Source: Polyangium sp. 15x6 (GTDB taxonomy: Bacteria > Myxococcota_A > Polyangia > Polyangiales > Polyangiaceae). Taken from it: a stretch of DNA of 54,710 nt. Shown here one piece after another: positions 1-54,710 of this stretch. How positions within the stretch are numbered: the first letter of the stretch is position 1; the number at the start of each line of letters is the position of its first letter. The notes under the pieces were generated by a model that saw only the letters and a list, made by a program, of their open reading frames with translations, did no database searches and was not told where the DNA came from. The DNA is taken from contig NZ_JASBQE010000082.1 of the NCBI RefSeq assembly GCF_029960785.1, positions 1 to 54,710 of the forward strand. The letters run 5' to 3'. The position numbers were made by a program, and so were the translations under genes.

Positions 1-129
1 TTGACCCGTCTCGTTCGATGAACTGCGCATCGCGCAGTTCATCGACCCCGAGTCCAGCGCTTGCGCTGGTCCGGGTCCAGGGGCGGACAGCCCCTGGTGG
101 GGTCTGGGGCAACGCCCCAGCGCAGCGGC
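1..129. repeat. Composite palindromic repeat, right arm (copy 1)
   Basis: This is the right-hand arm of a composite intergenic repeat whose left part lies outside the window. It carries the hairpin GAACTGCGC-atc-GCGCAGTTC-type core at about 20-44, then the nested palindromes CCAGCGC-tt-GCGCTGG, CAGGGGC-ggaca-GCCCCTG and CTGGGGC-aac-GCCCCAG. The same arm sequence recurs at 45441 and near the window end at 54620. It lies directly downstream of the stop of the gene at 153-890. Confidence 0.85.
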
Positions 130-152
130 TTCGGTTCCGGGGGCGCTAGGCC

Positions 153-890
153 TCAATCATAACGTGCGATGATGAAGTAACGCGCATGCTCGACGCCGAG
201 TTCGCGCACGCGCTCGGCGTGCGCGGCGTCGCCGAGATCGACCTCTTCGCTCTCGGGGCTCTCGTACTGCACGTACGTGACCTTCTGGCCCCACACGCCC
301 TCCTCGTGGGCCTCCTGCTCCATGTTCACGCCGCGCATGTACTTGCCGGGCCCTTCGCCGTCCTCGGTCCCGAGCACGCCGAACGCGAGCGTCGCGGCCG
401 TGAGAGGTCCTACGCACGTGAAGTACATCGACACGGACGCCTCGTCCCACCCCTCGCGCTCGCGCCCTTCGAGCTTTTCGCCGATCTCCGCCCACACCTC
501 GGCCGGCACTGCCTTCGCCTTTTCGAGCACGTGCAGCGCCACGTCGCGCGAGATCGTCTCCGGCCCGTCCGTCCCTCCGCGCCCGCCTTCGAAGCCGATG
601 TGCACCTCCGTGTAGACGGTGTCGTCCGGCGCCGGCCCCGTATCCGTCAGATCGCCCGAGGCCACGATCGTCACCGCGTGCCCCGACTTTGCGGCGACCG
701 CCTCCACGTGCTTCGCGAACTCGCCGAGCTGCTTGCGCGTCATGCCGCCCGCCGAGAAGCGCTTGCCCGCGACGAGGACGCCTTCCGTATCCTCGTCGAA
801 CGAAACCTCGTGCGGGCTCGGCTCCTCGTCGCCCCCGTCCTCGTCCCCGTAGTCCTCGTCCTCGAAATCGTCCGTATCCTCGTCGCTCAT
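153..890 (-). CDS. Hypothetical protein with acidic N-terminus
   Basis: The predicted protein has 245 residues and starts MSDEDTDDFEDEDYG. The first 35 residues are almost entirely Asp/Glu/Gly with no signal peptide, so it is probably cytosolic. The remainder looks like a compact alpha/beta domain with no catalytic motif I recognise. The start at 890 is chosen because the acidic stretch begins with a clean Met and the open frame further upstream reads through the divergent GST gene with nonsense composition. The gene is divergent from the GST gene with about 150 bp between starts, and ends just before a composite repeat. Function unknown. Confidence 0.75.
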   Translation of the reverse strand: MSDEDTDDFEDEDYGDEDGGDEEPSPHEVSFDEDTEGVLVAGKRFSAGGMTRKQLGEFAKHVEAVAAKSGHAVTIVASGDLTDTGPAPDDTVYTEVHIGFEGGRGGTDGPETISRDVALHVLEKAKAVPAEVWAEIGEKLEGREREGWDEASVSMYFTCVGPLTAATLAFGVLGTEDGEGPGKYMRGVNMEQEAHEEGVWGQKVTYVQYESPESEEVDLGDAAHAERVRELGVEHARYFIIARYD

Positions 891-1037
891 GCGAGTCCTC
901 CGAGCGGCGCACGGTAGAGGAGTTCGTGGGGGTTCGCACGAGGAAATCGGAGGGCGGCGCACGCGTGCGGGCGCCTCTTCGCCCTCGGGACCCGGGGGAC
1001 TTCTCGGGCTCGGGCCTTCCTGATAGAAGGTCGGGCC

Positions 1038-1640
1038 ATGTCCACTTCCTACGAACTGCTCTACTTCCCGCTCCGTGGCCGCGCCGAGCCCATCCGGCTC
1101 CTCTTCGCCACGGCGAACGTCGATTTCACCAACACGCCCATCACGAACTGGCCCGAGTTCAAGCCGCAGACGCCCCTCGGCCAGCTCCCCGTGCTCGTCG
1201 AGCGCAACGAATCCGGCGAGCGCAAGATCGCGCAGAGCATGGCCATCGTGCGCCACCTCGCGCGCGTCTTCGACCTCGCCGGCAAGGACGAGGTCGAGAA
1301 GACGACCGCGGACGTCGCGGCCGAGACCATCAACGACTGGCGGAGCAAGTTCGCCCCCGTGCAGTTCGCCGCGTTCATGAACACCGACAAGGCCGTGATC
1401 GAGAAGTACTGGTCCGATCTGCCGGCGACGCTGCGCACGCTCGAAGGCCTGCTCGCGAGCTGTACCTGGTTCGGCGGCGGCGAGTCGCCGACGTACGCCG
1501 ACGTGCTCGCGTTCGACACGCTCGACAACCACATGGGCACGAAGCCCGAGAGCCTCGCGGACTTCCCCAAGCTCCGCGCGCTCCACGACCGCTTCCGCGC
1601 GCTGCCGAGCGTCGCGGCGTACCTCGAAAAGCGCGCCTGA
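1038..1640 (+). CDS. Glutathione S-transferase family protein
   Basis: Predicted 200-residue cytosolic enzyme conjugating or binding glutathione. The N-terminal thioredoxin-like domain (about 1-80) opens with YELLYFPLRGRAEPIRLL, the layout of sigma/mu-like GSTs in which the Tyr around residue 9 activates the thiol. The cis-Pro region is LGQLPVLVE and the glutathione-binding turn is AQSMAIVRHLA (Gln-Ser in place of the usual Glu/Asp-Ser). The C-terminal helical domain (about 90-200) ends with LRALHDRFRALPSVAAYL, a typical GST C-terminus. Length is normal for the family. The gene stands alone, followed at once by a strong hairpin. The family assignment is firm; the substrate is unknown. Confidence 0.92.
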   Translation: MSTSYELLYFPLRGRAEPIRLLFATANVDFTNTPITNWPEFKPQTPLGQLPVLVERNESGERKIAQSMAIVRHLARVFDLAGKDEVEKTTADVAAETINDWRSKFAPVQFAAFMNTDKAVIEKYWSDLPATLRTLEGLLASCTWFGGGESPTYADVLAFDTLDNHMGTKPESLADFPKLRALHDRFRALPSVAAYLEKRA

Positions 1641-1656
1641 TTCGTCCCCCCCGCGC

Positions 1657-1694
1657 GGCCGGCGGATGCATCCTTGCGGGATGCATCGCCGGCC
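1657..1694 (+). terminator. Hairpin after the GST gene, probable terminator
   Basis: Starting 17 nt after the GST stop, GGCCGGCGGATGCATCC and GGATGCATCGCCGGCC pair as a 16-bp stem with one bulged G and a TTGC loop. There is no downstream T-tract, so it is a rho-independent-like terminator only by position and stem strength. Confidence 0.55.
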
Positions 1695-1728
1695 CGCCGC
1701 GCCGCGATTCGCGTTATCCTGCGCCGGC

Positions 1729-3309
1729 ATGCATCCGTTCCAAAGTCCGGAGACGGCGGCCATCGCCGGGGCCCTCGGCGGGGCGGCTGCGTTCGTCGTG
1801 GGAATGGGCGCGCAGGCGCTCGGGGCGGCGTTTTCGGCCAGGCGTGAGGCGCGCGCGGCGCGGCGCGCGCTCGGCGAGCCGCGGACCGCGCTCGCGGGGC
1901 TCGATCCGGCGGCGAACGTCACACTCGGAGGGGTGCTCGAGGTCGTCGGGGAGCCGGGGGCGCGGTTCGAGAACGGCGCTCCTGCCGCGGCGGCCACGGC
2001 CGCGGGGCGGTTTTCCGAAGCGAACGCGCGCGCGGCGCGGCTCCGGCTCGTGATGCGGGACGGGGCGGTCGATCTGCACGGAAAAACCCTGGTCGTCGCG
2101 GGATCACGCGAGACGCGGCACGACGCGAAGGGCACGCTGGCCGCGGAGGTGGCGGCGCGGATTCACACGGCTTGCGGGGATCGGGATCCCATTCCGGCAG
2201 GGCCGCTCCGCATGCGATCGATCATGCACGGCGATCGTGTCGTCGTGGCGGGCAAGCTCGTGCGCGCGGAAGCGGCCTCGGCGGCCGCGGGGTATCGCGA
2301 GGGTGGCGCGCCCTGGACGCTGGTGCCGGCGGCGTCGACGGATCGATCCTTGGAGGTCGTACGGATCGCGTTCGCGGGTTTGCCCGCGGTGTCGGGCGTG
2401 CTCGGGGCGGCGTTTTCGCGGCGGCGCCTGCGGACGATGGCGCCGTTCGCCGGGCTCACGCTCGCGTTCGGGGCTGCGATCGGGCTCGGGAAGGCCTCGT
2501 ACGACGCGCGCGCGCTCGCCGCTCGCGCCGAGGCGGAGGCCGCGGCCGAGGCGAAGGCGCGGAAGAAGGTCGCGGCGCAGCTCGGGGACCCAGCGCACTG
2601 CAAGGTGCTCGCGGGGCAGTACACGAGCGCGATGGATCGCATCTCCACCTGCACGCACGACAACGACTGCCGCGCCACGCTTCGCGGCGAGCAATGGTAC
2701 GATCTCGACGGCTGCTTCCGGTTCGAGAATCGGCATGCGTCGACCGAGGAGGCCGATCGCCACGCGCGCGCGTGGCTCGAAGAGCGGTGCGTCTCGCGTT
2801 ACGAGGTCTGCAGCGCCCAGCCCACCGCGATGTGCCGTCAGGGCCGCTGCGTGGAGCGCCCGCCGCACCCGGTGCCCGAGACCTGGACCCGGCGCGAGTT
2901 CGCGCGCCTCTTCACGTTCTTCGCGCCGCCCGACGTCGACACCACGCGCCGGAACGGCTTCGACTGTGGCCCCGGTGCGATCCTCACGCTCCATCGGCAC
3001 GATTTCGAGGCGTCCTTCACCCTCGGTGAATACGGCCTCGCGCTCGGCGGGGCCACGACGCCCGTTCGAATCGGGAACTACCACGCGGTCACGAGGAGGA
3101 TGGACACGACCGAGCTCGCGATGCCCCAGGGGTATACCCAAGGCTTCTTCGTGGCTTTCGACGAGAAGGAGGCGGTCTGCCCTCCCTTCTGCCTCCCGGA
3201 GTTGGGGGGGAGCGTCAGCGTCGGTCAGCTCTACTTCCAGGCTCGCTGCCACACGGCGCAGGCTTGCGAGGAGGCCTATCGGATCCTGGAGACGCTCGCG
3301 CCCTTCTGA
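1729..3309 (+). CDS. Membrane-anchored hypothetical protein with Cys-rich C-terminal half
   Basis: Predicted 526 residues, starting MHPFQSPETAAIAGALGG. A hydrophobic segment at about 10-30 and a second at about 235-260 (FAGLTLAFGAAIGLG) flank a soluble region, suggesting two membrane helices around a loop. After an Ala/Glu-rich coil the C-terminal half carries many cysteines (CTHDNDC, CVSRYEVC, CRQGRC, CPPFC) and probably lies outside the cytoplasm where they can form disulfides. The ATG at 1729 is preferred over the upstream in-frame ATG at 1666, which falls within the terminator hairpin. I do not recognise a named family. The gene precedes the epimerase gene by about 40 bp on the same strand. 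Confidence 0.75.
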   Translation: MHPFQSPETAAIAGALGGAAAFVVGMGAQALGAAFSARREARAARRALGEPRTALAGLDPAANVTLGGVLEVVGEPGARFENGAPAAAATAAGRFSEANARAARLRLVMRDGAVDLHGKTLVVAGSRETRHDAKGTLAAEVAARIHTACGDRDPIPAGPLRMRSIMHGDRVVVAGKLVRAEAASAAAGYREGGAPWTLVPAASTDRSLEVVRIAFAGLPAVSGVLGAAFSRRRLRTMAPFAGLTLAFGAAIGLGKASYDARALAARAEAEAAAEAKARKKVAAQLGDPAHCKVLAGQYTSAMDRISTCTHDNDCRATLRGEQWYDLDGCFRFENRHASTEEADRHARAWLEERCVSRYEVCSAQPTAMCRQGRCVERPPHPVPETWTRREFARLFTFFAPPDVDTTRRNGFDCGPGAILTLHRHDFEASFTLGEYGLALGGATTPVRIGNYHAVTRRMDTTELAMPQGYTQGFFVAFDEKEAVCPPFCLPELGGSVSVGQLYFQARCHTAQACEEAYRILETLAPF

Positions 3310-3351
3310 TCGGATCTTGCCGCCCCGCGCCAGTTGAGGCAAAGCGGCGAC

Positions 3352-4350
3352 GTGGAAGAGCTCGGAATTTCAACCGGAAAAGTCCTCCTCACGGGCGCCA
3401 GCGGCTTCATCGGCGGCCGCCTGCAAAACACGCTCGTCGATCGCGGCGTGGACGTCGTCTCGCTGCGGCGGCGCGGCTCGCCTCCGGCGAAGCGGGGGCG
3501 CTCGGTCGAGGTCGAATACGACGATCGCGCGGGCCTCGAGCGCTTGATCGCCGAGGAGAAGCCGGACTACGTGCTGCACGTCGCGGGCGCGACGAAGGGC
3601 GTCGAGTACACCGATTTCCAGCGGGCCAACGTCATGCCCACGGAGAACCTGCTCGAAGCGCTGCGCAAGAAGCACCCCGAGGTGCGAAGGTTCGTCCTCG
3701 TCAGCTCGCTCGCGAGCTTCGGCCCTTCGAGCGCCACGCGCCCCCACGTCGAGACCGACGCGCCGCGCCCCATCGAGTTCTACGGCCAGAGCAAGCTCGA
3801 AGCCGAGCGCGTCGTCGAGCGCGCGGGCGACGTGATCCCGTGGACGATCCTGCGCCCTGGCGGCGTGTACGGCCCCGGCGACGTCGATTACTTCAACCTC
3901 TTCCGCGAGGTCGAGCGCGGCCGGAACGTGTTCTTCGGCAACAAGAAGCGCTGGTTCTCGGGCATCTACGTCGACGACCTCGTCACGGCGACGCTCGTCA
4001 GCGCCATGCACGACGGCGCGAAGAGCCGCGCGTTTTTCGTTTGCGACAACGAACCCGTGACCTGGGAGCGGTTCCAGGGCGCGATCGTCGAGGCGAGCGG
4101 CCGGCGCGTGCTCACCGTGGATCTGCCGGAGATGCTCGTCGACGTGGCGGCGTTCGGCGGCGAGATCGCGACGCGCTTCGACAAGAAGCCGCGCCTCTTC
4201 AACCGGCAGAAGGCGAAGATGGGCGCGCAGGAGGCGTGGACGTGCAAGAGCGACGCGCTCCGCGAGGCTGTCGGCTGGCGCTCGAAGGTGCATCTCCAGG
4301 AGGGCGTGCGCCAGGCCCTCGAATGGTATCGCCGCGAGAAGTGGGTCTAG
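3352..4350 (+). CDS. NAD-dependent epimerase/dehydratase (extended SDR)
   Basis: Cytosolic Rossmann-fold oxidoreductase of about 332 residues. The dinucleotide motif TGASGFIGG lies near the N-terminus, followed by [11 protein letters not shown] (region after beta-4), the VSSLASFG strand and the catalytic YGQSK (Tyr-x-x-x-Lys), with [11 protein letters not shown] after it, all standard for extended SDRs acting on nucleotide sugars or related ketones. A GTG start at 3352 is used because GAGG lies 12 nt before it; a TTG at 3334 would add six residues. It stops 4 nt before the transhydrogenase gene, so the two are surely cotranscribed. The substrate cannot be told from sequence. Confidence 0.88.
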
Positions 4351-4354
4351 GGCG

Positions 4355-5662
4355 ATGGGATATTGCCTCGGGTATGCGCTGATCGAGGGCGGCGACGCGG
4401 CGTTCTCGATGGACGCGTCGGCCGTCACGTTCGGCCCGGGCGCGCTCGCGGAGGTCGGCGAGGAGGCCGCGGCGCTCGGGCTCGGGCGGGTCGCGCTCTT
4501 CACGGATGCGCGGCTCGCGCGGCTCGCGCCCGTGGAGGAGGCGCGGCGCTCGCTCGGGCGCGCGGGCGTCGACGTCGTGGTGTACGACGAGGTGCACATC
4601 GAGCCAACGGATCATTCGTTCGCCGAGGCCGCGCGATTCGCCGCGGAGGGCCGGTTCGACGGATACGTGTCGGTCGGCGGCGGGTCGGTCATCGACACGT
4701 GCAAGGCCGCGCTGCTTTACGCGACGTACCCGGCCGATTTTTACGCGTACGTGAATCGCCCGATTGGCGAGGGCCGCGAGGTCCCGGGTCCCCTGCCCCC
4801 GCACATCGCTTGCCCGACGACGACGGGCACGGGCGCCGAATGCACGGGCATCGCCGTCTTCGACGACACGGGCCGCAAGGCGAAGACGGGCATCGCCTCC
4901 CGAAAGCTCCGCCCGACGCGGGCGATCGTCGATCCCACGGCGACGCGGACGATGCCGAAGAGCGTGGTCGCGGCGAGCGGGTTCGACGTGGTGACGCACG
5001 CGCTCGAATCGTTCACGGCGCGCCCGTATTCGACGCGGCCGCGGGCGCCGGAAGCGAGCAAGCGCCCGATGAGCCAGGGGGCGAACCCGTGGAGCGACAT
5101 GGGCTGCAAGAGCGCGCTGGAGCTCGCGGGTCGTTATCTCTTGCGCGCGGTCGCGGACGCGGACGACGAGGAGGCGCGCGAGGGAATGGCGTGGGCGGCG
5201 ACGCTCGCGGGCATCGCGTTCGGCAATGCGGGCGTGCATTTGCCGCACGCGATGTCGTATGCGGTCTCGGGCCTGTGCCGCTCGTTCACGATGCCGGGGT
5301 ATCCCGAGGGCGAGCCGCTCGTGCCGCACGGGGTGTCGGTCGTGGTGAACGCGCCTTCGGTGTTTCGCGCGCTCGCGAAGACGAACCCGGCGCGGCACCT
5401 CGAAGCCGCGGCGCGGCTCGGCGCGGACGTACGCGGCGCGGCGCCGGAGGACGCGGGCGAGGTGCTGGCGTCGCACCTCAGCGGGATGATGCGGGCGGCC
5501 GGCGTGCCGAATGGGCTCTCCGAGGTCGGATATGGGGAGGCGGACGTGGAGGCGCTCGCGGCCGGGACGATCGTGCAGGCGCGCCTCGTGTCGAATGCGC
5601 CGTGCGCGATCGACGAGGAGGGGCTGCGAGGGCTCTTCCGGGGGGCTTTTGCTTATTGGTGA
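4355..5662 (+). CDS. Hydroxyacid-oxoacid transhydrogenase (ADHFE1-like iron alcohol dehydrogenase)
   Basis: 435 residues, matching the length and layout of the hydroxyacid-oxoacid transhydrogenase branch of iron-dependent alcohol dehydrogenases, which couples oxidation of 4-hydroxybutyrate to reduction of 2-oxoglutarate. The cofactor loop [13 protein letters not shown] is near residue 110, [12 protein letters not shown] near 155, and metal ligands are expected in [12 protein letters not shown] and [13 protein letters not shown]. The long insertion containing [12 protein letters not shown] is typical of this subgroup rather than of simple alcohol dehydrogenases. It is translationally close to the epimerase gene (4-nt gap). 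Family assignment is strong; the exact substrate pair is inferred from the family. Confidence 0.9.
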
Positions 5663-5702
5663 TGCGGAGGCGTGCTCCGGCATCATCCCGGAAGCTCGCT
5701 CG

Positions 5703-5873
5703 TCAGCCCGTTCCCGTGCAAGTAAGGATCATCTTCGTGTTGGAAAGCGCCTCGGTTGCTTCCATGGTTTCTTCGGAGGCCATATCCGATACTTCGGGTT
5801 CATTCGTGACTTCTGTCCTGGCACAGCCTGCGACGAGGATACCGACAACAACGGGCAGCAAATATTTGTACAT
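5703..5873 (-). CDS. Small lipoprotein, 56 residues
   Basis: A short gene read on the minus strand from ATG at 5873 to TGA at 5703. The protein begins MYKYLLPVVVGILVAGCARTE, a complete lipoprotein signal with lipobox LVAGC, so the mature part has only about 40 residues. A strong ribosome site (GGAGGAG, about 6 nt before the ATG) supports translation. The mature chain is Glu/Thr-rich (EVTNEPEVSDMASEETMEA) and ends in the unusual tail ILTCTGTG with one Cys. Its codon use is less GC-biased than its neighbours. It is divergent from the cupin gene. Function unknown; it could be a small envelope lipoprotein or, less likely, a peptide precursor. Confidence 0.7.
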   Translation of the reverse strand: MYKYLLPVVVGILVAGCARTEVTNEPEVSDMASEETMEATEALSNTKMILTCTGTG

Positions 5874-6052
5874 AGATCTCCTCCAGAAAGGTTCACGTCA
5901 CTACTCCCCGCAGGGAGAGACCAAATTTCGTCCCCACGAGTGATCCCGAGGCCCCCGGCAAGCGCGTGCAGATGCTCCTTCGGCATGGATGCTCACGCCG
6001 ATCACGTGAACCACTACGAACTTCCGGAAGGATGTACTAACTTAGCGCTCCC

Positions 6053-6553
6053 ATGAGCGACAAAGCCACCGATCTACGACAACGCCTCATCCGCAACTTC
6101 AACACGGCGAACCTCGAACGTTTCCAGCGCGCGCCGCTGTACGATACCTCGTTCGCCGGCCTGGCCCAGGGCACGGCGGCGAAGAAGCTCGGCGCCTCGA
6201 TCGACATCATGCCCCCGGGCGGCCGCGGCTGCCCCTACCATTACCATTACACGCAAGAGGAGATGTTCATCGTCCTCGAAGGCGAAGGCACGCTGCGCGT
6301 GGCGGGCGAACATTTGCCGATCACGGCCGGCGACGTGATCTTCATCCCGCCGGGCCCGGAGTACCCGCACCAGATCCTCAATACCTCGAGCGCGCCGCTC
6401 AAATACCTGTCCATCAGCACGATGGAGTACCCCGAGATCTGCGAGTACCCCGATTCGGGCAAGTACCTCGCGAAGGCCGAGGCGAAGCCCGGGGCTTTCC
6501 GTGTGGTGCAACGCAAGGAGGCGTCGGTCGATTACTGGGACGGGGAGCCGTAG
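6053..6553 (+). CDS. Cupin-domain protein
   Basis: 166-residue single-domain cupin. Motif 1 is GCPYHYHYTQEEMFIVLEGEGTL (His-x-His and Glu metal ligands, about residues 61-80) and motif 2 is PGPEYPHQILNTS (the third His), with the ITAGDVIFIPPG strand between. Such proteins bind a metal and often a small ligand, acting as isomerases, dioxygenases or sensors, and this one lacks an extra DNA-binding domain. The ATG at 6053 follows an AT-richer stretch (TACTAACTTAG) that may hold the promoter shared with the divergent small lipoprotein. Fold certain, activity unknown. Confidence 0.88.
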   Translation: MSDKATDLRQRLIRNFNTANLERFQRAPLYDTSFAGLAQGTAAKKLGASIDIMPPGGRGCPYHYHYTQEEMFIVLEGEGTLRVAGEHLPITAGDVIFIPPGPEYPHQILNTSSAPLKYLSISTMEYPEICEYPDSGKYLAKAEAKPGAFRVVQRKEASVDYWDGEP

Positions 6554-6558
6554 GAGGA

Positions 6559-6579
6559 CGAGGGCCAGCGGCGGCCTCG
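6559..6579 (+). terminator. Hairpin after the cupin gene
   Basis: CGAGGGCC and GGCCTCG pair (one bulged G) around an AGCGGC loop, beginning six bases after the cupin stop. Terminator by position; no T-tract. Confidence 0.35.
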
Positions 6580-6677
6580 TGACCCAGCAAAAGGTTCAAA
6601 ATTCTTGTTTCCTTGCTCGCGGGGGTCTGGTACGAGGCCGCCGGGTCACACACAAAGCAGGGAAAGGACCGCTACCC

Positions 6678-7151
6678 ATGAAGAGCTCGATCCATACCGC
6701 CGCATCCATGTTCGTCGTCGCCGCCGCCCTCGCGGGGTGCAGCAAAGGTGAAGAGGCCGTCGTCCGCGTGCAGGTGCCCGAAGCGAAGTGCGAGGTCGCG
6801 ATCGCGGGGAACATGGAGATCAAGGAAGCGTCGGCGTCGGGGTTCTGGGTCGTCCCGAAGGGCAAGGACAAGTTCAGCGGGACGCTCGTCGCCGTGACGC
6901 CCGTCGGCCCGATGGGCGACCTCGCCCCCCCCGACGCGCAAGACGTCAAGGTCGAAAAGGACCAGAAAAACCCCGACGGCTCCGCCGCGCGCGAGGGCTC
7001 GTACAAGACCGCCATCCAGACGTTCTACGTGGCGGAGTACGCCTATCCGATCGGCAAGGACTGGCTGCATTGCAACATCAAGGCGGCGAAGGTCGAGCGA
7101 CGGGACGAGGCCGCCAAGATCTGCCGCGTGCTCGCGCCGAAGGCGCTGTAA
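6678..7151 (+). CDS. Lipoprotein of unknown function
   Basis: 157 residues starting MKSSIHTAASMFVVAAALAGCSKGEE, a lipoprotein signal with lipobox LAGC. The ATG at 6678 is chosen because GGAAAGGA lies about 10 nt before it and the signal peptide begins there; the open frame upstream has no sensible composition. The mature part (about 135 residues) is a mixed beta-rich domain with four cysteines counting the lipid anchor, no known motif. It ends just before a full composite repeat and faces the lipoprotein operon at 7488-8302 tail to tail. Confidence 0.8.
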   Translation: MKSSIHTAASMFVVAAALAGCSKGEEAVVRVQVPEAKCEVAIAGNMEIKEASASGFWVVPKGKDKFSGTLVAVTPVGPMGDLAPPDAQDVKVEKDQKNPDGSAAREGSYKTAIQTFYVAEYAYPIGKDWLHCNIKAAKVERRDEAAKICRVLAPKAL

Positions 7152-7156
7152 CGGAA

Positions 7157-7471
7157 GCCGCCTCGCTGGGGCTCCGCCCCAGGCCCCGCGGGGGCTATCC
7201 GCCCCTCGACCCGGACCAGCGCAAGCGCTGGACCTTTGGTCGATGAACTGCGCGATGCGCAGTTCATCGAACAGGCCGAGTCAAGGCCAGCTACCACCCT
7301 GCCAAACAAGACAGCCGCGCTGCCTTTTCGACTGGCAACGCGGTCCAACGGGCCCGTTGGAAGAACTGCGCGGAGCGCAGTTCTTCCACCTTCGGTCCAG
7401 GCCGTGCCTGGTCCGGGTGCAGGGGCGGATAGCCCCTGCCGGGGTCCGGGGCGGCGCCCCGGCGCGGCGGC
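7157..7471. repeat. Composite palindromic repeat, full copy (copy 2)
   Basis: A complete element of about 315 bp filling the gap between two convergent lipoprotein genes. The left arm (about 7157-7271) and right arm (about 7360-7471) are imperfect inverted copies of each other over about 110 bp. Reading inward each arm has GGGGC-NN-GCCCC, GGGGCTATCCGCCCC, a CCAG...CTGG palindrome and a final GAACTGCGC...GCGCAGTTC hairpin. An unrelated core of about 90 bp separates them. No open reading frame of protein-like composition is present. It may form a cruciform or a bidirectional terminator. Confidence 0.88.
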
Positions 7472-7487
7472 CCCAGCCCAAGACGAG

Positions 7488-7772
7488 CTACTGCGGGAAC
7501 GATCCCGCGCAGGACTCCAGGGCGAAGCGCTCGACCTGGCAGACCTGCCGAAACGAGCAGACCGCGCCGGCGACGCAATCGATGTACTCCTCGAAGGCGT
7601 CGTCGCAGCCGCGTGACTCCGCCGTCGACTGGAGCCTCTGGCCATCGGTGAGGCAATCGTTCGCGTCCACCTCGGTGCATTCGCCGAGGTCCTCGCAGAC
7701 TTCGTCGACCGTGTGTTGACAGCCCAGGCTCAGCATCGCGAGGCCGAGCGCCACGAAAAGAACGCGCTTCAA
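7488..7772 (-). CDS. Small Cys-rich lipoprotein
   Basis: 94 residues, MKRVLFVALGLAMLSLGCQHTVDEVC, with lipobox LSLGC. The mature 77 residues hold nine cysteines including the anchor, in a spaced pattern (CEDLGEC, NDC, GCDDAF, DCVAGAVC, QVC, SC), consistent with a small disulfide-rich extracytoplasmic domain. Its start codon overlaps the stop of the upstream gene by four bases (ATGA), so the two are translationally coupled. I recognise no named family. Confidence 0.85.
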   Translation of the reverse strand: MKRVLFVALGLAMLSLGCQHTVDEVCEDLGECTEVDANDCLTDGQRLQSTAESRGCDDAFEEYIDCVAGAVCSFRQVCQVERFALESCAGSFPQ

Positions 7773-8302
7773 TTCCCACCTCCCATCTTCGCGCCGCCAC
7801 CCGCGCCGCCGCTTCCGCCGGCGCCTCCGCTTCCGCCTCCGCCCCCGCTACCGCCTGCGCCGCCGATTCCGCCGGCGCCTCCGCTTCCGCCGGCGCCTCC
7901 GCTTCCGCCCGCGCCTCCGCTTCCGCCCGCGCCTCCAGCGCCACCGAAGCCGCCGACTCCGCCGCCGCAGAGCGATCCACAGCTACAGACCTTCTTGCCC
8001 TGGAAGTCGCTGCCGAAGGGGTTGTCGGCGGGCATCGTGGCGCGCTGGTCGCAGGTGGAGCCGGCCGGGCAGTCCGCGTGCGTCTGGCACTCCGTCGCGC
8101 GGATACACTCGAGGCCAAGGGAAAAAAGCTCCTGGTCGCAGATGGACCCCGACCCGCACTCCGAATCGCCCTGGCATTGGTCGAAGTTCAGATTGCAGCT
8201 CGGTGCCTGGTAGCACGAGCCGGCGAAGATGATGATCGGCAGGACGGCGAGGCGCGCGAGCTGCCGGATCCGTGCGTTGGACCATGATCGAAGGAAGCTC
8301 AT
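7769..8302 (-). CDS. Lipoprotein with Cys-rich domain and Gly-rich tail
   Basis: 177 residues. The N-terminus MSFLRSWSNARIRQLARLAV... leads to a hydrophobic stretch and lipobox FAGSC. The middle (about 30-110) has eleven or more cysteines in short C-x(4-6)-C spacings typical of myxobacterial EGF-like or Cys-rich repeat lipoproteins. The last 65 residues are a Gly/Ala/Ser repeat (GGAGGSGGAGG). Here the low-complexity stretch is at the C-terminus rather than next to the lipid anchor, unlike the other Gly-rich lipoproteins of the window. It is the first gene of a two-gene operon; upstream lies the 42-bp palindrome array. Function unknown. Confidence 0.82.
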   Translation of the reverse strand: MSFLRSWSNARIRQLARLAVLPIIIFAGSCYQAPSCNLNFDQCQGDSECGSGSICDQELFSLGLECIRATECQTHADCPAGSTCDQRATMPADNPFGSDFQGKKVCSCGSLCGGGVGGFGGAGGAGGSGGAGGSGGAGGSGGAGGIGGAGGSGGGGGSGGAGGSGGAGGGAKMGGGN

Positions 8303-8421
8303 GGTCAGGAGGCTACCACGGACGGCGCGCCTGTGGACCAGATTGGCGCGGATGGACCTCGCGCCCTGCGGAGAGAGCGGACGTCGGACCGGGACGCACG
8401 AAACCGCGTTTGGCGCCTCCT

Positions 8422-8599
8422 GCCACGTGGCGGGCTAGCGTGCAGGGCCGTTCGGACACGGCCGCCACGTGGCGGAGGGGCGCGAAGCCACGTTCGGCGC
8501 CTCCTGCCACGTGGCGGACTTGCGTGCAGGGCCGTTCGGCGCCGGTTGCCACGTGGCGGAGACGCGCGGAGGGGGCGCCGGCACGATCGGACACGTGGC
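8422..8599. repeat. 42-bp-period array of CCACGTGG palindromes
   Basis: Five copies of GCCACGTGGC (the last one GACACGTGGC) begin at 8422, 8464, 8506, 8548 and 8590, exactly 42 bp apart, that is four turns of B-DNA. The spacers also repeat: those after sites 1 and 3 share GCGTGCAGGGCCGTTCGG, and a matching TTCGGCGCCTCC-type stretch precedes sites 1 and 3, giving an 84-bp higher-order unit. The array lies 120-300 bp upstream of the lipoprotein operon start at 8302, so it could be a multi-site operator; otherwise it is a simple tandem repeat. No protein-like frame crosses it. Confidence 0.85.
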
Positions 8600-8638
8600 A
8601 GGCGCGCGCGGAGGGGGTTTTGTACGTGCCGGACGCGA

Positions 8639-9310
8639 TCAGGCGTCGGTCTTCTTGGCTTTGTTGCGCTTGCGGAACGGCTTGAAAAAGCGAGCGACCT
8701 TCTTCGGGTTCGACGCGTACACGGCGGTGAGCTGACCTTCGAGCTTCTTGTACTCCGTGCGCCAGGCGGCCATGAGCGCGGGGATGCGCTTGTCGTCCAG
8801 AACAGCGAGCTCCTTCTCGCTGATGGCGAGGCTCTCGCTGGCCGCGAGGACTCTGCTGCGGGAGTTCGAGAGCTTCGGGGCCCAGGTGGCGACGAGGGAG
8901 CCGAGCTCGGGATCGTTCATGTCCTCCGTCATGCTGTCGAGCATGTCCCCCACGAGCTCGGGCTCCTCCTTGCGCGGCTCGGCGGTCGTGACCTCACGGA
9001 GGCCCTCCGGGAAATAACGACGATATCGCGGATCCTCGCGATTCTTCGTCACGAGGGCGAGGAGGCTGAGCTCGAAGCCGCCGACGTCCTCGTCGAGCTC
9101 GCTATCGCGCGCGTCGACGACGGCGCTCCTCTTTTCGGCCTCTTCCTCGAGGTCCTCGCGCTCACGGAGGATTTTCTTGAGGTCTCCGTGAATCGCCTCG
9201 AGGGGCTTTTCGAGGCCGGCGGTCTTCGGATCGGCCGCGACGCGGGAGATGCTATAGGCGCTCCGCGGGAGGTAGGCCTCCGGCGGAGTGTCTTCGGGGG
9301 GCATTTCCAT
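8639..9310 (-). CDS. Hypothetical alpha-helical cytosolic protein
   Basis: 223 residues starting MEMPPEDTPPEAYLPRSAYSISR, chosen because AAGGAG lies about nine bases upstream of the ATG and the frame before it has no protein-like composition. There is no signal peptide. Long charged helices (about 35-75, and 150-205) suggest coiled coil, and the C-terminus is strongly basic (FFKPFRKRNKAKKTDA), so nucleic-acid or membrane binding is possible. A conserved-looking YRRYFPEGLREVT segment lies in the middle. No named domain recognised. Confidence 0.75.
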   Translation of the reverse strand: MEMPPEDTPPEAYLPRSAYSISRVAADPKTAGLEKPLEAIHGDLKKILREREDLEEEAEKRSAVVDARDSELDEDVGGFELSLLALVTKNREDPRYRRYFPEGLREVTTAEPRKEEPELVGDMLDSMTEDMNDPELGSLVATWAPKLSNSRSRVLAASESLAISEKELAVLDDKRIPALMAAWRTEYKKLEGQLTAVYASNPKKVARFFKPFRKRNKAKKTDA

Positions 9311-9469
9311 GGAGGGAATGGGCTCCTTCGGGTGGAAGCGGTCGTACCAAAGCCGGCGGGAGATGTCCAGAGGAAATGCGGGCGAAGGCGGCAAGAGGGT
9401 GCAGCGTGAGCCGCCCCCTGGCTCGTTTCCCCTTGTCGCTCGGCCGATCAACCTGAGATTCAGTACCTC

Positions 9470-10484
9470 ATGGGAAGGATGACGAGACGCCGCTGGGCCA
9501 TGCTGGGCGTGGTGGAGTTGGGCTTCGTGGGGGCGTGGATGATGGGTGCGTGCGCGGGGGGCGCGCCGGAGCCTGTCGACTCGTGCGAGACGCCGGCAGA
9601 GGACACGCCGGTCGAAGAGCCGTCGACCGCATGTGCGGAGCCGATGCCCGAGCCGTGCAAGCGCTACCGCATCCCGCTTTTGGGAAATCCGAGCGACAAC
9701 ATCGAGCTGCAGAAGAAGTACAAGGCCGCGTTTGGCTCGGCCTGCTACCTGCCCGCGGCCGCGACCCCCACGTTCAACTGTTTCTACAAGGAGGAGGTGC
9801 TGAAGGAGAAGAAGGAGAAGGATGGGAAAGCGTGCGCCGATGCCAAGATGATCGCGGAGATCTTCGGAGCCGCGCCCTACAGCAAGGACTACAAGTGCCA
9901 GGAAGACAAGGGCACGAAGGACTACTGGCTGCAGGTCGGTCCGGATCCCGCGATCAAGATCGACATCAAACTCGAGGACGCGCCCCCTGGAGACGTCGCT
10001 CATCGAGGTCGACGGCGGCGCGCCGCTGGAGGTCAACGGCCCCTACCGCAATTTGCCCCAACTGACCACCGTCGAACCAGGGGAAGAGTTCTACTGCAAA
10101 ACCGGCCTCGTCGGCCCCGACGGCGGCACCCTCACCCAGAGGGAGTGGATCCTCCAGGTCAACCGCCAGAATAACGATGGCAAGATACGCTCCGATCTCG
10201 CGGGCTTCAGGTATCCTTGCAAGAAGGGCTGTCCAGAGATGTGCACCGAGCCGACGTTCCTCAATGAGCCCCCCACGAAACCCGGGGTCTATGACGCAAA
10301 GGCAGCGCGTGTGCACCACGTCGCGCGCAGGACGGACCTGCGCAGTTGCAAGTGGGGCACGAACGCGAACAAGAATGCGGCGGTCATCTCCGAGAAGCTC
10401 AACAGGTTTCTCTGGTGCAAATATCCATCGGCGGACGAGGTAGAGCAGATCAACAAGGTTCCGCCGTACACCTACACGCCGTGA
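9470..10484 (+). pseudogene. HNH/AHH-like nuclease toxin lipoprotein, frameshifted
   Basis: Two overlapping frames together encode one protein of about 337 residues. The first frame gives a lipoprotein-type start (MMGACAGG), a Cys/Glu/Pro-rich linker and a KYKAAFGSACYLP domain. The frame is lost in a run of five Cs at 9983-9987, and dropping one C joins IKLEDAP to LETSLIEVDGGAPLEVNG, which continues cleanly to 10484. The C-terminal domain has ARVHHVARRTD followed by CKWGTNANKNAAVISEKLN, the His-His and Asn-rich layout of AHH/HNH-type nuclease toxins (ENDO VII fold). A full-length product would be a surface nuclease effector. The shift could be genuine decay, a sequencing error or, less likely, recoding. 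Nuclease call is by motif only. Confidence 0.6.
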
Positions 10485-10543
10485 CGCGGTCGGCATCCAC
10501 GAGCACGTTGACACCGAGACCCATCTGACTCTAGGCGAGCCAG

Positions 10544-11933
10544 GTGATCGAACGGGCCACCACTCACTTCGGGCGCCTGGTTTTCGACCGCGACGCCATC
10601 GTGCGCGCTGCGGTGCGCGCGTACGTGGAAAGCTCCCTTCATGGGATCGCGCGCTTTGCGTTCCCAGCCTACGACTTGACGGTGTGGAGGGGCAACGTCG
10701 AGCGGGGCGCCTTGTTCCACCTGCGATCGTGGGTGGACTACGTGGTCGTGGCGTGGACCGAGGCGGGCATCGTTGGCCTCGCATACGACGGCTGTGGTCC
10801 GATGCAGCATTGCGCCCTTTCGATCGACGCGGTGACGGGTGGCCCGGACGACGTGCGTTGGGCCTTGCCAGGGCTTCCCGAGGAGCTGGAGCCCGCGCTC
10901 GTGCTCGCCACCAGCCTGCTCGGCGTGGGATGCGATCATGGGGAGAGGGACGTGGGCGGCGGCTTCTGGCTCCACGGCGATCGCATGGGAGGCAGGTTCT
11001 TCGAGGACCCGGAGAACTGCGGCGGCCACTGGCTGGCCGCGTGGGGCCTGCTCCACAACGGGCGGCTGCTGCCGCTGTGTTGTGAGGCTTCTTCTCATCC
11101 TCGCCCCGGGAAGGTCGTGGTCAACCACGCCCGCCCGCAAGACGCCCCCGCCCACGCCATCATGGACGCCGTGGTCGATCGGAGGCTGAAAGGCCCCACG
11201 GAGTTCACGCCTGCCGAGCTCGAGACGCTGCTTTACCCCGCGCCCGATCCCAAGCGCGTGCTCGACGCCCAGCACAGCCTTCAGGAGGTCGGCATCACCT
11301 GGCCCGGCTCGCCCGAGATCCCCAAGGAGCCGAAACCAACGATCGACCCGTTTACCGGCGGACCCTATGTGGAGCCGGATTACCTCACCCAATGTTTCGG
11401 GCCCGTCCGGTTCAACCGAGATGCCATCGTCCGCGCCGCGTTGCGCGCGTACGTCGAAAACATCCTCGCGCCGCTGGACCCGCTCGCGCGGCACGTACTC
11501 ACGGCCTGCGTCGTGCCGAAGTGGACGGGCGACCTTCAGCGGGGCGCATTCTTCAACGGCGACGGATGCGGAGATTACGACGTCGTCGCGTGGACGGAGG
11601 CAGCTCTTCGACACGCCGACCGCCCCCGGCGTCTGGCAACTTGCCAATTGGGGCCGCGTTGGGCGAGGACGGCTCCTACCGGCGTATGATTCGGATTACG
11701 CCACGAAAATCACGGAGGACACCTTCAGGAAGGTCGCCCCCCTTCTCGCGATCGTGGACGCAGTCACCGCCCGCGCGCTGGTTGGCCCCACGGAGCTTTT
11801 GCCCGACGAGATCGCGACGATCCTTCCCAAATCGCCCCTTCGGCCGCACGACTTGCCCGAGGCTCGACGCAGGCTTCAAAAGGTGGGCATCACCTGGCCC
11901 GGCTCGCCCGAGATCCCCGAGGAGCCGACATGA
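10544..11933 (+). pseudogene. Tandem-module protein, possible immunity protein, second module frameshifted
   Basis: A GTG start at 10544 opens an intact first module of about 265 residues: FDRDAIVRAAVRAYVE near the start, VVVAWTEAG in the middle and VGITWPGSPEIPKEP at the end. A second copy follows: FNRDAIVRAALRAYVE, DVVAWTEA, then a +1 frame change near 11600, continuing as LFDTPTAPGVWQLANWG to VGITWPGSPEIPEEP at 11933. Corrected length is about 462 residues; the second copy lacks roughly 80 residues of the middle. No signal peptide, so cytosolic. Because it sits directly between two toxin-like genes I infer an immunity role, but no known immunity family is recognised. The first module alone could be functional. 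Confidence 0.55.
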
Positions 11934-12051
11934 CGGGCCACCCTTTTTGCGGCGACTCGTCTCCCCCAAGCAATGCTCAGGGGGCGTGCGCGCGGGACGA
12001 AGGGGGCCGTTTCTTTGTCTTGGGCGCCGGGGTCATCGTATACGAGGTTCC

Positions 12052-12918
12052 ATGCACGCGTGGAAACGGCCTCCACACCCTGCCACCCTGCAACGGCGCG
12101 AGCAGCCGGGCGCGTCGCCGCCGCACCCGGCGATGGTGCAGAGGAAGGCAATGCTGCCGGAGAACCTCACGGCCAAGCCGCCGCACCCCGCCACCGTGCA
12201 GTGCAAGCGGGCCGCGTCGATTCAACGGGTCCCCATCGGCCCTTCCGATCTCGAGACGACCGATCCCAGCAATCGAGGCAGGGTCCTGGCCTATCTCCGC
12301 GAGATAGGGCCCATTCAAATGAGGGACATCCTCGACCGCATGCTTCGCGAAAACAACCGCGCGAACGATGAATACATACAGATCTGTCGCCTGGAGCTCG
12401 CAAGAGACGACGCGCTCGTCGCACTCGACGGCATCGTGCGCAGGGACGGCGGCGTCTGGACCAGCGTCCTTGTTTTCGTCGAAAAAGTCTTCGTGTTCCA
12501 GACCGATCCGGTGAGAGCGGGGGAACACGACGAGACGGACACATACGGGATAGCAGCGGGGGTCGAGGATGCGGAAATGGCGGCCAGTGTCCGTGACAGT
12601 GAAGTCGCCACGCTCAACATGGTGCTTCGGGACCAGCGGCTCAGGTGGGATCAGCTCCGGCCGGGGTATCGAATCGACTTCATCGTCGTGAGCAACATGG
12701 GGCCCTGTGACGGATGCAAAACGAGGTTACAAAACTTCCTGGATCAGCTTCGCCGACATCCTTATTGCTGGCAGCTCAACTTCAGCCTGGAGTCGGATTA
12801 CATGACGCCCCCGAACGACGTCGACAGGCAAAGGTTGCGGACCACCTACGGGTATCACGGGGACAATAGCCGCACGAGCCCGAGCCGCGTACGGTACTAT
12901 TTTCATCGACTCGGCTAG
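12052..12918 (+). CDS. Putative deaminase-fold polymorphic toxin
   Basis: 288 residues. The N-terminal 55 residues contain three copies of PHPA(T/M)(L/V)Q (at 8-14, 24-30 and 44-50), mixed with Arg/Lys, a motif found ahead of toxin domains in myxobacteria. The C-terminal half has an Asp-x-Glu (RDSEVATLN, residues 182-184) and, about 35 residues on, GPCDGCKTRL (Pro-Cys-x-x-Cys, 218-222), matching the zinc-binding [H/C/D]-x-E ... PCxxC pair of the nucleic acid/nucleotide deaminase superfamily. The first ligand is Asp rather than His. No signal peptide, which fits export by a specialised secretion or contractile injection apparatus. The start at 12052 begins the repeat region and has a weak GAGG four bases upstream. 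Deaminase call is by motif. Confidence 0.62.
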   Translation: MHAWKRPPHPATLQRREQPGASPPHPAMVQRKAMLPENLTAKPPHPATVQCKRAASIQRVPIGPSDLETTDPSNRGRVLAYLREIGPIQMRDILDRMLRENNRANDEYIQICRLELARDDALVALDGIVRRDGGVWTSVLVFVEKVFVFQTDPVRAGEHDETDTYGIAAGVEDAEMAASVRDSEVATLNMVLRDQRLRWDQLRPGYRIDFIVVSNMGPCDGCKTRLQNFLDQLRRHPYCWQLNFSLESDYMTPPNDVDRQRLRTTYGYHGDNSRTSPSRVRYYFHRLG

Positions 12919-12934
12919 CGTCTCGACGCCGTGT

Positions 12935-14731
12935 TCGCCTTCGAGGAGCGATCGAGGCGATGGCTCGCGCGCCGTCCTCGGCTTCGAGGACCTCGAATCC
13001 AAGAGGCTCGAGCGCATCACGCACGAATGCACGATTGCCCTCGTTGTCGTCGACGACGACGACCACGCGTGTCTCGCCTTCGTAGCCGGTGATGACCTCG
13101 GCGGGGCGCTCCTCTTTCGTCGGCAGACCCCGCGAAAGGACGGGCAGACGAAGCGAGACCCCGAACGTGCTGCCCTCGCCGGGCGCGCTCTCCACGTCGA
13201 GCTGGCCGCCCATTTGCTCCACGATCCGCCGGCTGATCGAGAGCCCGAGCCCGGCGCCCTCGGCGCGCGCCCTCCGATCGCTGGCCTGCTCGAAGGGCTC
13301 GAAGATCCGCGCGACAATCGGCGGCCGCGATCCCTGGGCCCGTGTCCTCCACCCGAAAAACGAAATCACCGCTGCCCTGGGCAGAGGCCCGCAGGGTGAC
13401 GCTCCCCTTGCGGGTGAACTTGATGGCATTGCCGAGCAGGTTGACGAGGACCTGCGTCAGTCGTTTCGGATCACCTCGACCCATTCGGGCAATGCCCCGG
13501 TGATCACGTACTGAAAAACGAGGCTCTTCTGCTCCGCGCGGACCCGGCACAGATCCGCGACGCTTTGCAAGAGCCACGGCAGATGGACCTCCGACGGGGC
13601 GAGCGCCATCTTGCCCGCCTCGATCCGCGCGAGGTCGAGGACGTCGTCGATGAGCGCGAGCAGGTGCTCGCCCGAGCGCTGCACGACATCGAGCCCGGCG
13701 CGATCCTTGCGCGAGAGCTCGGGTGACTGGGCGAGGAGCTGCGCGTACCCGAGGATTCCATTGAGGGGCGTGCGCAGCTCGTGGCTCATGCTGGCGAGGA
13801 AGCTCGATTTCGCCTGGTTCGCCGCGTCCGCCGCCTCTTTGGCCGCCAGAAGCTCCGCCGTCCGCTCTTCCACTTGTCGCTCGAGGTCGAGATTGCGCCG
13901 CGCGAGCGCGCGAAGCCGGAACCTCACGCCGCCGTACACGAGCCCCGAAGCCACGGCGGCATACCCGAGGTAGGCCCACCACGTCCGCCAAGGCGCGGGT
14001 CTCACCTGGAATGCGATCGCCGCCGGCCCCGCGACGTCGCCCGCGTGATCACGCCCCCAGACCTGGAACGTGTACGCGCCCGCCGGCAAGTTCGTGTACC
14101 GCACCTTCCCGTCCGCGGTCCACGCGCTCGGCGCCGCGTCGAAACCGACCATCTGGATGCGATACTGCGTGCTGCGCTCGTGGAGGAAGCTGAGCCGCGC
14201 GTAATCGAACGACACCGTGTTCTGGTCCCAGGCGAGCGACGCGCCGGGCGAAAGCGCGAGCGTGCCGTCCGCGGCCCGCGCGGAGGAGAACACGAGGGGC
14301 CCGCCCGCGTGATCCGGGACCTCTTCCGCCGGATCGAAGACCGCCGCGCCCTCGGTCGTGCCCACCCAGATGCGCCCGCGGCTGTCGACCGAGGCGGTCC
14401 CCGCATTGCACTCGTCGCCCGGCAGCCCGTCCTCGCGCGTGAAGACGTAGACGGAAAACTCCGCGGGGTCCTCGGGCGTCGGCGTGCGAGGAGTGAGGCG
14501 CGCGACGCCCCGGTTGGTGCCGAGATACACGCGGCCCAGCGCGTCCGCGCGCGCGAAAAGCACGGTGCTGTCCGGCAGGGCCGGGTTCGACCTCTCGTTC
14601 AGCGACGGAAGCCAGGCCTCCGCGTCGAGATCGTATCGCGCGGCGCCGCCGCTCGCGGTGCCCACCCAGAGGACGCGCGCCCCGCGCGCATCGCGGAGCT
14701 CGGTGAGCGGGTTGGCTGACCTGACTTGTAT
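12935..14731 (-). pseudogene. Decayed propeller-type hybrid histidine kinase
   Basis: Remnant of a two-component regulator of the beta-propeller/Y_Y_Y type. Reading from the 5' side: two-component propeller repeats ([28 protein letters not shown]), a Y_Y_Y domain (YRIQMVGFD ... [14 protein letters not shown]), one membrane helix, HisKA with [18 protein letters not shown], a HATPase_c split over two frames ([34 protein letters not shown]) and the start of a receiver ([15 protein letters not shown]). It lacks its sensor N-terminus (a stop at 14732-14734 cuts the frame, with no start or signal peptide), shifts frame near 13470 and again near 13330, and the receiver breaks off before its phospho-acceptor Asp. 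Non-functional. Confidence 0.85.
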
Positions 14732-14794
14732 TCATCGCAGCACACATCCTTTCGTCGGAGCGAGACGCTCGCCGTGCTCACGCATGCCAATAAA

Positions 14795-14811
14795 GGCTAC
14801 TAACTTTAGCC
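14795..14811. promoter_or_regulatory. Inverted repeat upstream of the TetR gene, possible operator
   Basis: GGCTA-N7-TAGCC in an AT-rich patch about 90 bp before the TetR-family gene. TetR regulators commonly bind such inverted repeats in their own promoter; the link here is positional only. Confidence 0.3.
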
Positions 14812-14897
14812 ATAGTACCCGCCCCGAACTGGAATCGCAACACAAAGTTGCCTTTGGGTGAGGGTCCGCTAGGACTCGAGCCGGAAGAGGTCTGCCC

Positions 14898-15548
14898 ATG
14901 CATCACGAGAGCACCCCCCCGCCCGCGCGCCGAAGCCGACGCACCGAAGGCACCCGCGCCGGGGGACGCGCGGAGCGCGTGGTCGCGGCCGTGCTCACCG
15001 CGACGCAAGAGGAGCTCGGGTGCGTCGGCTACGGCGCGCTACGCATGGAGGACGTCGCCGCGCGCTCGGGGGTCGCCAAGACGACCATCTACAGGCGCTG
15101 GCCGACCAAGGCGGAGCTCGTGGCGGCGTCCCTGCGCGCGGTGAACGCAGAGCAGGAGCCGCCGGACACGGGCACGCTGCGCGGGGATCTCCTGGCCGTG
15201 GTGATGGGGGCCGTGCGGACGTGCCAGACGAAAACGGGCCGGGGCATCGTGCGGATGCTTCAGACGGAGCTCGCGGATCCAGAGGTCGAGGCCCTCTCGA
15301 GGGGCCTGCGCGATCGAAATCGACAACGCAACCAGGCCTTGCTCGAGCGAGGCATCACGCGCGGCGAGCTGCCCGCGGACGTGAACACGGAGCTCGTCCT
15401 CGACCTGATCTTCGGGGGGATCTATGGGCGCCTCATCCATCGCGGCGAGGACGTGAGCGAGGACTACGCCGCCGCGGCGATCGACACCGTGCTCGCAGGC
15501 GCTCGCGCAGGGGCGGCGCGCCTGCCGAAAGAGCCACGGCAGCCGTAG
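14898..15548 (+). CDS. TetR-family transcriptional regulator
   Basis: 216 residues. The N-terminal DNA-binding domain (about 25-75) contains the helix-turn-helix MEDVAARSGVAKTTIYRRWPTKAELV, diagnostic of TetR repressors. The C-terminal ligand-binding region has the GRGIVRMLQTELADPEV and LPADVNTELVLDLIFGGIYGRLIHR segments seen in the TetR_C_11/C_16-type subgroup, whose ligands are usually small hydrophobic compounds. The first 20 residues are basic and disordered. No efflux pump or enzyme gene adjoins it; the next gene on the strand is the giant kinase 166 bp on. Target genes unknown beyond probable autoregulation. Confidence 0.9.
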   Translation: MHHESTPPPARRSRRTEGTRAGGRAERVVAAVLTATQEELGCVGYGALRMEDVAARSGVAKTTIYRRWPTKAELVAASLRAVNAEQEPPDTGTLRGDLLAVVMGAVRTCQTKTGRGIVRMLQTELADPEVEALSRGLRDRNRQRNQALLERGITRGELPADVNTELVLDLIFGGIYGRLIHRGEDVSEDYAAAAIDTVLAGARAGAARLPKEPRQP

Positions 15549-15714
15549 CGAAGTCGTCCCGCCAGCCTCGTCGATGCCGAGCATGAGCGGCCCTCGCCGA
15601 AAGCTTGCCCGAAAAGTAAAAATTCCCCAGAGACCGATGGTCGCATTCCACCCCGCTCGATCCTAGATCGACGCTCGGATAGCCGCGCCCCTGGGAAGGC
15701 CGCGAGGGAAAACG

Positions 15715-18700
15715 ATGGACCTGCGGGATTACACGCTCGGAGAGGTCGTCTACGACGGGAGCGAAACACGGGTCTGGCGCGCGCTCCATGTCCCTTCCGG
15801 GGCGCACGTGGCCATCAAGAGCCCGGTGGCCGCCGTGCCCAGTCCGCGCGTGCTGGGGCGGCTGATCCACGAGCACCAGGCGCTCATGCAGCTCGCGGAG
15901 GTGCCCGGGGTGGCGCGCGCACGGGCGCTCGTGCAGCAGGGCGGCACGGCGGCGCTCGTGCTGGAGGATCCTGGCCTCGACTCGCTCGATCGGCTGCTCG
16001 CCAAGCAGGGGCGCTTGCCGATCGGGGCCGCGCTTCGGATCGGCCGGCTCCTGTCGCGGGTGCTCGAGGGGGTGCATGCCGCCGGCGTGATGCACAAGGA
16101 CATCAAGCCGCAAAACGTGCTGGTGGACGAGGCGTGCGAGAGGGTCACGCTGCTCGATTTCGGCATTGCCTCGCTGCTGTCCCAGGAGGCGACCGAGGCG
16201 AGCATCCCCGAGGCGCTGGAAGGGACGCTGGTTTATATTTCCCCCGAGCAGACGGGGCGCACGGCGCGCGCGCTCGATACACGCACGGACCTCTACTCGC
16301 TGGGGGTGACGCTCTTCGAGGTGATGTCGGGGCGGCTGCCATTCACGGAGCGTGATCCGCTCTCGCTGGTGCACGCGCACCTGGCCAAGGACCCGCCTCC
16401 GCTCGATTCCGTCGCCCCGGACGTGCCGCGGGCCGTGGCGGCCATCGTGGCGAAGCTCCTGGCCAAGGATCCCGAGCGGCGTTACCAGACGGCCCGCGGC
16501 CTGACGGAGGATCTGGAGGAGGCGCTCCGGCAATGGGACGAGCGGGGCACGGTGGAGCCGTTCGCCCTCGGAAGAAAAGATTTTTCGCGAAAGCTCCGGA
16601 TTCCGCAGACGCTCGTGGGGCGGGAGCGCGACGTCGAGCGCGTGGGCGAGTCCTTCACGCGCGCCGCGCAGGGCACGACGGAGCTCTTGCTCGTCGGTGG
16701 TCCCTCGGGCATCGGCAAGACGGCGCTCGTGCGCACGGTCTACAGGGACATCGCGCAGGCGGGGCGCGGGCTCTTGATCGCGGGCAAGCACGACCAGCTC
16801 GCGCGGTCGACGCCGTTCGCGGCGCTTTCGCAAGCGTTCGGGGCGCTGATGCGCCAATGGCTCTCGAGCTCGGAGGCGGTGCTCGAGGCCTGGCAGGAGC
16901 GGATCCGGCGCGAGGTCGGGGACAACGCGCGGCTCATCGCGGACGTGGTGCCGGAGCTCGACCTGGTCATGGGCAAGCTGCCGCCGGTGCCGCCGGTGGA
17001 GGGCGAGCAGATGCTCAACCGGCAGAAGCTGACGTGGCTGAATTTCGTGCGAGCCGTCACGGCGCCGAACCCGCCGCTCGTGATGTTCCTGGACGACATG
17101 CAATGGGCCGACAGCGCCACGCTGATCATCCTGCAGACGCTCTTGACGGACGTGGAGCGCAAATCGCTGCTCGTGATCGCGGCGTACCGCGACAACGAGA
17201 CGCCGCCCGAGCACCCGCTGTGGAAGCTCGTGGAGGCGGTGGAAAAGAGCGAGGCCAAGGTCTCACGCATGACGGTGGGCCCCCTGTCGGGAGAGCAGGT
17301 GCAAAAATGGCTCGCGCGGACGCTGGAGAGCGAGCCCGCGCGGGTCTTGCCGCTTTCGCGTGTGCTTTCGCAGAAGACCCGTGGAAACCCCTTTTTCCTG
17401 GAGCAGCTCTTGCTCTCCCTGCACCGGCAAAAGCAGGTGGTGAGGGACCCGGAGAGCGGGGCGTGGCGCTGGGAGCAATCGTCTCTGGAGAGGGCGGGCG
17501 TCACCGATAACGTGGTGGCGCTCTTGACGGCCAAGGTGCGCGAGATGCCCGAGCCGACGCAAAAGCTCCTCGGGCTCGCGGCCTGCGCTGGTCACACGTT
17601 CCACCTGCAGGACCTCGAGCGGCTCAGCGGGTGGGAGCGCGCCCCGGTGACGGGGGCGTTATGGCCGGCGCTGGATGCGGAGCTGGTGGTGCCGGTCGAC
17701 GGCGCGTACCGCCCCGCGCAGGCGCTCGGAGGCATTGGCGAGGTGTCGCTGGACGCAGCCTACCGGTTCCTGCACGACCGCGTGCAGCAGGCGAGCTACG
17801 AGCGGATCTCGCCGGAGCAGCGGGTGCTCGCGCACCTGGAGATCGGCCGGCGGCTCCGGGCGCGTTATCGCGCCGAGGGGGGGACGGCCCAGCAATTCCT
17901 GGAGCTCGTGCGGCACCTGAACCTGGGCTCGGCGCGGGTCGAATCCGTGGAGGAGCGCAAGGAGCTCGCGCGGCTGAACCTCGAGGCCGCGCGCACCGCG
18001 AAGGCGGCGAGCTCGTATCGATTGATGGCCAACCTGCTGGACAACGCGCAGGCGCTCCTCGGCGAGCGGGCCTGGGAGGAGCAGCACGAGCTGTCGGTGG
18101 AGATCGGGCTCACGCGCCTGGAGGCCGCCTATCTGCTGCGGGAGTTCGACGACGTCGAGGCGCGGGCCCTCGCCTTGCTGGACAGGTCTCTGCCGGAGGT
18201 GGCGTGGCTTTCGGCGCAGGAGATCCGCACGCGCTGCTGTGTCGCCACGGGTCAGTACGCGCGGGGAATCGGGCTCGGGATAGCCGCGCTCGCGAAGCGG
18301 GGTATCACGTTCCCCGACACGGACGACGCGTGTCAGGTCGCGCTGCTGCAAGAGTCCACCGAGCTGGATCAATGGCTCGAACGAAACCCGGACGGGTTCG
18401 ATCGCATGCAGGTCGATCCGTCGCTGGAGCACCGGCTCATCGATGCCCTGATGACGCAGGCGCAGCTCTGCACGATCTACGGCGGCCGGCCGATGTTGTA
18501 TTCGCTGATCATCGCCCGCATCGTGTCCGAGGCGATCCGGCGGGACGCGCTCACGCCTGCGGCCACCTTCATGATCTGCAGCTTCGCCAACGTGTGGTCG
18601 GTGGCGACGGGCATGTATCGCCGTGTCATGCGCTGGCTCACGCCCGGGGTGCGTGCCGCGGAGCGCGTGGGATCTCCGATGCTCCCCGAATGCATCGCGC

Positions 18701-21678
18701 TCAAGGGGATCTACCTGGCCCACTCGAGGCCGATCGATGAAGCGTCCCCCGTCTACGAGCAAGGTATCGCAGCCGGCTTGAAGATCGGGTCCTTTCAAGG
18801 CACGAGCTGGGGGCTCTTGTCCGAATTGCTCTACTACCGGGTGTGGCGTGGTCTGCCGCTCGGTCAGGTCGACGCGCAGCAAAAGGCTCGCTGGGATCTG
18901 GTGCAGCGCGCAGGGGACGCGGTCGGGCGACACCACTTCGAGCTGGTCGCGTCCTTTTGCGAGGTGCTCATGTCTCCCGACGGAGCCAAGAACCTCCTGG
19001 AGGAAGAGCCATTGCCGCGAGGTTCGCGCTCTCTCCTGGCCGATGGGGACAGGTTCACCGGAGGGATCGCTCGTACCCTGGAAGGGTATCTGTTCTGTGC
19101 CGTCGGCAAATGGGAGCAGGCGCTGTCGAGCATGCGGGAGGCGGAGCAATTCCAGGCAGACATCCTCGGGATGCCGCCCGTGACGGACATCGCGCTCTTT
19201 CTCGCGCTCGCGGCCGCGAAATGCTGGCCCGACGCCGCCACGGACGAGCAGCAAGCGCGGCTCGGGCAGCACATCGAGCATGGCCTGACGCGATTGCGCT
19301 ACTACAGCGAAGGCTGCGAAGCGAACTTCCTCCACAAGCTGCGCCTCGTCGAGGCCGAATACGCCCGCGTCCTCGGCAAGACCGAGGAGGCGGCGGCCAA
19401 ATACGACGAGGCCATCGAGCTCAGCCGCGAGCACCGCTTCCTGCACATCGAGGCGCTGGCAGCCCAGCTCGCCGCCGAGTTTCGCCTCTCGTCGGGCAAG
19501 AGCCACGTCGGGGCGATGTACCTGCGCGAGGCGCGTGATGCCTACGCGCGCTGGGGCGCTTACGCCGTGGTCGCCCACCTGGGCGCGAGGTATCCCGCCT
19601 TGCTCAAGGTGAGCATGCACGAGCCTTCCGCCGAGCGCACGACCGTGACGGCGACGACCACGACCACGGTCGAATCCACGGGCGCGAATTTCGACGTGAA
19701 AACCGCGGTGCGCGCGGCGCAGGCGCTCTCGGGCGAGCTCGACCCGGGGCGCGTGGTGGGTCGGTTGATGGAGCTCACGCTGGAGAACGCGGGGGCGCAG
19801 CGCGGCGCCCTGGTGCTCAGCGAAGGGGAAGCGCTCTCCGTCGTCGCGCGGCTCTCGGTGGAAGGGAGCCGCATCGAGACGGGGCTGTCGGAGCCTCTCG
19901 GGCAGAGTCACGACGTGCCGGTGGCGGTGGTGAAATACGCGGCCCGCACGGGCGAGCCCGTGGTGACGGGCGACGCGAGGTCCGAGGCGCGCTTCGCCGG
20001 CGACCCGTACCTCACATCTCACGCGGTCCTTTCGCTGCTGGCGCTGCCGTTGACGCATCGGGGTCACGTGGTGGGCGTGCTGTACCTCGAGCACCGCGAC
20101 GTGCCGTCGGCGTTCCCTCCCGCGCGCGTGGAGCTCTTGTCGGTGCTCGCATCGCAGGCGGCGATCGCCGTCGAGAATGCCGTGCTGTACCGGGACTTGG
20201 AGGTCAAGATCCAGGAGCGCACGGCGCAGCTGCAGATCGCCAAGGAGGCGGCCGACCGCGCCAATCGAGCGAAGAGCGATTTCCTCTCGAGCATGAGCCA
20301 CGAGCTACGCACGCCGCTCAATGGCATCCTCGGTTACGCGCAATTCCTCATACGAGCGCCCGAGCTCTCGCCGAAGAGCCGCGAAGGCGTGCAGATCGTG
20401 AAGAAATCGGGCGAGCACCTGCTTTCGCTGCTCAACGACCTCCTCGACCTGGCGAAGATCGAGGCCGGCAAGATGGAGCTCGTCCCCCTGAAGTTCGACT
20501 TTCCCTCTTTCGTGCAGACCATCGTGGACCTCTGCCGTGTGCGCGCCGAACAGAGGGGAATCGTCTTCACCCACGAGGTGCGAGGCCCGGCGCTCGCCGC
20601 CGTGCACGCCGACGAAAAGCGCCTGACGCAGGTGCTCCTGAACCTGCTCGGCAATGCCATCAAGTTCACCGAGCGCGGCGCAGTCACCCTGCTCGTCGAC
20701 GTACTCACCGAGGGCGGAGGAGGTCGGCGCGAGGTGCGCTTCCGGATCGAGGACACGGGCCCCGGCATCGCCCCGGAGCACCTCGCGCGCATCTTCGAGC
20801 CCTTCGAGCAGGTGGGAGACCAGAAAGTGAAGAGCGAGGGGACCGGGCTCGGGCTCGCCATCACGAAGAGGCTCATCGAGCAGATGGGCGGGACCATTCA
20901 TGTCGAGAGCGAGCTCGGCAAAGGGAGCGCATTCACGGTGACGCTCACGCTGGCCGAGGCTCTGCCCTCCGCGGTCGCCGACGAAGCCCCGGGGTGGGAC
21001 ACGATCACCGGGTATCGCGGCGAGCGCCGAAAGATCCTCGTCGTCGACGACAACCCCGGCAACCGCGCATTGTTCTGCGATCTGCTGGTCCCCGTGGGCT
21101 TCGACGTCATCCAGGCCGACGGCGGCGAATCCGCGCTACGGCTGGCCCTTCAGCACAGGCCGGCGCTGATCCTGATGGACCTGGCCATGCCGGGCCTCGA
21201 CGGCTATGAGACCACGCGCCGCATGCGGCAGATGCCCGAGCTCGACGGGGTGGTGATCCTGGCCTCGTCGGCAAACGTCACCGCCGCCGAGCAGCCGAAG
21301 GGGGCTCATACCGGCTGGGACGACTTCTTGCCCAAGCCCGTGCAAGCGAGCCTTCTCTTCGACAAGATCGCGCGTTTCCTCGGCGTGGAATGGACGCACG
21401 AACCGGTGAAAGCCGCGGCCCCCACGGGGAAAGAGGAGGAAGGCGCGCTGGTGCCGCCCTCGGCCGAACAGCTATCGTTGCTATCGCGGCTGGTGGCATC
21501 GGGCCGTATCCGGAACGTGCTGGCGGAGGCAGAGCGAATGCAGCAAAACGAGCCTCGACTCGGCCCCTGGCTCAAGCAGTTCCAGACGCTGGCGCTGTCC
21601 TACCAGATACGGAAGCTGCAGGAGTTCGTCGATGAATATGCCGCGGGAGGCCAGGCAGCGGCGAACGAGGGCACCTGA
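15715..21678 (+). CDS. Giant Ser/Thr kinase - AAA ATPase - hybrid histidine kinase (paralog 1)
   Basis: 1,987-residue cytosolic signalling protein. Domains in order: eukaryotic-type kinase (about 8-275; Lys35, catalytic loop HKD 127-129 in place of HRD, DFG 148-150); AAA/NACHT-like ATPase with Walker A GGPSGIGKT near 330 and MFLDDMQWAD as Walker B near 460; a long helical/TPR-like region (about 600-1310); GAF (about 1340-1500; GVLYLEHRDV, AAIAVENAVLY); HisKA ([18 protein letters not shown] near 1525); HATPase_c ([29 protein letters not shown]); receiver (KILVVDDNPGNRA near 1772, phospho-Asp in LILMDLAMPGLDG); and a short helical tail. GAGGGA precedes the ATG. Such kinases integrate stress or metabolic input; no partner is encoded beside it. 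A near-identical paralog lies at 45600-51560. Confidence 0.95.
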   Translation: MDLRDYTLGEVVYDGSETRVWRALHVPSGAHVAIKSPVAAVPSPRVLGRLIHEHQALMQLAEVPGVARARALVQQGGTAALVLEDPGLDSLDRLLAKQGRLPIGAALRIGRLLSRVLEGVHAAGVMHKDIKPQNVLVDEACERVTLLDFGIASLLSQEATEASIPEALEGTLVYISPEQTGRTARALDTRTDLYSLGVTLFEVMSGRLPFTERDPLSLVHAHLAKDPPPLDSVAPDVPRAVAAIVAKLLAKDPERRYQTARGLTEDLEEALRQWDERGTVEPFALGRKDFSRKLRIPQTLVGRERDVERVGESFTRAAQGTTELLLVGGPSGIGKTALVRTVYRDIAQAGRGLLIAGKHDQLARSTPFAALSQAFGALMRQWLSSSEAVLEAWQERIRREVGDNARLIADVVPELDLVMGKLPPVPPVEGEQMLNRQKLTWLNFVRAVTAPNPPLVMFLDDMQWADSATLIILQTLLTDVERKSLLVIAAYRDNETPPEHPLWKLVEAVEKSEAKVSRMTVGPLSGEQVQKWLARTLESEPARVLPLSRVLSQKTRGNPFFLEQLLLSLHRQKQVVRDPESGAWRWEQSSLERAGVTDNVVALLTAKVREMPEPTQKLLGLAACAGHTFHLQDLERLSGWERAPVTGALWPALDAELVVPVDGAYRPAQALGGIGEVSLDAAYRFLHDRVQQASYERISPEQRVLAHLEIGRRLRARYRAEGGTAQQFLELVRHLNLGSARVESVEERKELARLNLEAARTAKAASSYRLMANLLDNAQALLGERAWEEQHELSVEIGLTRLEAAYLLREFDDVEARALALLDRSLPEVAWLSAQEIRTRCCVATGQYARGIGLGIAALAKRGITFPDTDDACQVALLQESTELDQWLERNPDGFDRMQVDPSLEHRLIDALMTQAQLCTIYGGRPMLYSLIIARIVSEAIRRDALTPAATFMICSFANVWSVATGMYRRVMRWLTPGVRAAERVGSPMLPECIALKGIYLAHSRPIDEASPVYEQGIAAGLKIGSFQGTSWGLLSELLYYRVWRGLPLGQVDAQQKARWDLVQRAGDAVGRHHFELVASFCEVLMSPDGAKNLLEEEPLPRGSRSLLADGDRFTGGIARTLEGYLFCAVGKWEQALSSMREAEQFQADILGMPPVTDIALFLALAAAKCWPDAATDEQQARLGQHIEHGLTRLRYYSEGCEANFLHKLRLVEAEYARVLGKTEEAAAKYDEAIELSREHRFLHIEALAAQLAAEFRLSSGKSHVGAMYLREARDAYARWGAYAVVAHLGARYPALLKVSMHEPSAERTTVTATTTTTVESTGANFDVKTAVRAAQALSGELDPGRVVGRLMELTLENAGAQRGALVLSEGEALSVVARLSVEGSRIETGLSEPLGQSHDVPVAVVKYAARTGEPVVTGDARSEARFAGDPYLTSHAVLSLLALPLTHRGHVVGVLYLEHRDVPSAFPPARVELLSVLASQAAIAVENAVLYRDLEVKIQERTAQLQIAKEAADRANRAKSDFLSSMSHELRTPLNGILGYAQFLIRAPELSPKSREGVQIVKKSGEHLLSLLNDLLDLAKIEAGKMELVPLKFDFPSFVQTIVDLCRVRAEQRGIVFTHEVRGPALAAVHADEKRLTQVLLNLLGNAIKFTERGAVTLLVDVLTEGGGGRREVRFRIEDTGPGIAPEHLARIFEPFEQVGDQKVKSEGTGLGLAITKRLIEQMGGTIHVESELGKGSAFTVTLTLAEALPSAVADEAPGWDTITGYRGERRKILVVDDNPGNRALFCDLLVPVGFDVIQADGGESALRLALQHRPALILMDLAMPGLDGYETTRRMRQMPELDGVVILASSANVTAAEQPKGAHTGWDDFLPKPVQASLLFDKIARFLGVEWTHEPVKAAAPTGKEEEGALVPPSAEQLSLLSRLVASGRIRNVLAEAERMQQNEPRLGPWLKQFQTLALSYQIRKLQEFVDEYAAGGQAAANEGT

Positions 21679-21681
21679 CGA

Positions 21682-22000
21682 GGCGGCGTTTCGCTGGGGC
21701 TTTGCCCCAGGCCCCACCAGGGGCTATCCGCCCCTGGACCCGGACCAGCGCAAGCGCTGGACCCGGGGTCGATGAACTGCGCGATGCGCAGTTCATCGAA
21801 CAGGCCGAGGCAAGACCGGCGACGACCCTGCCAATGAAGACCGTCGTGACTGGCAACGCTGCCCCTGGTCTTGCCACCGGCCTGTGGGAAGAACTGCGCA
21901 TCGCGCAGTTCTTCCCCCTGAGGTCCAGGGCTTGCCCTGGTTCGGGTCGAGGGGCGAACAGCCCCCGCGGGGTCCGGGGCAGAGCCCCGGCGCGGCGGCC
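21682..22000. repeat. Composite palindromic repeat, full copy (copy 3)
   Basis: Complete element filling the gap between the tails of two convergent kinase genes, starting only a few bases after the stop at 21678 and ending nine bases before the stop at 22009. Same plan as the copy at 7157: outer GGGGC..GCCCC hairpins, CCAGCGCAAGCGCTGG on the left, CCAGGGC..GCCCTGG on the right, and inner GAACTGCGCGATGCGCAGTTC and GAACTGCGCATCGCGCAGTTC hairpins about 110 bp apart. Confidence 0.88.
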
Positions 22001-22008
22001 CGTCGTTG

Positions 22009-24237
22009 CTACACGGACCGAGCGCGGCCGTCTGGGCTCACCTCGCTCCCACCATGGTTTCGCCCGGCCAAACTCGCCACGTGCGCCACGAGCTCCGACG
22101 GCTTCACGGGCTTCGCCAGATGCATCTGGTATCCGGCCAGAAGCGCCCGCGTGCGGTCCTCGGCGCGCGCAAATGCGGTCAACGCCAGCGCGGGTACCCT
22201 CCCCCCACGCTCCTGCGGCAACTGCCGTACCTTCTGGATCAGCTCGTACCCGCCCTCCTGCGGCATCCCGATGTCGCTCACCAGGACCGTCGGCTGGTCT
22301 CGAGCCAGCTCCGCCAGAGCCTCCACGACCGAACCCGCCGTCCGCACCTCTGCGTGGCACTCCACCAGGATCCGCAGGAGCAGCTCCCGCGTATCCGGCT
22401 CGTCGTCCACCACCAGCACCCGCACCCCCGTCAAATTCAAGAGCCCACCGCCGCGGTGCCAGGATGGCCGGCGCTGCGGAATCGGGGACGGCCGTTCTCC
22501 GGCCAAAACGTCGACATGCTTGGCCCCGAGCGGCAGCTTCACCGTGAAGCTCGCTCCCTGGTCCTTCCCTGCGCTCTGCGCCTCCACCGTCCCCCCGTGC
22601 AGCTCGACCAGGTGATGCACGATCGAAAGACCCAGACCCAGCCCGCCGTGCTCGCGCGTGGTCGAAGCGTCTGCTTGCCGGAATTGCTCGAATACGTACG
22701 GCAAAAACCCCGGATCGATACCGATCCCCGTATCGGTCACCGCGAGATGCGCAAACGCCCCCTCGCGACGCAGCGATACCTTGACCTGCCCGCCCTTCGG
22801 CGTGAACTTCATCGAATTGCTGAGAAGGTTCCACACGATCTGCTGGAGACGATTCGGGTCCCCGAGGACCTGCTCTCCGGCCGTCGCGATGCTGAGCTCC
22901 AGGCGGATCCCTTTCGTCTTCGCCGCCGGCTCCGCCGATTCCAGCATCGTTTCGAGCATCTCGGCCAGATCGACCGCCTCCATTTCGAGGCTCAGCCGCC
23001 CGCTGATGATACGCGACATGTCCAGGAGGTCGTCGATGAGCTTGGCTTGCGTCCGCGCGTTCCGCTCGATCGTCCCGAGCCCTCGGCGCAGGAACTCGTC
23101 CGACGGACCGCGGGTGAGGAGCAACTGGGACCAGCCGAGGATCGCGGTGAGCGGCGTCCGCAGCTCGTGGCTCAAGAGCGCCAGGAACTCGTCCTTCAGC
23201 CGCCCGGTACGCTCGAGCTCCGCCCGCGCCGCCTGTTCGCGGGAGAGCAGCCTCTCCCGCTCCGCCTCCGCCCGCGTTCGCTCGCTGATGTCCGTGGAAA
23301 CCCCGCAAACCGCATACGCCCGGCCCGACTCGTCGAAGAGCGGGCACTTGATCGAGATGTACGTGTGGAGCCCATCGTCCTGGGGTACGGTCTCTTCCTT
23401 CTCCAGCGGCCTCCCGGCCGCCGCCACCTGCAGATCGAAAGCACGAAATGCGTCGGCATGCTCCACGGAGAACAAGTCATAGTCGGTCTTGCCCATGAGC
23501 GACCGCGCGGTCACATGAAATAACTCCTCGAAGCGGTGGTTGACCATCAAATAGCGGCCTTCGAGGTCCTTGACGTAGATGACCGTGGTGGAGTTGTCGG
23601 CGATGGCCTGAAGCAGATGCCGGCTCTCGCGCAAAGCATCTTCCGCGCGCCGGCGCTCGGCGTTCTCCGCTTTGAGCGCGGCGTTCGAGCTCGCCAGCTC
23701 GGCCGTGCGCTCTCGCACCCGTTGTTCCAGGTCCTGATGGGCACGCTGTAGCTGCGCGTTCTTCGCTTCCAGCTCCTTTTGCACCTCGCGCAAGCTCAGA
23801 TGCGTCTTGATCCGCGCGAGCACCTCGTCGATCTCGAATGGTTTGGTGATGTAATCGACGCCCCCCGCCTCGAACCCCACGAGCTTGTTCGCCGCTTCTC
23901 CGAGGCAGGTCATGAATATCACCGGGATGTCTCGGGTGCTCTCGGCCGCTTTCAGGCGCCGGCAAGTCTCGAAGCCGTCGATCCCAGGCATCACCACGTC
24001 GAGCAGGATCAGGTCGGGTTTCATGAGGCTCGCCCGCTTCAAGGCGTCTTCCGCGTCCTGAGCGACGAGCGCCTGATGCCCTGCGGATTCCAGATGATCC
24101 ACGAGCACGGCCAGGTTGATGGGCATGTCATCCACGATGAGGATCGTGCCCTCACGAGCACCGGGCGCCGGAGCTCTGCTCATGATCGCCGACCGCCCCA
24201 GGCGCGCCGCGTACCGAGACCCGGCGTCACCTTCCAC
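22009..24237 (-). CDS. Hybrid histidine kinase, receiver-PAS-HisKA-HATPase-receiver
   Basis: 742 residues, no membrane segment. An N-terminal receiver (about 25-145; phospho-Asp in LILLDVVMPGIDG) is followed by a coiled coil (about 150-210), a PAS domain (about 215-330; DNSTTVIYVKDLEGRYLMVN), HisKA ([20 protein letters not shown] near 365), HATPase_c (LLSNSMKFTP, TDTGIGIDP, GGLGLGLSIV) and a C-terminal receiver (VRVLVVDDEPDTRE; phospho-Asp in VLVSDIGMPQEGG). The architecture suggests a phosphorelay node reading an internal signal. GTG at 24237 is chosen because AGGAG lies six bases before it; an in-frame ATG at 24183 is the alternative. It faces the giant kinase tail to tail. Confidence 0.93.
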   Translation of the reverse strand: MEGDAGSRYAARLGRSAIMSRAPAPGAREGTILIVDDMPINLAVLVDHLESAGHQALVAQDAEDALKRASLMKPDLILLDVVMPGIDGFETCRRLKAAESTRDIPVIFMTCLGEAANKLVGFEAGGVDYITKPFEIDEVLARIKTHLSLREVQKELEAKNAQLQRAHQDLEQRVRERTAELASSNAALKAENAERRRAEDALRESRHLLQAIADNSTTVIYVKDLEGRYLMVNHRFEELFHVTARSLMGKTDYDLFSVEHADAFRAFDLQVAAAGRPLEKEETVPQDDGLHTYISIKCPLFDESGRAYAVCGVSTDISERTRAEAERERLLSREQAARAELERTGRLKDEFLALLSHELRTPLTAILGWSQLLLTRGPSDEFLRRGLGTIERNARTQAKLIDDLLDMSRIISGRLSLEMEAVDLAEMLETMLESAEPAAKTKGIRLELSIATAGEQVLGDPNRLQQIVWNLLSNSMKFTPKGGQVKVSLRREGAFAHLAVTDTGIGIDPGFLPYVFEQFRQADASTTREHGGLGLGLSIVHHLVELHGGTVEAQSAGKDQGASFTVKLPLGAKHVDVLAGERPSPIPQRRPSWHRGGGLLNLTGVRVLVVDDEPDTRELLLRILVECHAEVRTAGSVVEALAELARDQPTVLVSDIGMPQEGGYELIQKVRQLPQERGGRVPALALTAFARAEDRTRALLAGYQMHLAKPVKPSELVAHVASLAGRNHGGSEVSPDGRARSV

Positions 24238-24539
24238 GCGAACTCCTGGGCCAGCCGGCCCGAAAAAGGTAAGCGCCGCCCGTTCGGCTCACCGAGGTGG
24301 AAGCCGGCGGATGTCCCGCGTGTCAAAAGCCGAGGCTCGCTCGTACGCAACATCCGCTGCCTCTGCTGCGCCCGGGAGTCCATTTAGCGAACCTCGCTAT
24401 CCAACTGCTCGATCCTGGGACCTTCGCAAGGCGGCGTCAATTCCAAACTGTGGTCCCCTCGTGGGAGGAGCGCTCGTCTGGCCGGGCGCATGTCTGTCTC
24501 GACCTACGGCCGTGCTCCCGCGTCTGTCGAGCCGAACGA
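24238..24539. other. Intergenic region, no gene seen
   Basis: About 300 bp upstream of the hybrid kinase. I see no protein-like frame or RNA gene; it presumably holds that gene's promoter and leads into the repeat-protein remnant that follows. Confidence 0.5.
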
Positions 24540-24656
24540 GGACGGCTGCGCTCGACATGGACAGGGACGGCCTCCTGGACGACGAGGGCAAGGGCCCGAG
24601 CAGCCCTGGAACCTCGACGGCTTCGAGGGCGCCGATGGTTGTCCGGACAAGGGGAG
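24540..24656 (+). pseudogene. Remnant of a thrombospondin type 3 / OmpA-like repeat protein
   Basis: Conceptual translation across several frames gives NEDGC, ALDMDRDGLLDDEGKGP and then NLDGFEGADGCPDKG. These are the Asp-rich calcium-binding type 3 repeats found before the OmpA domain in many myxobacterial outer-membrane proteins (consensus DxDxDGxxDxxDxCP ... DxDGFEDxDGCPD). At least two frame changes and the lack of a start show it is a dead fragment of about 115 bp. Confidence 0.55.
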
Positions 24657-24792
24657 ATGACCCGCAGGTATGCGCGTCAAGATTTGGCAAGACCAACGTA
24701 CGCGTGGTCCGCTCCACATCGCCGCGCGAGGATCCAGCGCGCGCGGGGAGCGTGCCGCAGGGGGCCCGACGGTGTCCCAGAACGTGGGGAGA

Positions 24793-25695
24793 TCACAACG
24801 CGCCGACGGTGCAGAGCCCCTCGCCGTTGAGGTGGCCCATCGACGCCGACGACGCGAGCATGAAGGACAGGAGGTCCTGCGAGGCGAGCGGCACGCTCCC
24901 GGGGTTGTAGACGACCGGCATTCCCTCGGCGTCCACGAGCGTCATCCCGTCGAGCCCCTTCAGGTCCGATAACGTCTGCGTCGCGAGATCCTCGAGCGAT
25001 ATTTCCTTGTCGGCTCCGGCGGCCGCCGCGAGCGCGTCGAAACGAAGCGACGCCTCCTCGGAGCCGAGCGTATCCCAGAAGAGATGGTCGAGATGAATCG
25101 TGATCTCCGCCTCTGTCGTCGTGTTGCCCCGGATCACCACCCCGTCCGTCCCGTCGAGCCCATTCGTGCAGCTCGTATTCCGGGTCGGGTTCGAGAGGCC
25201 CCAGGCGAACGTGTAGGTATCGCCGGCTTTCGTGGCCGTCCCCTCCATCCAATAATTGAATGTTCCGTCGATCATGGCCTGCACGTCGGCCTGGGTGACG
25301 CCGCCGAGCGCCACGGCGCTCGCATCGGGCGCGGCGATCTCGTACCCGAACCGATCCCAGCGCCTCGCCTCGAGCCCCTCGAACACCGGCAAGGACGCGT
25401 CTCCGGTGTGCAGATCGGCCACCCACCACCCCTTCGATTCGATCGCCACCGCGCCGTCCGCGCCGCGCACGTCGAGCGCGCCGAACGAAACGAGCACCTT
25501 CGCGAACTGCACGGTCCAGCCATCCGCGAAGGCAATGGCCTCCCCCTCCTCCTCGACGGGGAACCCCGTCTTCGCCGCATCCTCGCCCGTGATCCGGACG
25601 GCCAGCGCGCCCGCGCCGCTCGAGGCGTCCTCCCCGCCGCAGCCGGCTGCCATCGCAGAAAGAAAAGAAAGGACGAAGCCCACCATCGTTTTCAT
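24793..25695 (-). CDS. Lipoprotein with HLDHLFWD motif, metal-locus
   Basis: 300 residues, MKTMVGFVLSFLSAMAAGCGGED, lipobox AAGC; GGAGGG seven bases before the ATG. The N-terminal domain carries DGWTVQFAKVLVSFGALDV, matching in pattern TGWRVELGEATVAIGPVYV of the next lipoprotein upstream, so the two appear related. Further on a hydrophobic-acidic motif ITIHLDHLFWDTL (His-x-Asp-His) could bind metal. It is the third gene of the TonB-receptor operon, separated by 44 bp from the second. Probably a periplasmic or surface metal-binding partner of the receptor; inferred from context, no named family assigned. Confidence 0.75.
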   Translation of the reverse strand: MKTMVGFVLSFLSAMAAGCGGEDASSGAGALAVRITGEDAAKTGFPVEEEGEAIAFADGWTVQFAKVLVSFGALDVRGADGAVAIESKGWWVADLHTGDASLPVFEGLEARRWDRFGYEIAAPDASAVALGGVTQADVQAMIDGTFNYWMEGTATKAGDTYTFAWGLSNPTRNTSCTNGLDGTDGVVIRGNTTTEAEITIHLDHLFWDTLGSEEASLRFDALAAAAGADKEISLEDLATQTLSDLKGLDGMTLVDAEGMPVVYNPGSVPLASQDLLSFMLASSASMGHLNGEGLCTVGAL

Positions 25696-25739
25696 CGTAT
25701 ACCCTCCGATACGACGCGCCGAGGGGCGGCGGATCCGCC

Positions 25740-26570
25740 TCACCGCGCGTCGCGCGTCTCCGCCGAGAATGCGGAAAAACCCCGGGCGCCCAGAAACCAG
25801 GCCGTTCGCACCTGGCTCTCGGGCGTGATCACGAACCGCCCCGCCGCGTTTTTCTCCGTCAGCCGGTCGAAATGGGCGCCGTCGAACCAGGCACTCGGGT
25901 GGATCACGATCCCCACCACGATCCCGTCGCCGAGCGACACGTCGAGGGGGACGCCGTCGACGCTGCGCTTCGTGCCCTCCTCTTCGATATCGAGCCCACC
26001 CTCGAAAGGGACGACCAGCCCGTCCTTCTCCGCCACCCCGACCACGTATGCGTGGTGGCCGCGCAAGGCACCGCCGTCGCCTCCGATCGACGCGCGCGGC
26101 GGATCGAGCCGGATCGACAGGGAACGCGCGCGCCCCTCCGTCCCCGGCACGGGGCCGATGTACACGCCGCCGGGATCGAGCACGTCGAAGGCGAGCTGAC
26201 CCAGCCATTCCCCTTTGACCTCGCCGCCGTCGAAATGCTGGTCCCCTGCGTGGGCATGCGCGTCGGAGACAAGCACGTCCCACAGCATGTCGGACAAACC
26301 TTTGCCCCTCGGCGCGCCGAGACCCGCGAGCGGCGGCGGATTCTCGTGAACGTACACGGGCCCGATCGCCACCGTGGCCTCCCCGAGCTCGACCCTCCAG
26401 CCGGTGCTCGTCTCGAACGAGCCGGGTGGGAGCCCCGGCCTCCACGCCGTGCCAAACCGCATCTCGAATTCGATCGCGCGCCCGCCGGTTCCGCTTGGCA
26501 GGTCACAGCCGGCGGAGCCGAGGCTCCCCAAGGCGAGCAGCGCGAACGCGAAACGTGCGTCGAGATTCAT
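25740..26570 (-). CDS. Lipoprotein with His-rich loop, receptor partner
   Basis: 276 residues, MNLDARFAFALLALGSLGSAGCDLP, lipobox GSAGC. A beta-rich domain contains STGWRVELGEATVAIGPVYVHE, related to the following lipoprotein, and then a striking loop SDAHAHAGDQHFDGGEVKGEW with four His and acidic residues, a good candidate metal site. Its start overlaps the stop of the TonB receptor gene by four bases (ATGA), so the two products are made together and likely work together at the outer membrane. Function inferred as metal capture or delivery to the receptor. Confidence 0.78.
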   Translation of the reverse strand: MNLDARFAFALLALGSLGSAGCDLPSGTGGRAIEFEMRFGTAWRPGLPPGSFETSTGWRVELGEATVAIGPVYVHENPPPLAGLGAPRGKGLSDMLWDVLVSDAHAHAGDQHFDGGEVKGEWLGQLAFDVLDPGGVYIGPVPGTEGRARSLSIRLDPPRASIGGDGGALRGHHAYVVGVAEKDGLVVPFEGGLDIEEEGTKRSVDGVPLDVSLGDGIVVGIVIHPSAWFDGAHFDRLTEKNAAGRFVITPESQVRTAWFLGARGFSAFSAETRDAR

Positions 26571-28885
26571 CGTCCTGCCTCCTCCTCGCCCTTCGCCGCC
26601 TCCAGATGAAATCGTACCGTCCCGAGGATCTGACGCGGCGGCGCCGCCGCGAAATGCGGATGCGAGAGCCGCGAGGCCGGCGCGTCGGGCAAGCTGAAAT
26701 TCGACGGGTGATTGAACTCGGCCGCGCGGTTGCGGCGATCGAGCACGTTCGTCGCCTCGATTCCCACCTCGACGAAGCGATACCGGAGGCGCGCCGCGAT
26801 ATCGACCGTGAAGATGTCGTGGCCGAACTGCTCGAGCGGCAAGGGTCGCGGCGCCACGTACGTCGTCCCGAGCGCGCCCGTGGCGCGGAGGCGCACGCCC
26901 CCGACCTCGATGTCCTTGCGGACCGAGGTGTCGAGCCGCGCCACCCAGCGGGGGATGTACGGGAGCCGCTTGCCGCTCGTGAATGCATACCACGGCGCGC
27001 CCGCCTCGGGCAGGTAGGCCTCGGCGTACGTCAAGCTCCCCTGCGTGTCGATGCCCGCGCGTGAAGTGAGCCTCCCCGAGATTGACGCGCCAAACCGATT
27101 CGACGTCCCCACGAGGACATTACGCCCGCGCGCCGCGTCGAACACGAGATCCCGATCCACCCGCGTGAAATACGCGAGCGCTCGCGCGGAGACGTCGAGC
27201 GTCCTCCCCTCGGATCGCTCGAAGACAACGCCCGTCTCGAATGCGTGGACCCGGGCAAACGGCGCGCTCTCGCCGTCCGAGAGCGCCTGCGCGTCGCTCG
27301 ATCGTGATCCCGCGCCGTAACTCGTCATCCACGCGAGCCCCTTCGCGACGCCGATCTCCACCGAAGCGCGGGGCCCGAGCGTGAGCCCGAAGGCCTCGAT
27401 GGTATCCGACGGCTCCCGCGGACCGCTGCGATCCTTCTCGGGCTTGTTCCGATCCTCGACCGCGAAGCCGAACGTATCGACCCGGATCCCGCCGCGGAGC
27501 GTGAGCCACGACGCGGGCCGGAGCTTGCCCGCCGCGTATCCCGCGATGTTCGTGAGCGCGAGGCCGCTCTCGAAATCCACGCGATAGGGCACGCCGCCCA
27601 CCCGCCGGAGCCTCCGCTGCAGGGTGTCGCCCCGATCGTGTCGCGCGAAATAACCGAGCTCCAGCGATTGCCGGTGTCCCCATGCGTCCACGGCCCGCGT
27701 AAAACTCCCCCGCGCGCCGAACGTCGTCGCATCGTAGATCTGCTCGACCCCGTCCCCGCGCTGCGGCTCGCCCGAGGGGCGCACGTCCGTGACGAACCCC
27801 GTGAAATTCTCGCGGAGCCGCGTCTTTCGGATCGTGGCGAAGACCTGGTGTGTATGCTCCTCGCGCGTGCCCTTGTGCTCGAATCGGAGGGACGCGTCGA
27901 GCCGCGCGACGGCGCCGCCCTGGTTCGGATCGTAGGTGCAGAAGAACTGGCTGTCGTGGTCCTCGGGGCAATCGAGCCTGCGCGCCTCGAAATCGTCCTG
28001 ACGCACCACACCCGCGCCGTCGAAGCGCGTGGTGTACGCCGAGACGAGCGCGACGAGCCGGCTCGCCGCGCCGAAGCGGTGCTCGTATTGCGCCATCGAG
28101 CGGGCCGCGGTGCTCGCCCGGCTCCGACCGAACCCGTCGCTGTCGGTCACGGAGAGGCCGACGAACGTACCGCGCGGCGTGCCCCCGGGGCCCCACAAAA
28201 GGAGGAGGCGCTTCGTGTCGAACGAGCCGTACCCCGCCTGCGCAACGATTCCCCGCTCCGCGAGCCCAAGCGTGTATTCGACCGATCCCGCGACCGCGAA
28301 ATCCCCCTGGCGCGGGTCGAAGGGTCCCTCCACCACGCGTAGCTCCTCCACGAGCTCCGGGATCACGAAATGCGTGTCGGCGTATCCGTGACCGTGCGCG
28401 TTCGACGGCTCGTTCAGCGGGATGCCGCCCACGGACATCTCGAGGTCTTGCCCCTCGGCCGCGCTGAAGCCCCGCAGGAAGATGGCCGACGGGTGCCCTT
28501 CGCCGCCGTGGTTTTGCAGGAGAAACCCGGGCGCGAGCGTCAGCAATTGCTCGGCCGAGCGCCGCGGCACGTCGGCGAGCTGTCCCACGCGGACGCGGTG
28601 ATCCCCGGCCGCGCTGGGCGGCGGCGGTCGTGACGAACCGCGCACGACCACCTCGCCGCGCGGCTCCTCGGACTCGTCTGGTTCGTTCGTCGCGGGCGAC
28701 ACCGGCTTTTTCGGCTCGTGGATGGGCCCGTTCGAGGTCGCATCCTCGCGCGGCGGCGAGGGTTCGTCCGCGGACGCGAGCCCCGGCGCGCAGGCGAGCA
28801 CCAACGGCATGAGCGGGCGCGCGCAGCACCTCGCGACACGAGCCCACGTCGAGGCCTGTCCTTTCCCAGACGAACCGAGGTTCAC
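26567..28885 (-). CDS. TonB-dependent outer-membrane receptor, predicted metal uptake
   Basis: 772 residues from a GTG at 28885. After a signal peptide (PLMPLVLACAPGLASA) and a Pro/Glu linker comes the plug (about 80-200: VVVRGSSRPPPPSAAGDHRV, FLRGFSAAEGQDLEMSVGGIPLNEPSNAHGHGYADTHF) and a 22-strand-type barrel ending in ILGTVRFHLEA. The plug carries a His cluster (HGHGYADTH), and an extracellular-type loop has CPEDHDSQFFCTYD with two Cys; both suit a metal or metal-complex ligand. It heads an operon with two His-bearing lipoproteins and is divergent from the AztD-like gene across a 71-bp gap that contains GTTGCAAC. I infer zinc, by its neighbours. Confidence 0.88.
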   Translation of the reverse strand: MNLGSSGKGQASTWARVARCCARPLMPLVLACAPGLASADEPSPPREDATSNGPIHEPKKPVSPATNEPDESEEPRGEVVVRGSSRPPPPSAAGDHRVRVGQLADVPRRSAEQLLTLAPGFLLQNHGGEGHPSAIFLRGFSAAEGQDLEMSVGGIPLNEPSNAHGHGYADTHFVIPELVEELRVVEGPFDPRQGDFAVAGSVEYTLGLAERGIVAQAGYGSFDTKRLLLLWGPGGTPRGTFVGLSVTDSDGFGRSRASTAARSMAQYEHRFGAASRLVALVSAYTTRFDGAGVVRQDDFEARRLDCPEDHDSQFFCTYDPNQGGAVARLDASLRFEHKGTREEHTHQVFATIRKTRLRENFTGFVTDVRPSGEPQRGDGVEQIYDATTFGARGSFTRAVDAWGHRQSLELGYFARHDRGDTLQRRLRRVGGVPYRVDFESGLALTNIAGYAAGKLRPASWLTLRGGIRVDTFGFAVEDRNKPEKDRSGPREPSDTIEAFGLTLGPRASVEIGVAKGLAWMTSYGAGSRSSDAQALSDGESAPFARVHAFETGVVFERSEGRTLDVSARALAYFTRVDRDLVFDAARGRNVLVGTSNRFGASISGRLTSRAGIDTQGSLTYAEAYLPEAGAPWYAFTSGKRLPYIPRWVARLDTSVRKDIEVGGVRLRATGALGTTYVAPRPLPLEQFGHDIFTVDIAARLRYRFVEVGIEATNVLDRRNRAAEFNHPSNFSLPDAPASRLSHPHFAAAPPRQILGTVRFHLEAAKGEEEAGR

Positions 28886-28919
28886 GGTGGATGGCTCCGT
28901 GTACTTCTAAAGCATCTAA

Positions 28920-28927
28920 GTTGCAAC
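28920..28927. promoter_or_regulatory. GTTGCAAC operator candidate, site 1
   Basis: Perfect 8-bp palindrome in an AT-rich island in the 71-bp gap between the divergent TonB-receptor and AztD-like genes, 35 bp from the first and 30 bp from the second start. The same octamer occurs upstream of three other transcription units of the locus. Confidence 0.6.
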
Positions 28928-28956
28928 AACAATCTGTACGTGATAAGAGCGAGTGG

Positions 28957-30249
28957 ATGCTCGACCGGTTTTGTCACGTGAAACGTGCTGGTTTGTCGCG
29001 CCTCGGGTTCGTCCTCGCCGCGCTCGCGGGGGCGGCGTGTGGCCCCGACGGCGATGTCGCGGGGCCCGCAACGGACCTCGAGACGCGCCACCCCTCTTGG
29101 CGTCGCGCGCGGGTGGCCGTCGCGGATGGCGTTTCGGGCGCGGTCTCGATCTTCGACGTCGAAGAGGACGCGTGGATCGCCACGCTCCCAGGGGACGGCC
29201 CTGTATCGATGCACGCGACGGAGTCCGGCGATTTCGCGGTGCTGCTCTCCTCCGGGCGCGGCGAAGGGCATTTTTTGCGCGCGGGTGTGTCCGTCGCGCC
29301 GCACGACGACCACCTCCACATCTACAAATTCGAGACGGCCCTGCACGAGCTCACCATCGAGGGCGCGGCGCCGGGGGCCACCCTCTCCAGCGCGGGCCAA
29401 GTCGCGCTCTTCTTCGAGGGATCGGCGGCGGACGGGGCCCCCGCGCAAGCCGCCGTGGTCTCGGAGGAGGCGCTCCGGATTCGCGGCGAGACGCCGGTGC
29501 CGAAGTGGTTCGTCGCGGAGGCACCTCATCGCGGATCGGCGGCTGCCGTGGAAGGAGGTGTCCTCATGACGCGCCCCTTGCCGGGCGACCCGGAAGGGCG
29601 AGCCGAGGGCGTCTCATTCGTGAACGAGAGCGGCAGCGCTGAGGTGATCATGCCGAGCTGCCCCGCGCTTTCAGGGGCGGCTCCCGTCGAAGGTCTCGTC
29701 GCCTTCGCATGCGAGGACGGAGTGCTCGTCGTGGAGCCGTCCGAGGACGGCGGGAGCATGATCGGCGCCAAGTGGCCTTATCCCGGAGACGGCCCTGCGC
29801 GCACGTTGGTGGGGCATGGCCCGCGCGGCTTCGTCGTCGGCGATCTCGGCCCCGCGGCATTGTTTCGATTCGAGGCAGGCACGGGAGCCTCGGCGCGCTT
29901 CGACGTGGGCGCGGAGACGTGCCTCTTCGGGATCGAGCCGCGCGGCGAGGCGCTCTTCGCCTTGACGAGCGACGGCGCCCTTCGGCGGATCGAGCTCGCG
30001 ACGGGCGCGATCACATCACTCGGCGGCATCGTTCCGCCCTTCGCCTGCGAGGGACAGGGGCCGAGGCACGGGCTCGCGCTCACGCCCGATCGCGCATTCG
30101 TGACGGCGCCGGGCTCGGGTGAGGTCCTGGAGATCGACGCCGATCCGCTCGTGATGGTCGAGCGGCACGTCCTCGGAGGCGCGCCGAGCGGGATCGTGGT
30201 GCTCGGGCTCGACACGAGGAACATCGACCTCGCGCCCGGCGCGCACTGA
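28957..30249 (+). CDS. AztD-like periplasmic metallochaperone (beta-propeller)
   Basis: About 430 residues with a lipoprotein-type signal (LSRLGFVLAALAGAACGPDG). The fold is a repeated beta-propeller (ARVAVADGVSGAVSIFDVEED ... VAFACEDGVLVVEP ... ALTSDGALRRIELATG ... AFVTAPGSGEVLEIDAD). The segment APHDDHLHIYKFE, followed by QVALFFEG, AVVSEEAL and APHRGSAAAVEGG, follows the order of features in AztD, the zinc-binding protein that loads the ABC solute-binding protein AztC; the Asp-Asp-His-x-His loop would be the metal site. The ATG at 28957 is chosen because the upstream ATG at 28891 would place the operator inside the gene; GTG at 28978 is also possible. No ABC transporter is encoded in the window. 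Confidence 0.8.
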   Translation: MLDRFCHVKRAGLSRLGFVLAALAGAACGPDGDVAGPATDLETRHPSWRRARVAVADGVSGAVSIFDVEEDAWIATLPGDGPVSMHATESGDFAVLLSSGRGEGHFLRAGVSVAPHDDHLHIYKFETALHELTIEGAAPGATLSSAGQVALFFEGSAADGAPAQAAVVSEEALRIRGETPVPKWFVAEAPHRGSAAAVEGGVLMTRPLPGDPEGRAEGVSFVNESGSAEVIMPSCPALSGAAPVEGLVAFACEDGVLVVEPSEDGGSMIGAKWPYPGDGPARTLVGHGPRGFVVGDLGPAALFRFEAGTGASARFDVGAETCLFGIEPRGEALFALTSDGALRRIELATGAITSLGGIVPPFACEGQGPRHGLALTPDRAFVTAPGSGEVLEIDADPLVMVERHVLGGAPSGIVVLGLDTRNIDLAPGAH

Positions 30250-30256
30250 GGATCGC

Positions 30257-30832
30257 TCAGTGGCAATGGTCCACGTGGCAATCCATCGAGCAGCAATCCT
30301 CGGGCTTCTGGCAAGGCCCGCCCGCGGGTGAGCAGGCGCTCGGATCACGGCAGAAGCCGAGGGGCCCGAGCGCCGCGTCGAACGGCTCGCACGTCTCGCC
30401 CTGGGCGCACTCGGCGCTCGCGCAGCAGAACTTCTTGCACGTGCCGTTGCAATGCAACGTCGGCGCGCAGAAAGGGCCGCTTCCATTGTTACACGCCTCG
30501 CCCTCCTTGGCCTCGTTCGGGGGTGGGTAACAATAGAATCCGTGCTTCCCCTGCTTCTCCCCGAAGTCGCAGGCTTCGCCCGCGCCCTCGCACCCCGCGT
30601 TCGTCAACGGATTGCACGTCGCGGTGCCCGTGAAGCACGCAGGCGTGACGCCTCCGCCACCTTCGCCGCCTGCTCCGCCTGTTCCGCCTGTCCCGCCCTG
30701 GCCACCGGCGCCGCCCTGGCCGCCTGTCCCGCCCTGGCCGCCGGCGCCGCCCTGGCCATTGCTTCCACCGTCCCCGCAGCCGAAGGCACCGATCACGAGG
30801 GACGCGATCAGCATCCACCTGAGACTTCGCAT
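30257..30832 (-). CDS. Cys-rich lipoprotein with Gly-rich tether
   Basis: 191 residues, MRSLRWMLIASLVIGAFGCGDGG, lipobox FGC. A Gly/Gln/Thr tether of about 40 residues (GGQGGTGGQGGAGG) leads to a domain with about 20 cysteines (CNPLTNAGCEGAGEACDFG, CNGTCKKFCCASAECAQGETC, CCSMDCHVDHCH), resembling Dickkopf/EGF-like myxobacterial Cys-rich domains. The C-terminus CHVDHCH could bind metal. It converges with the AztD-like gene (7-bp gap) and its own upstream region has GTTGCAAC about 116 bp before the start, which ties it to the locus. Role unknown. Confidence 0.8.
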   Translation of the reverse strand: MRSLRWMLIASLVIGAFGCGDGGSNGQGGAGGQGGTGGQGGAGGQGGTGGTGGAGGEGGGGVTPACFTGTATCNPLTNAGCEGAGEACDFGEKQGKHGFYCYPPPNEAKEGEACNNGSGPFCAPTLHCNGTCKKFCCASAECAQGETCEPFDAALGPLGFCRDPSACSPAGGPCQKPEDCCSMDCHVDHCH

Positions 30833-30947
30833 GACACTCCTTTGGAAAGAAAAAGGGCGCGAACGTCACCAACGCTGGCAGAGAGGGCCGGGCGTGGAGG
30901 AGGGAGACGTCCGCGTCCGGGGCAGACCCTAGCAGGCAACGATTGCA

Positions 30948-30955
30948 GTTGCAAC
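30948..30955. promoter_or_regulatory. GTTGCAAC operator candidate, site 2
   Basis: The octamer lies in the context GATTGCAGTTGCAACAAAG in the gap before the Cys-rich lipoprotein gene. A second TTGCA half-like element directly precedes it. Confidence 0.5.
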
Positions 30956-31026
30956 AAAGATACGGTTTGTGGACCGAGGCCTGTTCCGATCTACGAGATA
31001 CAGGTCCTCGGCGGGAGCGAGCGCGG

Positions 31027-31722
31027 TCACGAGCCCTTGTCGTAGGTCGTCGCGACGAGCACGACGCGGGTGAGGCCGAACGCCTGGATCGGCGGTGATC
31101 GATGCACCGCCGCCCGTTCATTGCCCGGATAACGCTCCCCTTTGAGGATCACGACGTCGCCGGCGTTTGCCCGTCGAATCTTGCCGGCATCACGCACGAT
31201 CCGCCGATTGGCCTCCGCGGGGGAAGGCGGCGCGAGGTCGAGCTCCTCGCGGCAGACGGCGTCCTCCGGCAACCACTCCGTCCCGGGGCCGAGGTACGTG
31301 GTGACGAGGCGGAGGCGCACGTAGTCCACGTGGAACTTGCGGCATTGATCGTTGCGTATCGCTCCGAAAAACACCTGGATGCGCGGCACGCCGGCGAGAG
31401 CCGCGAAGAGCTGGAGCAGGCGCCCGACATCCGCGCGGAGCGGGCTCGCTGCGTCGGCGGGGTCGAACAGCCGGCCCTCCTTTATCTCTGCGGCGTCGAA
31501 GATCCCCTCGAAGTCGTCCTTGCGGCTGGCCCGCGCCGCGATCTCGGGGCCGAGGTCCGGCGGGAGCAGGCGCGCCCAGATCGCGACGTTCACGGAGGGC
31601 TCGTGGATGGAGGCGAGGACGTCGGGATCGCCGCCGATGCGGAACGAGCCATCCTCGGGGGCCACGGGGCGCGAAGAGAAAGGGAGAGAAGCGTGCTGGA
31701 GCATGGGATGTCCTCCATTCAC
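31027..31722 (-). CDS. DUF1826 domain-containing protein
   Basis: 231 residues, cytosolic. The segments CRKFHVDYVRLRLVTTYLGPGTEWLPEDAV and AAVHRSPPIQAFGLTRVVLVATTY match the DUF1826 pattern: His/Asp in FHVD, GPGTEW, and a later His-Arg-Ser-Pro-Pro, an arrangement resembling iron/2-oxoglutarate oxygenase cupins though no activity is established. DUF1826 genes recur in other bacteria near Zur-regulated COG0523 metallochaperones, so its presence supports a zinc theme. Its start overlaps the stop of the upstream gene by four bases (31719-31722). Confidence 0.82.
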   Translation of the reverse strand: MNGGHPMLQHASLPFSSRPVAPEDGSFRIGGDPDVLASIHEPSVNVAIWARLLPPDLGPEIAARASRKDDFEGIFDAAEIKEGRLFDPADAASPLRADVGRLLQLFAALAGVPRIQVFFGAIRNDQCRKFHVDYVRLRLVTTYLGPGTEWLPEDAVCREELDLAPPSPAEANRRIVRDAGKIRRANAGDVVILKGERYPGNERAAVHRSPPIQAFGLTRVVLVATTYDKGS

Positions 31723-32174
31723 GAGCGCACCGGCAGGATCGGCGCCCAGACGAGCTTCGCGAGCATCTCGTCACTCACGAGCACCCCGCGGTCCGAAAAA
31801 ACGAGCACGTTGCGCGGCTCGCCTTCGTGGTCCTCGGCGACGAAGAGGATCCCGCGCCCCTCTCCGTTGTATCCGAGCTGCACGATCGCGTTCTTCAGCC
31901 AGCGCCCGCCGCCGTCGAGCGCGAGGTCGTGTGGGAGCGTGTAGAAGCCCTCCGAAGGCAAACGTTTCAGCGACTCGGCCCAGCTCACGGAGCGGAGCAC
32001 GTAGGTGGGTTTGCCCCAGAACCAGCGATTCCGGCGGTTCTGGCCGGGGCGAACCACGAAGGCGACGCCGTCCTCGACGCCGACGTACACGAGGACGCCG
32101 GCGGGGATCGCCTCCTCCTGGCCAGGGTAGGGCTTCGTGGTCCGGTAGAGGCCGGGCTCCGGCTGCTTGATCAT
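31719..32174 (-). CDS. Hypothetical protein, first gene of DUF1826 operon
   Basis: 151 residues, MIKQPEPGLYRTTKPYPGQEEAIPAG, no signal peptide, beta-rich (VLVYVGVEDGVAFVVRPGQNRRNRWFWGKPTYVL). It is translationally coupled to the DUF1826 gene and divergent from the gene at 32226 across a 51-bp gap containing GTTGCAAC, so it belongs to the same regulon. No known domain recognised. Confidence 0.78.
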   Translation of the reverse strand: MIKQPEPGLYRTTKPYPGQEEAIPAGVLVYVGVEDGVAFVVRPGQNRRNRWFWGKPTYVLRSVSWAESLKRLPSEGFYTLPHDLALDGGGRWLKNAIVQLGYNGEGRGILFVAEDHEGEPRNVLVFSDRGVLVSDEMLAKLVWAPILPVRS

Positions 32175-32205
32175 GGTGGGCGCTTCTATATTGCAAACGC
32201 ATCAC

Positions 32206-32215
32206 AGTTGCAACT
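32206..32215. promoter_or_regulatory. AGTTGCAACT operator candidate, site 3
   Basis: Ten-bp perfect palindrome in the 51-bp gap between two divergent genes, 32 bp from one start and 11 bp from the other. A separate TTGCAA at 32191-32196 lies one and a half helical turns away. Confidence 0.6.
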
Positions 32216-32225
32216 ATAGTTCGAC

Positions 32226-32672
32226 ATGGACTGCAACACGCAACACGAGCACGAGGAGCTCTGCCGTCACGCGGTGCGCCACCTCCACGAGGCAGGCTTC
32301 TCCCCGATCGCCGGCGGGCCGGCAGGAGGGCTCTACATGCGGCGTATCGCCGTGGACTCGACGCTCACCCTCGCGTACGAGCCGTCCGCGGGCCTCCTCA
32401 GGCTCTCGGTGACGTTCGTCCGCGGCGCGGCGACACGAGGGATCTTCCGGGGCGGGCGCGCCGAGCTCCGGATCTTCGCCACGTCCTCGCTCCTCGGCCT
32501 GCTCTGCTGGATCACGTCGTCACACGACGATCTCTCGGCGTTCGAGGCGGACGCGTGGCTCGAGCAGATCCTCTCGCTCTGCCCGGCGACGTACGTGGTG
32601 CTCGAATCCAGGAGCGGCGAGGAGGTCCTCGCGCTCGTCATGCCCCAGGAGGCCAGCGCGATGCTGCAATGA
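32226..32672 (+). CDS. Hypothetical small protein of the metal locus
   Basis: 148 residues, MDCNTQHEHEELCRHAVRHLHEAGF. The first 22 residues hold two Cys and five His, a possible metal site, with no signal peptide. The rest is a small alpha/beta domain (LTLAYEPSAGLLRLSVTFVRG, TYVVLESRSGEEVLALVMP). Transcription starts from a gap with the shared palindrome. It converges with the MerC-like gene, with 12 bp between stops. Function unknown. Confidence 0.72.
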   Translation: MDCNTQHEHEELCRHAVRHLHEAGFSPIAGGPAGGLYMRRIAVDSTLTLAYEPSAGLLRLSVTFVRGAATRGIFRGGRAELRIFATSSLLGLLCWITSSHDDLSAFEADAWLEQILSLCPATYVVLESRSGEEVLALVMPQEASAMLQ

Positions 32673-32684
32673 AGAGGCGTGCGC

Positions 32685-33221
32685 TCAGGCGGCTTGCTTC
32701 GCCGGGCGCGCCGGGCTCGGCAAGGCTCGATGCTGCCAGATGGACGCCGCCACGAGGACCACGATCGACGCCCAGGCGAGGGCTTCGATCTCGCCGAGGA
32801 GGTGGCTCGCGACGAGGCCGATGGAACCGGCGAGCGAGAGCGCGAGCGGGCCTTTGCGGCGTGATCGCACATAACGACGGACGCTCACCACGAGCGTCAC
32901 CGCGACCGCGACGACGAGCAGGACGTGGTGCTGCGCCTCGGTGACCACGAAGCCAACGCCGAGGGCGGAGAGCGCCTGCGCCCAAGCGCCGAGGCACGTG
33001 GGGCAGACGGCGCAGGCGAGGACCGGGAGCACCACGCTCAGCAAGGACGAGCGGCCGGGCGTGGCCTTCCCAGCGGGCCGAGAATGATGGCGGTGGTGCG
33101 CGCAGCAGGCCTCATGGGAGTCCTCGGCGTGCGCTCGATGCTCGAGGCGGGTGGGCTCGGCGCATCCGGTCTGCGTGGTGTCCAAGGGAAGGCTCGCACG
33201 TACGTTCATGAGGACCATCAT
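32685..33221 (-). CDS. MerC-like membrane protein with His/Cys-rich N-terminus
   Basis: About 178 residues. A cytoplasmic N-terminal stretch rich in metal ligands (HRAHAEDSHEACCAHHRHH) precedes four predicted membrane helices. The first holds VLACAVCPTCLGAWAQALSALG, the Cys-x-x-Cys pair placed as in MerC-family transporters; the others are HVLLVVAVAVTLVVSV, LALSLAGSIGLVASHLL and LAWASIVVLVAASIW. In this setting zinc or another soft metal is more likely than mercury, as no mer genes are near. The start is set at or near 33221 (MMVLMNVRAS, alternative 33209) because the longer frame from 33275 would include the operator palindrome at 33237-33248. Confidence 0.75.
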   Translation of the reverse strand: MMVLMNVRASLPLDTTQTGCAEPTRLEHRAHAEDSHEACCAHHRHHSRPAGKATPGRSSLLSVVLPVLACAVCPTCLGAWAQALSALGVGFVVTEAQHHVLLVVAVAVTLVVSVRRYVRSRRKGPLALSLAGSIGLVASHLLGEIEALAWASIVVLVAASIWQHRALPSPARPAKQAA

Positions 33222-33229
33222 GAACGTAC
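33200..33229. promoter_or_regulatory. 12-bp perfect inverted repeat over the MerC-like start codons
   Basis: GTACGTTCATGA and TCATGAACGTAC pair perfectly around GGACCA and cover the candidate ATG codons at 33209-33221. As RNA it would form a stable hairpin at the start site; as DNA it is a plausible operator distinct from GTTGCAAC. Confidence 0.5.
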
Positions 33230-33236
33230 ATGTCTT

Positions 33237-33248
33237 CTGTTGCAACAG
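33237..33248. promoter_or_regulatory. CTGTTGCAACAG operator candidate, site 4
   Basis: Twelve-bp perfect palindrome 16-28 bp upstream of the MerC-like gene, extending the shared GTTGCAAC core. Confidence 0.6.
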
Positions 33249-33275
33249 CGCTGTAGCTGCTACACCTTTCTCCAC

Positions 33276-33502
33276 GAGCGCACAGAGATTGCAAAGACGC
33301 CGACAGCGACGAGCGCGCCCCGGATCCGCGTTCCGCCATTCGACGCACCTCTGAACATCCGCGCCCTTGCGTCACGCGCCATGAGAACCTCCATGCGTGC
33401 GCATGTTGCCATGGTTGGGCGGAACATTGGAATGCGCGCCTCCCGAGGGCGCCCATCTTGCCTCCTCCCCTCGCCCGGGCCCTGCCCGGGAAGGAGGTTT
33501 CC
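33276..33502. other. Intergenic region between MerC-like and VWA genes
   Basis: About 225 bp with no protein-like frame. Near its 3' end CCCGGGC-CCT-GCCCGGG (33474-33490) forms a 7-bp stem touching the AAGGAGG ribosome site of the VWA gene, so it could restrict translation start. Confidence 0.4.
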
Positions 33503-35047
33503 ATGCAGATCCTCTTGTTCCTCGCGACGCTCGTCCTCTTCGCGCAGCCTGCGCTCGCCGCGCCGCGCGTCGAGGTCTCCTTTCGTTACGAGCGCGCAGA
33601 CAATGCACGCACCGAATCGGGGTCCCGCTCCGTCGAAATCCCGCCGCTCGGAGGCCCCGGCCTCGTCGCGACCGATCCCGGGATCGAAAAGACGATTTTC
33701 CTGGCGCAGACCGCCCAGACCCTCGTGAATTTCCTCGGCCGGTACCAGGAAGCTTGCCCGGCCCCCGTCCGCACCTGGATCGGGCGCGTCGTCACCCCCG
33801 ATTGCACCACCGCCCGCAGGGCCGTCGCTTCTGCATTACGCACCGAGATCCAGACCATGGACGCCCGCATCCTGGCGAACCCGCGGCTTCGCGGGGACCA
33901 GGACGTCGTGGAGGTCCTGGATCTCACGCGCTCTCTCGCGGCGAACATGGCGCAGGGTCGCGCGCCCGTCGGCGGTTATTCGCCGCCGTCCGTCCCGTTG
34001 CATCGGGCGATGCGTTACGCCGCGCGCGCGGGGGGCGGTGGCCTCGCCCTCGGCGGTGGCGGGGCGCAGGGGTTCGGGTATTTCCGCAAGCTCGTGCGGG
34101 ATGGAAGCGTACCCAAGGCCGACGTGCTCACCGTCGAGGGATTTTTGCGCGAGTTTTCCCTGCCGCTCACCCGCGCCGAGGCCTGCCCGTCCCTCGTTTG
34201 CGTGGATCCGGCCGTGGCCGTCGATTCCGAGAATCGCAAGCTGTACGTGCAGCTCGGCATGAGCTCGGCGATGACCGCGGAGGCTTTCCGGCGCGATCCG
34301 CTGAACCTCGCGGTGGTGCTCGACGTCAGCGGCTCGATGGGCGCCACGGACGGCACCGAAAAATCGCGGCTCGAATGGGCCAAGGACGCGCTCATCCGCA
34401 CGATCGAGGAGCTCGACGAGCGGGATATGCTGTCGATCGTCCTCTTCGAGACGAACAGCGAAATCCTCGTCCGTCCCGCGCCCGTGCGCGACAAGCAGGC
34501 GCTCATCGCCAAGGTGAGGGCTCTCCAGACGCGCGGCTCGACGAACCTGGAAGCCGGGCTGCGCGACGGATTCTCGCTCGTCCGTGAAAACGTGGATCGC
34601 CTTCCAGGCTACGAGCACCGTGTGATCCTCATCTCGGACGCGGGGCTCAACACGGGCGTGACGGATACGGCCTCGCTCCAGCGGCTCGTGACCGAGCAGG
34701 CGAGCCGTCGGATCGGCCTGACTGCGCTCGGGCTCGGGGAGAATTTCCACCAGTCGGTGATCCACGCGATCACGAACAGCCGGGGCGGCAATTACCTGTT
34801 CGTGCAATCGGGCAAGGACATGCTCCAATATTTCCAGGCCTTCGATTACCTCGTGACGCCCGTGGCTTACGATTTCAACGTCGGCGCGTTCGTGCAGGGC
34901 CTCGGCGTCGAGCTCGTGCGCACGTATGGCGTGACGACGGAGGCGGGCGCAGAGCCCACGCGGAACCTGATCGATTTGAAGACGTTGTTCTTCACCGAGG
35001 CCGGCGGCGCAATCTTGCTCGAATACGCGCTGCCGCAAACCCGGTGA
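33503..35047 (+). CDS. Secreted VWA-domain protein
   Basis: 514 residues with a cleavable signal peptide, MQILLFLATLVLFAQPALAAPR; AAGGAGG sits a few bases before the ATG. The VWA domain (about 265-450) begins PLNLAVVLDVSGSMGATDG, a complete MIDAS Asp-x-Ser-x-Ser, followed by RGSTNLEAGLRDGF (the Thr) and VILISDAGLNTG (the second Asp), so it should bind Mg2+ and a protein partner. The N-terminal 260 residues are unassigned; the C-terminus (FNVGAFVQGLGVELVRTYG) resembles the tail of other exported VWA proteins. It lies 45 bp before the serine-hydrolase gene and is likely cotranscribed. Confidence 0.88.
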   Translation: MQILLFLATLVLFAQPALAAPRVEVSFRYERADNARTESGSRSVEIPPLGGPGLVATDPGIEKTIFLAQTAQTLVNFLGRYQEACPAPVRTWIGRVVTPDCTTARRAVASALRTEIQTMDARILANPRLRGDQDVVEVLDLTRSLAANMAQGRAPVGGYSPPSVPLHRAMRYAARAGGGGLALGGGGAQGFGYFRKLVRDGSVPKADVLTVEGFLREFSLPLTRAEACPSLVCVDPAVAVDSENRKLYVQLGMSSAMTAEAFRRDPLNLAVVLDVSGSMGATDGTEKSRLEWAKDALIRTIEELDERDMLSIVLFETNSEILVRPAPVRDKQALIAKVRALQTRGSTNLEAGLRDGFSLVRENVDRLPGYEHRVILISDAGLNTGVTDTASLQRLVTEQASRRIGLTALGLGENFHQSVIHAITNSRGGNYLFVQSGKDMLQYFQAFDYLVTPVAYDFNVGAFVQGLGVELVRTYGVTTEAGAEPTRNLIDLKTLFFTEAGGAILLEYALPQTR

Positions 35048-35092
35048 GAACAGAACTTTCCCTGCCGAGCGCGCGCGTGTAGATTGCGCGCC

Positions 35093-37153
35093 ATGCGTTC
35101 GCTCCTACCTGTTATCGCGCTCGTCACGCTCGCCGCCTGTTCGTCCTCACCAGAACCCACGGCCCCCACGTCGCCCGTGGAGCCGACCGGTTCGTCCGCG
35201 CCCGCCGCTTCCGTCACGCCGACGGCCGCGCCCGAGGCCCCTGCCCCGCAGGCGATCGCGGGCGAGAGGCTCGCCGCGGATACGCCGAAGACCACCGTCG
35301 CCGGAAATACGTTCATCGCGCCGAGCGGCTGGCGGATCAGCGTGAAGGGTCCGGCCACGATCCTCGAAGCCCCCGAGCCGGGCTCGCGCATCGCGCTCGT
35401 CGACGTGCAGGCGAAGGACGCGGACGATGCCGTCGCGCTCGCGTGGGCGGCCTATGGCTCCGAGAAGAAATGGCCGCTCAAGACGACGGTCGACGCCCCC
35501 GACAAGGACGGCTGGACCCGCATCAAGATCTACGATTACCAGACCTCGCCCAACGAAAAACGCGATGTCGGCGCCATGGCGCGGTTCGCGAACGATACGT
35601 GGACCGTGGTCATCTACGACATGGAGCAGGCCGTCGGCGAGAAGCGCGGCTCGCAGGTCGGGTTGATCTACGGCCGCCTCTTGCCCAAGGGGCGGGCGCG
35701 CGAGTCGTTCGCGGGGAAAACCGCGAATACGCTCGATCAGGCGCGTATCGCCGCGCTCGGCAAGTTCGTCGAGACCGCACAGCAAAAGCTCGGCGTGCCG
35801 GGCGTCTCCGTCGGCCTCATCCAGGGCGGCAAGGTGGTGTTCGCCGGCGGCTTCGGCGTGCGGGAGCTCGGCAAGAAGCAGGCCGTGGACGCGGACACGA
35901 AGTACATCATCGCGTCGAACACGAAAGCGCTGACGACGCTGATGCTCGCGAAGCTCGTCGAGGAAAAGAAGCTCACGTGGGAGACGCCGGCGACGAGCCT
36001 CTTGCCCTCGTTCAAGCTCGGAGATGCGGACACGACGAGCCGCGTGCTCGTCAAGCACCTGATCTGCGCGTGTACGGGAATGCCGCGGCAGGATCTCGAG
36101 TGGATCTTCCAGTTCCAGGGCGTGACGCCCGACGGCGCGCTCGCGACGCTCGCGACGATGCAGCCGACGAGCAAATTCGGGGAGCTGTTCCAGTATTCGA
36201 ACCCGCTCGCCGCGGCGGCAGGGTTCATCGGCGGGCACGTGGCGTTCCCGAAGCTCGACGTCGGCAAGGCCTACGACGAGGCGATGCGCACGCGCGTGTT
36301 CGAGCCGCTCGGCATGAAGGGGGCCACGTTCGATTTCAAGCGCGCGCAGACCGGCAATTACGCGGTCCCGCACGCGCAGGACATCGACGGGAAATCCGCG
36401 CGCGCCATCGCGGCGGTGAACGAGGCCGTCATTCCCGTACGCCCGGCGGGCGGCGCCTGGGCCACGGTGAACGACGTGCTCAAATACGTGCAGATGGAGC
36501 TCGCCGAGGGCAAGCTGCCGGACGGGAAATCCTACCTCGAGAAGGACATCCTCCTCGCGCGGCGCGCGCCTCAGGTCGCCATCAATACGGACGCGACCTA
36601 CGGCATGGGCCTCATGGTCGACAAGAAATGGGGCGTGACCGTGGTGCATCACGGCGGTGACCTCATCGGCTTCCACAGCGACATGATGTGGCTGCCCGAG
36701 CACGGCGTCGGGGCCGTGGTCCTGACGAACGGCGACCCCGGCTGGCTCATCCGCAGCATCTTCCAGCGCAAGCTGCTCGAGGTGCTGTTCGACGGGAAAG
36801 CCGAGGCGGACACCGAGATCGCGACGGTGGGCAAGATGTACTTCGATCAACTGGCCGCCGAGCGCAAGCTGCTCACGTCGCCGGCAGACGCCGCGGAGTC
36901 CAAGAAGCTCGCGGCCCATTACACGAACGCCGCGCTCGGGGACGTCAAGGTGTCGCGCGCCGGCGCCGCGACGATCTTCGATTTCGGCGAGTGGAAGAGC
37001 GAGGTCGCGACGAAAAAGAACCCGGACGGGACGATCTCGTTCGTCACCACGACGCCGGGCATGACGGGGGTCGAATTCGTGGTCGGCGGCGGGGCGAAGC
37101 GGACGCTGACGATCCGCGACGCACAGCACGAGTACGTGTTCAACGAGAAGTGA
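35093..37153 (+). CDS. Serine hydrolase lipoprotein, beta-lactamase/class C fold
   Basis: 686 residues. MRSLLPVIALVTLAACSSSPEP gives lipobox LAAC, then a Pro/Ala/Thr tether. A first domain (about 65-205) is unassigned. The beta-lactamase-like domain (about 215-550) has SNTK (Ser-x-x-Lys nucleophile motif, in YIIASNTKALTTLM), YSN (in LFQYSNPLAAAAG) and HHGGD (the H/K-x-G motif), the full catalytic set of class C beta-lactamases, D-peptidases and esterases. A C-terminal lipocalin-like strand region (VKVSRAGAATIFDFGEWKSE) completes it. Likely a periplasmic peptidase or esterase rather than a resistance enzyme. The gene overlaps the tail of the convergent kinase gene by 14 bp. Confidence 0.88.
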   Translation: MRSLLPVIALVTLAACSSSPEPTAPTSPVEPTGSSAPAASVTPTAAPEAPAPQAIAGERLAADTPKTTVAGNTFIAPSGWRISVKGPATILEAPEPGSRIALVDVQAKDADDAVALAWAAYGSEKKWPLKTTVDAPDKDGWTRIKIYDYQTSPNEKRDVGAMARFANDTWTVVIYDMEQAVGEKRGSQVGLIYGRLLPKGRARESFAGKTANTLDQARIAALGKFVETAQQKLGVPGVSVGLIQGGKVVFAGGFGVRELGKKQAVDADTKYIIASNTKALTTLMLAKLVEEKKLTWETPATSLLPSFKLGDADTTSRVLVKHLICACTGMPRQDLEWIFQFQGVTPDGALATLATMQPTSKFGELFQYSNPLAAAAGFIGGHVAFPKLDVGKAYDEAMRTRVFEPLGMKGATFDFKRAQTGNYAVPHAQDIDGKSARAIAAVNEAVIPVRPAGGAWATVNDVLKYVQMELAEGKLPDGKSYLEKDILLARRAPQVAINTDATYGMGLMVDKKWGVTVVHHGGDLIGFHSDMMWLPEHGVGAVVLTNGDPGWLIRSIFQRKLLEVLFDGKAEADTEIATVGKMYFDQLAAERKLLTSPADAAESKKLAAHYTNAALGDVKVSRAGAATIFDFGEWKSEVATKKNPDGTISFVTTTPGMTGVEFVVGGGAKRTLTIRDAQHEYVFNEK

Positions 37154-40100
37154 CGCGCGCGAGGCGCGCCGCATGCGCGACGCCTCGCTTCAAGCTCCCG
37201 AACGTCAGAATGCCGCCGAGGTCGATCCCCAGGGCGATGAGCGTCTGGGCCACGTCTTGACGCACGCCCGTGAGCCACGCCTGCATCCCGAGCAGGCGCA
37301 GCGCGGACGCCGCGCGGATCAGCGCGGACGCGGCCTCGGCGTCGACGGTCTTCATCCCCGTGATGTCCATGATCACCACCCGGGCCCCGCTGCTCTGCGC
37401 CCCGGAGAGCACGGTATCCATCACGCGCTCGGCGCGCCGCGCGTCCATTTCGCCGATGAGCGGCATGACGAGGATGTCGTCCGTGATGGGAATGAGCGGC
37501 GTGGAGAGCTCCAGGAGGAGGTCGGCCTGCACGCGGATGATTTCCTCCTGGAGCCGGACGCGCGCCTGCTCGGCGCGCTCTCGCTCCACGAGCTCCTGCG
37601 TGAGGCGCGTGTTCACTTCGACCAAATCGTGCGTCCGCTCGGCGACCTCGGCTTCGAGCCGCTCGTTCGATTGCCGCAGCGCCTGGCTCGTGGCCTGGAG
37701 GCGTCCGACGAGGAGCGCATTCTCCAGCGCCGTCGCCGCCTGCGCGCAGAGCAATTCCAGAAACTCCACCCGCTCGAGGCCGAACGCGTCACGGACGAGT
37801 CCATTCTCCAGGTGAAGCACGCCCACGAGGCGGCGCTGGTGCACGAGCGGGAGGCATAAAATCGACAGGACCCCGCGGCCGCGCAAGGAGGCGTCCTTCG
37901 CGAAGCGCGCATCGGCCGCCACGTCGCCGAGCACCACGGCCTCGCGGGTGCGCGCCGCATACCGGATCACCGAGCTCGGCAGGTCGGCGGACGCATCCAT
38001 CGGGCCTGCGTCGCATACCGTGACGATATCGGGCCCGAGGCTGATCGTCGCCTCGATCCGCAGCACACCCTCTCGATCGAGGATCAAGGCGCCCCGCGTG
38101 GCGCCCGCATTGCTCAGCACGATGCGCATGAGCTGCTCGATCACCTTGGGCAGCTCCATTTCCCCGGCGAGGGCCTGCCCGAGGCGCAAGACCGTGGCCA
38201 TGTCGACCATTCCGCCTACGCCCCGGCCCGCGGAGGTGCTCGCGCTGGCCGACGCGTGCGTCGCCGGCACGCGCGCGAGGCCGTGGGCCACGATGTGCGG
38301 GTGCTCCTTCGTGAGTCGCTCGGCCTTGTGCGCCGCGCCCCAGCGGACGTAGGCGGCGTGCGCCTCGCGTAGATACACGGGCGCGAGGAGATGCCGCCCG
38401 CGCGCGAGGAGCGCCCGGCCTGCGAGCTCGTTTGCGAGCGCCTCGTACGGCGTGAAGCCGTACGTCCGGGCGGAAAGAATCGCCCGATCGTAAAGGTCGT
38501 CCGCTTCGAGATGGCGCCCCGCGACGCGCGACGCCTCCGCGCACACGAGGAGATGTTTGTGCTCGTAGTTTTCGGGGCCGAATTCGGCATAACGCGCGAG
38601 TTTGTCGCGGCTCGTGTCGATCCGCTCCTGATCCCGCCGCGCGGCCTCCGCGTCCCCGACGGGGCCACGCGCGAGCAGGGCGAGCGCCTCGTACAGGTAA
38701 AACGTCGGCTCGATGGGCAGCGTCGGCACGCCGTCGAGGACGTCGCGCGCGCGGTCGGCCGAGGCCACCGCCTGCTCGTATTGCCCGGCCGTGTAATGCA
38801 ACATGAGCAAGGTGATGTGATAGAAGGCGATGCCCGTGCGGAAGCCCGCGCGCGTGAAGGTCGCGAGGACGAAGTCGCCGGAGAATCGATCGTCGTCGAG
38901 GGGCCGATCCGGCAGCCAGGGGCGCGTGAGGCTCCGGGCAAACTGCTGCGTGAGCTGAACGGCGAGCAGGATGAGCTCGTTCCGGCTCTGCTTCGCGAAG
39001 GCGGCGAAGCGCTCGGAGAACCGGACGACGTCGTCGAGCGCATCCCCCCGCTCCAGGGCGAGCCATGTCACCGCGTGTGCGATGAAGCCCGCATTGACGA
39101 ACTCCCCGACGGCGAGGCAGGCGTCGAACGCGCGCTCGACGATGGGGAAACACGTGCGGTAATGCCTGACCCAGAAATGGATGTGGTTGCCGTGCACGTG
39201 CAGCACGCGGCCGCGCGACGCGGCGTCGCCGAAACGCTCGTTCAACGCCATCGCCATCTCGGAGACCGCGACGGCGGTCGGGATCTGGTCCCACGTGACG
39301 AGAAGAACGGCATAGCAGCTGTACGAGTAGCAGGACTCGGGCGAATTCCCGTGGCGCAGCGAATGGCGGACGGCCCGCATGACGCTGAGCGCGAACACCG
39401 CGGGCCTGCCGATGTACGAGCAGGACAGGAGCTCGTTCAGGATGCTCATCACCGCGATCGGCTCGGGGTCGGTCATCAAAGGCGCGTCGACGAGCGCCTC
39501 GATGGGCGTTTCGCCGAGGAGCGCCTTTACCTCCTGCATCTCGCGTATCGTCGCTGCCTGCACGGCTTCGTCGGTCTCCGGAATCTCGATGCCGAGGCGC
39601 CGTAGCGCCCGGAAGCCGACATCGACGGCCTCGGCGTACTTGCCCGCGACTTGATAGAGCCGAAGCTCCAGGGCGAACACGTTCCCGAGGTCGACCTTCG
39701 ACCGGGCCCTCTCCACGAGGCGCTCGAACGAGGCCTCGGCCTGCTCGAAGCGCCCGCAGAGGTAATCGCATTCGGCGAGCTCCAGGTGCAGGGCGAAGGT
39801 GAGCGCGTAGAGGTCCTGCCAGGCCGATTCCGGGAGCAGGGTCGTGCCGACGCGGAAATGGCTTGCAGCCGCTTCGTACGCATTCGACGCCTTGGCCCTG
39901 CGGCCGACGTCGAGGTTCCGCTCGGCGAGCGCGAGCCTCTCGGCGGGGTCCCGCATCTGCGCCTCGCCGTGATTGAGGTGGAAGGCGACCTCGAAGTGGG
40001 CCCGATCCGGCGCGCCCGGATCCATTCCCGCGAGGAGGAGCCGCCCGATACGCAGGTGCGTCGCGGCCCGGTCCGCCTCGTCGATCGTCGCATAGGCGGC

Positions 40101-42101
40101 CTGCTGCACGCGGTTGTGCAGGAAGCGGTATCGATCGGACGCTTCCTGCACCACGAGCCCCTCGCGGATCGCGGGCAATAATGCATCGGCGGTCCGCTCG
40201 GGGGACAGCTCGTCGATGGTGGAGAGGGTTTGCAGCGTGAAGGTATGCCCGATGCACGCGGCGAGGCGGAGGACGCGCTGCGTTTCGGGCGCGAGGAGCG
40301 CGAGGTTACGGACGATCAGATCGACGACGTTGTCGGTGACCTCGCGCGCCTCGATGGCCTCGAGGTCCCAGCGCCAGGCGCTCTGCTCGGCGTCGTAGCG
40401 GATCTGCTGGCCTTCGTGCAATGCGTGCAGAAACTGGCCCACGAAAAACGGATTTCCCTGGGTCTTCGCCAGCACGGCCATGGCGAGCGGGCGCGCGCGC
40501 AGCGGGTCCACGGCGAGCGCGTCGCCGAGCAATTGCGCGAGCTCCGGGGCGCCGAGCGATCGGAGCCCGATCTCGCTCACGGCGACGCCCTCGTTCCGCA
40601 GCGCGGCGAGGGTCGCCGTCAAGGGATGCGCCGCGTCCACCTCGTTGTCGCGGTACGCGCCGAGGAGCAAGAGGCCGGGGCAATCCCGATCGGCGAGCAG
40701 GAGCTCGAGCAGCTTGAGTGAGCCGGGATCGGCCCATTGCAGATCGTCGAGGAACAGGACGAGCGGCCTCTCCGGGCTCGTGAAGACCTGCATGAAGCTC
40801 TTGAGTACGAGGCTCATGCGATTCTGCGACTCGGCCGGCCCGACGACGGGGAGCGCGGGCTGCGGGCCCAGGATGTCCGCGAACTCCGGGACGAGATCCA
40901 CGATGACCCGGCCATTGCCCGAGAGCACCCGTGACAGGCGCGCCTGAAGGGTCGCGAGCTCGCCTGCGCTCTCGCCGAGGAGCTGCTGCAAGAGCTCGCG
41001 GAACGCTTGAATGACGGGGCCGTACGGGACGCTACGGCTCAGGAGATCGAATTTGCCGGAAATGAAGCGCGCGCCGTCGCGAGGGAGGCTCCGGCGGAGC
41101 TCGTGGACGAGCGCCGACTTGCCGACCCCGGAGGGGCCCGCGATCAGGACGAGCTCCGCCGGCCCGAGGCGCGCACGCTCGAATGCATCGAGCAAGGCCT
41201 TCTCCTCGACCGAGCGGCCATAAAGCCGCTCCGGCAAGTGCAGCGCCGCGGCGGTGTCGTGGCGCCCGAGCACGAAGGTCTCGACGGCGCCCGTTTCCTC
41301 GATCTGGCGGATGCACGCGGCGAGATCGAGCTCGACGCCGCGCGCGGTCTGGTATCGATCCTCCGGCGCCTTGGCGAGGAGCTTCATGACGAGCGCGGAG
41401 ACCACCTCGGGGATACGCCCGTCGACCTCCCGCGGCGCGGCGGGGACGCGTGCGATATGGCTGTGCACGAGCTCGACGGGGTCGGTCGTCGTGAAAGGCA
41501 AATACGCCGTGAGCATCTGGTACAGGGTGACGCCGAAGGCATACAGATCGGCGCGGTGATCCAAAGGCCGATTCATGCGGCCCGTCTGCTCGGGCGCGAG
41601 ATAGGCGAGCGTCCCCGTCATGGCCTCCGCGCCGCGCCCGGTCGCCTCCGACAGACGCATGGCCAGGCCGAAATCGAGGAGGTAGACGCTCCCCGTCTCC
41701 GGGTGATAAAGAAGATTCTGGGGTTTGACGTCGCGGTGGACGATCCCGCGCTGGTGGACGCTGGCGAGAATGCCCGCGATGCCGCGGCCGATCTTCAGCG
41801 CCGTCGCCACGTCGAGGCGCCGCGCGCGGAGCATTGCGGCGAGCGTCTCGCCCGGGAGCGCCTCCAGCACGAGCGCGACGCCTCGCTCGGACGGCTCGAG
41901 CGAAAGGGCTTTGACCACGCCGGGCGCGTCGATGCTCTTCAGGATCGAATACTCGTGCCGGAGCCGCTCGATGTCCCGCGGGGTCACCTCGCCGCGTGGG
42001 AGCTTGATGACAACCGGGGTCGGGTCGTAATCCCGCTGCCCACGATGGATGACGGTGCACGAGCCTTCGTGAATCGCGGCTCCGACGGGGCGATAGGCCA
42101 T
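37140..42101 (-). CDS. Giant Ser/Thr kinase - AAA ATPase - GAF - STAS protein
   Basis: 1,653 residues. Kinase domain (about 3-265; Lys33, canonical HRD 122-124, DFG 143-145, APEQTGRMN activation segment); ATPase with Walker A GPSGVGKS near 320 and LFLDDLQWAD; helical repeat region (about 580-1270); GAF (about 1310-1480; GVLHLENGLVRDAFG); coiled coil; and a C-terminal STAS domain (about 1535-1640; LILVMPLIGEMD-like start, VVIMDITGMKTVDAEAASALIRA). It resembles the two hybrid giants in its first three quarters but ends in STAS instead of a histidine kinase, as in RsbR-type stressosome scaffolds where the residue after DITG-x-x is phosphorylated (here Thr-Val-Asp). The ATG at 42101 is used; a GTG at 42143 would add 14 residues. 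Confidence 0.93.
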   Translation of the reverse strand: MAYRPVGAAIHEGSCTVIHRGQRDYDPTPVVIKLPRGEVTPRDIERLRHEYSILKSIDAPGVVKALSLEPSERGVALVLEALPGETLAAMLRARRLDVATALKIGRGIAGILASVHQRGIVHRDVKPQNLLYHPETGSVYLLDFGLAMRLSEATGRGAEAMTGTLAYLAPEQTGRMNRPLDHRADLYAFGVTLYQMLTAYLPFTTTDPVELVHSHIARVPAAPREVDGRIPEVVSALVMKLLAKAPEDRYQTARGVELDLAACIRQIEETGAVETFVLGRHDTAAALHLPERLYGRSVEEKALLDAFERARLGPAELVLIAGPSGVGKSALVHELRRSLPRDGARFISGKFDLLSRSVPYGPVIQAFRELLQQLLGESAGELATLQARLSRVLSGNGRVIVDLVPEFADILGPQPALPVVGPAESQNRMSLVLKSFMQVFTSPERPLVLFLDDLQWADPGSLKLLELLLADRDCPGLLLLGAYRDNEVDAAHPLTATLAALRNEGVAVSEIGLRSLGAPELAQLLGDALAVDPLRARPLAMAVLAKTQGNPFFVGQFLHALHEGQQIRYDAEQSAWRWDLEAIEAREVTDNVVDLIVRNLALLAPETQRVLRLAACIGHTFTLQTLSTIDELSPERTADALLPAIREGLVVQEASDRYRFLHNRVQQAAYATIDEADRAATHLRIGRLLLAGMDPGAPDRAHFEVAFHLNHGEAQMRDPAERLALAERNLDVGRRAKASNAYEAAASHFRVGTTLLPESAWQDLYALTFALHLELAECDYLCGRFEQAEASFERLVERARSKVDLGNVFALELRLYQVAGKYAEAVDVGFRALRRLGIEIPETDEAVQAATIREMQEVKALLGETPIEALVDAPLMTDPEPIAVMSILNELLSCSYIGRPAVFALSVMRAVRHSLRHGNSPESCYSYSCYAVLLVTWDQIPTAVAVSEMAMALNERFGDAASRGRVLHVHGNHIHFWVRHYRTCFPIVERAFDACLAVGEFVNAGFIAHAVTWLALERGDALDDVVRFSERFAAFAKQSRNELILLAVQLTQQFARSLTRPWLPDRPLDDDRFSGDFVLATFTRAGFRTGIAFYHITLLMLHYTAGQYEQAVASADRARDVLDGVPTLPIEPTFYLYEALALLARGPVGDAEAARRDQERIDTSRDKLARYAEFGPENYEHKHLLVCAEASRVAGRHLEADDLYDRAILSARTYGFTPYEALANELAGRALLARGRHLLAPVYLREAHAAYVRWGAAHKAERLTKEHPHIVAHGLARVPATHASASASTSAGRGVGGMVDMATVLRLGQALAGEMELPKVIEQLMRIVLSNAGATRGALILDREGVLRIEATISLGPDIVTVCDAGPMDASADLPSSVIRYAARTREAVVLGDVAADARFAKDASLRGRGVLSILCLPLVHQRRLVGVLHLENGLVRDAFGLERVEFLELLCAQAATALENALLVGRLQATSQALRQSNERLEAEVAERTHDLVEVNTRLTQELVERERAEQARVRLQEEIIRVQADLLLELSTPLIPITDDILVMPLIGEMDARRAERVMDTVLSGAQSSGARVVIMDITGMKTVDAEAASALIRAASALRLLGMQAWLTGVRQDVAQTLIALGIDLGGILTFGSLKRGVAHAARLARVTSR

Positions 42102-42213
42102 AACGTGCCAGCAAAACACGGGCGCCCGGCTGACGCCAAGCACAATCGTGCTCTGCCTCTCGTGGCTTCACGCACGAACACGCATGACCATCGCCCCGGA
42201 GAGGGCTGCCTGG

Positions 42214-44211
42214 CTACTTGAGGATGACGCGGCCCATTGCGAACCGGAAGAAGCTCGAATAGGCGGCCGCGTCGATGCAGGTGGAGAGGTTCACCGCGGC
42301 GTTGTTCTTGTCGGTGCAGCCCGTCACGACCTTCTGCGCATTGACGGTGAGCTTGTAGGGCGCGCCGGCTCCGCCGACGGGCGCGGCCGGATCGGCCTGA
42401 TCGGGCTGCGTCGGGTAGAGGGCCGGAACGACGAACCCCACGTTGATCGAGCAGCCGGAGACGAGCAGGTCGAGGAAAGTATTCGCGGCGCTGTAGCCCT
42501 GCGTGCACGCGAGCGAGCCGCCGGGCAAGAGCTCGGGCGGAATGGGGGTCTGCGCGAGCGACCGCGCGCTGATGTCGCCGCAGAGCAGGCCGGAGAACGT
42601 CGTGTCTTTCTGCCCCAGGCTCGCGAAGCTCTGCAAAGAGGGGTCCAGGTGCTCGGAGGCGAGGTGGCCGGGGGGCGTCCCATTCGAAAGCAGCGGCGTC
42701 GAGCCCGCGTTGACGGAGACGCGGAGCTTCGCGCTCGACATCCGGAGGGGCGTCGCTGCGCTCGGGAAGAAATTGATGGCAATACTCATCGAGCCGGGGC
42801 CTGCATTCAAAACGCCGCCGGTGATGTTGCCCGTGAGCTTGTCCAGCGGGTTCCGGGCCGCGTCGAGCGTGGCCGTGTTCGTGTTGTACCACCAATCGAG
42901 GTCGTTCGCTCCGCTGTAGCCAGCGCCCGCCACGGGCGTCGCGCGCACGACACCGAGCTCGACCGACGGATCGTCGACGCCGACGAGGCTCGCGAGGCCG
43001 AACATCTTGACGAGGAAGCCCGTCGTCCCGGCATTGACGCCCTGATCCATGTAGTTCTGGACCTGGGAGCCGGCCACGCCCGAGTCAATCGCCGTGCCGA
43101 ACCGATTCGCCGAGCAGAATGCGTCGGTGGCGAACTGCATCCTCAGATAGTTCGACCGCAGGTCTTGCTCGAACTTGCAGACCCCATCGCACCCATCGAG
43201 GTTCACCTGGTTCCCGTCGTCGCAATCCTCGCCGGCCTCGCGAATGCCGTTGCCGCACATGGACGTGGGCGCGGTCTTGCACATCGCGTCGCAAAGGACG
43301 GTCCCCGGCGGCTCGCATTGCTCGCCCTTCATGGGGTCGACGCAGCCGTCGCCGCACACGGACGCCTTGCACACGCCGGAGGCGCAGACGCCCGCGGCGC
43401 ACGCGGAGCAGTCGAGGAGCTGCACGCCCGGCATGCACTTTTGCCCGACATTCGCGCCGTTCATCACCGTCGTGCAGGTCTCGACGCCGTTGCAGGTCTC
43501 GGCGTCGGGGCACGAGTCCGGCCCCTTGGTGCACGAGAACGTGCAGTTCGCCTCGCACCCCGCATTGGGGCCGTTCGCCGCGCCGAAATCGCATTGCTCG
43601 TTGCCCTGGACGACGCCGTCACCGCAGACGGGGGCCGTGCAGACGCCGGCCTTGCATGTCGCATTCGGACCACACGTGGTGCCGTCCTGCGCGGGGTCGG
43701 CGAGGGCGACGCAGGTATGGTTCGCGAGACAAGCGTTCTGCTGGCAAGGCGGCGCCGCGGGGCAATCGGCCGCGGGGTCGACACACGAGTACGTGCAATC
43801 CTGATCGCAACCGTCGCCGTCGACGAGGTTGCCGTCGTCGCATTGCTCCGGGGGTTTTACGACGCCATCGATGACACAAGCAGGAGGAGCGCCGCCCCCG
43901 CCGCCGTTTCCAGCCGCGCCGCCCTCGCCGCCCATGCCCCCTGCCCCGCCCGCGCCGCCGCCGCCGCCGCCGATTCCGCCTTCGCCGCCGGCTCCGCCCA
44001 TTCCTCCGCTGCCCCCCATACCGCCGACGCCGCCGGTGCCGCCGGTGCCGCCGGTGCCGCCGGTGCCGCCGACGCCACCGGCGCCGCCCATGCCGCCGCT
44101 GCCGGAGCCGGAACTGGAGCTCGTGCTCGCGCTCGTGGTGTCGCTGGAGCCGTCGCTGCAAGCGACGAGGAGGAGACTGCCGAGGGAAATACCGACAAAG
44201 AGACGCTTCAT
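42214..44211 (-). CDS. DUF4215 Cys-rich repeat lipoprotein
   Basis: 665 residues, MKRLFVGISLGSLLLVACSDGSSD, lipobox LVAC. A Ser/Gly-rich tether of about 75 residues precedes myxobacterial Cys-rich (DUF4215) repeats: EQCDDGNLVDGDGCDQDCTYSC, CGDGVVQGNEQCDFGAANG, CGDGCVDPMKGEQCEPPG and CGNGIREAGEDCDDGNQVNLDGC. The Asp/Asn-rich turns probably bind calcium. The C-terminal 320 residues (NYLRMQFATDAFCSANRFGTAI onward) form a separate beta-rich domain with few cysteines. A surface protein of unknown role; the gene stands alone between two STAS protein genes. Confidence 0.88.
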   Translation of the reverse strand: MKRLFVGISLGSLLLVACSDGSSDTTSASTSSSSGSGSGGMGGAGGVGGTGGTGGTGGTGGVGGMGGSGGMGGAGGEGGIGGGGGGAGGAGGMGGEGGAAGNGGGGGAPPACVIDGVVKPPEQCDDGNLVDGDGCDQDCTYSCVDPAADCPAAPPCQQNACLANHTCVALADPAQDGTTCGPNATCKAGVCTAPVCGDGVVQGNEQCDFGAANGPNAGCEANCTFSCTKGPDSCPDAETCNGVETCTTVMNGANVGQKCMPGVQLLDCSACAAGVCASGVCKASVCGDGCVDPMKGEQCEPPGTVLCDAMCKTAPTSMCGNGIREAGEDCDDGNQVNLDGCDGVCKFEQDLRSNYLRMQFATDAFCSANRFGTAIDSGVAGSQVQNYMDQGVNAGTTGFLVKMFGLASLVGVDDPSVELGVVRATPVAGAGYSGANDLDWWYNTNTATLDAARNPLDKLTGNITGGVLNAGPGSMSIAINFFPSAATPLRMSSAKLRVSVNAGSTPLLSNGTPPGHLASEHLDPSLQSFASLGQKDTTFSGLLCGDISARSLAQTPIPPELLPGGSLACTQGYSAANTFLDLLVSGCSINVGFVVPALYPTQPDQADPAAPVGGAGAPYKLTVNAQKVVTGCTDKNNAAVNLSTCIDAAAYSSFFRFAMGRVILK

Positions 44212-44341
44212 AGGAGCGGCATCCTACGCGGATCTTTCACTCCGAGGCGGGAAAAAATCGCCTGCCGTTGCCCGCCCCCCACCCCGGCCCGTGGAGGCGT
44301 ACCTCGAGTGAGCGCGTCGACGCGCGACGGGGTTGAAAGAG

Positions 44342-45232
44342 CTAGCTGCTGTCGCGCGTGAGCTTGGCGGCACGCGCGACGGCCGTTTGCAGGTTCGAAC
44401 AGGTGACGATGCCGGACAGGTCGGCGCCGACGGCGATCAGCGTGCGCGCCACTTCGGGCCCGATTCCGCTCAGGACCATATGCGTGCCGAGCAGCCGCAC
44501 GGCGCGCGCAACGCGCAAGAGGGCGCTCGCGACCTGCTCGTTCACCGCGACCACGCCGGTGACGTCGACGATCGCGACGCGCGCGCCGGTCTTGCTCACG
44601 CCTGCGAGCAGGGTCGTGAGCACCTGCTCCGCGCGCTCGGAGTCGATCGCGCCGATGAGCGGCATGACCATGACATCGTCGCGGATGGGAATGAGGGGCG
44701 TGGAGAGCTCGGCCAGCCTCGCGCGTAGTGCCTCCTCGGCGCGCAGCTTCTCGGTGACGTCGAGGATCTGCGAGATGAAATGGAGCGGCTCGCCGCGCCC
44801 ATCGCGCACCATGGAGACGTGCAGCTCGGCGTGGATGACGGCGCCGTCCCTGCGGAAGTATCGTTTGCGCAGCTCGTAGCGCGCGAGCTCGCCCCGGAGC
44901 ACGCGGCCGACGAGGTCGAGGTCACTCTGCAGGTCCTGCGGATGCGTGATGTCCTGGAAGCGCACCTTTACGAGCTCCACGGGCGTGTAGCCGAGCAGCT
45001 CGCCGAGCGCGTGATTGACGCGGATGAATGTGCCATCGAGCCCGACGAGGGCCATCCCGATGGGGGCACCGTCGACCGTCAACCGGAAGCGCTCCGCCTC
45101 GAGGCGCTGCCCATGCTCGGCAGCCTCGAGCTTGCTCTCCAGCTCGGCGATGCGCCGCTCCAGTTCGGTGCGCATGGGTTCGTGAAAACGATGGTTCTCG
45201 GCGTCCGCGACCGCGATCGCATGGATATACAT
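44342..45232 (-). CDS. PAS-STAS protein (RsbR-like)
   Basis: 296 residues, cytosolic. A coiled coil (about 18-45) leads to a PAS domain (about 45-165; GAPIGMALVGLDGTFIRVNHALGELLGYT, then a PAC region ending ISQILDVTEKLRAEEA) and a C-terminal STAS domain (about 178-290; LSTPLIPIRDDVMVMPLIGAIDSERAEQ, VAIVDVTGVVAVNEQVASALL). The DVTG loop lacks a Ser/Thr at the position where RsbR homologues are usually phosphorylated (VVAV), which suggests a non-phosphorylated variant. Related STAS domains end the proteins at 37140 and 51871. Confidence 0.9.
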   Translation of the reverse strand: MYIHAIAVADAENHRFHEPMRTELERRIAELESKLEAAEHGQRLEAERFRLTVDGAPIGMALVGLDGTFIRVNHALGELLGYTPVELVKVRFQDITHPQDLQSDLDLVGRVLRGELARYELRKRYFRRDGAVIHAELHVSMVRDGRGEPLHFISQILDVTEKLRAEEALRARLAELSTPLIPIRDDVMVMPLIGAIDSERAEQVLTTLLAGVSKTGARVAIVDVTGVVAVNEQVASALLRVARAVRLLGTHMVLSGIGPEVARTLIAVGADLSGIVTCSNLQTAVARAAKLTRDSS

Positions 45233-45440
45233 GCACGTGCCCCCCTACGGTCGCAGCATAGATCGGACGTCAGGCGATGCACAAGGCCTCGATGCTCGAA
45301 TGGCGTACGCGGGGAGCTTGCGGGGCGCCCATCCGGAATCCGGTGGTCGCCGGGGAAGAGACGGTCCTTTACCCCCTGGAATCTTGCATACCCCCTTTTC
45401 TTGCTCCTGCCTTTCGTTCCGTCTCGGTCGTGCGGCCTCG

Positions 45441-45556
45441 GGATGGAAGAACTGCGCATCGCGCAGTTCTTCCATCCTGGGTCCAGCGCTTGCGCTGGTC
45501 CGGGTCCAGGGGCGGATAGCCCCGGTGGGGCCTGGGGCAACGCCCCAGCGCAGCGG
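45441..45556. repeat. Composite palindromic repeat, solitary arm (copy 4)
   Basis: A single right-type arm beginning with GGAAGAACTGCGCATCGCGCAGTTCTTCC and running through CCAGCGCTTGCGCTGG, CAGGGGCGGATAGCCCC and CTGGGGCAACGCCCCAG. No left arm or core precedes it: the 45240-45440 stretch is unrelated, and I see no gene there. It lies about 40 bp downstream of the giant kinase stop at 45600. Confidence 0.85.
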
Positions 45557-45599
45557 CTCCCAGACGAGACCAATGCTCCGGCAACCTGCTGAAAGAACG

Positions 45600-48500
45600 C
45601 TAGGCGCTTACTTCCGGCAGGGCCATACCTGCGGCATATCCATCGACGAACTCTTGCAGCTTCCGCATCTGGTACGTCCGCGCAAGCCCCCTGAGCTGCT
45701 CGAGCCACGGCCCGAGTCGCGGGTCGTTCTGCTCCATCCGCGCTGCTTCTGCCATGACGATCCGGACGCGCCCCGACGCCACCAGCCGCGATAGAAGGGC
45801 AATCTCCTCGGCGGAGGGCGGGACCATCGGACCACTCGCTCGCGCCCCTGTGACTGGGGCCTTCTTCTCGGCATGAATCCATTCCACGCCGAGGAAACGC
45901 TGGATCTTTTCGAAGAGCGCGCTCGCTTGCACGGGCTTGTGCAAGGAATCGTTCCAACCGGCGTGGACGCCCTCTTGCCGTTCGACTTCGGATACCTTCG
46001 CCGACGAGACCAGGATCACGACTTCGCCGAGTTCGGGCATCTGCCGCAGACGGCGCGTCGCTTCATAGCCGTCCATGCCCGGCATGGCCAGGTCCATCAA
46101 GACGAGCCCCGGCCTCCGCTCCAGGGCCAGCCGGAGCGCCGTCTCACCGTCCTCGGCTTCGACGACGTCGAAGCCAATCGGGATGAGCAGATCACTCACC
46201 AGGGAACGATTTTGCGCGTTGTCGTCCACGACGAGGATCGTGCGGCGCTCTCCTCGATACCCGGTGATGGTATCCCACCCGAGGGCCATATCGGCGCTGG
46301 CGGACGTGGGCGCCCCGCCGAGCGCGAGCGTCACCGTGAAGGCGCTGCCTCGACCGAGCTCACTCTCGACCTCGATCGTGCCCCCCATTTGATCGACGAT
46401 CTTCTTCGTGATGGCGAGGCCGAGCCCCGTGCCGGCGCCCTTCGCTTTGTGATCGCCGAACTGCTCGAAAGGATCGAAGATACGCGAGAGGTGCTCCGAG
46501 GCAATCCCGGGGCCCGTATCCTCGACCCGGAACCGCAACGTGACTCCCTCATCGGGGCCGCGCGAAAGCTCGTCGATGGCGAGGTTCACGCTTCCTCGTT
46601 CGGTGAACTTGATGGCGTTGCTCACGAGGTTCAAGAGCACCTGCGTCAGGCGTTTCTCGTCGCCATGGACCGTGGACATCGTGCCCGCGCGGATCGATTG
46701 GGTGAACGCGATGCCCTTCTGGTCTGCGCGCACGCGACATAGATCCACCACCGTGCGCACCGACGTGCCGAGCTCGAAGCTCTTCGAGACGAGCTCCATC
46801 TTGCCGGCCTCGATCTTCGCGAGGTCCAGCAGGTCTTCCAGCAAGGAAAGCAGGTGCTCGCCCGATTTCTGGATGGTTTGCACACCATCACGGCTCTTCG
46901 ACGAGAGCTCGGGCGCGCGCGCGAGGACCTGGGCATAACCGAGGATCCCGTTCAGCGGCGTGCGCAGTTCGTGGCTCATGCTCGAGAGGAAATCGCTCTT
47001 CGCCCGGTTCGCCCGATCGGCCGCCTCCTTGGCGATCCGAAGCTCGGCCGTGCGCTCCTTGATCTTGGCCTCCAGATCCCGGTACAGCATGGCATTTTCG
47101 ACGGCAATGGCCGCCTGCGAGGCCAGCACCGACAAGAACTCCACGCGCGCGGGAGGGAACGCCGACGCCACGTCGCGGTGTTCGAGGTAAAGCACGCCCA
47201 CGAGGTTGCCTCGGTGTGTCAAAGGCAGCGCCAACAGCGCGAGCACCGCGCGCGACGCCAGATAGGGGTCACCGGCGAAGCGCGCCTCGGTCCTGGCATC
47301 GGCCGCCACCACGGGCTCGCCCGTGCGGGCCGCATATTGCACCACGGTCGCCGGTAAGTCTTGGCTTTGCCCGAGCGGCTCCGACAGACCCGTCTCGATG
47401 CGAGCCCCCTCCACCGACAGCCGCGCCACGACGGAGAGCGCTTCCCCTTGGCTGAGCACGAGGGCGCCGCGCTGCGCACCCGCATTCTCCAGCAAAAGCC
47501 CCATCAGCCGGCCCACCACGCGATCCGGGTCGAGCTCGCTCGAAAGCGCTTGCGCCGCACGCACCGCGGTGTTCACGTCGAAATTCGCGCCCGCGGAGGC
47601 GCCCGTGGTCGTCGTGCTCGCCGTCGTCATGGCCGCGCGCTCGACAGCCGACGCGTGCACGGGCGCCTTGAGCAAGGCGGGGTATTTCGCGCCCAGATGG
47701 GCGACCACGTTGACCGCGCCCCAGCGCGCATAGGCGTCGCGAGCTTCGCGCATGTACAGGGCGCCGATGTGGCTCTTGCCCGTTTGCAATCGGAACTCGG
47801 CGGCAAGCTGGGTCGAAAGCGCCTCGATGTGCAGGAAGCGGTGCTCGCGCGAGAGCTCGATGGCCTCGTCGTATTTGGCCGCTGCCTCCTCGGTCTTGCC
47901 GAGGACGCGCGCGTATTCGGCCTCGGCGAGGCGCAGCTTGTGAAGGAAGTTCGACGCGCAACCTTCTGCGAAGTAACGCAGCCGCTCGAGGCCGTGCTCG
48001 ATGTGTGCCCGGAGCCGCGCCTGCTCCTCGGTGCCGGCGGCGTCATGCCACAACTTCGCCGCCGAAAGCGCGAGGAAGAGCGGGATGTCCGTCACCGGCG
48101 GCATGCCGAGGATGTCGGCTCGAAATTGGTCTGCCTCCCGCGCCCGCGAGAGCGCGCGATCCCACCTGCCGGTGACGCAGAACAGATAGGCTTCCAAGGT
48201 ACGCGCGAGCCCTCCCGTGAACCCGTCCCCGTCGCCGAGGAGGGAGCGCGAACCTCGCGACAAGGGCTCGTCATTCAGGAGTTTCGGGGCGCCGTCAGGC
48301 GTCATCAGCACCTCGCAATAGGACGCGACCGCCTCGTAGTGGTGCCTTCCCACGGCGTCTCCCGAGCGCTGCACGAGATCCCAGCGAGCCTTGACCTGCG
48401 CCTGGACCTCTCCGAGCGGCAGGCCACGCCAGACGCGGTGATAGAACAGCTCGGCCAGGAGGCCCCAGCTCGTGCCCTGGAACGAGCCGATCTTCAAGCC

Positions 48501-51500
48501 GGTCGCGATGGCCTGTTCGTAGAGGGCAGCCGTCTCGTCGACGGGCCTGGAATAGACCATGTAGATACCATGGAGCACCAGGCATTCGGGGAGCATCGCG
48601 GACCCCACTCGTTCCGCGGCACGTACCCCGGGCTCGACCCAGCGCAAGACGCGTCGATACATGCCCGTGGCCACCGACCACACATTGGCGAAGCTGCAGA
48701 GCATGAGGGTGGCCGCCGGCGTGAGGGCCTCCCGTCGCACCGCCTCGGAGACCAGGCGAACGATGATGAGCGTGTAAAGCATCGGCCGGCCGCCGTAGAT
48801 CGAACAGAGCTGCGCCTGCGTCATCAGGGCATCGATGAGCCGGTGCTCCAGGGACCGCTCGGGCGGCATTCGATCGAACGCGCCGAGGTCCTGCTCGAGC
48901 CATCGATCCAGCGCGGCGGACTCCTCGAGGAGCGCCGGCTGACACGCCTCGTCCGTCGCGGGAAAGGTAAAACCTCGCTCCGCGAGCGCCGCAATGCCAA
49001 GCTCGATTCCCCGCGCATACTGGCCCGTCGCCAGGCAGCAGCGGACCCGGATCTCCTGCGCCGATAGCCAAGGCACCGCCGGAAGTGGCCTCGCGAGCAA
49101 GTCGAGGGCGCGTGCCTCGACGTCGTCGAAGTCTCGCAACAGATAAGCCGCCTCCAGGCGCTCCAGCGCAATCTCCACCGACAGCGCTCGCTCTTCCTCG
49201 ACGGCTCGCTTGCCGAGGAGCGCCTGCGCGCTCTCCAGCAGGCTTGCCATCAATCGGTAGGAGCTCGCCGCCTTCGCGACACGAGCGGCCTCCAGGTTCA
49301 CCCGCGCGACGTCATTGCGCTCCGCCACGGACGTGATCCGCGCTGCGCCCTGATTCATGTGCCGCACGAGCTCCAGGAGTTGCGGCGCCGTGCCCCCTTC
49401 GGCTCGATACCGCGCCCAGAGCCGCCGGCCAATCTCGAGATGCGCGAGGACGCGCTGCTCCGGCGAGATCCGCTCGTAGCTCGCCTGCTGCACGCGGTCG
49501 TGCAAGAACCGGTACGAAGCGTCCAGCGCTCCCTCGCCGACCGCTCCGAGCGCCTGCGCGGGACGATACGCCCCATCCACCGGCACGACCAGCTCCTCCT
49601 GCAGCGCTGGCCATAACGCCCCCGTCACCCGGGCGCGCTCCCATCCGCTCAATCGCTCGAGATCCTGGAGATGGAACGTATGCCCTGCGCACGCCGCGAG
49701 CCCCAGGAGCTGCTGCGTGGCATCCGGCATTTCTTGCACCTTGTCCGTCAGGAGCGCCACCACGTTATCGGTGACCTGCGCTCGCTCCAGATCCGCTTGA
49801 TTCCAGCGCCATTCCCCGCTCTCCGGGTCCCTCACCACGTGCTTCTGCCGGTGCAGGGAGAGCAAGAGCTGCTCCAGAAAGAACGGGTTTCCGCGTGTCT
49901 TTTGCCATTGCACGCGCGCCAGCGGCTCCACGCGGCCGGGCTCGCTCTCGAGCGTGCGTGCAAGCCACTTTTGCACCTGCTCCTCGGACAGGGGGCCTAC
50001 CGCCAGCCTCGACACCTTGGCTTCGCTCGCCTCCGTGGCCTCCACGAGCTTCCACAGCGGATGCTCGGGCGGGGTCTCGTTGTCACGGTAGGCTGCGATC
50101 ACCAGCAGCGACTTTCGCTCCACGTCCGTCAAGAGCGTCTGCAGGATGATCAGCGTGGCGCTGTCTGCCCATTGCATGTCGTCCAGGAACATGACGAGCG
50201 GCGGGTTCGGTGTCGTGACGGCTCGAACGAAGTTCAGCCACGTCAGCTTCTGCCGATTGAGCACCTGATCGCCCTCCACGGGCGGCACCGGCGGCAGCTT
50301 GCCCATGACGAGGTCGAGCTCCGGCACCACGTCCGCGATCAGCCGTGCGTTGTCCCCGACCTCGTCGCGGATCCGATCTCGCCAGGTCTCGAGGACCGTC
50401 TTCGGGCTCGAGAGCCATTGACGCATGAGCCCCCCGAATGCCTGGGCGATCGCTGCGTACGGCGTCGACCGCGCGAGCTGATCGTGTTTGCCTGCAATCA
50501 AGAGGCCGCGACCGGCCTTCGCGATGTCGTGGTAGACCGTGCGCACGAGCGCCGTTTTGCCGATGCCCGAGGGCCCGCCGACGAGCAAGAGCTCCGCCGC
50601 GCCCCGCGCTGCGCGGGCAAACGACTCACCTACCCGCTCGACGTCCTGCTCTCGCCCCACGAGCACCTGCGGTAGCCGCAGCTTCCGCGAGAAGTCTTTC
50701 TTTCCGAGCGCGAAGGGCTCCACCGTGCCGCGCTCCTCGAGCGCGCGCAGCGCCTCCTCCAGATCCTCCGCCACGCCTCTGGCCGTCTGGTACCGCCGGT
50801 CGGGATCCTTCGCCAAGAGCTTTGATACGATCGCCGACACCGCGCTCGGCACCTCCGGCGCGACCGTATCGAGCGGAGGCGGGGTCCTGGCCAGGTGCGC
50901 GTGTACCAGCGAGAGCGGATCGCGGTCCGTGAAGGGCCGCTGGCCCGACAGCACCTCGAAGAGCGTCACGCCCAGCGAATAGAGATCCGTGCGCGTATCG
51001 AGCGCGCGCGCCGTGCGCCCCGTTTGCTCCGGCGAGATATACGCCAGGGTCCCGTCCAGCGCTTCGGGAATGCTCGCCTCGGTCGCCTCCTGAGACAGCA
51101 TCGAGGCGATTCCGAAATCGAGCAGGGTGACCTGTTCGTACGCGTCATCCAGGAGCACGTTCTGCGGTTTGACGTCCTTGTGCATCACGCCGGCGGCATG
51201 CACGCCCTCGAGCACCCGAGCGAGGCGCCTTCCGAACCGCAGCCCGGCCGAAAGCGGCAAACGACCCTCCTTGGCGAGCACCTGATCGACCGAGCGAAAT
51301 CCAGGGTCCTCGAGCACCAGCGCCACCGTGCCGTCCCGCTGCTCGAATGCCTGCACGCGCGCCACGCCGGGCACGGCCGCGAGCTGCTGCAGCACTTGAT
51401 GCTCGTGGACCAGTCGCCCCATCACGCGCGGGCTCGGCACATCGGCCAGGGGGACCTTGATCGCCACCCTCGCGCCCGAGGCAAGATGCACCGCGCGGTA

Positions 51501-51560
51501 GACGCGTGTCTCGCTTCCCTCGTAAGCGACGTCTCCCAATCCATAGCCCGTCAGATCCAT
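45600..51560 (-). CDS. Giant Ser/Thr kinase - AAA ATPase - hybrid histidine kinase (paralog 2)
   Basis: 1,986 residues, the near-duplicate of the protein at 15715-21678 with the same domain order and almost no length change. Kinase (Lys35, HKD 127-129, DFG 148-150), Walker A GGPSGIGKT, MFLDDMQWAD, helical repeats, GAF (GVLYLEHRDVASAFPPARVE), His[20 protein letters not shown], HATPase_c ([29 protein letters not shown]), receiver (TILVVDDNAQNRSLV; phospho-Asp in LVLMDLAMPGMDG) and a tail ending MRKLQEFVDGYAAG. All catalytic motifs are intact, so both copies should be active. The start is supported by GGGAGGGG before the ATG. Differences are concentrated in the linkers and around 1300-1340. Confidence 0.95.
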   Translation of the reverse strand: MDLTGYGLGDVAYEGSETRVYRAVHLASGARVAIKVPLADVPSPRVMGRLVHEHQVLQQLAAVPGVARVQAFEQRDGTVALVLEDPGFRSVDQVLAKEGRLPLSAGLRFGRRLARVLEGVHAAGVMHKDVKPQNVLLDDAYEQVTLLDFGIASMLSQEATEASIPEALDGTLAYISPEQTGRTARALDTRTDLYSLGVTLFEVLSGQRPFTDRDPLSLVHAHLARTPPPLDTVAPEVPSAVSAIVSKLLAKDPDRRYQTARGVAEDLEEALRALEERGTVEPFALGKKDFSRKLRLPQVLVGREQDVERVGESFARAARGAAELLLVGGPSGIGKTALVRTVYHDIAKAGRGLLIAGKHDQLARSTPYAAIAQAFGGLMRQWLSSPKTVLETWRDRIRDEVGDNARLIADVVPELDLVMGKLPPVPPVEGDQVLNRQKLTWLNFVRAVTTPNPPLVMFLDDMQWADSATLIILQTLLTDVERKSLLVIAAYRDNETPPEHPLWKLVEATEASEAKVSRLAVGPLSEEQVQKWLARTLESEPGRVEPLARVQWQKTRGNPFFLEQLLLSLHRQKHVVRDPESGEWRWNQADLERAQVTDNVVALLTDKVQEMPDATQQLLGLAACAGHTFHLQDLERLSGWERARVTGALWPALQEELVVPVDGAYRPAQALGAVGEGALDASYRFLHDRVQQASYERISPEQRVLAHLEIGRRLWARYRAEGGTAPQLLELVRHMNQGAARITSVAERNDVARVNLEAARVAKAASSYRLMASLLESAQALLGKRAVEEERALSVEIALERLEAAYLLRDFDDVEARALDLLARPLPAVPWLSAQEIRVRCCLATGQYARGIELGIAALAERGFTFPATDEACQPALLEESAALDRWLEQDLGAFDRMPPERSLEHRLIDALMTQAQLCSIYGGRPMLYTLIIVRLVSEAVRREALTPAATLMLCSFANVWSVATGMYRRVLRWVEPGVRAAERVGSAMLPECLVLHGIYMVYSRPVDETAALYEQAIATGLKIGSFQGTSWGLLAELFYHRVWRGLPLGEVQAQVKARWDLVQRSGDAVGRHHYEAVASYCEVLMTPDGAPKLLNDEPLSRGSRSLLGDGDGFTGGLARTLEAYLFCVTGRWDRALSRAREADQFRADILGMPPVTDIPLFLALSAAKLWHDAAGTEEQARLRAHIEHGLERLRYFAEGCASNFLHKLRLAEAEYARVLGKTEEAAAKYDEAIELSREHRFLHIEALSTQLAAEFRLQTGKSHIGALYMREARDAYARWGAVNVVAHLGAKYPALLKAPVHASAVERAAMTTASTTTTGASAGANFDVNTAVRAAQALSSELDPDRVVGRLMGLLLENAGAQRGALVLSQGEALSVVARLSVEGARIETGLSEPLGQSQDLPATVVQYAARTGEPVVAADARTEARFAGDPYLASRAVLALLALPLTHRGNLVGVLYLEHRDVASAFPPARVEFLSVLASQAAIAVENAMLYRDLEAKIKERTAELRIAKEAADRANRAKSDFLSSMSHELRTPLNGILGYAQVLARAPELSSKSRDGVQTIQKSGEHLLSLLEDLLDLAKIEAGKMELVSKSFELGTSVRTVVDLCRVRADQKGIAFTQSIRAGTMSTVHGDEKRLTQVLLNLVSNAIKFTERGSVNLAIDELSRGPDEGVTLRFRVEDTGPGIASEHLSRIFDPFEQFGDHKAKGAGTGLGLAITKKIVDQMGGTIEVESELGRGSAFTVTLALGGAPTSASADMALGWDTITGYRGERRTILVVDDNAQNRSLVSDLLIPIGFDVVEAEDGETALRLALERRPGLVLMDLAMPGMDGYEATRRLRQMPELGEVVILVSSAKVSEVERQEGVHAGWNDSLHKPVQASALFEKIQRFLGVEWIHAEKKAPVTGARASGPMVPPSAEEIALLSRLVASGRVRIVMAEAARMEQNDPRLGPWLEQLRGLARTYQMRKLQEFVDGYAAGMALPEVSA

Positions 51561-51870
51561 CCTCGACCCCTCCCGTGCGTCTCGTTCAGATGCACGCTCC
51601 CGATCTGCACCAGACTAACCTCGGCGAGGCGATGTACGTCAATGCAATTCTGAACGATGCGAGGATTGGTCGTGTCACGCCAAACCGTGCACACACACTG
51701 TCGTTGCCCACCGAGCCTGGAACGTGTGTGAACAAAATCACGCCTGCACCACGGAATCGCGTATTTGCAGACCCGTCGACCTCGCGTTCCCTGGAGCGGC
51801 GCCAAATGCTTGGCGCTTTACTGTCGTGGCGCTTCTTGATAGGGTCCGCGCTAAACTCTTCGGGGGCTGG
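51561..51870. other. Divergent promoter region, no gene seen
   Basis: About 310 bp between the start of the giant kinase and that of the receiver-STAS gene. It is less GC-rich than the surroundings and should hold both promoters; I see no open frame with protein-like composition or RNA gene. Confidence 0.5.
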
Positions 51871-52860
51871 ATGGACGCTCTGACGCAATACAATGGTCTC
51901 GTGGTCGCGGTCGATGACAACCCCATCAACCTCGATACGCTTCTCGAAGCATTGTCGGTCGAGCGTCTGGACCTCGCCGTCGCCACGGATGGCAGCATGG
52001 CGATGCGCCTGATCGAGCGCGAACAGCCTGATCTCGTGCTCCTCGACGTCATGTTGCCGGACATCGACGGCTTCGAGGTGTGCAGGCGGCTGAAGGCCAA
52101 CCCGCAAACCGCCGATACCCAGGTCGTCTTCATGACCTCCTTGAGCAGTCGGGAGCACAGGCTGCAAGGGCTACATGCGGGCGCCGTGGATTACATAAGC
52201 AAGCCCTTCGATTCCGAAGAGCTCCTCGCGCGCATCCGCCCGCACATCGCCGTCCGGCGCATGACACGGGCGCTGCAGGAAAAGAATACGAGCCTGGAAG
52301 CGGAAGTTCGGCAGCGCGCCGCCGCCGAGGCCGCGCGCGAGGCGCTCCTCGTCGAGCTCATGACCCGTACCGAGGAGCTGCGCGAGGCCAAGGAGCGGCT
52401 CGAGCTCGAGCTCGTCGAGAAAGGGCGCGCGAATGCGGAGAAGACCGCGCTCCACGAGCAGATCATCGCCGCGCAGCAGACCCGTCTCCTCGAGCTCTCC
52501 ACGCCCCTCATTCCGATCACGGATCGCATCCTGGTCATGCCGCTCATCGGAACGATGGACGCCGACCGGGCCCAGCAGGCCATCGAGGCGATGCTCGAGG
52601 GCGCCAGCAGCCGATCCGCCGAATTCGTCATTCTCGACATCACGGGCCTCAAGCGCGTGGACGAGAACGTCGCCAGCATGCTCCTCGCTGCTGCCAGCGG
52701 CCTCAGGCTCCTCGGAACGCGCACGGTGATCACCGGGATACGTTCGGAGGTGGCCCGGACGCTCGTCCACATCAACGCATCCCTGCAAGGGATCGTCACG
52801 AAGGCGACGCTCCAGGACGGCATTGCGGTCGCAATGCAGGCCGCCCGCCGTCGAGGATAG
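51871..52860 (+). CDS. Response regulator with STAS output (REC-coil-STAS)
   Basis: 329 residues. The receiver (about 8-130) has LVVAVDDNPIN, phospho-Asp in LVLLDVMLPDIDGFE, the Thr/Ser switch in FMTSL and the Lys in YISKPFD. A long coiled coil (about 132-215) joins it to a STAS domain (about 215-325; LSTPLIPITDRILVMPLIGTMDADRAQQ, FVILDITGLKRVDENVASMLLAA). It could carry the output of one of the neighbouring histidine kinases to a stressosome-like STAS complex. The ATG at 51871 is where the receiver fold begins; the open frame upstream has no matching sequence. It is divergent from giant kinase paralog 2. Confidence 0.9.
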   Translation: MDALTQYNGLVVAVDDNPINLDTLLEALSVERLDLAVATDGSMAMRLIEREQPDLVLLDVMLPDIDGFEVCRRLKANPQTADTQVVFMTSLSSREHRLQGLHAGAVDYISKPFDSEELLARIRPHIAVRRMTRALQEKNTSLEAEVRQRAAAEAAREALLVELMTRTEELREAKERLELELVEKGRANAEKTALHEQIIAAQQTRLLELSTPLIPITDRILVMPLIGTMDADRAQQAIEAMLEGASSRSAEFVILDITGLKRVDENVASMLLAAASGLRLLGTRTVITGIRSEVARTLVHINASLQGIVTKATLQDGIAVAMQAARRRG

Positions 52861-52932
52861 CCGTCGGAATCGCCGTTCAGCGAAAGGAACGACCGGAGAG
52901 CTTCGGCCCCGCTCGCAAAGGCCGGCGTCCCG

Positions 52933-54315
52933 TCAGAGCTTGATGGCCCAGAGCTTTTCGCTGGCTTTCGGCAGGAACAGCACGACGCCCCATTCCGCGA
53001 TGTAGGTCAGCTCGTACGTCAGCGCGGGCGAGGGCATCCCCGAGGGCGGGCGAACCTCTCGCGTGGACGCCAGCACATACGGCTCCGCCTCGGTGCCGGC
53101 GCCGCTCTTGGGCTCGAGATCGACGCGGAAGAACGCATCGAGATCCGCTTCGACGCTGTAGTTCCAGAAATTGAGCTTCGCCCCATCGTAGAAGACCGGA
53201 ATGCCCTCCTGCTTCGGGGAGTATTCCGGCCAGCTCGGCAGATCGCCGGTGAGCGTCAGGTGCTCGACCGCGCGCGTCGCCTTGTCGATGCGCCAGCCAC
53301 GCGTGGCGGTCGAGGTGCCGTTGGATTTCGTCGGCGTGAAGACGTAGACGTACGGCCCGCCGATCACGATAGACGAGTCGCCGAGCACCTCCCACTTGGC
53401 GCTCACCACGTTCTCGATCGTGCGCGTGGCGGGATCCATTTCGAGCACGCAGTTGCGCCAGTTCAATCCGGCGTCGCCGGGGACGAGCGTCGTCCACGCC
53501 TTGCCGGTCGCCGGATCGTTGGCCGTCCGCGTGCCCGCCTGGAGCACGACCTCGTGGTAGTTGGGGTTGAATTTGACGAGCTGCGGCCCGTACGCGTCCT
53601 TCTCGAGAGAGGTCCACTTTCCGCTCACCACGTCGGCGACGCGCACGGGGCCATAGTGCAGGATCATCTTGCCGTCGACGAAGCTCATCGCGGAGTAGGT
53701 GTGGCTCGACGCGGGCGCGGCGAACGGCGCCGCATAGGGCAGATCGGCGGGATCCGTCAGCGTCTCCGCCGTCTGGAAGAACCCGTTCGTCGCGCCGGAG
53801 GGATAGACGATCGGCGAGTTCGGCGCGGTGTAGGCGGGTGGATACGCGGAGGGCGGCGTCGGCGGCACGACGATGCTGTATTTCAGCGTCGACGCGTCGA
53901 GCTTGAAGACGGCGTTGACGCTGCCGTCGTTATGGCCCCCGCCGAAGAGGTAAAACGCCTTGCCCGCGTGATCGAACACCGGGTTGCAATACGCGTCGCG
54001 CACGGCGCCGATCGGCGCCGAGCCGACGTAGCCGCTCGAGGGCACGAGGTTCGCGGCGGCCCACTCCGCGAAAGGCTCGGAGCCCGAGAGCTCGGTCCAG
54101 CTGCCGCCCGCGGGCAGCTCCGTGGCCCAGTCGGGCGCGGGGCCGCCGCCGCCCGACGCGGTGGACGAGGACGAGCTGGAGGCGCCGCCGCCCCCCATCG
54201 CCGAGGACGACGTCGCGCCGCCGCCCCCGCCCGTGTCGCCGTTCGTCCCCCCTCCGCCGCACGCGGCGAGCAGCGCGGCGGCACACACCATCCCAACTCC
54301 GATCGAGCGGTTCAT
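52933..54315 (-). CDS. Kelch-like beta-propeller lipoprotein
   Basis: 460 residues, MNRSIGVGMVCAAALLAACGGGG, lipobox LAAC, then a Gly/Ser tether (about 22-60). The rest is beta-rich with Kelch-like blades (KAFYLFGGGHNDGSVNAVFKLD, SSHTYSAMSFVDGKMILHYGP, YVYVFTPTKSNGTSTATRGWRID). Such surface propellers bind carbohydrate or protein, and some carry oxidase activity; no copper-site residues are evident. It stands alone and its upstream side meets a composite repeat about 100 bp away. Confidence 0.85.
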   Translation of the reverse strand: MNRSIGVGMVCAAALLAACGGGGTNGDTGGGGGATSSSAMGGGGASSSSSSTASGGGGPAPDWATELPAGGSWTELSGSEPFAEWAAANLVPSSGYVGSAPIGAVRDAYCNPVFDHAGKAFYLFGGGHNDGSVNAVFKLDASTLKYSIVVPPTPPSAYPPAYTAPNSPIVYPSGATNGFFQTAETLTDPADLPYAAPFAAPASSHTYSAMSFVDGKMILHYGPVRVADVVSGKWTSLEKDAYGPQLVKFNPNYHEVVLQAGTRTANDPATGKAWTTLVPGDAGLNWRNCVLEMDPATRTIENVVSAKWEVLGDSSIVIGGPYVYVFTPTKSNGTSTATRGWRIDKATRAVEHLTLTGDLPSWPEYSPKQEGIPVFYDGAKLNFWNYSVEADLDAFFRVDLEPKSGAGTEAEPYVLASTREVRPPSGMPSPALTYELTYIAEWGVVLFLPKASEKLWAIKL

Positions 54316-54417
54316 CGACTCTCACTCTCCAGGCGTGGGAAATATCGAGCCTCAGGTCGTATTGCAAGGGAGATTACGATGAGCGCACACCCACCCAGCG
54401 GATTGGTCTCATCGCAA

Positions 54418-54710
54418 GCCGCCGCGCCGGGGCGCTGCCCCGGACCCCGCGGGGGCTGTTCGCCCCTCGACCCGAACCAGGGCAAGCCCTGGACTCGTGA
54501 TGGAGAACTGCGCTCCGCGCAGTTCTTCCAACGGGCCGGTGAGACGACGTTGCCCGTTGAAATGGCAGCGCCGCTGTCTCGGTTGGCAGGGGTCGTCGCC
54601 GGTCTTGCCTCGGCCTGTTCGATGAACTGCGCATCGCGCAGTTCATCGACCCCGGGTCCAGCGCTTGCGCTGGTCCGGGTCCAGGGGCGGACAGCCCCTG
54701 GTGGGGCCTG
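54418..54710. repeat. Composite palindromic repeat (copy 5, cut by window end)
   Basis: Left arm (about 54418-54531, inner hairpin GAACTGCGCTCCGCGCAGTTC), core of about 90 bp, and right arm from about 54620 (inner hairpin GAACTGCGCATCGCGCAGTTC) running to the window edge. The core shares words with those of copies 2 and 3 read in reverse (for example GGTCTTGCCTCGGCCTGTTCGATGAACTGCGC), so this copy lies in the opposite orientation. Confidence 0.85.

Follow-up and report, generated by a model that had tools for sequence, protein, structure and literature searches.

Genes at the locus

The window, by which we mean the whole stretch of 54,710 nucleotides that was analysed, is contig C256 of the 13.4 Mb genome of Polyangium sp. 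15x6 (68% G+C). Its central part holds a compact gene cluster, organized as follows.

24793..25695, minus strand: LipA, 300-aa lipoprotein with a predicted MbnP-like fold; no Pfam or NCBIfam match
25740..26570, minus strand: LipB, 276-aa lipoprotein with a predicted MbnP-like fold and a His-rich AHAHxGxxHFDGG loop
26567..28885, minus strand: TonB-dependent receptor, start at 28885 (GTG) or 28810; PF00593 and PF07715 over cut-off
28957..30249, plus strand: AztD-like lipoprotein, 430 aa; NF038015 111 bits, CkAztD (6cmk) 96 bits
30257..30832, minus strand: Cys-rich, Gly-rich lipoprotein, 191 aa with 21 Cys; the P. fumosum orthologue has its own box
31027..31722, minus strand: DUF1826 protein; PF08856 153.9 bits, above the gathering cut-off of 22
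31719..32174, minus strand: 151-aa protein, no family assigned; relatives adjoin such clusters in loci L102, L126, L134 and L147
32226..32672, plus strand: 148-aa protein with a His/Cys-rich N-terminus; relatives in L100, L102 and L134
32685..33221, minus strand: MerC-like membrane protein with a His/Cys-rich N-terminus; PF03203 28.3 bits, cut-off 27.6

The start of LipB overlaps the end of the TonB receptor gene by 4 bp, so these genes probably form an operon. The gap between the TonB receptor and AztD-like genes is 71 bp long (28886-28956), and that between the genes of the 151-aa and 148-aa proteins 51 bp (32175-32225). This gene content is much as a sequence-only reading of the same DNA had described it. 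The TonB receptor (PF00593 41 bits, PF07715 35.7), DUF1826 and MerC genes exceed their Pfam cut-offs, the last with 28.3 bits against 27.6 in Pfam but 18.4 against 140 in the NCBIfam MerC model. The 430-aa lipoprotein scores 111.3 bits with NF038015, below the curated cut-off of 400, and is for this reason named AztD-like. The remaining five cluster proteins match no Pfam or NCBIfam profile with an E-value of 0.1 or below.

An inverted repeat of 12 pairs, GTACGTTCATG...CATGAACGTAC, spans the start codon of the MerC-like gene at 33200-33229. A promoter scan returned a single sigma-70-like site (32191-32220), which overlaps box 3 (see below) and is to be regarded as weak because 0.4 such sites are expected.

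The octamer and the full box

The sequence-only reading had placed the palindrome GTTGCAAC in four gaps that serve all six transcription units, among them the 71 and 51 bp gaps, and this is confirmed. The octamer has four matches in the 54,710 bases (at 28920, 30948, 32207 and 33239), which lie only in these gaps; 0.40 are expected, and none of 100 shuffles reaches four. Outside the window there are 57 matches in 13.4 Mb, which corresponds to 0.019 expected per 4.5 kb, and the probability of at least four is about 6e-9 per stretch and 2e-5 genome-wide.

The octamer as a self-sufficient operator had to be given up, however. Genome-wide it occurs 61 times, compared with 45 times for the reversed control, a frequency close to the background level that the earlier reading had itself named as counting against it. 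Because of this, and because 27 of the 44 outside sites that were read (57 in total) fall inside called genes, the octamer alone does not make up the operator. Rather, it comprises one half, plus the overlap, of a box of approximately 17-23 bp with the consensus GCAAY-N3-RTTGC: the two strong sites of the window read GCATC-N3-GTTGC, with GTTGCAAC made up of the right half plus three bases, while at 30946 and 33237 it is the left half that the octamer contains, the right half being a poor match.

The full box was defined in relatives, with DUF1826 as the hook. This family is present in 48 of 183 genomes of the order; 40 loci were taken, and their genes were called by codon use and then compared with the window genes. 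TonB receptor, LipB, LipA, AztD-like, DUF1826, C-minus L33 and COG0523 genes recur together in these loci in varying subsets. Of the 106 regions upstream of genes of these families, 51 contain the pattern GCAA-N5-TTGC (27 loci, the window genome excluded; gaps between divergent genes counted from both sides), where 0.27 are expected. The extended form of the box is ATGCAAC-N3-GTTGCAT, and its fuller form approximately TGATGCAAY-N3-RTTGCATCA. A scoring matrix built from 52 sites in relatives, none of them from the window genome, ranks the four window sites first at 22.0, 21.6, 12.3 and 11.0 bits; the next score, overlapping copies aside, is 6.9.

28907..28929, no strand: predicted Zur-type box 1, 21.6 bits; common to the TonB operon and the AztD-like gene; reached by 0 of 2000 gap shuffles
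30946..30968, no strand: predicted box 2, degenerate, 12.3 bits; 9 of 2000 shuffles; P. fumosum counterpart 19.6 bits
32194..32216, no strand: predicted box 3, 22.0 bits; 0 of 2000 shuffles; weaker overlapping copies at 32188 and 32205
33237..33259, no strand: predicted box 4, degenerate, 11.0 bits; 13 of 2000 shuffles; P. fumosum counterpart 17.1 bits

The DUF1826 loci of two congeners (L100 and L102) hold a counterpart of box 3 that scores 22.2 bits.

The longer palindrome WGTTGCAACW is rarer than the octamer, with 10 places genome-wide and 2 for the control. One of the 10 is on contig C190, upstream of a gene pair for a C-minus L33 and a ZigA-like COG0523 protein (see below). Several others were considered as boxes and rejected: those on contigs C111, C211 and C190 (position 108687) all lie inside called genes, that on C275 (10.6 bits) falls where a lipoprotein gene encodes its signal peptide, and that on C88 is upstream of a PAS/STAS gene, yet the matrix finds no box there.

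Conservation of the box

In a leave-one-genome-out test at 12 bits, a box was found upstream of zinc-family genes in 74 of 106 cases compared with 16 of 240 for other genes, the latter figure overstating the background because the other genes include likely targets that were found later (S18, NicO and H-x-C-x-H lipoprotein genes). Fisher's test gives 7e-34 with the regions treated as independent. Since these 40 loci had also served to discover the motif, the test is cross-validated by genome yet not wholly independent; the more independent tests are P. fumosum, the own genome and the S18 contrast.

The LipA protein of P. fumosum is 89% identical to that of the window, and the corresponding four gaps hold boxes of 19.6, 17.1, 15.5 and 14.9 bits, with the next score at 9.2. 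DUF1826 is merely a remnant at this locus (26.2 bits), and the 148-aa gene is not called there. A strict form of the pattern occurs at four places in the 14.8 Mb of Sorangium cellulosum So0157-2, all in two zinc clusters, and at none for the control; these clusters were part of the training set, while the genome-wide absence of further strict sites was not, and the strict pattern also misses further boxes within the clusters. The own genome has eight strict places and none for the control. The strong ones are on C190 (29.2 bits), C4 (28.4), C197 (23.1) and in the window (22.0); the weak ones on C144 (10.6), C238 (9.2), C65 (5.4) and C15 (at most 5.2) were not counted as part of the regulon. 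The C197 box lies about 90 bp upstream of a gene for a VanW-G5 domain protein (L144; C197:102083).

Among TonB genes related to the window receptor, 10 of the 12 scored have a box in the preceding gap, or 11 with L153, whose 23.4-bit box at 8999 lies partly beyond the scored range (which ended at 9012). The gap in genome G120 (L162) scored 9.4. The C231 set described below was scored in addition to these 12 loci. Among the 12, L111 and L126 belong to the training set itself, L148, L149 and L151 include stretches that were used for training, and L150, L160 and L162 are separate loci in genomes that had contributed to it; TonB matches in L104, L117 and L155 stand outside the 12. More generally, L148, L149, L151 and L154 come from genomes already represented in the 40 loci.

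Predicted zinc-type targets elsewhere

The sequence-only reading had predicted a zinc-type acquisition regulon and had proposed to look for the site before COG0523 genes, ribosomal paralogues, znuABC and zur. The first two of these gave a positive answer. In the own genome a 29.2-bit box on contig C190 precedes a pair of genes for a C-minus L33, which has no CxxC and one lone Cys, and a ZigA-like COG0523 GTPase (588.5 bits, just below the cut-off of 600). The relatives have the box upstream of L33, COG0523, DUF1826 and second S18 genes that encode no zinc ribbon, and none of the 13 L33 proteins in the 40 loci has a CxxC. Two S18 cases had first been noticed by their box, and for this reason all four second copies were then tested. 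A second S18 gene is present in 4 of 60 genomes, all four without the CxxC zinc ribbon, and three of the four have a box (29.2, 20.6 and 15.6 bits); the fourth is behind another gene, with no box in the 3 kb read. In contrast, none of the 30 best-scoring S18 genes has a box, and all 28 of those that were readable have cysteine. Boxes before C-minus L33/COG0523 and zinc-ribbon-less S18 genes, with none at the best-scoring S18 genes, are a predicted signature of zinc starvation, and they support the zinc-type assignment. Where a second S18 gene exists (four of the 60 genomes searched), it lies within approximately 0.4 kb of a DUF1826 gene in three cases (G070, G074 and G168).

The search before znuABC had the opposite outcome: at 12 bits no box was found at any of 30 loci (of 54 genomes with ZnuA), the best score being 10.7. 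The earlier reading had noted neither an ABC importer nor a recognisable regulator in the window; znuABC of the own genome is on contig C258, and its four Fur-family genes are likewise outside the window.

Two further groups of genes were observed next to boxes. Strong boxes of 21.7-28.4 bits repeatedly precede genes for lipoproteins that contain an H-x-C-x-H motif, in many cases with GPF after it (L139:790-1356, which is on C4 of the own genome; L122:12483-13403; L126:14192-14695; L148:5849-6337; L114; L152:8362-8832), and three of the four that were scanned have no Pfam family. Genes for NicO-type permeases have boxes of 26.8-31.4 bits (L125:13115-13741, L105:14876-15517 and L131:19574-19900, the last assigned by eye), some of them near MerC-like genes; these could be zinc or nickel permeases of the regulon.

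A candidate regulator

Three of the four Fur-family proteins of the own genome are closest to the Fur, PerR and PerR/Irr models of NCBIfam, none over cut-off. The fourth, FurD (C205:42589-43035), matches every named Fur-type model weakly, with 26.4 bits against 167 for Zur. FurD is the best match of genes in 7 of the 40 loci (6 genomes), while the other three proteins are the best match in none; further matches to FurD are in L150, L156 and L162, with L156 as the only one that may add a genome. The regulator would thus most likely be an unlinked Fur-family protein, with neighbourhood and elimination pointing to FurD. A strong box before the candidate zur gene, which had also been proposed as a check, was not seen in the own genome, where the FurD promoter contains GCATC-N3-GTTGC but scores 6.0 bits, its flanks being poor; in relatives the gene has a box in two of six cases.

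The putative capture proteins

The models of LipA and LipB (pLDDT 82.4 and 80.0) both have MbnP as the best structural match. For LipA the Z-score is 9.6 over 191 residues at 4.1 Å, with the next unrelated structure at 5.2; for LipB it is 9.6 over 194 residues at 4.2 Å, with the next at 6.7. TM-scores are modest (0.27-0.43). LipA and LipB are thus predicted to have the MbnP fold. Neither protein has an NCBIfam match, including MbnP TIGR04052, at E up to 1, or a sequence match to MbnP in the PDB, and profile searches against Pfam and PDB sequences gave nothing useful. In LipA, the HxDH motif (201-204), H288 and the pair C176/C295 are invariant in 10 aligned rows; in the alignment that includes two LipA paralogues of the own genome, H288 is absent from one of 10. 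A search of 108 genomes of the bacterial family found LipA and its paralogues in 98. A third paralogue of the own genome (L158:7547, contig C220) has a 19.0-bit box 45 bp upstream, and no receptor or LipB match was found in the 16 kb read around it.

The AztD-like protein has H116, H119, H121 and the C-terminal H430 where AztD has its site 2, that is, HxxHxH and a C-terminal His in place of HxxHxD and a C-terminal His, with Asp replaced by His (AztD ligands from PMC6689063). By reading of the alignment, two of the three site-1 His are replaced.

The TonB receptor has no PDB sequence match at 0.001. At its N-terminus the P. fumosum receptor (L147:6583-9129) has a TonB_C domain (PF03544, 41 bits), which is also present in the copies of Sorangium (L148) and of contig C231; the window receptor is without this stretch, in what looks like a clean in-frame deletion. 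The C231 copy belongs to a second TonB-LipB-LipA set of the own genome (L157:7613-11699), 36, 30 and 36% identical to the window proteins, and no box was found at this set. Could it be a module for another metal? A gene for the diheme protein MbnH is absent from contig C256; C218 and C240 carry the two MbnH genes that score over cut-off.

A proposed zinc-starvation regulon and its alternatives

We propose, with a probability of roughly 0.82, that the locus is the main cluster of a Zur-type zinc-starvation regulon, with a Fur-family repressor encoded elsewhere and zinc capture in the envelope as its output. A zinc-loaded repressor, most likely FurD, would sit on the ATGCAAC-N3-GTTGCAT boxes between divergent genes and keep the six units shut off; as zinc falls, it would release them. 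The TonB receptor would then carry zinc, as such or chelated, across the outer membrane, and LipB, LipA and the AztD-like lipoprotein would accept the metal and hand it over, probably to the boxless ZnuABC importer. DUF1826, the MerC-like protein and the small His/Cys proteins may assist. As for the earlier suggestion of a new outer-membrane metal-capture system, its plausibility stands and the system is conserved; metal capture as such is a predicted function.

The boxes could be partly due to chance, with only boxes 1 and 3 being operators and the Cys-rich lipoprotein and MerC-like genes outside the regulon. The low scores of boxes 2 and 4 (12.3 and 11.0 bits, equalled or exceeded in 9 and 13 of 2000 shuffles) and the 5 matches of at least 11 bits in 45 other loci of the own genome (357 kb, most chosen for the octamer) speak for this. 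The corresponding boxes of P. fumosum are better, however, at 19.6 and 17.1 bits, and the MerC-like genes of relatives have a box in four cases out of four, so we consider this explanation unlikely. The capture module might instead serve copper, with LipA and LipB as MbnP-like copper proteins whose place in the cluster is a coincidence. Copper is the metal for which MbnP is known, and MbnP is the only clear structural match of the LipA and LipB models; MbnP is also often paired with a TonB receptor in methanobactin operons, going by the available part of PMC3621798. Such a function is quite improbable in our view, given the lack of an MbnH gene on the contig and of sequence similarity to MbnP, the zinc-type box and partners, and the boxes before 10 of 12 related TonB genes.

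We give very little credence to a regulon that answers to nickel or cobalt through a Nur-like regulator. It is kept as a rival because of the similar core of the Nur box; TonB receptors for nickel exist, and the NicO-type permeases of relatives have boxes of 25-31 bits, partly in gaps shared with a divergent gene. The box resembles the Streptomyces Nur box tTGCaa-N5-ttGCAA as it appears in the available text of PMC3919588. Against this, C-minus L33, zinc-ribbon-less S18, ZigA-like COG0523, DUF1826 and AztD-like genes under one box are a zinc set, and a box of the same consensus is a predicted Zur site in Desulfovibrio (see below).

Returning to the zinc-starvation regulon, a wider reading can be offered tentatively, and as a whole we would hold it rather less than evenly probable: the TonB receptor, LipB, LipA and the AztD-like protein would form an outer-membrane zinc relay in which the AztD-like protein delivers the metal to ZnuA, and the receptor-LipB-LipA module, of which the own genome has the second, boxless copy on C231, would serve myxobacteria generally as a unit for metal capture that is retuned for different metals. 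The divergent LipB and LipA would take zinc, perhaps from a secreted chelator by analogy with MbnP and methanobactin.

Comparison with known systems

The target genes of the Polyangium box are of the zinc type; the targets of Nur in Streptomyces are nickel genes. The core TGCAA-N5-TTGCA is common to the Nur box and the Polyangiales box, judged from the portion of PMC3919588 that was available.

The closest precedent is the work of Rodionov et al. 2004, in which ATGCAACNNNGTTGCAT is the predicted Zur site upstream of znuABC-zur of two Desulfovibrio species (PMC545781, available in part). Half-sites and spacing are the same as in the Polyangiales box, but the latter precedes TonB, AztD-like, DUF1826, COG0523 and ribosomal genes and not znuABC. 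The present work extends this prediction to a large myxobacterial order and provides a ready target list; among the listed open-access matches, judged by title and the start of the abstract, no paper concerns Zur targets in myxobacteria.

COG0523 and DUF1826 have been found in one Zur regulon before, as is proposed here. In the accessible parts of the sources, a figure legend of Haas et al. 2009 on Zur-regulated COG0523 clusters includes DUF1826 and an outer-membrane protein (PMC2770081), and a DUF1826 gene emerged in RNA-seq for Zur in Francisella (PMC5786701). Those parts do not mention AztD or MbnP-fold lipoproteins, unlike the cluster of Polyangium. Paracoccus AztD is strongly induced by lack of zinc, according to the available portion of PMC5387054. 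The AztD-like protein has in common with the AztABCD system of that organism (PMC6689063 and PMC5387054, in the sections at hand) a His cluster at the position of site 2, the C-terminal His and, by prediction, the context of zinc lack; it differs in being a lipoprotein without adjoining AztABC, with two of three site-1 His replaced by reading of the alignment. This suggests that AztD-like proteins work outside an ABC operon.

The MbnT-MbnP-MbnH methanobactin operons (PMC3621798, available in part) likewise combine a TonB receptor with an MbnP-fold partner, whereas here there are two lipoproteins of predicted MbnP fold, no adjoining MbnH, no sequence similarity found and a Zur-type box. An unnamed lipoprotein family, LipA, and its partner of predicted MbnP fold would in this way be tied to metal uptake. 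The capture module would be a new variant of TonB-dependent metal acquisition; the switch is of a known kind, and the set of putative capture proteins looks new.
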